40,411 nt of DNA from Thermoprotei archaeon (GTDB taxonomy: Archaea; Thermoproteota; Thermoprotei; Thermofilales; B20-G17): contig QMRW01000002.1 in NCBI GenBank assembly GCA_003650785.1, positions 1-40,411 on the forward strand. The letters are read 5' to 3'. The translations under genes were made by a program, and so were the position numbers. Within the stretch, counting starts at the first letter, position 1. Each line of letters opens with the position of its first letter. The notes beneath the pieces are model-generated. The model was not told where the DNA came from. It saw nothing but the letters and a program-made list of their open reading frames with translations, and ran no database searches. Shown here in pieces: positions 1-40,411 of this stretch.

Positions 1-273
1 ATGCGGTACCCCTCCTATGGAAATTACTGCTCCTCTAAGTATGTCATCATCTCCAATGAGTTCATCTACTATTCTCTTTCCTACAGCATTTATTATAGTA
101 GCTTCTCTCAATATACTAGCTAGCGTGTGTGAGTCGACAACTTCACCTCCATAAAATTCTGGGTTTACATATAATCTCAGGTCACCTTCTTCGAGAGTCT
201 CACCTAGGAGTTCCTTATCGCATACGGCTACTACTGTATCCCGTTCCTTTCTATGCACTTTTACATAGTACAT
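1..273 (-). CDS. DUF424 family protein (C-terminus truncated by window edge)
   Basis: Manual translation of minus strand gives MYYVKVHRKERDTVVAVCDKELLGETLEEGDLRLYVNPEFYGGEVVDSHTLASILREATIINAVGKRIVDELIGDDDILRGAVISIGGVPH; matches the DUF424 pattern (VAVCDxELLGxTxEEGDL...FYGGE...IxGVPH). Not in the ORF track because it is open at the edge. Confidence 0.85.
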   Translation of the reverse strand, partial: MYYVKVHRKERDTVVAVCDKELLGETLEEGDLRLYVNPEFYGGEVVDSHTLASILREATIINAVGKRIVDELIGDDDILRGAVISIGGVPH

Positions 274-387
274 CTTTGCCTCATTGTATTGAGAGACATT
301 CTCATTATTAAGGTTAAGTGAGGCTTTACTTTGGATCACCTATGTTATTCGACATTTTCCAGTGGTACAGAGTTGGATGATATTAAC

Positions 388-396
388 ATTTAAATT
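388..396 (+). promoter_or_regulatory. TATA-like element (atttaaatt) for the C/D sRNA candidate
   Basis: Element centred about 26 nt upstream of the C box at 418-424. Confidence 0.45.
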
Positions 397-415
397 CCTC
401 GATGCAATCTTAGAG

Positions 416-468
416 TGAGGATGAAGGCTGGTATTTCTGATGAGTGATGAAAGATACCAGAACTGAGT
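416..468 (+). ncRNA. C/D box sRNA candidate 1
   Basis: C box AGGATGA (418-424), 12-nt guide AGGCTGGTATTT, D' CTGA (437-440), 3-nt spacer, C' GTGATGA (444-450), 12-nt guide AAGATACCAGAA, D CTGA (463-466). TATA-like element about 26 nt upstream. Confidence 0.75.
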
Positions 469-483
469 TCTTTAGTTCTTAAA

Positions 484-1176
484 TTACGGAGTTCTGCTCT
501 CCTTGAGCTCTATCCTAATATAGCCATCTTCACTTCTTCTTATGTCGAACTCTATCGTTATTGGGCTAAGATCTCTCCATCTAATCTTCCTTATAGTGAG
601 CGTCCTTATGTACAGATCTCTTCTTGTGAAGAGTTTCAATATGAAAAGTCCATCCGCATATTCTGAGAGTCTATGACCTAATTCTTCATCGCATGTTGCT
701 ATTGTAGTCAAATTTTCTCTCTCCTTAATTCTTCCTAGAAATAATTTTATCATATCCTCTCTGCTATATCTAGTTCCTTGAGGAAACATTGAGGTGAGAG
801 AATCTACTACGAGTCTGGTTCCTTTAATTTTATCCAGTTCCCTATCTAATTCCCTATAGATATTATCTACTCCTTTGTAAGCGTTTTCTCCCATTACAAT
901 GAGATTTATCCTCATGATACTCAGTTGATCATTTTCGATCAATCTTGAAGCATTCCAACCAAGTGATTCCATCCAGGTAGTTATTTTACTAGGCTGGTCT
1001 GTTGAGGTTATATATACAGCGGGTTCTCCTATAGTGGCACCAGTTAATGCAAAGAGAGCTGCTAGTGTGCTCTTGCCACTTCCACTGTCACCAGCTAGAA
1101 TATATATACCGCCTGTTTCAAGTCCTCCTATCAATCTATCTAACTCGCCCCAACCACTCATTATAGCTCTCATCAT
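484..1176 (-). CDS. KaiC/RadA-like RecA-superfamily ATPase
   Basis: Starts SGWGELDRLIGGLETGGIYILAGDSGSGKSTLA (Walker A), Walker B-like RLVVDSLTSM; KaiC-like signal-transduction ATPase pattern. Confidence 0.85.
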   Translation of the reverse strand: MMRAIMSGWGELDRLIGGLETGGIYILAGDSGSGKSTLAALFALTGATIGEPAVYITSTDQPSKITTWMESLGWNASRLIENDQLSIMRINLIVMGENAYKGVDNIYRELDRELDKIKGTRLVVDSLTSMFPQGTRYSREDMIKLFLGRIKERENLTTIATCDEELGHRLSEYADGLFILKLFTRRDLYIRTLTIRKIRWRDLSPITIEFDIRRSEDGYIRIELKESRTP

Positions 1177-1344
1177 CTAGCCCTCTATTAGAAGCTCTTC
1201 ATCCATAAGTTCCTTTCTTAGTAATTCTCTTACAGCGACCCTAACTATATGAGACTTCGATTGAAAGACTCCATTTCTGACAAGTCTATCCATTTCCCTC
1301 ATTAGACTCTCCGGAAGCCTTATGGATACGCGTCTCATTTTCAT
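1177..1344 (-). CDS. Ribbon-helix-helix (CopG/Arc-type) transcriptional regulator, 55 aa
   Basis: Manual translation MKMRRVSIRLPESLMREMDRLVRNGVFQSKSHIVRVAVRELLRKELMDEELLIEG*; RHH beta-strand plus helices. Stop codon abuts the KaiC-like ATG (1176). Missed by the 60-aa ORF cutoff. Confidence 0.85.
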   Translation of the reverse strand: MKMRRVSIRLPESLMREMDRLVRNGVFQSKSHIVRVAVRELLRKELMDEELLIEG

Positions 1345-1359
1345 CACATCTTCAATGTC

Positions 1360-1376
1360 TCTCCTATGCTAGGAGA
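1360..1376. promoter_or_regulatory. Perfect inverted repeat TCTCCTA-TGC-TAGGAGA, candidate RHH operator
   Basis: 7-bp perfect arms, 3-bp spacer, in the intergenic region between the divergent RHH-KaiC operon and endA. Confidence 0.5.
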
Positions 1377-1380
1377 ACTA

Positions 1381-1391
1381 ATATTTAAAAT
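1381..1391. promoter_or_regulatory. TATA-like element (atatttaaaat) between divergent genes
   Basis: About 29 nt before the endA ATG (1415) and about 40 nt before the RHH ATG (1344) on the other strand. Confidence 0.5.
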
Positions 1392-1414
1392 TTCTAACGT
1401 ACTAAATACATGCT

Positions 1415-1957
1415 ATGGAGAAGTTCAAGGGAGAACTTGTAGGAGATAAAGTTATATTATTTGACAAAGAGGAAGCTAACAGACTCTACAAGCTAGGCTT
1501 TTTCGGGAAATTCGTAGGATATAGAAAAGTAAAGGACTTAGAGTTAAGAGACTATTTAGAACTCTCACTACTAGAGTCATTATATTTAATGGATGAAGGA
1601 CTACTGAAAGTCTATCACATGGGCAGAATTGTTACAAGAGAGGAACTGCTAAATATAGCTAGGAACAAGTATGAACATTTTGATGATATGTACATAGTGT
1701 ACAGAGATCTTAGGAAGAAAGGTTATGTTGTAAAATCAGGACTTAAATTTGGTTCGACCTTCGCAGTCTATGAACATGGTCCTGGTATCGATCACGCCCC
1801 TTTTCTAGTACATGTAATGCCATACAATGAAGCTATAGATCCCATAGAGATAGTAAGAGCAGGAAGACTATCTCATAGTGTAAGGAAGAAGTTTATTCTC
1901 GCAACAGTTAATCCTAATAATGAGATTGAGTATTACTCTTTCTCATGGTTTGGATAA
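1415..1957 (+). CDS. endA: tRNA-intron lyase (tRNA-splicing endonuclease)
   Basis: C-terminal catalytic pattern VYRDLRKKGYVVKSGLKFGSTFAVYEHGPGIDHAPFLVHV...RAGRLSHSVRKKF, typical of archaeal EndA. Confidence 0.93.
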   Translation: MEKFKGELVGDKVILFDKEEANRLYKLGFFGKFVGYRKVKDLELRDYLELSLLESLYLMDEGLLKVYHMGRIVTREELLNIARNKYEHFDDMYIVYRDLRKKGYVVKSGLKFGSTFAVYEHGPGIDHAPFLVHVMPYNEAIDPIEIVRAGRLSHSVRKKFILATVNPNNEIEYYSFSWFG

Positions 1958-1973
1958 GAATACTAGAGTTTGA

Positions 1974-2061
1974 AGCCGGGGGAGGGATTTGAACCCTCGT
2001 CAACTCGGTGGCTGTGTTCTTGCCACTGCAGCCGAGCCCCTGACCCCTCGGGCACCCCGGC
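1974..2061 (-). tRNA. tRNA-Cys (anticodon GCA) with a 16-nt intron
   Basis: Minus strand GCCGGGG-TG-CCC-GAGGGGTCA-GGG-G-CTCGG-CTGCAG[TGGCAAGAACACAGCC]A-CCGAG-TTGAC-GAGGG-TTCAAAT-CCCTC-CCCCGGC-T; all four stems pair; mature length 72 nt; no encoded CCA. Intron 2010-2025 at canonical position 37/38. Confidence 0.92.
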
Positions 2062-2189
2062 TTCTCCTGTTTGAGTCTATCTAATCTACACCCACTTAAG
2101 TGTTCTAGGGACTCCTATCAGTATGTGACCACTTGTTGTAAATATACCTTTCCACTATTCTATGTAGTGTCTACTAATAGTACCCTATT

Positions 2190-3296
2190 TTACGCAGTCA
2201 CTCCTATGAGATCTCTCTTCTTCTTCAAATAGTATAGGTAATTCTTAAGAGTGACATCAGGAGGGACTCTATGGTCTACATGAGGTATGTACCCTCCCTC
2301 CTCTATTAGGGGTTTCAATCTGTTGAGCTCTTCTTCTATGTACTTTGGTCCAGCTATGAGTGCTGTCTTATCCACACCACCCATTAATAGGACTTCCTTT
2401 CCATACTTTTCTCTTAGTAGTACAGGATCTGCTCCAGCTCTAACTTCACATGGAAGGAAGCAGTTAATACCTGCCTCGAGCCATAGTGGTACCAAAAGGT
2501 CTATGTTACCATCACTATCCATTATATTCAACCATACTCCATGATCTTTCAGGAAATTAGTGATACGTTTATAGTATGGTACCATAAATTCCTTAAAGTG
2601 CTTAAGCGATATTAGTGGTCCTCCTTTCCAGCACATATCCTCCCACCAGCTTGCAAAATCTGGCTTCAGTTGTTTGACTATAGGCTCTATAGCTCTAAGT
2701 ACCATATTTACTCTGAATTCGAACATATCCTTAATAAGTTCCGGCTCTTTGTAAAAAGTCTTACATAACTGTCTCAATCCCATTAACTCTCTCGCCCATC
2801 CAAAGAATCCACCAGCAGATACACCTAGAGGATATTCTCTCTCCCTAGACTTATCTACTAATTCGTTCCAGTTCTCCGGATACTCTACGTTCTCTAGATC
2901 GAATCTATCCTTATAGTCCTCCCAAGTATTCCAGTCCTTAACCGGAAAATCTATGTATCTCGGTATAGAGCTCAGGTTAGTATTCTCTTTGAAGACTACT
3001 TTTACGATTCCAGTCTCATCTCGTACCGTCATTGTCCTTTCATCTTCCTTTAAGACCTTGTATTCAAATTTTCTGAAGGGTATTCTCATAGAGATGACTC
3101 TTCTTATCTCAAATCCAAAGTACCTATCTGCCGTTTCGTTATCTATAATCCATCTGGGTAACCCTTCCTTATGCCACTTTCTTAGTGTCTGAGGCCAGTA
3201 TCCGAATTCAATATCAGGTATGTGATCCACTGGTTCATACTTAAATACTCTTAGAAAGCGTGTCCTCATGTCTAGATCTAGTGTCCTGTCGATCAC
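2190..3296 (-). CDS. Uroporphyrinogen decarboxylase (URO-D)/corrinoid methyltransferase family protein
   Basis: MRTRFLRVFKYEPVDHIPDIEFGYWP... N-terminus, NIMDSDGNIDLLVPLWLEAGINCFLPCEVRAGADP, LLMGGVDKTAL, PHVDHRVPPDVTLKNYLYYL; COG0407-like. Confidence 0.8.
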   Translation of the reverse strand: MIDRTLDLDMRTRFLRVFKYEPVDHIPDIEFGYWPQTLRKWHKEGLPRWIIDNETADRYFGFEIRRVISMRIPFRKFEYKVLKEDERTMTVRDETGIVKVVFKENTNLSSIPRYIDFPVKDWNTWEDYKDRFDLENVEYPENWNELVDKSREREYPLGVSAGGFFGWARELMGLRQLCKTFYKEPELIKDMFEFRVNMVLRAIEPIVKQLKPDFASWWEDMCWKGGPLISLKHFKEFMVPYYKRITNFLKDHGVWLNIMDSDGNIDLLVPLWLEAGINCFLPCEVRAGADPVLLREKYGKEVLLMGGVDKTALIAGPKYIEEELNRLKPLIEEGGYIPHVDHRVPPDVTLKNYLYYLKKKRDLIGVTA

Positions 3297-3429
3297 GTCT
3301 GAAAGACATACCGACTCTTTAAATAACTTTCTCCAGCTATGAGGACATCCATCAGTTAGTGGTTATAGTCAACCAATTCACTAATTTTAAATGATATGAA
3401 TTTTAATACCAAATCGAAACCCTATCACG

Positions 3430-4083
3430 ATGTTAAAAGAGGAGCTAGAAGTGCTTGAAACTGAGATTAGAAAGAGAGTAGAACCGGAGTGCCATAGGAA
3501 AATTTCAAAAATCCGTGAAAGAATACTCAATTTATGGAGAAGTGGCGTCATAAAATCAAATCACAGTATAATAGAGTTCGTTCTTGGCTGTTACTTGATA
3601 AGTAAAGGATATGATGTAGAGGTGGAAGTAGGACTCTCTGATGGCCTAGTCTGCGATATATATGCTTCTAATAGTGGTAGAGTGTTGGTAGTGGAAGTTG
3701 AGACGGGATTTGTACCTCCCGAGCATGCTCTAGATCCTGTTAATTACAGATTTGCTAGAGAGTTAAGTAAAATAGCTAGATATAGTAAGTATGCTGATGA
3801 GTTCGGTATTGCCGTTCCACCCTATCACATACTTCAAATACCCTCAATTATTTTAAAACCAGCACCTAAGAGAACTATTGAGGAGTGTAAACGACTTAAG
3901 ACACTATTGGATCTCTACTACAAAAATCCCCCGATATCTATCGAGGATTTAAAAAAAGCAAGACTTGATGTAATTTATGTAGTTACTGTTGATGAGAGCT
4001 CTGTAATAGAGTTTAGACCAGTTGATTACATTAAAATGACTATGCCGTTAATAAAGATGATGAATAACGATATGAAACTATAG
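3430..4083 (+). CDS. Conserved archaeal hypothetical, possible PD-(D/E)XK nuclease-like fold
   Basis: Motif GYDVEVEVGLSDGLVCDIYASNSGRVLVVEVETGF resembles the D...ExE core of restriction-endonuclease-like folds. Confidence 0.45.
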   Translation: MLKEELEVLETEIRKRVEPECHRKISKIRERILNLWRSGVIKSNHSIIEFVLGCYLISKGYDVEVEVGLSDGLVCDIYASNSGRVLVVEVETGFVPPEHALDPVNYRFARELSKIARYSKYADEFGIAVPPYHILQIPSIILKPAPKRTIEECKRLKTLLDLYYKNPPISIEDLKKARLDVIYVVTVDESSVIEFRPVDYIKMTMPLIKMMNNDMKL

Positions 4084-4115
4084 GTATTTATCTACCAGCC
4101 ATATTTTATACTCAT

Positions 4116-4385
4116 ATGGAGAGGTTCATAAAACGCGTATCATTAGTCTGTATAACTGATGGAAGCTATATAGTTACTATGAAGAAAGAGCAGGAGAAGG
4201 AAGTTATCAAAATACTGGAAAAGAAGTGTAAAATTCTTGAAAGAATAGAGGGAGTCCTTATACGATTTGAGTACAATGGTGTGGAGATAGAATACCTCGA
4301 TGGTAGCGGTAAGCTGATAGTAAGAGGAGTTACTGGCAATGTGAAAAACGTGCTAAAGGCCATACTATTGAATAGTAATGCTTAA
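4116..4385 (+). CDS. Hypothetical small protein
   Basis: 89-aa ORF with plausible composition, colinear with neighbours; no recognised family. Confidence 0.55.
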   Translation: MERFIKRVSLVCITDGSYIVTMKKEQEKEVIKILEKKCKILERIEGVLIRFEYNGVEIEYLDGSGKLIVRGVTGNVKNVLKAILLNSNA

Positions 4386-4425
4386 GTGGTAGTATTGACT
4401 TCATACTCATCAATGGTGAGAGCGT

Positions 4426-5391
4426 ATGGAGCTCTTGTTAATAATTAGTTTATTAATAGCTTTTTACATAGCATGGAGTATAGGCTCAAATGATGAAACT
4501 ATGGCTACCCTAGCCGGTAGTGGATTTATTTCAGTAACATTTGCAGCTCTAATAGGTGCTCTTATGGACTTCTTAGGCGCTGTTTTAGTAGGCCATACTG
4601 TTGAGAAGACAATAGGAGGGGGACTAATAGCTGGAAATATAACGCTAGTAGATGTATGTATTATACTACTGGCTGTAGCGACATGGTTAATTGTGGGCTC
4701 ATATAGGGGATGGCCTATCTCTACAACACACTCTGTCGTGGGTGCTGCTATAGGCCTTGGTATACTTAAGTTCGGATGGACTGGTATAAAGTGGCAATCT
4801 CTTAGTAGGGTTATTCTGGGATGGATAATTTCGCCAATAGTAGGTCTAATAGGCTCTATGCTATTCTACTATATAGCATCTCATCTCACACTGCCTAGAG
4901 TAAGAGGTCTGAGAGGAGTTATAAAATTATCCAGGTATTCTTCCATATTCCTCCTCGTATGGACTTCCTATACAGCGTTCTTCAGAGGTGCTAATGATAT
5001 TGCTAATGCAACAGCATTCTTAAGTGTTCTTTATGGGCAGTCGCTGCTTATACGGGCGATATGTGGTATTGGAATGGCACTTGGATTACTTGTATTTGGA
5101 AGGCGCGTTATAAGGTCCGTGGGTGTTCAATTAGTAGAATTAAACCCTTTCTCTGCTCTTTGTGTCCAAATATCTGTAGCTATAACGCTATGTGTAGGTA
5201 CATTACTAGGTCTCCCCCTCTCCGGTACGCATGTACTAGTCAGTGCTATCTTAGGCTTGGGATTAGCTAGGCATACGTGGATAAACCTTAGGGGGGTATT
5301 TGAAATATTTGTGACATGGATTATAACATTTCCCTCCTCGGCTGCACTTTCCATATTATTCTCGTTACTGGTAGGTTATTTACATATCTAA
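4426..5391 (+). CDS. pitA: Inorganic phosphate transporter (PiT family)
   Basis: Membrane protein with duplicated PiT signatures: AWSIGSNDETMATLAGSG, PISTTHSVVGAAIG, FFRGANDIANATAFLS, LPLSGTHVLVSAILGLG. Confidence 0.9.
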   Translation: MELLLIISLLIAFYIAWSIGSNDETMATLAGSGFISVTFAALIGALMDFLGAVLVGHTVEKTIGGGLIAGNITLVDVCIILLAVATWLIVGSYRGWPISTTHSVVGAAIGLGILKFGWTGIKWQSLSRVILGWIISPIVGLIGSMLFYYIASHLTLPRVRGLRGVIKLSRYSSIFLLVWTSYTAFFRGANDIANATAFLSVLYGQSLLIRAICGIGMALGLLVFGRRVIRSVGVQLVELNPFSALCVQISVAITLCVGTLLGLPLSGTHVLVSAILGLGLARHTWINLRGVFEIFVTWIITFPSSAALSILFSLLVGYLHI

Positions 5392-5399
5392 GAGAACTA

Positions 5400-6089
5400 T
5401 TATTTGATTACTCTAACTATTATGACCTTTAGTATATCTCCTACGTCTTCTGAGTAATCGCATATCTTCTCTATTGTCTCTATTAATCTCTCTAGGAGAA
5501 CACTATGTTGTGTAGGACCTTCTTCTGAGCATAGAGTGGCCAACCCTCTTATATAGAGTTCATCCATATCCTCCTCTACTTCCTCCACCTTATGAATAAG
5601 TTTTAAGCTTGCCTCAAAATCATTTATTATACGCTTAATAGCACACTTTATGGTCTCAGTACATAATCGAGCCTTTTCTACCATTTTTAAAAATATATCT
5701 GAAGATTTATGTTCAAGTATTCCTCTCTGAGCATATTGTATTTCTAGTATCCTCGCACTATCTCTGGCACTATCTGCTATCATATCCATTCGTTCTACTA
5801 GCCTTACAAAATCTTCTCTATTCAAAGGTGAGATCACCCCCTTAGCTAGATGCTCAATTATCTTCCTCCTCAATTCATCAGCTTTCTCTTCATTTTTATG
5901 CACTTCTCTCAACCATATTTCAAATTCTTCTATATCTCTTTCCAACAAGTGTGATATAGCATTGTATAACGAGGTTACCGATTCAGTACAAATGTTAGCA
6001 TGTTCAAGCAGAAGTTCTAAAATTTTACTTTCAGAGCTATCTATCTTCCTCCTAAGAATATTCCTTATATTCAGAGGCATCCTGGCCAC
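5400..6089 (-). CDS. DUF47/PhoU-like putative phosphate transport regulator
   Basis: All-helical; ...EVHKNEEKADELRRKIIEHLAKGVISPLNREDFVRLVERMDMIADSARDSAR... matches the DUF47 pattern; convergent with PiT. Confidence 0.88.
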   Translation of the reverse strand: MARMPLNIRNILRRKIDSSESKILELLLEHANICTESVTSLYNAISHLLERDIEEFEIWLREVHKNEEKADELRRKIIEHLAKGVISPLNREDFVRLVERMDMIADSARDSARILEIQYAQRGILEHKSSDIFLKMVEKARLCTETIKCAIKRIINDFEASLKLIHKVEEVEEDMDELYIRGLATLCSEEGPTQHSVLLERLIETIEKICDYSEDVGDILKVIIVRVIK

Positions 6090-6317
6090 CTATATAACCA
6101 TATTTAGTGTTATATAGATATAATTACACCTTTATAAATCATTCTCCCTGCCTTAGTATTACATGGCCTTAATACTACGTTATCTTTACATGAAAAGGAT
6201 TATTCATAGTCAAGTTATAGTATAATTGCAATTATATAACCAGATTATATTCAATATCAATAGTAAAAGGATGTAAAAAGGGGAATAGAATTTATAGGAT
6301 TTCGCTGAGAGAACCTA

Positions 6318-6854
6318 TCACAATTTATATGGAATTTCAAATACTATTTTTTCATAGCCCTCTATTTGGTCTCCTTTCTTTACCCATATTAATAGCGTGT
6401 TTTCTGTAGCCTCATACTCACCACTCATCTGAACCTCTAGTATTCTAACACCACTTGGCATTAACCAGTATACTTCGTAATCGTACTCAGCTACAGTAGC
6501 TTCATATCTATTTTCATAAATATTCATTCCTTCTTCCAATTTTCCCGAGAATCTTATGAAGAATATTATAGAGGGATGTATAAGTTGTCCTCTGAATATT
6601 ATGTCTATGTCCTCTACTGTGGGCTCAGTGATCTCATTATTTATATACACTTCTTCCTCGTCCAGTAGCCCTTGCATGTTTTCCATTAATGATTCCATTT
6701 CAGCTTCTATATCTCCCTCATCCATTAGTCTAGCATAATATAGGGATCTATCCTCGTAATCGAAAATGAGTACCTGAGTTACTTCTCCATAGAGTGTAAG
6801 ATTGAAAATACCTTGAGCGTGTATAGGTCTTAGTTCTTTACCTTCTAGTGCCAT
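6318..6854 (-). CDS. Hypothetical protein
   Basis: 178-aa ORF, acidic, beta-rich; no recognised family. Confidence 0.55.
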   Translation of the reverse strand: MALEGKELRPIHAQGIFNLTLYGEVTQVLIFDYEDRSLYYARLMDEGDIEAEMESLMENMQGLLDEEEVYINNEITEPTVEDIDIIFRGQLIHPSIIFFIRFSGKLEEGMNIYENRYEATVAEYDYEVYWLMPSGVRILEVQMSGEYEATENTLLIWVKKGDQIEGYEKIVFEIPYKL

Positions 6855-6903
6855 ACTCTAGATGATGTAAAAAACCTTATATTTTTTGAGGCTAAGCTAA
6901 CTC

Positions 6904-7230
6904 ATGATCCCAGGAAGTGGTTATGAGTGGTTATTACCCATTGTAGTAAGTGGTGGTGGAGGATTTGTCATGGGATTTATTGTAGGGTATGCACTTAAGA
7001 AGTTCTTAAAGCTGGCGATGATAATCCTAGGATTATTCCTAGCACTACTACTTCTACTATGCTATATGGGCATAGTGATGGTAGATTATGAAAAGCTTAT
7101 GTCCTTAATAGCTACTTTACTAGATAATTTGAAGGAAGGTGCTGGAAAATTTGTAAACTGGGCTACTGTTAATATACCTTTCTGGGGATGCTTTTCAGTA
7201 GGCGCTTTATTGGGAATTAAAGTTGGATAG
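6904..7230 (+). CDS. FUN14 family small membrane protein
   Basis: GGGGFVMGFIVGYALKKFLKLAMIILGLFLALLLLL...IPFWGCFSVGALLGIKVG is FUN14-like. Confidence 0.75.
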   Translation: MIPGSGYEWLLPIVVSGGGGFVMGFIVGYALKKFLKLAMIILGLFLALLLLLCYMGIVMVDYEKLMSLIATLLDNLKEGAGKFVNWATVNIPFWGCFSVGALLGIKVG

Positions 7231-8817
7231 CTCGATCTCCTTATTTAGTATTCTTCCACAGTAATTACATAAAGTAGAGTGCTTCGATATCTTAGCCTTG
7301 CAGAAGGGACATATCTTGTATTCCTCTTTTACTTCTCCTCTACTCCTTAGATAGAGCACTGTAATCACTATAAGGACTATGATTAGTACAAGCATTATAT
7401 ATTCCATGTTAATAGGGAGAACTTCTGTACTGAAACCCATGTTTCTTAAATCACTATATATTCCCGGTCCTCCTACTCTTGCCATTAGTTCAAAAAGTTT
7501 TGATATTGTTTTTACTTCTCTTGTATTTTTTGCTTCTCTAAATAATTTTTTGTAAAACTCTACTCCTCCATACTTATCTCCTATCCTTTTAACAACATAA
7601 TAGGATGCTGAGTAGTACAGTCCCTCATATGGACCACTATGCCATCTTACAACTTCACCTAGGTTTCGAGATACTTCTCTTTTAAATAGCTCTACTCCTT
7701 TTAACCTATCCTCCTCCATTGAGGTAACATTGACATTTATTTTCTTACACACATAGAATGAGAGATATTCAGCTAATCCTTCATGAAACCATCTTAATTG
7801 AGGTGTGGCTTTAATGCCTATTCTTCCCAATGCAACATGAATATATTCATGTATGAGAGCCTGCTCCGGATAGCCTGGCATAAATCTAGTAAGTGCGAGG
7901 TTCAAATTTATGGGACCACTCTCGCCTGTATTTATTACACTACTGTATATGAAACCAAGTCGATCTAACTCTATAAGATCTGGGAGAAAGAACTTGATCT
8001 CGAGGCTCTCAGGAAAATCTTCGAATATTTTCTCTAAAATAGGTTTAGCTCTCTTAAGTATTCTCACCAATTTATCTGTAAAGTCTCTATAAATGGCCGG
8101 TGTCTCGAATACTATAGTAGAATTATCAATCCTATAGTATATTCTCTCGCTTGGTATATCTTCTGATAGTCTATAATTAATGCATATCCGAATTCCTTTA
8201 CTCAGGTATCTCTCAGTAGTGATTCCTTGATATTTTATAACAACAGGAGATCTCAGTATGTATGTTATATTAGCTCTCGTATCATCTGTACTGAAGTGCT
8301 CGGGTATGTGAGGATATATCTTTACATACCTCTTAAAATTACTAAGCAGTATTATTACGCGAACTGTACTATTGTCACTAACTCCTATTAGTGGTGTCAT
8401 AAACCATGCATCGTCCTCTAGTATTAGGGACGCATAGCGAAAGGTGTAATTTATCACCATAGTAACACTCGAGCTAGAGATGTATCTTATTTTCACTAGA
8501 TTGTAGAAGTAGTATTGTTCTTCTTCTTCGATATCCTGTATAATTACAGTCCCCTCTACTACTGTCAAGGTATATTTTTCGTACTTAGGTAGGTACATTA
8601 GACTAGTTCCATTACCATGAGCTCGGAATATTATACGTATCTTAGCGCTTCCATTTTTCATAACATCTATATACCATGTGTACTCTGGATACTTTAAATC
8701 GACTGAAGGTATTGCCTCTACTTGATGAAAACCTTCGATAATTGATAATAATAATGCTAATGCTACTATAAATAAAAGATCTTTTTTACGTGTTGCTACA
8801 TTAACTTCACATTTCAT
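7207..8817 (-). CDS. Membrane-anchored gluzincin-type metallopeptidase (peptidase MA-like) with C-terminal zinc ribbon
   Basis: N-terminal hydrophobic signal, HEYIHVALGRIG...RWFHEGLAEYLSFYV (HExxH plus downstream E), C-terminal TM (YIMLVLIIVLIVITVLYL) and CPFCKAKISKHSTLCNYCGRIL zinc ribbon. Confidence 0.75.
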   Translation of the reverse strand: MKCEVNVATRKKDLLFIVALALLLSIIEGFHQVEAIPSVDLKYPEYTWYIDVMKNGSAKIRIIFRAHGNGTSLMYLPKYEKYTLTVVEGTVIIQDIEEEEQYYFYNLVKIRYISSSSVTMVINYTFRYASLILEDDAWFMTPLIGVSDNSTVRVIILLSNFKRYVKIYPHIPEHFSTDDTRANITYILRSPVVIKYQGITTERYLSKGIRICINYRLSEDIPSERIYYRIDNSTIVFETPAIYRDFTDKLVRILKRAKPILEKIFEDFPESLEIKFFLPDLIELDRLGFIYSSVINTGESGPINLNLALTRFMPGYPEQALIHEYIHVALGRIGIKATPQLRWFHEGLAEYLSFYVCKKINVNVTSMEEDRLKGVELFKREVSRNLGEVVRWHSGPYEGLYYSASYYVVKRIGDKYGGVEFYKKLFREAKNTREVKTISKLFELMARVGGPGIYSDLRNMGFSTEVLPINMEYIMLVLIIVLIVITVLYLRSRGEVKEEYKICPFCKAKISKHSTLCNYCGRILNKEIELSNFNSQ

Positions 8818-8913
8818 TATCTCACTTATGTGATATAATCCTCTAGGACTCTATATTAATGTTATTAACTAATGATTGGCGCTTTCCAGTAGGTTTATCT
8901 TTTACTGAAAACT

Positions 8914-9738
8914 TCACTTTACTAGTGGTTTTAGGAATTTTATAGCCTCTTTAGCTTTTTCCTCGGGAGGTATTCTTCTGAAATCCTCAATAGAGAGATA
9001 GCCTCTAAAGCCTATACCTTTAAGTAATAGCACTACTTCCCTCCAGTCAAGTATTCCACTATCGAGTGGAGCTGGAACATACTTTCGAGGATTATTAGGA
9101 TCGTGCTCGTAGTTCTTCACATGAACATGCTTAATATACTCCTTAAGTATATCCACCTGAACTCTAGGTGGCTCCCATCCTTCCCAGACAGCATTTCCTG
9201 GATCGTAAAGTACTCCTATGATTGTAGGCTCTAGGCCTCTTATGAGATCTATTATTATTCCAGCTGAGGAGGCTATACATCCTCCTCCATGCTGTTCTAG
9301 TATTGGCATAGCTTGTAGTGCTCTTTTCTTCAGTTCTTTTGCAAGATCTATTGCTTGCTTTCTAAATGCTTTTCTTATTCCCTCATACCCTCTTTCTGAA
9401 CTATATCCTGCAGCTTGTACCCTGAAGTATGGTGCCTCGAGTATTTCTGCAACTTCAGCAACTTTCAGAGCCATTTTCCTATTGACTACCCACTCTTCCT
9501 CTACAACTCCTAATTTTACATAGGAAGCTAATGCTGAGACCTCGAGTCCTAGGTCTTCTATATACTTCTTAATCTTCCTTACGTATTCTGGCTGGTAATC
9601 AATGGGTATGTGTACTCCATCTGTATGAATTCTAATCTCAATACCATCGTATCCTAGTTCCGCTATAACCTGTGCTGATTCCTCTAATGATCTCTCACTA
9701 AATATTAGTGTATACACGGAGAGCTTCATGATTCTCAC
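8914..9738 (-). CDS. Sugar phosphate isomerase/epimerase (xylose isomerase-like TIM barrel)
   Basis: LGYDGIEIR, GVLYDPGNAVWEGWEP, HVHVKNYEH, GYLSIEDFR typical of AP endonuclease family 2 / sugar isomerases. Confidence 0.85.
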   Translation of the reverse strand: MRIMKLSVYTLIFSERSLEESAQVIAELGYDGIEIRIHTDGVHIPIDYQPEYVRKIKKYIEDLGLEVSALASYVKLGVVEEEWVVNRKMALKVAEVAEILEAPYFRVQAAGYSSERGYEGIRKAFRKQAIDLAKELKKRALQAMPILEQHGGGCIASSAGIIIDLIRGLEPTIIGVLYDPGNAVWEGWEPPRVQVDILKEYIKHVHVKNYEHDPNNPRKYVPAPLDSGILDWREVVLLLKGIGFRGYLSIEDFRRIPPEEKAKEAIKFLKPLVK

Positions 9739-9765
9739 TCTAGTGAGATCTATGGATTTATAACT

Positions 9766-10209
9766 TTACCTGCACTCTGTTAGATCTATAAGTTTCATGA
9801 GTATATCTCGTAATCTTCCTTTCACTCTCATATAACTGAGTGGTGGTCTCCAATTGGGTATGAGGGATCTCATATCCTTTAAAGTTATCGCTCTTTTGTA
9901 CTTTTTAGGTTTGACTACTTTAATAGCTAGTACATGCTTATGTCCTCTTATGTATGGTATATCTCTTTCATCTACTCCTGAGCTAGGTATTGCTTTCACG
10001 TATTCCCAAATAGTACTGAACTCCCCTACTATCACTTCTCCAGCTATGAACTCTCCTACTATAGCCTTCACAGGATTTGAAGCATACATAATAATTCTAT
10101 CTCCCTGTTTTATAGTGAATATCTTCTTCCTTAACTCGAATGCCTTCCTCCCTTCAAGTATTTGATAAGCGAATACAGGCTTAAATGACATCAATATAAT
10201 ATCACTCAA
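9766..10209 (-). CDS. ASCH/PUA-like domain protein
   Basis: ILMSFKPVFAYQILEGRKAFELRKKIF...GDRIIMYASNPVKAIVGEF is ASCH-like. Confidence 0.75.
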   Translation of the reverse strand: MSDIILMSFKPVFAYQILEGRKAFELRKKIFTIKQGDRIIMYASNPVKAIVGEFIAGEVIVGEFSTIWEYVKAIPSSGVDERDIPYIRGHKHVLAIKVVKPKKYKRAITLKDMRSLIPNWRPPLSYMRVKGRLRDILMKLIDLTECR

Positions 10210-10343
10210 ACTTCCTCTCCCTTTTCAAGAGTTCTATCGGTTATTAAACTATTAGTTTCTAATAGCAGACCAAGCCGTTACTTGAATAGGCGGTATAGTG
10301 CTAGTCTAGAGAGAGGTTTAAATATTTGAGCTATGTAGGCTTC

Positions 10344-10514
10344 ATGGTGAATGAGTTGGGACTAGAGGTAAAGCACTATATCTGTATGCGGTGTAAGCGG
10401 AGATTTAGTTGGAATGAGATGTTGTACCTCCCAGGTATTCGATGCCCTTATTGTGGACAGAGAATAATAGCTAAAACTAGACCTCTTGTAGCAAAAAGAG
10501 TGAAAGCTATTTAA
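10344..10514 (+). CDS. rpoP: DNA-directed RNA polymerase subunit P (Rpo12)
   Basis: YICMRCKRRFSWNEMLYLPGIRCPYCGQRIIAKTRP; zinc-ribbon RpoP. Track ORF begins at 10326; ATG at 10344 more likely. Confidence 0.88.
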   Translation: MVNELGLEVKHYICMRCKRRFSWNEMLYLPGIRCPYCGQRIIAKTRPLVAKRVKAI

Positions 10515-11403
10515 TTCTACTATGAATTCCACTTATGAGTTCGTATATTATCCTAGCAGCCGTAGATGAAGTTATGTTGTTTATATCATAGGGCGGATAG
10601 GTCTCAACTACGTCAAAGCCTACTATACTGCTAGAGAGTATAGTGTGTAAGATGTACATAAATTCCCTGAAGTTATATCCTCCTGGTTCAGGATTACCCA
10701 CTCCTGGAGCAATGGAGGGATCTAGGACATCCATATCTATCGAAATATAGACCTTTTTCACTCTTCCCATGAACTGACGTACTTCATGCATAACCTCTTT
10801 AGTAGGGCTGTATATAGGAATATAGCTTAGTTTCTTTTCTATTTTCACGAACTCCAATTCTTCAGTTGATACTCCTCTAACTCCTACAATCAATATCTCG
10901 TCTACTCCTCTTAACTCTACTATTCTTCTAATGACTGTTGCATGTGTAAATTTATACCCTGGTGGGTATTCATCTCTTAAATCTAAGTGTGCATCGAACA
11001 CCAGTAGCCCTATACTACCGTGTTGTTTAGTGAGTACTTTGACTATAGGTAACGTTATAAGATGCTCTCCACCTATAGCCACTACCGTCTTATGTCCATC
11101 CAGTATCTCCATCATAGTCTCTTCGATAATATTAAGACTTTTGATCGGATCGAGATCATAAACTGTGATATCGCCTATATCACATACACTTAGTTTCTCG
11201 AAATCGACTCCGTATCTTAATGAATAGCTCTCTAAATGCATAGATTCCTTTCTTATACTCTCTGGTGCAAATTTAGTCCCATGGATTCTCGATACTGTAG
11301 AGTCGAGGGGTATTCCTACTATTATGGAAAGTGCTCTATTCACCTCGACAGATTTACCACAGAACTTTACACTAGGCTCACTAAGGTAGAACATTTCACT
11401 CAA
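10507..11403 (-). CDS. speB: Agmatinase/arginase family ureohydrolase
   Basis: GGEHLITLPI, DAHLDLRDEYPP, YISIDMDVLDPSIAPGVGNPEPGG metal-binding motifs. Confidence 0.9.
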   Translation of the reverse strand: MSEMFYLSEPSVKFCGKSVEVNRALSIIVGIPLDSTVSRIHGTKFAPESIRKESMHLESYSLRYGVDFEKLSVCDIGDITVYDLDPIKSLNIIEETMMEILDGHKTVVAIGGEHLITLPIVKVLTKQHGSIGLLVFDAHLDLRDEYPPGYKFTHATVIRRIVELRGVDEILIVGVRGVSTEELEFVKIEKKLSYIPIYSPTKEVMHEVRQFMGRVKKVYISIDMDVLDPSIAPGVGNPEPGGYNFREFMYILHTILSSSIVGFDVVETYPPYDINNITSSTAARIIYELISGIHSRIK

Positions 11404-11490
11404 CCAATCTTGTTGATTAGGGAAATACTATATAAACTGTTCAGGGTGAATTTATTAAAATGTGATTAGAGTAGGTAAGTGGGGTAGTAC

Positions 11491-13260
11491 ATGGACAAGT
11501 ACGAGAAGATAGTACGACTAGCTAGGCGAAGAGGGTTCTTCTGGCAGGCCTTCGAAATATACGGTGGTGTTAGTGGTTTCATGAGCCTAGGACCCCTAGG
11601 AGTAGCTTTAAAGAGGAATATAATGGATAAGTGGAGAAATACGTTCATAGTACCTCATCAAGATTTCATACTGGAAATAGAGACACCTATAGTCTCTCCT
11701 GAAATAGTTTTTAGGGCATCAGGACATTTAGAGCACTTCACTGACTATATTGTAGAATGTTTAGACTGTGGAAGAAAATATAGAGCAGATCACCTCATAG
11801 AGCAAAATACGAGTCTCAAGAATCTGGAAAGATACAGTACAGTCGAGCTCACTAACATGATAAGGAAGTATAACATTAAATGTCCAGAATGTAATGGAAG
11901 GCTAGGAGAAGTAGGAGTCTTCAATTTACTCTTCAAGACTACAATAGGACCTTATAGTGAAAATATAGGCTATTCTAGGCCGGAAGCTGCTCAAGGAATG
12001 TTCATAAACTTTCATAGAATATATCAAATTATGAGAAGAAAATTGCCCTTAGGAATAGCTCAGATAGGTAAGGTTCTAAGAAATGAAATATCACCTAGAC
12101 AGGGACTGATAAGACTTAGAGAATTTACGATCATGGAGTTAGAGTTATTCTTTGATCCTAAGAATCCTCAATGTCCTCTACTGCATAGGGTAGAGGATAT
12201 TAAGCTCAGATTACTGACAGAAGACTTACAGAGAAAAGATATAGAAGAGCCCATAGAAATCAGTGTTAGAGAGGCTGTCGAAGAGGATCTGATAATTAAT
12301 GAGTGGAATGCCTATTTTATGGCACTAGCTAAGGAGTTCATAGAATCTATAGGTGTACCTCCACATAAACAGATGTTCGTTGAAAAACTTCCTGAGGAGA
12401 GGGCTCATTATGCTGCACAGACTTACGATCAAGTAGTCTATGTTGAACGATGGGGGTGGATAGAGGTATCTGGTCATGCCTATAGAACGGATTATGATTT
12501 AAAAGGTCATATAAAGTACAGTGGTAGAGATTTAAGAGCCCATAGAATACTGAAAGTTCCCAAAGTAGTAAGAAGAGTTGAAGTAAAACCAATAATAGAG
12601 ACTTTAAGGGAAGATTTCCGTGACTTAATGCCTCAACTGATTAAGACACTTGGAGATCTAAATGCTGAGGTTGTAGCTATGGAACTTCAGAATAAAGGTT
12701 ACATAGATGTTAAAATATCTGAAGGAAGTTGCTACAGGCTAACCAGAAGACATATTGCAGTAATTACAAAGGAAGAAAAAAGAGGAGTGGAATCTTTTAT
12801 TCCTCATGTTGCAGAGCCATCCTTTGGTGCTGAGAGAGTCCTATACACGGCCTTGGAATACGCTTATTCTGAAAGAGATGGAAGGATAGTCCTTAAGCTT
12901 CCAAGAGATATAGCTCCCATAAAAGCCTCTGTTTTCCCTATAGTTAAGAAGGACGAGTTTATTGAAATTGCCCTGAGAATATATGATAACTTAAAGAGTG
13001 CAAGCATAAGTGTAGTATATGATGATGAAGGCGCTATAGGAAGAAGATATATGCGAGTAGACGAGATAGGAGTCCCCTTCGCTATTACCGTAGATGGCCA
13101 TACTTTAGTAGATGGCACTGTAACTGTTAGAGATAGAGATACATGGCAACAAGTTAGAGTGCATGAGAAGGATTTAGTCAAGTTCATTAAACTTGGATGT
13201 AAAAATCCTAAGCTCTCAATTCATGAAATTTTAGTCACTATTAGTGCTCAGTGCTCTTAG
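11491..13260 (+). CDS. glyS: Glycyl-tRNA synthetase (class II, homodimeric)
   Basis: RRGFFWQAFEIYGGVSGFMSLGPLGVALKRNI, RPEAAQGMFINF, FGAERVLYTALEYAY class II motifs. Confidence 0.96.
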   Translation: MDKYEKIVRLARRRGFFWQAFEIYGGVSGFMSLGPLGVALKRNIMDKWRNTFIVPHQDFILEIETPIVSPEIVFRASGHLEHFTDYIVECLDCGRKYRADHLIEQNTSLKNLERYSTVELTNMIRKYNIKCPECNGRLGEVGVFNLLFKTTIGPYSENIGYSRPEAAQGMFINFHRIYQIMRRKLPLGIAQIGKVLRNEISPRQGLIRLREFTIMELELFFDPKNPQCPLLHRVEDIKLRLLTEDLQRKDIEEPIEISVREAVEEDLIINEWNAYFMALAKEFIESIGVPPHKQMFVEKLPEERAHYAAQTYDQVVYVERWGWIEVSGHAYRTDYDLKGHIKYSGRDLRAHRILKVPKVVRRVEVKPIIETLREDFRDLMPQLIKTLGDLNAEVVAMELQNKGYIDVKISEGSCYRLTRRHIAVITKEEKRGVESFIPHVAEPSFGAERVLYTALEYAYSERDGRIVLKLPRDIAPIKASVFPIVKKDEFIEIALRIYDNLKSASISVVYDDEGAIGRRYMRVDEIGVPFAITVDGHTLVDGTVTVRDRDTWQQVRVHEKDLVKFIKLGCKNPKLSIHEILVTISAQCS

Positions 13261-13513
13261 CACTTACTTCATCTATACTCCTAACTGCAATACCACCATC
13301 ATTTAGTAGGGCATTTATGCTTTCTATATCCAGCTCTCTCCCTTCTACAGTGATCCTTATGGTTTCGGTTTTAACATCGACCTCTCTGACGGAGATATTG
13401 ACCTCTTCTACACCTTCTAAACTACATAACATTCTAGCCAATTCTACTATTGAAAATTCTCGTGGTTTTAAAGCATCTATTACAAGTCGAACTACCCTTA
13501 TATCTTCAGTCAA
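13241..13513 (-). CDS. DUF211 family protein
   Basis: IRVVRLVIDALKPREFSIVELARMLCSLEGVEEVNISVREVDVKTETIRITVEG matches DUF211. Confidence 0.88.
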   Translation of the reverse strand: MTEDIRVVRLVIDALKPREFSIVELARMLCSLEGVEEVNISVREVDVKTETIRITVEGRELDIESINALLNDGGIAVRSIDEVSAKSTEH

Positions 13514-13514
13514 A

Positions 13515-14225
13515 TTATCCCCCTCCTACAACGTTGAGGAGGACTACTGTAAGAAGACCCACTATCAATCCTGATAATAGCATAAGTATACCGTACTTCA
13601 GTATGTTTTCCTCGGAGAGCCTTGCTAAGAATACTCCTAATGAGAATAGAGATACTCCTATTATGACAATAGAGAGTCCTAGTGCTAACTCAGGATGCAA
13701 CATACCATACATGGTGAGGATGAAGGGGCTTACTGAAATTAGTGAAAATAGAAGAGGAGCTGTTGCATCAATTGCCGCAGCTAGAATTGTCGTCGTGTTT
13801 ACGGCTCTCTCTAATATGGATCCACCAAGATCCATGAACATGGATTTCTCTAAATCCTTTATTTCCCTCAATCGCTCTGCTCTTTCTGTCAGTAATGCTC
13901 CACTGAAACCGGATACGGCCATAGCTAGGCTTGCTCCAATGGATGCATACACTATTATCCTTGCATCTATGGTACCACTCATATAGGATCCTAATATTAT
14001 ACCAAAGACTGTTAGAATTCCATCAAATCCATTCATTACGAAGTATCTCCTAAGAATGCCACTAGCGTTCATAAGCCTGAGATGGATGCCTATTTTCTCC
14101 CTAAGGCTATTACTCAGTATTCTTCGGTAATAATGTTCTATGGTATCTCTTCTATTCTTAAGGAAATCGTTTCTACTAGATGAACTCTCATCCATATCCT
14201 GTTCTCTATATTTGTAGGGTATCAC
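13515..14225 (-). CDS. VIT1/CCC1 family membrane transporter
   Basis: NGFDGILTVFGIILGSYMSGTIDARIIVYASIGASLAMAVSGFSGALLTERAER. Confidence 0.85.
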   Translation of the reverse strand: MIPYKYREQDMDESSSSRNDFLKNRRDTIEHYYRRILSNSLREKIGIHLRLMNASGILRRYFVMNGFDGILTVFGIILGSYMSGTIDARIIVYASIGASLAMAVSGFSGALLTERAERLREIKDLEKSMFMDLGGSILERAVNTTTILAAAIDATAPLLFSLISVSPFILTMYGMLHPELALGLSIVIIGVSLFSLGVFLARLSEENILKYGILMLLSGLIVGLLTVVLLNVVGGG

Positions 14226-14268
14226 ACTATTAAACTTATTCCTCCTAATGTAATACTAGTCAACTAGT

Positions 14269-14679
14269 CTATCTCCTATGTCTCAGTAGTACTCTAAGTC
14301 CACTAAGATCTACTTCAATACCTAGTTCGCCTAGTAAATATATCATTTCAGGAAGAACTTGAATCAAGTACTCCTCTGAGACTGTATGTGCCATTGTACA
14401 TTCATTATCTACAGTTATTATGTTATCCTCGATGAAATATACTATAGGATATATTCTACACCCTTTCGGTCTCCAGCGATATATATTACATTTCCTAGTA
14501 TTTGGATTGTAAAAAACACAATGGTCATTTATGTTCTTCAATCTGAGTAGACCATCCTTAGATATCACTGAGAATTCCTTCAATTTATAGCCTAATTTGG
14601 TTATACGTAATATATCTGTCGGTCCTAGTACCATCTGAGTTTTTACACAACATTTACCACATCTAATGCATTTAAACAT
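14269..14679 (-). CDS. YkgJ family cysteine cluster protein
   Basis: FKCIRCGKCCVKT...DHCVFYNPNTRKCNIYRWRPKGCRIYP. Confidence 0.85.
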   Translation of the reverse strand: MFKCIRCGKCCVKTQMVLGPTDILRITKLGYKLKEFSVISKDGLLRLKNINDHCVFYNPNTRKCNIYRWRPKGCRIYPIVYFIEDNIITVDNECTMAHTVSEEYLIQVLPEMIYLLGELGIEVDLSGLRVLLRHRR

Positions 14680-14791
14680 ATAATCTCAATAAGTAATTAT
14701 GATCATGGACTATTATTATTAACTGTAATAGTCAAGTTCACATAGACTATCCTCGATTACCTGAGAGTAATCCTTATATTACTGCTGTACA

Positions 14792-15778
14792 ATGGTACCT
14801 ACATCGAGAGGTGAAAAAGAATTGTATTTAGGCGTATGGGCTCATCCAGGGGATTTTTCAGATGAATCTGCCGTAGATAAATTACTAAATAAACTGTCTG
14901 AAATAGGTGCTAATAAGCTCGTCGTCAATGTGAAAGATTCATCGGGACGTGTGTACTTTAAGAGTAATGTGGGTATAATGGCTGAGGTTATAAAGCACTT
15001 CGACTTCTTAAGGTATACTACAGAAAGAGCTGGAGAATTCGGTATAGAGGTTCACGCTTGGTTCGTGGTATTTCCCGAAGGAATTAAAGAACTAAAAGGT
15101 TTTCTAGAGCGTCATCCCGGATATGCCTGTATCGAAGAAGGAGGGAAACGCATAGGATGGATGTGTCCCTCTCATGAAGAAGTTCACGACTATCTCCTTA
15201 CACTCTTCCGAGAGGTTATTGAAAATTATAACATCGATGGTATTCATCTAGACTATATAAGATACCCTGAACCCATAGTCTATAAGGCATGCTTCTGTAA
15301 TAACTGTGGCTTAGGAGGTTATATGGATGAGAAATGGATTCTACATGGTTCTGAATATATAAAGTCGTTCGTCGAGAAGTCTTACAAACTCACTAGAGAA
15401 TATGGTATTGAACATAGTGCTGCGGTATTCCCTGACTATCCAACCTGTATTATCACTGTTAGACAGGATTGGGTTGAATGGATTAACCGTGGATTACTTG
15501 ATTGGGTAGCACCTATGACTTATACTAATATTACTAAGATAGTAGAAGAGTTCACTAAGATACATTCATCTCTTGTCTTAGATCGAGCACTATTACTGGA
15601 GGGATTAGGTAAACGAAGCTCTAAATCAAGACTATCTCCAGGTGATCTCCTTAATCAAATTCATAAGGCTCTCTTAAATGGAGCAGATGGGGTCATGATA
15701 TTCAGCTACTCTGGAATGGAAGATCAAGATTTCAGAGCTATTAGTAGATTTATGAGAAGTCTGAGAGGTATACAGTAA
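14792..15778 (+). CDS. Putative glycoside hydrolase (GHL10/DUF187-like)
   Basis: LGVWAHPG...VEVHAWF-like segment, DGIHLDYIRYPE, DWVAPMTYTN typical of GHL10-type TIM barrels; no signal peptide. Confidence 0.75.
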   Translation: MVPTSRGEKELYLGVWAHPGDFSDESAVDKLLNKLSEIGANKLVVNVKDSSGRVYFKSNVGIMAEVIKHFDFLRYTTERAGEFGIEVHAWFVVFPEGIKELKGFLERHPGYACIEEGGKRIGWMCPSHEEVHDYLLTLFREVIENYNIDGIHLDYIRYPEPIVYKACFCNNCGLGGYMDEKWILHGSEYIKSFVEKSYKLTREYGIEHSAAVFPDYPTCIITVRQDWVEWINRGLLDWVAPMTYTNITKIVEEFTKIHSSLVLDRALLLEGLGKRSSKSRLSPGDLLNQIHKALLNGADGVMIFSYSGMEDQDFRAISRFMRSLRGIQ

Positions 15779-15810
15779 AGGATAAAAATTAAGGCTCTAG
15801 CATAACAAGG

Positions 15811-16392
15811 ATGGATATGGCAAAGGATGCATACATCAGATTAGAGGTTCCAATACCAGATAATGTGGAATTGAGGGTGGAGGGTAAAGTAGTACTTGTA
15901 AGAGGGCCGCTAGGGCAGCTTAAAAAAGATTTCTCATATGCTAAAAAAGTGAATATATCTAGAGAGAATAATAGGGTAGTCCTTGAGACATACTTCGCTA
16001 GAAAGAGGGATAAGGCTCTTATCGGAATGCTTGCAGGAAAGATAAAGAGTATGATAGAAGGTGTACTGAGGGGATATAGGTATAGGATGTATATAGTGTA
16101 TGCACACTTTCCAATGAATCTAAAGGTATCCAAGGATGAAATAATAGTAGAGAACTTCCTAGGGAGGCGCGATATAATACGAGTAAAGATAGTAGAAGGA
16201 GCTACTGTAAAAGTACTGAAGGATGAGGTCATTATAGAAGGACTGGATAAAGAAGCAGTTGCTCAGACAGCAGCTAACCTTCACCAGGCAACTAAGCTTA
16301 GAGGAAAGAGAAGATTAGCCCCTCATGGAAGAGCTGGTGGCCCTGGAGTACTAGATGGAATATACTTATACAAGGTTGAGCACTTAAGATAA
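15811..16392 (+). CDS. rpl6: Ribosomal protein uL6 (L6)
   Basis: LEVPIPDNVELRVEGKVVLVRGPLGQLKKDFSY...YAHFPMNL. Confidence 0.95.
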   Translation: MDMAKDAYIRLEVPIPDNVELRVEGKVVLVRGPLGQLKKDFSYAKKVNISRENNRVVLETYFARKRDKALIGMLAGKIKSMIEGVLRGYRYRMYIVYAHFPMNLKVSKDEIIVENFLGRRDIIRVKIVEGATVKVLKDEVIIEGLDKEAVAQTAANLHQATKLRGKRRLAPHGRAGGPGVLDGIYLYKVEHLR

Positions 16393-16548
16393 CTACCTTC
16401 TATACCTCTTAGGTCTTAGATTGTAGCTTCTGCACCTTCTACACCTTACGGCACTCCAGGAATTTCGAGCACCGCATTCTCGGCATATTTTCACCTTAAA
16501 TGTATGCTCTAGTGCTACTTGCAACTTTACAGGGTCTGTGATTGGCAT
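16393..16548 (-). CDS. rpl40e: Ribosomal protein eL40 (L40e), 51 aa
   Basis: Manual translation MPITDPVKLQVALEHTFKVKICRECGARNSWSAVRCRRCRSYNLRPKRYRR*; four-Cys zinc finger of archaeal L40e. Below the ORF track cutoff; stop abuts the uL6 stop. Confidence 0.93.
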   Translation of the reverse strand: MPITDPVKLQVALEHTFKVKICRECGARNSWSAVRCRRCRSYNLRPKRYRR

Positions 16549-16654
16549 ATCGATCCCTAGACAATTTCGTTAAGGGGACTCTTATTAGCTTTACTCATGG
16601 TTACAGTAGGTCTTTAATTTAAGTATTTTATAGGAGGAGAGTTATATCAAAACG

Positions 16655-17563
16655 ATGAAAGATATGAGAACTACTATTTTCGGCTGGAGGGGAGTGAGTT
16701 TTGAACTACCAAGAGAGTGGGAACTTGTGAGAGAAGTGGTAGAGAAGAAACATGGTTACTTCGATATGGAAGATGAACTTATGTTGAGACTTAGAGTCTA
16801 CTGGGAAAGAATTCCTTTCGAAAAAAGTCCAGAATTAATAGATCAATTGAATAAAATAATAAAGCAACTTAAGAAGAAGAGTAAGGAGTTAAAAACAGTA
16901 GGAAGGCTAAGAATGAAAGTACATGGTCATGATGCCATCCTCACAAGGGTTAAATTAAGTCCTCCCTTAGAGATGCTACTTCTCGTATGGTATTGTGAAG
17001 ATAGAGAGAGGAGTTATGTCATCCATTTATACTACAAAACTAAAGAATACGAGTACATAGAAGATGTATTTAGGAAAATAGTCAGTAGTTTAAGGTGTCA
17101 TGGAAAAGAGTATCTATGGAGTTTTCAAGGAATTTCAATAAGATTGCCCTCTGAATACGAGGCAGTTGCCTATAGAGTCACTTCCGGATTAAGTTGGCTT
17201 AGACTGTACAATTCTAAAACTAGAGACTACATATTCATTCTCTATAATACTATGGGAAGTGAATTACTAAGAGACTATTATAGAAGTGTTCATGAATGGT
17301 ATTTAGACTTAGTCAAAAAGGAGGTCAGTAAAATAATAGGTAAACGTGTAGAAAGGGGGCGTGAGAATACTAAAATTGCGTACCATAGTGGTATCAAGAT
17401 CAGAGAAGGGACCATGGCTTTGCTTAGAAAAAAAGTGAATACAATTTCATACATCTGGTACTGTGATAAAACTAATAGATTGATCTCAGTAGTCATAGCA
17501 CCATCTAAGGCGAAAGACCTCGAAAAGTTACAGAGAGTCATGGATACTATAAGGTGTCATTGA
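16655..17563 (+). CDS. Conserved hypothetical with two tandem homologous domains
   Basis: Repeat 1 WRGVSFELPREWE...LLLVWYCEDRERSYVIHLYYKTKEYEYIEDVFRKIVSSLRCHG; repeat 2 FQGISIRLPSEYE...ISYIWYCDKTNRLISVVIAPSKAKDLEKLQRVMDTIRCH. Confidence 0.8.
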   Translation: MKDMRTTIFGWRGVSFELPREWELVREVVEKKHGYFDMEDELMLRLRVYWERIPFEKSPELIDQLNKIIKQLKKKSKELKTVGRLRMKVHGHDAILTRVKLSPPLEMLLLVWYCEDRERSYVIHLYYKTKEYEYIEDVFRKIVSSLRCHGKEYLWSFQGISIRLPSEYEAVAYRVTSGLSWLRLYNSKTRDYIFILYNTMGSELLRDYYRSVHEWYLDLVKKEVSKIIGKRVERGRENTKIAYHSGIKIREGTMALLRKKVNTISYIWYCDKTNRLISVVIAPSKAKDLEKLQRVMDTIRCH

Positions 17564-17567
17564 AACA

Positions 17568-18056
17568 CTAGGAGTTCGCAGTTCTCGCCATTAAATAAGC
17601 ATCTTCACCATTGTGGTAATATCTAGGTATGATATTGACTGTCTTAAAGCCGAGTTTTCTATAAAGAGAGATAGCTGGAGTATTCGATTTCCTTACTTCA
17701 AGGTAATATTCACTAACTTTATATACATTCTTCATGGCTTCCATAGCCCTCTTCATAAGTGCTGTACCTATACCTCTTCTCCTAGCCTCTGGAAGTACTG
17801 CTAGAGATATCACGTGACCCTTTTTAACTATGAATCTCTCTCCTACTAGAGATCTTCCATATTCAACCCTGCACATAACATATCCTACAACTTCCCCATT
17901 TAGTTCTGCCACTAAGAAAGCTTTAGGAAAGGATCTATAGTGTTCGACAAAGAAAAAGGGTGGATAGTTCTCAGGTAGTGTTGTACGATTTATATATAAT
18001 ACCCTATCCAGATCTTTGAGTTGGAATTCTCGTATTATAAATCCCTCATTCTTCAC
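17568..18056 (-). CDS. GNAT N-acetyltransferase (RimI/Ard1-like N-terminal acetyltransferase)
   Basis: VISLAVLPEARRRGIGTALMKRAM...YLEVRKSNTPAISLYRKLGFKTVNIIPRYYHNGEDAYLMAR. Confidence 0.92.
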   Translation of the reverse strand: MKNEGFIIREFQLKDLDRVLYINRTTLPENYPPFFFVEHYRSFPKAFLVAELNGEVVGYVMCRVEYGRSLVGERFIVKKGHVISLAVLPEARRRGIGTALMKRAMEAMKNVYKVSEYYLEVRKSNTPAISLYRKLGFKTVNIIPRYYHNGEDAYLMARTANS

Positions 18057-18462
18057 TCTTTCTACCTCTCTCCCTAATATATTTGATCACTATAATAACT
18101 ACTATAACTATTAATACTGAATACAATAACCATGGTGACCTTGAATAGATTAGCGATAATATTCCAAGATATGGTACTATTAACAGAACTTTTCCTTTAA
18201 CTTTGTTCCTTTCTATGGGTCTTAGATCCTCTGTAGGATTAGCATCTCCTTTGGTGACATATTTACCTGTATCCGTTATCCTTACTAGTCTATGTACTAT
18301 CAGATTAGAACCTCTTTCAAAGACTATGATGTCTCCTTCTCTATAGAGATTACTTCCTACAACTACTATCATATCCCCTATATGTAAGGTAGGATCCATA
18401 CTATAACTTGAAACTGTTGCAAGAGGAACTGGAGTACTCAGTATATTCGATATTATATTCAC
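18046..18462 (-). CDS. Signal peptidase I (archaeal type); true N-terminus probably upstream
   Basis: SSYSMDPTLHIGDMIVV...EGDIIVFERGSNLIVHRLVRIT...YVTKGDANPTEDLRPI; C-terminal TM. An in-frame TM segment lies upstream of the GTG at 18462. Confidence 0.88.
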   Translation of the reverse strand: MNIISNILSTPVPLATVSSYSMDPTLHIGDMIVVVGSNLYREGDIIVFERGSNLIVHRLVRITDTGKYVTKGDANPTEDLRPIERNKVKGKVLLIVPYLGILSLIYSRSPWLLYSVLIVIVVIIVIKYIRERGRKSEE

Positions 18463-18888
18463 AAAGAATATAACAATGAGAATTAATAAAACAAGTAGTA
18501 TGTTCTCTAATACCTGCCTCTTCGATATCTTCAGTTCGATCCCCTGTGCTAAGAAAATTAAACTACTATAAATACACTTATCCTGAACTCAGATTATGGA
18601 CCTATACGTTAAATAATGATTCTATATACTTATTTCCGATAACATGATGAAGTCCATTCTTTATCGATGCTGTTCTGGATATATAGTAGCATTTGTGGAA
18701 GACTACTATCTCCTATCTGTATTTTTATTTGTATAATAGTGTTTATCTCAATATATATCATAAGTAACATAGAATTATACCAAATTACATATATTATATG
18801 TAGATTTTATACGTACTATTACTACTAAATAGCACACTAGCCCCGAGAGCAATCTATATATAGAAGCGCTATACAGAAAAGTGAGGGT

Positions 18889-20547
18889 GTGAGTATGGCA
18901 GGTAGGGGTATGGCAGGTAGAGGTAAGGCTATAGCTATTCCTGCAATAATACTAAAAGAGGGAACACAGAGAACTGTAGGTGCTGAAGCAAGACGGACTA
19001 ACATACTGGCTGCACGCGTTCTTGCAGAAATGCTCTCGACCTCTCTAGGTCCTAGAGGAATGGATAAACTTCTAGTTGATAGCTTTGGAAGTGCGACTAT
19101 AACAGGTGATGGTGCCACTATTCTAAAGGAGATGGATATTCAACACCCTGTGGCGAAGATGTTAGTAGAGGTAGCTAAGGCCCAAGATGAGGAAGTTGGT
19201 GATGGAACTACAAGTGTAGTAGTACTTGCTGGGGAGCTTCTGAAGAATGCAGAGGAACTACTCCTAGAGAATATTCACCCAACCATAATAATGGAGGGGT
19301 ACAAGAAAGCGCTTGAGTATTCACTGAAAGTAATAGATGAAATAGGAATTAAAGTGGACCCACTAGATAGGGAAGTACTCAGACAAGTAGCTGAGACAGC
19401 ATTAGCTAGTAAGGTAGTCTCAGAGTATAAGAGTATGCTAGCAAATCTTGCTGTTGAAGCTATACTACACATAGCACAAAAACTACCAGATGGTACCTAC
19501 AAAGTAGATCTAGATGATGTAAAAGTAGAAAAGAAGAAAGGAGAATCTATAGACCAAACCACATTAGTTAAAGGAATAGTACTAGATAAAGAGGTTGTAC
19601 ACCCAGGGATGCCTAAGAGAGTGGAGAATGCAAAAATAGCCCTACTAAACTGTCCGCTTGAAATAGAAAAACCGGAATGGAGTGCTAAGATAAGAGTCTC
19701 TAGCCCAGATCAGTTAAAAGCATTCCTCGACCAGGAGGCTGAAGTACTAAAGAAAATGGTAGATAAGATAGCCTCTATAGGAGCAAATGTCTTAATAACA
19801 CAAAAGGGAATAGATGACCTTGCACAACACTTCCTAGCAAAGAACGGTATACTTGCCGTTAGAAGGGTCAAGAAGTCTGATGTAGAGAAGATAGCCAAAG
19901 CTACTGGAGCTAAAGTAGTCACGAGTATTGAAGACTTAAAGCCAGAGGATCTAGGGGAAGCTAAACTAGTAGAAGAGAGAAAAGTTGGAGAAGACAAGAT
20001 GGTGTTCATCGAAGGTTGTCCTAATCCTAGAGCTGTTACTATCCTAGTAAGAGGAGGAGCAGAACATATAGTAGATGAGGTAGAGAGAGCTATTCATGAC
20101 GCCCTCTGTGTCTCTCGTAATATAATAAGAGAGCCTAAAATAGTAGCTGGAGGAGGAGCACCTGAGTTCGAAATAGCAAGACGACTTAGGGAATTTGCTA
20201 GTAGTCTCGGTAGTAAAGAACAACTAGCAGTACTCAAATATGCAGATGCATTAGAATCCATACCGACTATACTAGCTAGAAATGCGGGTATGGAGCCTGT
20301 TGATGTGATAGTAGAACTTAGGACTAGACATGATAGAGGAGAACTATGGGCCGGTGTAGATGTACTAAATGGCAGAATAGATGACATGATGAAGCTTAAA
20401 GTTCTAGAGCCTACAATAGTAACGAAACAAAAGCTAAAATCCGCTACTGAAGCAGCCGAAATGATACTCAGGATAGACGACATAATCGCTGCAGCTCCTC
20501 CCAAGGAGAGAGGAAAAGAAAAGGAAGAAGTCCCACCTGAGTACTAA
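18889..20547 (+). CDS. thsA: Thermosome (group II chaperonin) subunit
   Basis: [71 protein letters not shown] at 18895 or 18910 is a more likely start. Confidence 0.97.
18895..18924 (+). repeat. 15-bp tandem duplication encoding [10 protein letters not shown] at the thermosome N-terminus
   Basis: atggcaggtaggggt / atggcaggtagaggt (one mismatch). Confidence 0.9.
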
Positions 20548-20557
20548 GTGAAGTCTG

Positions 20558-20821
20558 ATGAGAGATAAGATAAAGAGTATAGTGGGGCCCAAAAAACTAA
20601 CTAGGTATGAGCTAGCTAGGGTAATAGGTGCTAGAGCTTTACAAATAGCTCTCGGAGCACCCGTACTGATAAAAATACCTCCTGGAATAACAGATCCAAT
20701 AGATATAGCAATGCTAGAGCTAAAGAGAGGAATCCTACCAATAATAATAAGGAGGAGACTGCCCAACAACGAGTATCAAGATATCCCAGTAAGCACCTTA
20801 CTAAGTAGTAGCGAGGAATAG
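20558..20821 (+). CDS. rpoK: DNA-directed RNA polymerase subunit K (Rpo6)
   Basis: [56 protein letters not shown]. Confidence 0.95.
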
Positions 20822-20838
20822 TATTTTTCCTATCGCAA

Positions 20839-21177
20839 TCAAATATTCACATCAACTTTGTACTCTTTCCCCCTAATTACTACCTCTATCTCATCTCCTA
20901 TGTCCGGTTTTCTTGGTAATTTACTCCACTCATCCTCACTTAAGTATAATACCAGTCTAGGATATCTCATTCTACCTCTGGCAGTCAGGGACCTAATGAC
21001 CTGGCTAACTACGGGGATGACCTCCCTCATAAGCTCGGATTGAGGACCTTGCATTGTAATTATAGGTCCAGGAACTTCTCTCTCCTCGACAAACTCAAGT
21101 TTTACAAAGTTCTCTCCAGTAGGATCTGTTATTAACGTCTTACTTACCAATACTGCTTTAAATTTAACTTCTAACAT
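20839..21177 (-). CDS. Conserved archaeal protein, arcadin-1-like (tentative)
   Basis: MLEVKFKAVLVSKTLITDPTGENFVKLEFVEEREVPGPI...RYPRLVLYLSEDEW; resembles my recollection of crenactin-associated arcadin-1; proximity to crenactin supports it. RpoG was considered and not favoured. Confidence 0.45.
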   Translation of the reverse strand: MLEVKFKAVLVSKTLITDPTGENFVKLEFVEEREVPGPIITMQGPQSELMREVIPVVSQVIRSLTARGRMRYPRLVLYLSEDEWSKLPRKPDIGDEIEVVIRGKEYKVDVNI

Positions 21178-21321
21178 GTGTTACACTCACTTTATCTCGC
21201 TTATAACAGTATATAAAAGCGACGGTAGTACTAAAGACACCACTCTCATTCTATAACTCTCTATGAAGATAACTACAAGTAGATTTTTCTAGATCTGAGT
21301 AAAATAATACTTGGTGAAGGT

Positions 21322-21828
21322 ATGTCTGAGTTCGATGAGTGGTGGAAGAGAACTAGGAAATTCTTTGAAGATATAGATAGGCTTTTCGACGAGCTAATCA
21401 GAGAGTCTCTAGGAGAAGAAAGACGAAGGAGAGTCTTCGGACCATACTACTATGGGTTCAGAGTTACTATAGGTCCTGACGGAGTGCCTAAAGTTGAAGA
21501 ATGGGGTAATGTGAGGCCAGGTCCTATAAGACCTAGAATATCCGAGGCTATTGAGCCCTTTACCGATACGATAGAAGAAGAGGATGTCATAAGGATAGTA
21601 GCCGACATTCCAGGTGTTGAAAAGGAGAAGATAGATATTGAAGCTACTGAGGATACCGTAGTGATATCGGCTTCTAATGAAGATAGAAGGTACTATAAAG
21701 AGGTTCGACTACCAGCACCAGTGAAACCTGAAACAGCTAAGGCTACATATAGGAACGGTGTACTGACTATAACCATAGAAAAGAAGGAAAAGATCAAGAG
21801 AAGAGGATTTAGGATAAAGATAGATTAA
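21322..21828 (+). CDS. Hsp20/alpha-crystallin family small heat shock protein
   Basis: IRIVADIPGVEKEKIDIEATEDTVVISASNEDRRYYKEVRLPAPVKPETAKATYRNGVLTITIEKKE. Confidence 0.95.
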   Translation: MSEFDEWWKRTRKFFEDIDRLFDELIRESLGEERRRRVFGPYYYGFRVTIGPDGVPKVEEWGNVRPGPIRPRISEAIEPFTDTIEEEDVIRIVADIPGVEKEKIDIEATEDTVVISASNEDRRYYKEVRLPAPVKPETAKATYRNGVLTITIEKKEKIKRRGFRIKID

Positions 21829-21973
21829 TTCATTTTTTAAAATACTATCTTAGAACTTTCTCATGTATATACTCAATACTATTGAGACTCTTAGAATACG
21901 TTATCGTAAGACCGAGAAAGGAAAGATTTATATTACGATTGACTAAGAGGAAGCAGAGAAAGACGGTGATAGT

Positions 21974-22252
21974 ATGGAGGCACCAACAGGAGAAGTGAGA
22001 GTAGGTGCTAAACCGACAATGAACTACGTACTAGCGACAGTAATACAGTTCAATCAAGGTGCTAAAAATGTAGTTCTAAAGGCTAGAGGTAGAGCAATAC
22101 TGAAAGCTATAAACGCAGCACAGATTACAGTAAATAGATTCCTAAGAGATCAGGTAGAGATCAAGGATGTAAAGATAGGCAGTGAAGTAGTAGGAGAACC
22201 AGATAAACCTAGAAACATATCGACTATAGAAATACTATTAGAGAGGAAGTAG
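21974..22252 (+). CDS. albA: Alba chromatin protein
   Basis: VGAKPTMNYVLATVIQFNQGAKNVVLKARGRAILKAINAAQITVNRFL. Confidence 0.95.
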   Translation: MEAPTGEVRVGAKPTMNYVLATVIQFNQGAKNVVLKARGRAILKAINAAQITVNRFLRDQVEIKDVKIGSEVVGEPDKPRNISTIEILLERK

Positions 22253-22257
22253 TTTTT

Positions 22258-22530
22258 CTACCATACTCTCATAGCTAAAATCCACGACATAATGATTAGT
22301 ACTACCACTGCTAAAAGATTCACCATACTAGTACCTCCAGGATCTATTATGAAAGCATATACACTTACTATGAGAGTTATTGTAAGGACCTGTCCATAGT
22401 ACTTCATTATCTTAAACCGAACCTCCATTCTACCATCTCTTCTTGCTTTAATAGTCATTATTAAAGCAAGAGCAAATGAAAGTACTGATAGAGATACCGA
22501 TATAACAGTGATGATATATTCTATTACCAT
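22258..22530 (-). CDS. Small membrane protein, hypothetical
   Basis: Three predicted hydrophobic segments in 90 aa; colinear with the next two minus-strand genes. Confidence 0.6.
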   Translation of the reverse strand: MVIEYIITVISVSLSVLSFALALIMTIKARRDGRMEVRFKIMKYYGQVLTITLIVSVYAFIIDPGGTSMVNLLAVVVLIIMSWILAMRVW

Positions 22531-22540
22531 AAATTAGACC

Positions 22541-22900
22541 TCATAAGTCTATGAATTCAGGAGATCTCTTAAGCTTGATTATCGGTATATGAATCCATCC
22601 AGGTCTTATACCATCTTCTACTCTTACTTGCTCTTTTGACGTTAAGTTAATCAGAAGATATTTTCCTTTTAACTCACTCTTATTCCTATAATAATAGAAT
22701 ACAGGGATACCATACATTTTGTAGTAGTCTTTAAGCACTGCTAGTAGACCATAAATATATGAGCCATCCCTACCTTTAAACGACATTATATATATGGGGT
22801 ATCCCATACTCGACATTGAAGCGGCGAATCTCGCTAGAGAATCAAGTCCTTCAACCTCTATATTTACACAATGCTTAAACCTTTCATTTAAATTCTCCAT
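22541..22900 (-). CDS. Hypothetical protein
   Basis: 119-aa ORF directly abutting the cyclophilin-like gene. Confidence 0.6.
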   Translation of the reverse strand: MENLNERFKHCVNIEVEGLDSLARFAASMSSMGYPIYIMSFKGRDGSYIYGLLAVLKDYYKMYGIPVFYYYRNKSELKGKYLLINLTSKEQVRVEDGIRPGWIHIPIIKLKRSPEFIDL

Positions 22901-23275
22901 CTATTGAGCCTCCACTTTAATATTTACTCGTAATCCTTCTTTTAAGTTTCTAAGAGTGTGTAGGTACTCATCATGTTCCAATCTGCCTAGAATAGTAACT
23001 CTTCTTGTTAACCTCTGTGACTTAAGTGCGATATAAATGCTCTTAGTAGATGGGGAATAGAATACATCTCCTACCTCTACTCGTGTAGTAGGCTTCTCTA
23101 AAATTGAGGAGGCTCCGAGAGGGATCTCTACAAGTCCCTCTCCTATGCGATATACTCTACACTTACTCGGTATATTCCCTATAAGTTTACTAGTACAAAG
23201 AGGGGCCTTAATACCATCTATTATCAATACTGCTAGCACTCCGTCCTTCGTTTCTAGTATTACCCTATATTTCAA
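22901..23275 (-). CDS. Cyclophilin-like fold protein
   Basis: VEIPLGASSILEKPTTRVEVGDVFYSPSTKSIYIALKS resembles archaeal/TM1367-type cyclophilin-like proteins. Confidence 0.65.
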   Translation of the reverse strand: MKYRVILETKDGVLAVLIIDGIKAPLCTSKLIGNIPSKCRVYRIGEGLVEIPLGASSILEKPTTRVEVGDVFYSPSTKSIYIALKSQRLTRRVTILGRLEHDEYLHTLRNLKEGLRVNIKVEAQ

Positions 23276-23350
23276 GAGCTACCCCTCGATTATTGAATTG
23301 AAAGGATATATTTTTTACTACTCGTAGTAAGGATTACTAGGTGACTGTTA

Positions 23351-23566
23351 ATGAATCTCTCTCAGTTTAAAGATCCGAAGGATGCACTAAAATACCTTAA
23401 AAAAGAAAGGAAGAGGCTTGAGAAAGAGATGGAATTATTACTTAAGAAAAGAGATAGAGGAGAGATTGATGATGAGGAGTTCAATAGTAAAAAGAGAGAG
23501 ATTGAGAGAAAATTTATAGAGATAATGGATAGAATAGCCCAAATGAAGTACTTATCTGGTGTTTAA
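23351..23566 (+). CDS. Small coiled-coil protein upstream of crenactin
   Basis: 71 aa, strongly helical and charged: DALKYLKKERKRLEKEMELLLKKRDRGEIDDEEFNSKKREIERKFIEIMDRIAQMKYL. Confidence 0.65.
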   Translation: MNLSQFKDPKDALKYLKKERKRLEKEMELLLKKRDRGEIDDEEFNSKKREIERKFIEIMDRIAQMKYLSGV

Positions 23567-23655
23567 GTGAATAGAAGTAAAATAATACTTTCACCCTACC
23601 CTCTTCTATCACATTTATTAAGTTAGGTGAAAGTTAACTATTGAGGTGGAAGATA

Positions 23656-24921
23656 ATGAGCGATCTGGAAAAGTATAAACTCAAGTATGCCTTTGCAGAG
23701 GATTATGGTACTAGCTACTATAAATTTGGACCTGTTGGAGAGACACCAGACATAATAGAGAATAGAGGTATAATACTGGACAAAATATCCATAGTTTCAA
23801 AAATCATGGGTATTGAAAAAAATATTATAGTCGGTCCCGAAGTAGCCACCTATATAGGACATAGAGAGGCTATAGGAAGGCATTTAGTATATCCTATGAG
23901 AGATGGTCTAGTGGAAAAAGAGAATGAAAGAAGTTGGAGAGTAATCTACGAGATCACTAAGTACGGACTTAATAAACACAGACCCATAGCTTCAGATTTT
24001 AAAGGATTCTATGTAGCTGCTGCTCTCTCAGCTATAGCACCAGAATACATGTACCGGAGGATCTTCGAAATACATCAGAAGATAGATGAAGAAACGGGAT
24101 TAGTTAAGGCCGTCACTATAATACCTCAGCCCTTAGCTGTTGCTATAGCAGAAAAATCCATAACCTGTATAGTGGTGGAGTCAGGACATGGTAATACGCA
24201 GATAACTCCTATCTCTAGATACCCGATTAGAGAGGCTATACTCTCCCTCAATAGAGGAGGAGCAGAGGCAGATGCCATTACAGCAGAGATCTTAAAGGAT
24301 TGCGGATATGGCGATCTAGCTAGAGAAGAGAAACTGATAAGATGTATCAAGGAGTCGATAGGTCTAATACCTACTGACTTGCAGACTAGTATTGAAAAAG
24401 CAAAAAAGGACCCTGAGAGATTTAGAGCAGTATTCCACATACCGAATACTACTATTACGATAGATTTAGAGGAGAACTCATGGATGAGATTCTTGATAGG
24501 AGAGATAGTATTCGATCCTGAAAACGAAATATTTGAAAGTTTTTACAGAAAAGGAATGCCTAGACCGAGGGATACAATGGTTGGCGATACGAGAATTCCT
24601 GGAACCATAGACATGGCTAGAGCTATTATAATGTCAGCAGAAAGGACATCTTTCGAGGTACAAATGTACCTCTATAGAAAGATAATACTTAGTGGTGGAA
24701 ACTTCTCATGGAAAGTTCCTAGAGGTCTTGAAGATGCAGCAACTGATGCGGCAACTAAAATCATGAGTATGCTTAAGAAATACAACATCGAAGCTAGGGT
24801 AGAGCTAACAAAGGATCCCATGTACTCGGTGTGGAAAGGTGCACTTGTCTATGCAATAGCAGTTCCAGATGAATATGAGTGGAATTGGGAAAGTATGGAA
24901 GGTTGGTATAAGTGGAGGTAG
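23656..24921 (+). CDS. Crenactin (archaeal actin homologue)
   Basis: DYGTSYYKFGP (phosphate 1), IIPQPLAVAIAEKSITCIVVESGHGNTQITPIS (phosphate 2), SLNRGGAEADAITAEILKDCGYGDLAREE, ILSGGNFSWKVP (adenosine), YSVWKGALVYA; very close to Pyrobaculum crenactin. ATG at 23656 preferred over 23641 (gaggtgg SD-like upstream). Confidence 0.93.
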   Translation: MSDLEKYKLKYAFAEDYGTSYYKFGPVGETPDIIENRGIILDKISIVSKIMGIEKNIIVGPEVATYIGHREAIGRHLVYPMRDGLVEKENERSWRVIYEITKYGLNKHRPIASDFKGFYVAAALSAIAPEYMYRRIFEIHQKIDEETGLVKAVTIIPQPLAVAIAEKSITCIVVESGHGNTQITPISRYPIREAILSLNRGGAEADAITAEILKDCGYGDLAREEKLIRCIKESIGLIPTDLQTSIEKAKKDPERFRAVFHIPNTTITIDLEENSWMRFLIGEIVFDPENEIFESFYRKGMPRPRDTMVGDTRIPGTIDMARAIIMSAERTSFEVQMYLYRKIILSGGNFSWKVPRGLEDAATDAATKIMSMLKKYNIEARVELTKDPMYSVWKGALVYAIAVPDEYEWNWESMEGWYKWR

Positions 24922-24931
24922 TGTACTCGAA

Positions 24932-25639
24932 ATGAATTCCATAGAGGACTTTAAAGAAGTAATAATCGAGCACTTTCGTAGAAGAGGATGTACGCGACCT
25001 CAAGTAGATATATCTGAAGATGTCATTAAGCAAGTGGATCTAGTACTTCAGGATGCTAATAACTTATTAGCCTTTAGAATATTTCGTGGTATAGTATACT
25101 CCGCAGCGGAGTTCAGAGTAATGATAGATGAAGAGATACTTAGAGCTACTAAATTAACCGAGGTATTCGATAAAGTGTACATAGTGATTCCAGATACTTA
25201 TACCGACATGGCTAGATCAGTGATAAGTGGTAGAATTCTCGATGAAGTAGGAATAGGGATTATAGCAGTAGATGAACATGGTAATGTAGAAGAACTCCTA
25301 GTACCCAGACCTACAAAACTTACTCGAAGAGAACTAGGAAAGGGAATAGAAGAGATAGTAGGTGACCTAAGGCGGAGAATAGATGAAATAGAACTACTTT
25401 ATAACTCACTAAAGACAGAGTTTGGAGTACTGTCCGAAAAAATTACTAAAATTGAGAGAACTCTTAGCATGCTCAGAGAAGAGGTAGATGTACTCAAAGG
25501 AAAGCTATCTACCCTACCCACTAGGCATGAAATTATTGAAGAAATAGGTGAGAAAACTCTTGCTCCGGTAGAGGAATTACCTTCCTTCGCTAAGAATAAT
25601 CCTTGGCTTGAGATTCTTAGAAAACGGGAGAGAGAATGA
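24932..25639 (+). CDS. Arcadin-2-like coiled-coil protein (tentative)
   Basis: Directly downstream of crenactin; N-terminal globular part, central coiled coil, short amphipathic tail FAKNNPWLEILRKRERE. Track start 24869 lies inside crenactin; ATG 24932 more likely. Confidence 0.6.
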   Translation: MNSIEDFKEVIIEHFRRRGCTRPQVDISEDVIKQVDLVLQDANNLLAFRIFRGIVYSAAEFRVMIDEEILRATKLTEVFDKVYIVIPDTYTDMARSVISGRILDEVGIGIIAVDEHGNVEELLVPRPTKLTRRELGKGIEEIVGDLRRRIDEIELLYNSLKTEFGVLSEKITKIERTLSMLREEVDVLKGKLSTLPTRHEIIEEIGEKTLAPVEELPSFAKNNPWLEILRKRERE

Positions 25640-25821
25640 CAGAAGTAGATGAAACTAAGTTAATGAGGGAAATCTTAGACTTGATAGATAGTAGAACTGA
25701 CTATGACGAAAGTGTTAAAAAGTTGGCTAAGGATATTCTCATAACCTTCAAGAGAGAGGGGAAGAAGGGAGTTGAAAAAATAATTAACAAGTTAATCGAG
25801 GGAATTAGTTCCGATGTCTAG
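25636..25821 (+). CDS. Small helical protein, arcade operon member
   Basis: 61 aa, overlaps the stop of the upstream gene (25639) and the start of the downstream Rad50-like gene (25814), indicating translational coupling. Confidence 0.65.
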   Translation: MTEVDETKLMREILDLIDSRTDYDESVKKLAKDILITFKREGKKGVEKIINKLIEGISSDV

Positions 25822-28279
25822 AGGTTTTAGAATAGAAAGCCTAGAGATAGAGGGATTTAGAGCATTTAACCTACCTCGTAAGTTCAAGTTAGGAGATGCT
25901 AGATTCATATTACTGATAGGGCCTATAGGCTCAGGCAAATCCTCAGTTCTAAAAGCTATAGAATACGCTCTCTATGGTTCCTCCTACGAGATTACTAGAC
26001 TAGGACCAGTTAGATTAAAACATGAAGATGTGATAAACGATTTCAAGGATATGCTGAACATAGAACTTGTACTAGGAGGAGAACATGAACTAAGAGTGGT
26101 CAGGAGTAGAAAAAGAGGAGGAGTAGGTAAACTAAGAGTTTACATCGATAATAGACCTGTTAAAGGTGAAGCTGAATCCTTTCTCAGAAGCTGTATAGTA
26201 CTGGGTCATGAGGATTTTCTAAGAGAAATAGTCATACACCATCTCATACTAAGAGATATTGTTGAAGGTGGTCCAGTAAGAAGGAGTGTAGCTTTAGATA
26301 GACTCTTTGGCATAGAGATGTTAGAGCAGACATACAAAAGCATACCACTAACCATAGTTGAGAAGAAGATAGATGAACTTAAGATGAGAATAAAGGAAGT
26401 AGATCTAGAACTAGCTAGAATAGGTTCTCTCTACACTCCTCAAGAGTTAAAATCCTTAGAGGCGGACATTGAAAGACTTCGGGAGAAAGTATCAACTATT
26501 CAGCAAGAGTACGACTATATCGAGAATCTACTCACAAAACTTGAAGAAGCTAGACTGAAGTATGGACTACTTCTAGAGAGATACAGTAACTTAGAAAGTC
26601 AACTAGAGGATATAGAGAAGAGACTAGAAGAAGTAGAGGAAGTAAGTACAGTAGAGCTTATTTCAGACATGGAGGATGTACTTGAAAACACAATTTCATT
26701 CCTCCGAGATATGTTATATGAGGATATTATTAAAGAGATCCCGAGAGGAGATGAGATATCGCTTAGTGAAAAAGTACTCAAAAGTACTAGTAAAGCTCTC
26801 GACGTAGTAAGTAGTATAGTAAGAGACCTGGAATTTAAGCTAGAAGACCTAGTGAATGAGAGGATGGAGTATAAGAGAAGGTATGATGTACTACGAAGTA
26901 GAAAACTAGACCTAGAGTCGGAAATAGAGAGGTTACTTCATTATCGCTATGAATATATGAAGCTTGTTAAGAAGTATGGAATACCAGATGACATAGAGAA
27001 GAGAATAGAGCAAAAGGAATCAGAATTTCTAAGACTCAATCGTAAGAGTAGGCAGTTAAGAAATCTGTGGGATCTCCTTAAAATACTAATAGATAGACTT
27101 AGATTGGAAAAAAAGATAGAGTGCCCTGTATGCGGTAGCAAACTCGTAGAGGATGATCTGAAAAAGATATTGGAGAGAAAAGACAGATTGGAAAAGAAAG
27201 AACTAGTAGATACTATTACAAGGATGGAGAGAATAGAAAAAGAGATTGAAAAATTAAGAGAGATTCTGGATAGAATTAAAGAGTTAGAGGAGAAAGTCAG
27301 AAAACTAGAGGAACTGGAGTTAGAGAGAGAAGAACTAGAAAGAAAAACATCGAAGTTAAACAACATACTTCAGCATGCTGAGGAAAATATCCATATAGTA
27401 AGAGATAAAATAGGAAGAGCCAAACATTTAGAAGTAAGATTACAAGATCTAATAAGTAAACTGAGCACCTATCTTGAAAGAAAAGATCTAATTGAGAAGC
27501 AAAAGGAGCTTCATAGTAAATTAAAGAGCATTAAAGAAGAGTTGGAGAAATTGAAGTATGAAGAAGATAGGTACTTAAAATTAAAGAAAAAGAGAGAAGA
27601 GCTGAGGAGGACACTGTTCGAAAATAGAGTTAAGCTGGAGAGTATGCTCAAGGACTATGAAAGAACGAAAAAAGAGCTGGAAAAGGCTCATTATTTATTC
27701 AAAAATAAGGAGCTATTAGAGAAAAAATTAAGAGATCTCGAGACACTACATAAGCGTCTTAAGAGTGTTAGAAATCTCCTAAGAGTAGTACAAGCTGATC
27801 TTAGGACTCGCATGCTAGAGAGGATAAGGAGTAACATGAATAAGACCTTCAGACAACTCTATGTACATCCAGATCTAGTAGAGGTAGATATAAGAGCAGT
27901 CGAGGTAGCCAAGAGGAGTATATACGAAATATATGTAAGACGAAGTAGTGATGGAGAATGGGTGCCTATATACTCGAAACTCAGTGATGGTCAAAGACTA
28001 ATGATAGCTCTATCCCTACTTCTCTCTATATACAAATTATATCCACATAACATAGATTTTATATTACTAGATGAACCCTTTGCTAACATAAATGGAGAAT
28101 GTAGAAAATCTATTCTCAAACTCCTAGCGAGAACCGATAGTCCTCAACAGGTGCTCATAGCAACGCAAGACGAAACTATAATAAGTCTTATAAAAAAGAT
28201 AATCGATAAGGACAAGATAATAGTATACAAACTAACCTATGGAGGAGTAGAAGGCCCTAGAGTTACTAGGATACATTAG
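25814..28279 (+). CDS. Rad50/SMC-like ATPase with zinc hook (arcadin-4-like)
   Basis: Walker A GPIGSGKSS, long coiled coils flanking CPVCGSKL zinc hook, signature LSDGQRLMIALSLLL, Walker B FILLDEPFANI. Confidence 0.9.
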   Translation: MSRGFRIESLEIEGFRAFNLPRKFKLGDARFILLIGPIGSGKSSVLKAIEYALYGSSYEITRLGPVRLKHEDVINDFKDMLNIELVLGGEHELRVVRSRKRGGVGKLRVYIDNRPVKGEAESFLRSCIVLGHEDFLREIVIHHLILRDIVEGGPVRRSVALDRLFGIEMLEQTYKSIPLTIVEKKIDELKMRIKEVDLELARIGSLYTPQELKSLEADIERLREKVSTIQQEYDYIENLLTKLEEARLKYGLLLERYSNLESQLEDIEKRLEEVEEVSTVELISDMEDVLENTISFLRDMLYEDIIKEIPRGDEISLSEKVLKSTSKALDVVSSIVRDLEFKLEDLVNERMEYKRRYDVLRSRKLDLESEIERLLHYRYEYMKLVKKYGIPDDIEKRIEQKESEFLRLNRKSRQLRNLWDLLKILIDRLRLEKKIECPVCGSKLVEDDLKKILERKDRLEKKELVDTITRMERIEKEIEKLREILDRIKELEEKVRKLEELELEREELERKTSKLNNILQHAEENIHIVRDKIGRAKHLEVRLQDLISKLSTYLERKDLIEKQKELHSKLKSIKEELEKLKYEEDRYLKLKKKREELRRTLFENRVKLESMLKDYERTKKELEKAHYLFKNKELLEKKLRDLETLHKRLKSVRNLLRVVQADLRTRMLERIRSNMNKTFRQLYVHPDLVEVDIRAVEVAKRSIYEIYVRRSSDGEWVPIYSKLSDGQRLMIALSLLLSIYKLYPHNIDFILLDEPFANINGECRKSILKLLARTDSPQQVLIATQDETIISLIKKIIDKDKIIVYKLTYGGVEGPRVTRIH

Positions 28280-28286
28280 GATCACT

Positions 28287-29996
28287 ATGGACACATTCAT
28301 AATAGTGGATGGCTATACTGATGAGCCAGCTGGTCTAGGTGTCCCACCATATCTTGATGTCTATCCACGATATGTGGCTGGTGCTATATGGAGTGTCATT
28401 CCTTCAGCTAGGATACTCTATTTTACTATAGATGAAGTACGTGCTAAATTCGATGAATTTCTTGGGCTGGCTCAAAAGGCTAGAGTCGTGATTGTAATAG
28501 CTGGAGTTGCAGTACCCGGTAAGTATCTCGGTGGTACACCTATTACACTTTCAGAATTAGAGCTTCTCAGTAGGATTATAGAAAAGCCAATAAAGATACT
28601 GGGAGGACCTGTCGCTATGTTTGGGATTGGAAGTGAAGGAGGGAGAGTTGCAGAACTTCCCGATAGATTGAAAGAAGACTATGACTTGGTAGTCAAAGGT
28701 GATATTGAGCTGGCAGTGTATGAGCTTCTCGTGAACAATTATTCTCTGGAAAAGGTATCGACTGAGATTACTAGAAGAGACTATAGGCTAATTAATACCT
28801 TCGCAAGAAGAGGAGCTAAGATTGTAATGCAACACCCAAATTACTCTAGAAATCTGATAGTAGAGATAGAGACCTTTAGAGGATGTCCACGATACATAGT
28901 AGGTGGATGTTCATTCTGCATAGAGCCCTTGTATGGAAGTGTGGTATTTCGACCTATAGAGGATATTCTCCTAGAAATAGAGGCCCTGTACTCCTTCGGA
29001 GTGGATTGTTTCAGAATAGGGAGACAGACTGATCTATACTCATATATGGCTAAAGATGTTGGAAAAGAGGAATTTCCTAAACCTAATCCCCAGGCTATAG
29101 AGGCCCTCTTTAGAGGTATTAGAAACATAGCCCCTAGATTAAGAGTGTTACATATAGATAATGTAAATCCAGGTACTCTTGCACATCACGAGAAAGAGGC
29201 TAGAGAGATAACCAAGATCATCATAGAATACCATACTCCAGGAGATGTTGCGGCTCTTGGAGTAGAAAGTGCAGACCCCAGAGTGATTAAATTGAATAAT
29301 TTAAAGGCTACTCCCGAAGAGTCTATGAAGGCTATAGAAATCCTCAATGAAATAGGAAGACGTAGGGGATATAATGGATTACCGGAACTACTCCCTGGAG
29401 TTAATTTTGTAGCTGGATTATTAGGAGAGACTAAAGAGACTTATATACTCAACTATGAGTTCTTAAGGGAGGTCCTGGCTAGAGGCCTACTACTGAGACG
29501 TATAAACATAAGACAGGTGCTAGTATTTCCGCATACACGTATGTGGGAAGTAGGTATTAGGATAATTGCAAGGCATAAGAGATACTTCCATGCGTTTAAA
29601 AAGAAGGTTAGGGAAAATATCGATAGGATTATGTTAGAGAGAGTTATTCCTCGCTATACTGTATTAAAGGATGTCTTCACTGAAGCATATAAGGGAGAAT
29701 ATACATTGGCAAGACAAGTAGGTGCTTATCCTATACTAGTTTATATTCCCTATAGAATTCCACTGTTTAGGTATATTGATGTGGCTGTAGTAGATTATGG
29801 CTATAGATCTATTACAGGACTTCCAACTCCCCTGAATATAAATTCAGCTCCCCGTAAAGTCCTAGAGAAGGTGCCTGGTTTGGGTAGATCGACTGTTGCT
29901 GAAATTCTTTCTAAAAGACCTCTTAAGAGATTGAAAGATCTTAATGGTATAGAAACTCCTATCAGATTATCGCTTGAGGATAGATTTAGGTTTTAA
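28287..29996 (+). CDS. Radical SAM enzyme with C-terminal helix-hairpin-helix (COG1031-like)
   Basis: B12-binding-like N-terminus (GGP), cysteine motif RGCPRYIVGGCSFC (Cx7Cx2C), C-terminal HhH LNINSAPRKVLEKVPGLGRSTVAEILSKRP. Confidence 0.85.
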   Translation: MDTFIIVDGYTDEPAGLGVPPYLDVYPRYVAGAIWSVIPSARILYFTIDEVRAKFDEFLGLAQKARVVIVIAGVAVPGKYLGGTPITLSELELLSRIIEKPIKILGGPVAMFGIGSEGGRVAELPDRLKEDYDLVVKGDIELAVYELLVNNYSLEKVSTEITRRDYRLINTFARRGAKIVMQHPNYSRNLIVEIETFRGCPRYIVGGCSFCIEPLYGSVVFRPIEDILLEIEALYSFGVDCFRIGRQTDLYSYMAKDVGKEEFPKPNPQAIEALFRGIRNIAPRLRVLHIDNVNPGTLAHHEKEAREITKIIIEYHTPGDVAALGVESADPRVIKLNNLKATPEESMKAIEILNEIGRRRGYNGLPELLPGVNFVAGLLGETKETYILNYEFLREVLARGLLLRRINIRQVLVFPHTRMWEVGIRIIARHKRYFHAFKKKVRENIDRIMLERVIPRYTVLKDVFTEAYKGEYTLARQVGAYPILVYIPYRIPLFRYIDVAVVDYGYRSITGLPTPLNINSAPRKVLEKVPGLGRSTVAEILSKRPLKRLKDLNGIETPIRLSLEDRFRF

Positions 29997-29998
29997 AT

Positions 29999-32188
29999 TT
30001 ACTCATATAGAAAGTCCTCAAGTGTTCCTACTCTTCTTCTAGTCATATTTTCATACTTCCCTACATCATCGGCATTCTTGAATATATTAGCTAATACTCC
30101 TGGTCCTATAGACGGTATTGAGAGTAGTTTAGCCTTAGGTGCAGTGAGTATATCACTTAGACTCTTAAAACCATAGTTGTAGAGCATACGCGCTCTTACC
30201 CTCCCTATTCCCTTGATACGTGTGAGCTCTAATAGCTCCTCCTTCACTCCGTACTTTACTCTTTCTCTAAGTGTGGATAGGGGCTTAAGATGATGATGCA
30301 TTCCATAAAGCTTAGCTAGTTCATGTGCTGAATACAGTAGCCATTCAGCTCTCTCTGAAATGGAGTATATATCTCCCGGACCTACATCATATTTCTCTAT
30401 TACTCTATCTTCCGAGAGCTCATTTATCCAGTCATTTAATAGAAGAGCTACCTTAAGCTTAGCTAGGAATACCTCTAGTTCGAATTCGTCCTCTGGTGGT
30501 TTATAAGCCAACTTGTTGTAATTTCTTCTTATCCACTCGTTTAGTTTTCTTCTCTCTCCTCTCCTCAAGTACAGTGTGGGCATATCCGGGGTCTGAACCA
30601 CTATGTGTAGGTAGGCAAATTCATGTGGTTCTTTAAGCTCCTTTAATGAGCTTATGATAAGTTTGGCTGTGAGGGGATCTATGTATAGTTCGGAGACTCT
30701 TCGTCCTAATACTGTAGCTACTATATGTTCACCTTTTACCTCTATGAATTCATTGCTTCTAAGGAAATTTATTATCCTCTTTATCATACTCCTTATCATC
30801 AGTAGTGACCCCTGTCTACTAAACAAACTTCTACCAAGTAGCTTGAATATTTCCTCAATAGTGTTGGCAAATCCAGTGGATAGTATAGCTAATATATGGG
30901 CTCTAAGTATAGGCTCTGCTGATAGTCTCGATATTATGTTCTCTGGCTTGGATAATACATATCTCTCCATTAAATATTCGACTTCATCTCTATTTCTAGC
31001 TATTAGTATGGACTCTCCCCACTTATCGTACTTAGGTCTTCCAGCTCTTCCGCTCATCTGCTTATACTCCATGATAGGAATTTCTTCATAGATTCCAATT
31101 TCGCTGTTATACCTCTTATAGTCGTATATTACGACTCTTCTAGCGGGTAAGTTGACACCTGCTGCTAGTGTAGGTGTTGCAGTAATTACTTTAATTATAT
31201 TCTCTCTAAAGCTATCCTCTATGATCCTTCTACACCTATGGGAGAGCCCTGCATGATGAAAGGCTATACCGCATCTTACACACTTTACAAGTTGCTCCGT
31301 TATTCTATTCCTCTCGCCTTCTAGAATAGCTCTCGAGATATCAAATAGTCTATCTCTCTCCTCTTTCCTGAGTAGTTTTGATACGTAAGGCGTTAAATTT
31401 GAAGCTAGAGTTACTGCTCTCTGTCTAGTACTAGTGAATACTAGTACCTGCCCCCCATTCTCTATAGCTTCGAGTGTTAGGTTTACTATGCTACTCCCAT
31501 AGCTCTTCATTATCGCCTTACATGATCCGTCAGGATATACAATGGTCTGGTCTAGGTACACTCCCTCCTTAAGAGGTACAGGTCTCCAATCACTCCTGAT
31601 TAGTTCCGCATTTAACCATTGGGCTATCTCTTCAGCATTACTTATAGTAGCACTTAAGGCTATGAACTGAGCTTCTGGTAGGAGATGTTTGAGTATTGTA
31701 ATCAGTATTTCAAGTGTTGCTCCTCTTTTTCTACTTCCTACTAAGTGTATTTCATCGATTACTACTGTTCCCACCTTGCGAAGCCATGGAGCTTTATGTC
31801 TAATTAGGCTATCGGCCTTCTCATTTGTTGTCACTATTACATCGTAGTTCTCTAACCATGGATCTGAACTGTCGTAGTCTCCTGTAGTTAATGCTACTTT
31901 AAGACCTAGTTCAGAGTATTTCGATACATCCCTGTATTTTTCCAAAGCTAGTGCTCTCAAGGGGGTCAGGTATATGGCTTTACATCTTTTTTCTAGAAAG
32001 TTCTTTACTATTGCTAACTCTGCTATCAGAGTCTTTCCTGATGCTGTTGGTGCTGAGACTACTATATCTCTACCCTCTAGAACTCCTCTTTCTATAGCCT
32101 CTCTTTGAGGAGGAAAAAGCCTAGTGATTCCGTACTTTTTTAGGATTAATCTTACTCTTTCGTCGATGTCTATTTCCTCTACATTCAT
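29999..32188 (-). CDS. hel308: Hel308 Ski2-like DNA helicase
   Basis: FPPQREAIERG, SAPTASGKTLIAE, VVIDEIHLV, ALSATISN, QMSGRAGRPKYDKWGE, C-terminal HhH GIGRVRARMLYNYGF. Confidence 0.95.
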   Translation of the reverse strand: MNVEEIDIDERVRLILKKYGITRLFPPQREAIERGVLEGRDIVVSAPTASGKTLIAELAIVKNFLEKRCKAIYLTPLRALALEKYRDVSKYSELGLKVALTTGDYDSSDPWLENYDVIVTTNEKADSLIRHKAPWLRKVGTVVIDEIHLVGSRKRGATLEILITILKHLLPEAQFIALSATISNAEEIAQWLNAELIRSDWRPVPLKEGVYLDQTIVYPDGSCKAIMKSYGSSIVNLTLEAIENGGQVLVFTSTRQRAVTLASNLTPYVSKLLRKEERDRLFDISRAILEGERNRITEQLVKCVRCGIAFHHAGLSHRCRRIIEDSFRENIIKVITATPTLAAGVNLPARRVVIYDYKRYNSEIGIYEEIPIMEYKQMSGRAGRPKYDKWGESILIARNRDEVEYLMERYVLSKPENIISRLSAEPILRAHILAILSTGFANTIEEIFKLLGRSLFSRQGSLLMIRSMIKRIINFLRSNEFIEVKGEHIVATVLGRRVSELYIDPLTAKLIISSLKELKEPHEFAYLHIVVQTPDMPTLYLRRGERRKLNEWIRRNYNKLAYKPPEDEFELEVFLAKLKVALLLNDWINELSEDRVIEKYDVGPGDIYSISERAEWLLYSAHELAKLYGMHHHLKPLSTLRERVKYGVKEELLELTRIKGIGRVRARMLYNYGFKSLSDILTAPKAKLLSIPSIGPGVLANIFKNADDVGKYENMTRRRVGTLEDFLYE

Positions 32189-32192
32189 GGTC

Positions 32193-34298
32193 TCAAGTCT
32201 TCTTTATATATCCACTTCTAGGCTCATATATCTCTCCTTCTCGCTTGAGATGATCAAGTGCTTTTTCTATGAATACCCTATCTAGTCCCTCTTTTTCCGC
32301 TCTTTCATAGAGTACGTCTATCTTAATAGGCTTCCCTTTATTCTCTTCCTCTAGTTTCCTAATTAGTTCCATGAGTCTGATGAATTTCTCTCTCTGAGAT
32401 TTAGGCTTTCCCGTCATGACTATGTCTATATCTATTCTTTTAGTCTCCATATCCATACCTACATTCTTTAGGTAGTACATCATCAACTCTATAGCTACTT
32501 CTACATCCTTGACAGTAACAGTATCGCTTAGTTTCATCTTAGCATTAGCTTCTGCTAATCTTATGAGTGCCTCAAGTTGTCTTGGAGTTATAGTAACTGG
32601 AGCATTAGGATCTTCACCACGTTTCCTCATTTCAACATAGAATCTTACTAGTCTCTCCTCAGCTTCTGGTGATAGCTTTGGATGTATGTACTTCTTCGCA
32701 TATGCAATATACTTCTTGAGCAGATCTAAGGGGATATATTCTGGATATACTCGTTCAAATGCTTTACTATGCATTCTCACTAGATGCTGTGCCAGTCTAG
32801 AGTCTCTTTCCTCCTCAGGTACATCCGTTATGACAAATATGAGGTCGAACCTAGATAGTATTGTTACAGGTAGGTCTATATTCTCAGCTATAGTCCTATT
32901 AGGTAGATATCGTCCATAGGCTGGATTTGCTGCAGCAAGTATAGCAGCCCTTGCGTTAAGTCTAGCAACTATACCTGCCTTAGCTATGCTTACGGTCTGT
33001 TGCTCCATCGCTTCGTGTATACTGACTCTATCCCTAGGATCCATCTTGTCGAATTCATCAATACATGCTACACCTCCATCAGCTAGAACTAAAGCCCCTG
33101 CCTCAAGATAGAATTCCCCAGTGGTCTTATCTCTTACTACCGCCGCGGTAAGGCCGGCTGCAGTGGATCCCTTTCCAGTAGTGTAGATAGCCCTAGGCGC
33201 TAATGATGCTATATATCTTAGTAACTGGCTCTTGGCGGTTCCTGGATCTCCCACTAGTAGTATATTTATATCTCCTCTTACTCTAACACCGTCTGGAAAT
33301 ACTTTAGGCTCTCCACCGAAGAGGAGACAGGCAATACCTTTCTTAATAATATCATAGCCATATATCGAGGGGGCTATGGATTTGACTATTAATTCTTCAA
33401 TATCTTCCCTACTAGCCAACTGTAGGATTTTCTTGACATCATCTGGAGTTAGCTCTACTTCAAAGAATTCTTTACCTTCTACTTCGATAGAGTTGACATC
33501 AATATAGGCGCTAAAGAGAGGAGGTCTATCCTTTCTCAGAGTTCTTTCATGCCTGACCTTGAGGATACCTAAAATCTTCACTCTGTCTCCAGGTCTTATA
33601 ATGTCCACTAAATCCTCCACTAGTACTGCCTCTATAGACCTAGGTATCTGTCCAGGAGGGAGTTCCTCAGGTCTCTCCTGTATTACTACCTTCTGCCATT
33701 CTATGAAATCACTCTCTTCAGGTATAAGCTCGTAGTCTCTTCTCCTAATTCCTATGCTCTTTGTCTCGGATGTCTCTATAGATCCTTCTTGTGGTTGTAC
33801 AAAGCCTCTATCTTGAGGTACTTTGACAATCAATCCCGTTGTCCTATCTATGAACACGGCATTCTTAAGGAGGTACTTTATAGGAGAGATTCTTGTTACG
33901 ATACCTTCTATAGCTATAAGTTTCCCTATATATTGTGCCTTTAATTTTCTGAGGGGGATTATTATATCCTCAGGTGGATTTATCATTCTAGCATAAAACC
34001 TCTTTACCTTAGAAAAGTACCTAGGGTTCTCTATCTGAACGAGATCAGCTAGCGCCTGAGATGCCAGTTCTAGGTACTTCTCTGGATTGTCTACTAGTTT
34101 TGATGCCAGTTCTCTATCGTACTCTATCAAATCATTAAAGTCTATATGGAGGGAAATTTCACCTTCTAGACACATTTCGCGTACCTTATTTCTATACTTG
34201 TACTCATCAGTAGGGGTTTTGAATTTCTTCAAAAAATCTAGAAATCTTTCTTTAAAGTCTTCTTTCTCTACAGTGATTTCTTCAAGCTTCTCACTCAA
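32193..34298 (-). CDS. mcm: Minichromosome maintenance replicative helicase
   Basis: VGDPGTAKSQLLRYIA, CIDEFDKMDPRDRVSIHEAMEQQTVSIAKAGI, LSRFDLIFVI; MCM AAA+ core. Confidence 0.97.
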   Translation of the reverse strand: MSEKLEEITVEKEDFKERFLDFLKKFKTPTDEYKYRNKVREMCLEGEISLHIDFNDLIEYDRELASKLVDNPEKYLELASQALADLVQIENPRYFSKVKRFYARMINPPEDIIIPLRKLKAQYIGKLIAIEGIVTRISPIKYLLKNAVFIDRTTGLIVKVPQDRGFVQPQEGSIETSETKSIGIRRRDYELIPEESDFIEWQKVVIQERPEELPPGQIPRSIEAVLVEDLVDIIRPGDRVKILGILKVRHERTLRKDRPPLFSAYIDVNSIEVEGKEFFEVELTPDDVKKILQLASREDIEELIVKSIAPSIYGYDIIKKGIACLLFGGEPKVFPDGVRVRGDINILLVGDPGTAKSQLLRYIASLAPRAIYTTGKGSTAAGLTAAVVRDKTTGEFYLEAGALVLADGGVACIDEFDKMDPRDRVSIHEAMEQQTVSIAKAGIVARLNARAAILAAANPAYGRYLPNRTIAENIDLPVTILSRFDLIFVITDVPEEERDSRLAQHLVRMHSKAFERVYPEYIPLDLLKKYIAYAKKYIHPKLSPEAEERLVRFYVEMRKRGEDPNAPVTITPRQLEALIRLAEANAKMKLSDTVTVKDVEVAIELMMYYLKNVGMDMETKRIDIDIVMTGKPKSQREKFIRLMELIRKLEEENKGKPIKIDVLYERAEKEGLDRVFIEKALDHLKREGEIYEPRSGYIKKT

Positions 34299-34777
34299 TC
34301 TCCCCCACCCACATATCTAGACATATAGTTCTCCCATGCAGCTACGGTTTTACACAGTGTATTATACAGCACTTTCTCTTCAAAACTCATCTTATCCATG
34401 AGTTCCTTAGACGCCCTGGGGTTAGTGCTCACTATTCCTAGAATTTTCTGAAGTCTCCTCCTTAGTAGATCTACAGCAAGACATTCCATCCTATCGGCCA
34501 TCTTTTCATCCTTATTTTCCTTCATTATCTTGATATAGCTTGACAGTCTTGTGTAGAAATCCGCTGGTATAGCCTGAAGTTCGTCTGTACGCTCCTCTTT
34601 CCACAGTAACTTCTTTAGGCCTATGTCCATCGATACAGTCTCCTCTCTAGCTACTTCTTCAGTATAGCCCTCAGTAATTACGGCTAGATCCTTCTCGCTT
34701 CCCATCGATGTCAGTATTCTGTGAAGTAGTTTGAGCATTGCTACCATCGTATATGTAGAGAAGACTACCAAAAACAT
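34295..34777 (-). CDS. GINS complex subunit-like protein
   Basis: 4-bp overlap with mcm; ELQAIPADFYTRLSSYI...LRRRLQKILGIV resembles the GINS A domain; gins-mcm linkage is known in archaea. Confidence 0.65.
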   Translation of the reverse strand: MFLVVFSTYTMVAMLKLLHRILTSMGSEKDLAVITEGYTEEVAREETVSMDIGLKKLLWKEERTDELQAIPADFYTRLSSYIKIMKENKDEKMADRMECLAVDLLRRRLQKILGIVSTNPRASKELMDKMSFEEKVLYNTLCKTVAAWENYMSRYVGGGD

Positions 34778-34988
34778 GATTGTGAGAGATAAGTGAAAGT
34801 ACTAGGTATATGTTCTCTTAGAAATATCTAGCACTAGAATGTTTCTATTTAGCTAACTGGTCACCTGATCATTAACATAAATTTAATCAAGCAATAGCAG
34901 TGTACTACGGGAGCCTCTATAGCAAAATTTATATCTAGCACATTGGAAAAGATATCCTACGAATGAGCTATGAGGAGGTGATATACCT

Positions 34989-35381
34989 ATGTCGAGCGAA
35001 AAACCATTCTACGTACGGTTTAGTGTACCCCCAGAACTAGCTGAAAGAGCCTATGAAGCTCTTAGGAGAGCAAGAGAGAGTGGAGGAGCTATAAGAAAGG
35101 GAACAAACGAAACTACTAAAATGATAGAGAGAGGACTTGCTAAGTTGGTACTGATAGCTGAGGATGTAGATCCACCGGAAATAGTAGCCCATCTACCACT
35201 TCTCTGTGAGGAGAAGAAAGTACCCTACATTTATGTACCATCTAAGAAGAGACTTGGAGAGGTAGCAGGCATACACTCAGCAGCCTCAGCATGTATAGTA
35301 GATCCAGGAGAGGCTAAACCACTAGTAGATGAAATCATAAGAAAAGTTCAAGAGGTAAAAGTTAAAGGTACTACAGAGTAG
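34989..35381 (+). CDS. rpl7ae: Ribosomal protein eL8 (L7Ae)
   Basis: [57 protein letters not shown]. Confidence 0.97.
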
Positions 35382-35436
35382 CAGTACTCTAGGCAAAACT
35401 TAATTTAACACCTTTTTTAATACTCTAGGGATCTAG

Positions 35437-35646
35437 ATGAGTGAAGATGCTACTCCAGCAGAGGTAGTACAGATAATAGGAAGAACAGGAGTATGTGGTG
35501 AGGTAACACAAGTAAGATGTAAAGTTCTCACTGGTAGAGATGCCGGTAGGATACTCACTCGTAATGTAAAAGGTCCAGTTAGAGTAGGAGATATTCTCAT
35601 GCTTAGGGAAACTCAGAGAGAACATAGGAGAATTTCGACCAGATAG
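35437..35646 (+). CDS. rps28e: Ribosomal protein eS28
   Basis: [59 protein letters not shown]. Confidence 0.95.
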
Positions 35647-35830
35647 GTACAACATAGGATTTCAGCTACTAATCAAGACTCTTATTACGAACTTATAGCA
35701 ACGAGTTCTGCTGATTTATCAACTCATAGGTGTAATCAGGATATCAATACAATCCTCTAAAAATTACCATCAAGTTTAAGTATACCTAATAGTACTTACC
35801 CCTGATCCACAACCATAAAGGGGGTCTAAG

Positions 35831-36022
35831 ATGCCAAAGTTGAGAGAATGCTCTTTCTGCGGGTACAAAATACCACCAGGCACAGGGTTATTGTTCGTTA
35901 AGAACGATGGAACTCTACTATATTTCTGCTCTAGGAAGTGTAGGATAAGTTATATGAGGAAGAGAAACCCTATTAAGCTGAAATGGACTAGAAAGTATAG
36001 AAAAGCTAAGTCCAAGAAGTGA
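35831..36022 (+). CDS. rpl24e: Ribosomal protein eL24
   Basis: RECSFCGYKIPPGTGLLFVKNDGTLLYFCSRKCRISYMRKRNPIKLKWT. Confidence 0.95.
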   Translation: MPKLRECSFCGYKIPPGTGLLFVKNDGTLLYFCSRKCRISYMRKRNPIKLKWTRKYRKAKSKK

Positions 36023-36033
36023 GGAGATGAAAG

Positions 36034-37818
36034 TTGTCTTATGTAAGATCACCGATAGTCGTAGTACTAGGTCACGTAGATGTAGGAAAAACTACCCTTC
36101 TCGATAAAATAAGAGGAACTGCTGTAACTTTAAGAGAACCTGGTACTATGACTCAGCATATAGGTGCTTCATTTCTACCATGGAGTGCTCTAACCAAAAT
36201 ATGTGGTCCTCTACTTAAATTAGTAAAAAAGGAGATTGAAATACCTGGATTTCTCGTTATAGATACCCCTGGACATGAGGCCTTTGTAAATCTGAGAAGA
36301 AGAGGAGGAAGTATAGCTGATATAGCAATTCTAGTAGTGGATGTAAGAGAGGGGTTTGAGGCTCAGACCTATGAGTCCATAGAAATATTGAGAGCTAGAA
36401 GAATTCCCTTCCTACTAGTTGCTAATAAAATAGACAAAATACCTGGATGGAAATCTAAGCCATATGCTCCATTTATAATTAATTTTAAGCAGCAAGATGA
36501 AAATATTCAGATTAGATTGGAGGAATTACTATATAGGCTAATCGATGAAATGAATAGATTGGGGTTTAACTGTGATAGATATGATAGGGTAAGAGATTTT
36601 TCTAACACCATAGCCATAATACCTATTAGTGCACTAACTGGAGAGGGTATACCAGATCTACTTATGGTATTAGCTGGACTTACACAAAAATTTCTGCTTA
36701 GATCGCTCGTAGTCAGTGAGGGGCCCGCCAAAGGTGTAGTACTCGAAGTGAAGGAGGAAGTTGGTCTAGGAACTACTATAGACACCATAATATACGAGGG
36801 AATTATCAGAAAAGGAGATACCTTAGTCGTAGGAGGGGTAGATGAGCCAATCGTCACTAGAGTAAGAGCCATTCTCATGCCCAGACCTCTAGATGAGATC
36901 AGATCACCGGAGGAAAGATTCCTACAGCTGAATGTGGCTCGTGCTGCTTGTGGTATTAAAATAGTAGCTCCCAATTTAGAGGGGGCTATAGCTGGAGCTC
37001 CAGTTCGTGCCGTATGGACACATACTGAACTTGAGAATATTATTAGGGATATAAAGCACGAAGTCTCTAGTATAAAGCTTAAGAGAGAAGTTAATGGAGT
37101 CATAGTAAAAGCCGATACCCTTGGTACATTAGAAGCCTTAATTGACTACCTAGAGCGAAAGGGAATTCCCGTTAGATATGCAGATATAGGCAATGTTACA
37201 AAGAGAGATGTCATAGAGGCGCAGCTCGTTAAAAAAGAGGATAAATATCGAGCCGTGATATTAGCATTTAATGTCAAGATTACCGAAGAAGCTAGAATAG
37301 AAGCTAAGTACACAAATATACCAATATTTCAAAGCAATATAATATACAGGTTGATCGAAGAGTACCAGAAATGGTACTATAAGACTAGAGAATTAGATGC
37401 TAGAATTGAACTTTCAAAACTTATTCTACCAGCTAAAATAAAGATCCTCCCTGGATACGTCTTTAGGAGGAGTAATCCAGCAATAGTAGGTATTAAAGTA
37501 TTAGCTGGCAGACTCAGATCCGGATATCCTCTATTCAGAGCTAAAGACTGCAAAGTCATAGGTAGAGTACTACAAATACAGGCTCACGGTGAGAACGTAA
37601 GTGAAGCTACTGTAGGTCAGGAAGTAGCCATATCCATAAGAGGTAATGTTATAGTCGGTAGGCATATCAAGGAAGGGGATGTACTATACTCAGATGTACC
37701 GTTTGATCATATGGAGAGAATAAGGACATTAGTTGACTTCCTTACAGAAGATGAAATTAAATTACTTGATGAAATTGAGAAATTAAAACTGGCAAAATTG
37801 AGGAGTAGTAAGGAATAA
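36034..37818 (+). CDS. infB: Translation initiation factor aIF5B (IF-2)
   Basis: VLGHVDVGKTTLLDKIRGTAV, FLVIDTPGHEAFVNLRRRGGSIADIAILVVD, NKID, domain II-IV sequence; no intein. Confidence 0.96.
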   Translation: MSYVRSPIVVVLGHVDVGKTTLLDKIRGTAVTLREPGTMTQHIGASFLPWSALTKICGPLLKLVKKEIEIPGFLVIDTPGHEAFVNLRRRGGSIADIAILVVDVREGFEAQTYESIEILRARRIPFLLVANKIDKIPGWKSKPYAPFIINFKQQDENIQIRLEELLYRLIDEMNRLGFNCDRYDRVRDFSNTIAIIPISALTGEGIPDLLMVLAGLTQKFLLRSLVVSEGPAKGVVLEVKEEVGLGTTIDTIIYEGIIRKGDTLVVGGVDEPIVTRVRAILMPRPLDEIRSPEERFLQLNVARAACGIKIVAPNLEGAIAGAPVRAVWTHTELENIIRDIKHEVSSIKLKREVNGVIVKADTLGTLEALIDYLERKGIPVRYADIGNVTKRDVIEAQLVKKEDKYRAVILAFNVKITEEARIEAKYTNIPIFQSNIIYRLIEEYQKWYYKTRELDARIELSKLILPAKIKILPGYVFRRSNPAIVGIKVLAGRLRSGYPLFRAKDCKVIGRVLQIQAHGENVSEATVGQEVAISIRGNVIVGRHIKEGDVLYSDVPFDHMERIRTLVDFLTEDEIKLLDEIEKLKLAKLRSSKE

Positions 37819-37842
37819 AAGAGTCATAGGAATTGTTAGTAT

Positions 37843-37897
37843 GAATGATGAGTGGTATGGAGCTCTGACTCATGAAGAGTGGGCTAGGCTCTGACTA
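37843..37897 (+). ncRNA. C/D box sRNA candidate 2
   Basis: C box ATGATGA (37845-37851), 13-nt guide GTGGTATGGAGCT, D' CTGA (37865-37868), 3-nt spacer, C' ATGAAGA (37872-37878), 12-nt guide GTGGGCTAGGCT, D CTGA (37891-37894). Intergenic, downstream of infB. Confidence 0.8.
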
Positions 37898-37935
37898 TTT
37901 TAATAAGCCTCTATACACCTACTTATATAGGGAGT

Positions 37936-38220
37936 ATGAGCCCTAGGAGAATTGAAAGAAGATTGAGATTGAGGAGAAGACCGGATGTTCCCAGTGGAGT
38001 AGCTAAACTTAATCCACAGGCTATGAAGTACTTAGGAATAATTGACAAAATAGAAATTGTAATCGTAGGTGGAAAACGACTGACTCTAAGAGCCCTGGCA
38101 TTTGAACAAGTCCCTGAAAACGAGGTATGGTGTAATGAAGATGAACTTAGATCACATGGAATAGCCGATCGTACAATAGCTACATGTCGAGCACCACTAA
38201 AGCAGATAATATCTAAGTGA
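37936..38220 (+). CDS. Conserved archaeal protein, possible double-psi beta-barrel
   Basis: 94 aa: RRPDVPSGVAKLNPQAMKYLGIIDKIEIVIVGGKRLTLRALAFEQVPENEVWCNEDELRSHGIADRTIATCRA; resembles AbrB/Cdc48-N-like barrels. Confidence 0.6.
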   Translation: MSPRRIERRLRLRRRPDVPSGVAKLNPQAMKYLGIIDKIEIVIVGGKRLTLRALAFEQVPENEVWCNEDELRSHGIADRTIATCRAPLKQIISK

Positions 38221-38503
38221 TTGATCAATTATTTTTACTTACATCTAATCGAATCATCAATTTGTAAGAGACTATTACCACTTATGATTATGCTAAATTT
38301 CTCAAGTTTAAGGTCAATAAGGAATATTTATTGAAGTTCAACCGATTTTATTCTCCTACAGGTGTTTTTAACCTTCTTATAACGTATACTAGAAACATTA
38401 ATATGTACATCCGGTATGCTCCTTTCGGTGATGAGGACTGGCCTTAGAGAGAAGAGAGGAACAACTAGCACTTAGATCCACTGCTAACAGAAGGATACAT
38501 GAA

Positions 38504-39115
38504 ATGTTAACTCAACAAGCAGTTAAGATAGATAATATGATGAAAGAGCTCTACAGACTTACGACAGGATTTTTAACACTGGCTCCTGAGGAGTTCGAGA
38601 GAAGTGTAGAAACAATAATTAAGCTGAAGGAATCTATCCAGAGTACTAGGAGAGAACTACTCGATTACATATCTAGATTAGCACCAGCTCTTTTGTATAA
38701 GGAGGAGTGGTTGAGATTGGCCTTTCGTTTTGATGATATAAGCGATAAAATTATCGGCATAGTCTATAGGTTAGAACACTTTGTAAATTATAAACCTAAA
38801 ATGCCACACGAAATAGCCGAGATCATAGAGAAGATAGATGAGAGAGTGCTTGATATAATAAGTACATTTAGAACTGCCCTATCCCTACTATTAGTAGATA
38901 TACATAGATCACTAAACGCTTGTCAAAAAGTTGAAGAATTGGAAAAGGAAATAGATCATCTATATAGGAGGTCCATATTTACAATACTCGATACATCACT
39001 TCCACTTAGAGAAACTATGATGCTAAAGGAGATTGCAGAAATGACAGAGACTATAGCGGATTTAGTCGAGAAGGCATCAAATGATCTCAGGATTATTATA
39101 ATAAATCTCCTATAG
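38504..39115 (+). CDS. Second DUF47/PhoU-like protein
   Basis: All-helical, ...SLNACQKVEELEKEIDHLYRRSIFTILDT...EIAEMTETIADLVEKASNDLRIIIINL. Confidence 0.72.
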   Translation: MLTQQAVKIDNMMKELYRLTTGFLTLAPEEFERSVETIIKLKESIQSTRRELLDYISRLAPALLYKEEWLRLAFRFDDISDKIIGIVYRLEHFVNYKPKMPHEIAEIIEKIDERVLDIISTFRTALSLLLVDIHRSLNACQKVEELEKEIDHLYRRSIFTILDTSLPLRETMMLKEIAEMTETIADLVEKASNDLRIIIINLL

Positions 39116-39207
39116 CCTAAAAGCTCCTCTATAAACTCATGTTTAGGTCATTATCATGAAATGAGTTAGAGATTTATACGCTCAACCATAGTACTAATGT
39201 GCGCCGT

Positions 39208-40224
39208 ATGAGAACTTCGAGGAGAATTGAGCTCAAGCGCTATAAACACCCCATACTTCTGCCAAATAGTGATAACTGGTGGGAGAGTAAGGCTGTATTT
39301 AATCCAGGTGCTATATACGATGATGGAAAATTCTTTCTCTTATATCGAGCAGTTGGAGAATATGAGAACTATATCTCTAGATTCGGCCTTGCAATAAGTG
39401 AAGATGGATTTAATTTCAAAAGAGTGAGTAAGGTACCAGTTTTTGAAGGAAAAGAGTGGTACGATAGAGGAGGTTGTGAAGATGCAAGGATAGTTAAAAT
39501 GGAGGGAAAGTTTTATATAACTTATGCCTCTTTACCTAGATCCCCAGCTGAAGTAGGACCTATTAAGGAGATACTTCAAAAATTAAAGGAGGATATCTAT
39601 TATCCTAGGCTCCATGTCCCCTCATATACCGCTCTATTGACTTCTTATGATCTTATGGAATTTGAAAGATACGGAGTTATAACCCCCCTAGAGATAGATG
39701 ATAGAGATGGTATACTATTTCCAGAGAAGATCAATGGAAAGTACGTTCTCCTACACAGACCTACTGAGTGGATAGGAGAGAATTATGGAACTTCCAGACC
39801 TAGTATATGGATCAGGTTCTCAAGAGACTTAAGAAAGTGGTACGGTGATAAGTTATTGCTTAAGCCAGAATTTAAGTGGGAGATGAGGAAGATAGGAGGA
39901 GGACCGCCACCTCTAAAGACAGATGAAGGATGGTTAATGTTTTATCATGGAGTTGATGAAAATTTCGTATACCGAGTTGGTGTTGCTATGTTAGATTCTA
40001 GAAATCCCACAAAAGTTATTGCAAGACTACCTTATCCCGTCCTAGAGCCGAAGGAAACGTATGAAAAGTATGGTGATATTCCCAACGTTGTCTTTCCTAC
40101 AGGAAACATAGTGATTGATGACGATATACTTGTCTACTACGGTGCTGCTGATAAAGTATGCTGTGTTGCAACGATAAACCTAGATGAACTGCTTGGGGAA
40201 CTCTTAAGGTATAGCACCCTATAG
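39208..40224 (+). CDS. GH130 family glycosidase/phosphorylase
   Basis: PILLPNSDNWWESKAVFNPGAIYDDGKFFLLYRAVGE, GGCEDARIVKMEGKFYITY, GGGPPPLKTDEGWLMFYHG, VVFPTGNIVIDDDILVYYGAADKVC. GTG at 39199 is an alternative start. Confidence 0.92.
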   Translation: MRTSRRIELKRYKHPILLPNSDNWWESKAVFNPGAIYDDGKFFLLYRAVGEYENYISRFGLAISEDGFNFKRVSKVPVFEGKEWYDRGGCEDARIVKMEGKFYITYASLPRSPAEVGPIKEILQKLKEDIYYPRLHVPSYTALLTSYDLMEFERYGVITPLEIDDRDGILFPEKINGKYVLLHRPTEWIGENYGTSRPSIWIRFSRDLRKWYGDKLLLKPEFKWEMRKIGGGPPPLKTDEGWLMFYHGVDENFVYRVGVAMLDSRNPTKVIARLPYPVLEPKETYEKYGDIPNVVFPTGNIVIDDDILVYYGAADKVCCVATINLDELLGELLRYSTL

Positions 40225-40411
40225 ATCCCTAAGCTCATATATAGCATTCCCAGTATCACTCCAATCCTACAATTTGAACATGAATTTTCAGAATAAGGAG
40301 AACAGAGTTTACTGTACACTTACCTCGTTAGATTTTGTCAAATAGAAATTACTTAAACTACTGTCAAATTCTTCCTCAGCTACAATCAAATTGCCAGTAG
40401 GTTAGAGCATC

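Follow-up and report, generated by a model that had tools for sequence, protein, structure and literature searches.

The C-terminal tail of arcadin-2 appears, judging from sequence comparison, to be a portable tail common to many DNA-binding proteins, and the best reading of this, to which we assign a probability of about 0.66, is that crenactin is connected to DNA via ParR-like tailed adaptors. The shared tail looks new, and no report of it was found in the open-access literature. We encountered it in a 40,411-nt stretch of archaeal DNA (the window), which carries an arcade cluster with all its parts, crenactin and arcadins 1-4, a type of locus that is already known. Since 2011 it has been an open question what role crenactin plays in cells without FtsZ and, until not long ago, without a recognised ESCRT division system, and reviews still name it as the most likely division machinery (PMC7617429). 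The shared tail points toward DNA and away from cell shape, and its occurrence on DNA-binding proteins provides a concrete list of candidate crenactin partners.

The arcadin-2 tail and the proteins that share it

Arcadin-2 of the window ends in LPSFAKNNPWLEILRKRERE, the only such tail within the window, which aligns with the crystallised arcadin-2 peptide 187-203 of Pyrobaculum calidifontis, read here as RGGIGENEWVKILRSKR (PMC5173319). This C-terminal peptide was crystallised in the hydrophobic groove of crenactin, depolymerises crenactin filaments in isolated form and has already been likened to ParR (Izore 2016, PMC5173319); it is only for the Pyrobaculum peptide that binding of the tail to crenactin was shown in that study. 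The observed depolymerisation fits sequestering as well as tethering. The consensus of the C-terminal peptide is NxW[LVI]xx[LI]xx[RK], and among the arcadin-2 tails the Trp was conserved in 44/44, the Asn in 43/44 and the Leu in 42/44.

At least 38 proteins other than arcadin-2 in crenactin-bearing genomes, most of them DNA binders and two of them encoded by the source organism itself, end in this NxW tail. An HTH-tail protein is encoded at G000:C6:19514-20026. The N-termini of most of the 38 carry HTH, RHH (ribbon-helix-helix), C2H2 zinc-finger, AbrB-like or winged-helix domains; HTH and C2H2 scored above the Pfam cut-offs for several of the proteins, while the RHH, AbrB-like and winged-helix assignments were weak or made by eye. 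The commonest tail proteins carry sigma-70 region 4/LuxR-type HTH domains, and the chromosomal surroundings of the HTH-tail gene (ECF transporter, GTPase) were kept across the class. One family has an NVW variant of the tail. Covariation of tail variants within a genome found no support, DNVW being found in HTH proteins and DNPW in the arcadin-2 of the same group. Coiled-coil noise was ruled out as the source of tail-region matches of the arcadin-2 profile, as the retrieved sequences show real tails. Two crenactin genomes without detectable arcadin-2 encode, next to crenactin, a coiled-coil protein with two to four membrane-like segments and the same tail. In the Pyrobaculum/Thermoproteus family, where the tail reads NEW, the searches yielded no verified tail protein besides arcadin-2.

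The position of the tail was strict. Across 748,667 ORF residues the motif was C-terminal 74 times and internal 0 times, and a genome-wide pattern search yielded 12 matches in five crenactin genomes (reversed control, 0), all of which were C-terminal in an ORF and seven of which lay outside the crenactin-adjacent gene. The tails were also concentrated in crenactin genomes. With a search profile built from one class and matches taken in down to E ~5e-7, a verified tail on a protein other than arcadin-2 was present, among the matches listed, in 25/107 genomes with crenactin versus 1/193 without it, a comparison for which p-values are too optimistic, since related genomes are not independent, the profile represents a single class and the list ends at E ~5e-7. 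The exception was G277, a genome in which crenactin was not detected and the tail protein lies on a 5.9-kb contig.

Distribution and predicted core fold of arcadin-2

Arcadin-2 was found in 104 of the 107 crenactin genomes and in none of the 193 crenactin-less ones (300 genomes of the phylum). It thus tracks crenactin across the phylum, which also looks new. Its layout comprises a predicted restriction-endonuclease-like core (approximately residues 1-130), a coiled coil (132-193) and the crenactin-groove tail. The AlphaFold model of the protein reached a pLDDT of 74.7, and the core, modelled from three sequences, adopted an alpha-beta fold of the PD-(D/E)XK superfamily whose top Foldseek matches were XisH, PaqCI, splicing endonucleases, XPF and MmcB-like proteins (E 5e-8 to 1e-2). 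At the sequence level no match of the core to a nuclease-like fold was obtained from PDB, Pfam or hhalign. The prediction likens the core to PD-(D/E)XK domains such as those of XisH, MmcB-like proteins and tRNA splicing endonuclease, from which it differs in the catalytic D...(D/E)xK residues: D36 is kept in 22/44 sequences, the acidic position of ExK is lost and K/R is found in 29/44. Because this acidic E-x-K residue is missing from the family, the core is probably inactive, and we predict a catalytically degenerate restriction-endonuclease-like fold, which would be a new assignment for arcadin-2.

A probable link of crenactin to DNA and competing readings of the tail

Crenactin of P. calidifontis polymerises into F-actin-like filaments (Izore 2016), and by homology the protein encoded here should do the same. 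The last ~12 residues of arcadin-2 would, again by homology with P. calidifontis, grip the hydrophobic groove of crenactin, and this grip would control filament growth or sequester monomers. We infer that the tails of the other proteins bind crenactin as well and that their N-terminal domains recognise defined DNA sites. As DNA-bound dimers or oligomers, such proteins could offer a crenactin monomer, or a filament end with a free groove, more than one tail at a time; DNA would in this way anchor the filaments or steer them, as plasmid ParR does for ParM. The purpose would presumably be DNA segregation or organisation. The analogy with ParM-ParR lies in a DNA-binding protein whose C-terminal helix would enter an actin groove; it differs in that there is no known homology, that one tail is found here on many DNA-binding folds, and that most tail genes whose surroundings are known lie on the chromosome and away from the actin gene. 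If the reading is true, crenactin would be the second actin, after that of ParM-ParR, to be linked to DNA via its groove, here on archaeal chromosomes. A fuller version is put forward tentatively: crenactin might drive or scaffold a system that segregates or organises chromosomal DNA, with HTH, RHH, zinc-finger and AbrB-like proteins as well as arcadin-2 (bearing the predicted inactive nuclease fold) as adaptors docking via one C-terminal tail, and arcadin-4 as a further DNA-handling partner. The link between tail and crenactin is open to test with short peptides and purified crenactin.

Eukaryotes possess monomer binders and sensors, thymosin beta-4 and RPEL-MRTF, in which a short peptide occupies the actin groove. 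These resemble the present case in that a groove peptide controls polymerisation or couples actin to transcription, and differ in that they have no sequence relation to the archaeal tail, which is a C-terminal NxW helix. By this comparison the window would hold a known arcade cluster whose arcadin-2 only sequesters monomers like thymosin beta-4, the other tail proteins being transcription factors that would bind free crenactin by the tail and thereby gauge how much of it there is, as RPEL-motif coactivators do. We consider this rather unlikely, even though the depolymerising activity of the isolated arcadin-2 peptide (PMC5173319) speaks for it, as do the fixed neighbourhood and the regulator-typical HTH domains of the commonest tail proteins; the presence of the tail on several unrelated DNA-binding folds and a membrane protein fits a tether at least equally well. 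The extreme C-terminal position, shared with many degrons, and the tail protein of G277 would also suit a general docking or degradation signal for another partner, of which the binding of arcadin-2 to crenactin would be a special case. Such a signal appears improbable given the concentration of tails in crenactin genomes among the matches listed, the identity of the tail with the peptide crystallised in the crenactin groove and the position of the membrane version next to crenactin.

The arcade cluster and its inherited neighbourhood

All ORFs named in an earlier note on this DNA were present in the window (Table 1). Its calls of crenactin and of an arcadin-1-like gene on the other strand were borne out by family models and solved structures, and its Rad50/SMC-like partner proved to be arcadin-4, in which Walker A, a CPVC zinc hook, the signature and Walker B are all present, although the score against NF053563 lay under the model's strict cut-off. 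Walker A and the CxxC hook were found in 34/34 relatives, and a separate Rad50-type match lies elsewhere in the same genome (G000:C7). The note had listed the coiled-coil and 61-aa ORFs without recognising them as arcadin-2 and arcadin-3, and had suggested profile searches, by which both now join arcadin families. The direct NCBIfam Rkd2 and Rkd3 models did not reach the two proteins; homology was obtained from iterative profiles, together with position and tail for arcadin-2. Arcadin-3 lies between arcadin-2 and arcadin-4 throughout the compared loci. With arcadin-2 and arcadin-3 identified, the cluster is therefore complete. The start of crenactin is probably ATG 23656, and that of arcadin-2 most likely ATG 24932 (235 aa, 10 nt past the crenactin stop) and not 24869.

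Table 1. Features of the arcade cluster and its neighbours in the window
Feature	Position	Strand	Basis
Thermosome subunit	18889..20547	+	Conserved neighbour of rpoK and arcadin-1
RpoK, RNA polymerase subunit K	20558..20821	+	PF01192 E 6.2e-10; NCBIfam subunit K E 1.1e-24
Arcadin-1	20839..21177	-	PF18653 E 1.4e-29; PDB 5ly5 (solved arcadin-1) E 1.7e-20
Hsp20	21322..21828	+	NF041800 E 8.6e-57
Alba	21974..22252	+	Named in the earlier note; conserved ORF family and position
Small membrane protein, p119, cyclophilin-like gene	22258..23275	-	PF18050 E 8.8e-05 (cyclophilin-like)
p71 (SHOCT-like, small and helical), preceding crenactin	23351..23566	+	Conserved in the taxonomic order
Crenactin	23641..24921	+	NCBIfam crenactin NF053560 E 4.5e-184; PDB 4cj7 (solved crenactin) E 2.4e-111
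Arcadin-2	24932..25639	+	Iterative HMM link to NCBIfam Rkd2 proteins; position between crenactin and arcadin-3/4
Putative crenactin-binding tail of arcadin-2, LPSFAKNNPWLEILRKRERE	25577..25636	+	Alignment with P. calidifontis peptide
Arcadin-3 (61-aa ORF)	25636..25821	+	Iterative HMM groups with NCBIfam Rkd3-matching proteins; position
Arcadin-4, Rad50/SMC-like ATPase with zinc hook	25814..28279	+	NCBIfam NF053563 E 3.8e-96

The arcade cluster of P. calidifontis, which Ettema reportedly described in 2011 as crenactin with arcadins 1-4, contains the same five gene families. A synteny comparison, also suggested earlier, revealed that crenactin, arcadin-2, arcadin-3 and arcadin-4 follow one another without interruption in 36 of the 38 loci of the class that are not truncated; because this order is conserved, neither the ORFs nor their linkage to crenactin are due to chance. 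The genomes that best match the NCBIfam arcadin models share it but carry arcadin-1 immediately before crenactin and in the same orientation, whereas in the window, as in most of the class, arcadin-1 lies 2.5 kb from crenactin, reversed and beside thermosome-rpoK. The cluster had been described as rearranged by insertions, yet its arrangement is the usual one in the taxonomic order (thermosome>rpoK>arcadin1<Hsp20>Alba>memb<p119<cyp<p71>crenactin>2>3>4), much of which is retained in other families too. The stretch comprising thermosome, rpoK, arcadin-1, Hsp20, Alba and the cyclophilin-like gene is an inherited neighbourhood.

The accompanying suggestion that the inserted genes could be linked to cytoskeleton or cell-shape biology has their physical closeness within the class in its favour and is nevertheless very improbable, as these genes are inherited neighbours rather than insertions, and three of them (p119, p71 and the cyclophilin-like gene) are widespread without crenactin and linked to each other. 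Both Hsp20 and Alba represent general families. The structure prediction of p119 (pLDDT 47.6) was too poor for use; the gene was at least as common without crenactin (52/193 genomes) as with it (18/107; Fisher p 0.06), and in crenactin-less genomes it adjoins the cyclophilin-like gene, which was present in 224/300 genomes. p71 is likewise a neighbour and not a dedicated arcade part, since genomes without crenactin also carry it next to, and divergent from, the cyclophilin-like gene. By their distribution all three were ruled out as new parts of the arcade cluster. Arcadin-1 itself adjoins thermosome-rpoK in nearly every genome and also occurs in ~50 genomes without crenactin.

Composition of the crenactin cluster

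All ORFs listed in the earlier note were found in the window, and its crenactin and arcadin-1-like gene were both confirmed by profile and structure-sequence searches. The ORF described there as Rad50/SMC-like encodes a Rad50-like protein whose best match in a profile search was arcadin-4. The coiled-coil and small ORFs proved to be related to arcadins as well, since iterative profiles extended the family of the first gene after crenactin to NCBIfam arcadin-2 (Rkd2) proteins and that of the small gene behind it to arcadin-3 (Rkd3) proteins. Homologues aligned best when arcadin-2 was taken to start at 24932. The window forms contig C2 of a 1.45 Mb genome in 203 contigs, and was compared with crenactin loci from 40 other members of its class. 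Crenactin, arcadin-2, arcadin-3 and arcadin-4 were contiguous in 36 of the 38 untruncated loci, including the window; the other two carried a lone crenactin (two genomes). The arcade cluster in the window is complete and belongs to a known kind. A crenactin 100% identical to that of the window is encoded on a 3-kb contig (QMZE01000250.1) filed under an Archaeoglobales MAG from Guaymas Basin, probably through a binning error.

Arcadin-2, the constant partner of crenactin

Of the 107 crenactin genomes in a 300-genome phylum sample, 104 had a detected arcadin-2, as against none of the 193 others; these counts treat genomes as independent although they are related. Outside the class it adjoins crenactin in most loci checked, while neither arcadin-3 nor arcadin-4 was found beside crenactin in these loci. 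Distribution and position therefore identify arcadin-2 as the constant partner of crenactin. One of the three genomes lacking a match (G154) contains only a crenactin fragment. In the others (G165 and G230) the crenactin-adjacent gene encodes a coiled coil with 2-4 membrane-like segments ending in DNPWA(G/A)ILSDRK, possibly a membrane-anchored crenactin system. These loci also adjoin VWA-domain and PAS/histidine-kinase genes.

The protein behind crenactin in genome G063 reads 203 aa, with residues 187-203 being RGGIGENEWVKILRSKR. Its length and end residues match those of R187-R203, the arcadin-2 peptide from P. calidifontis whose crystal structure in the crenactin groove is known (PMC5173319). 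The window tail NNPWLEILRKR aligns with this sequence, and the tail Trp is invariant among 44 arcadin-2 proteins.

AlphaFold, given three sequences, modelled arcadin-2 as an alpha/beta core followed by a long coiled coil and a helix at the C-terminus (pLDDT 74.7 on average and mostly 72-90 in the core). Foldseek matched it in the PDB to XisH, the PaqCI restriction enzyme, tRNA splicing endonucleases and XPF (best E 1.2e-3) and among viral models to MmcB-like DNA repair proteins (E 1e-5 and 4e-4), the best match there being unnamed (5e-8). The named proteins belong to the restriction-endonuclease-like superfamily, a fold that had been guessed for arcadin-2 from its strand pattern before this search. 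Sequence methods gave no support for it, and the restriction-endonuclease-like fold of the core is therefore a prediction; catalysis is unlikely because the acidic residue of ExK is absent. The arcadin-2 profile also matched a coiled-coil protein of genome G064 (L172:1322-1945) with a C-terminal nuclease-like domain containing EVK, for which hhalign detected no relation to the arcadin-2 core.

Tail-bearing proteins and a putative link to DNA

The DNA pattern [DN]-N-P-W-[LVIA]-x-x-L-x-x-[RK] gave 12 matches in five crenactin genomes versus none for the reversed control. All 12 lie at the C-terminus of an ORF and seven outside the crenactin-adjacent gene, two of these in the window's own genome, one encoding an HTH protein (contig C6) and the other truncated (table). 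Fetching tail-only matches of the arcadin-2 profile yielded further examples, which brought the tail proteins other than arcadin-2 read from crenactin genomes to at least 38. They include 23 HTH proteins from several families of the class as well as RHH-like, C2H2 zinc-finger (that of G260 being outside the class), AbrB/MazE-like and winged-helix-like proteins; HTH and C2H2 exceed the Pfam cut-off in several, while the RHH-like, AbrB/MazE-like and winged-helix-like assignments are weak or by eye. Among the matches listed, a verified non-arcadin-2 tail occurred in 25 of 107 crenactin genomes versus 1 of 193 others. Within 748,667 distinct fetched ORF residues the motif was C-terminal 74 times and never internal; because the tail had guided part of the choice of loci, this supports its position and not its frequency. 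Throughout the class, the window's genome included, the HTH-tail gene retains an ECF transporter and a GTPase as neighbours, and is therefore an inherited chromosomal gene. An 85-aa tail protein is also encoded on a 5.9 kb contig (L180, G277:C4), perhaps a plasmid, whose other products include an AAA ATPase and one protein of radical-SAM-like type; G277, where crenactin was not detected, is an exception.

Loci with tail proteins other than arcadin-2
Feature	Locus	Genome	Remark
Crenactin with membrane coiled-coil NPW-tail protein instead of arcadin-2	L126:2583-3764	G165	
Crenactin with membrane coiled-coil NPW-tail protein instead of arcadin-2	L127:80-1261	G230	
Second tail protein outside the window	L199 (C133:3535-3630)	G000 (window's genome)	Contig end cuts gene; readable: ...LPSFAKNNPWLEVLRRRR

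Most simply, crenactin would be coupled to DNA through a set of adaptors whose bodies would bind DNA and whose tails would occupy its groove; crenactin binding by tails other than that of arcadin-2 is inferred, as are DNA binding and the cellular purpose. ParR connects ParM to DNA in a comparable manner, and a structural parallel to ParR was noted by Izore 2016 for arcadin-2 alone (PMC5173319). The main rival is that the tail proteins act as sensors, akin to RPEL proteins. As far as our library shows, the shared tail and the predicted arcadin-2 fold are undescribed in the open-access literature, and together they make the open function of crenactin testable.

Gene order, arcadin-1 and neighbouring genes

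The cluster had been regarded as rearranged, with inserted genes that could be linked to cytoskeleton or cell-shape biology; neither view held. Synteny comparison showed an inherited series from thermosome to arcadin-4, identical throughout in two families of the order, one of them the window's own, and retained with an inversion or losses in other families. Nearly all genomes having an arcadin-1 locus retain thermosome>rpoK>arcadin-1<. In a 250-genome phylum sample set against the crenactin survey, arcadin-1 was present in about 50 crenactin-less genomes and is thus tied more tightly to thermosome/rpoK than to crenactin, which fits the finding that it binds crenactin weakly and leaves polymerisation unaffected (PMC5173319). 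Being widespread without crenactin and tied to thermosome-rpoK, arcadin-1 (20839-21177) may have no part in the cytoskeleton.

The neighbours p119, the cyclophilin-like gene and p71 are common without crenactin, linked to each other and not cytoskeletal genes. In the 300-genome sample (crenactin in 107, absent from 193), p119 was strong in about 70 genomes, only 18 of them with crenactin, the cyclophilin-like family occurred in 224, and p71 was clear in 33, including 13 crenactin-less ones. In crenactin-less genomes the cyclophilin-like gene adjoins p119 and is a divergent neighbour of p71, and in two of them rpoK and thermosome lie 2.3 kb from p119. Elsewhere in the window, ARAGORN reported at 1972-2062 a tRNA whose 4-base anticodon (gcag) is unassigned, perhaps a Leu tRNA with intron or an artefact. 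p119 may be chaperonin-related; a 244-aa two-repeat relative in genome G117 (L121:4112-4846) directly adjoins the thermosome gene.
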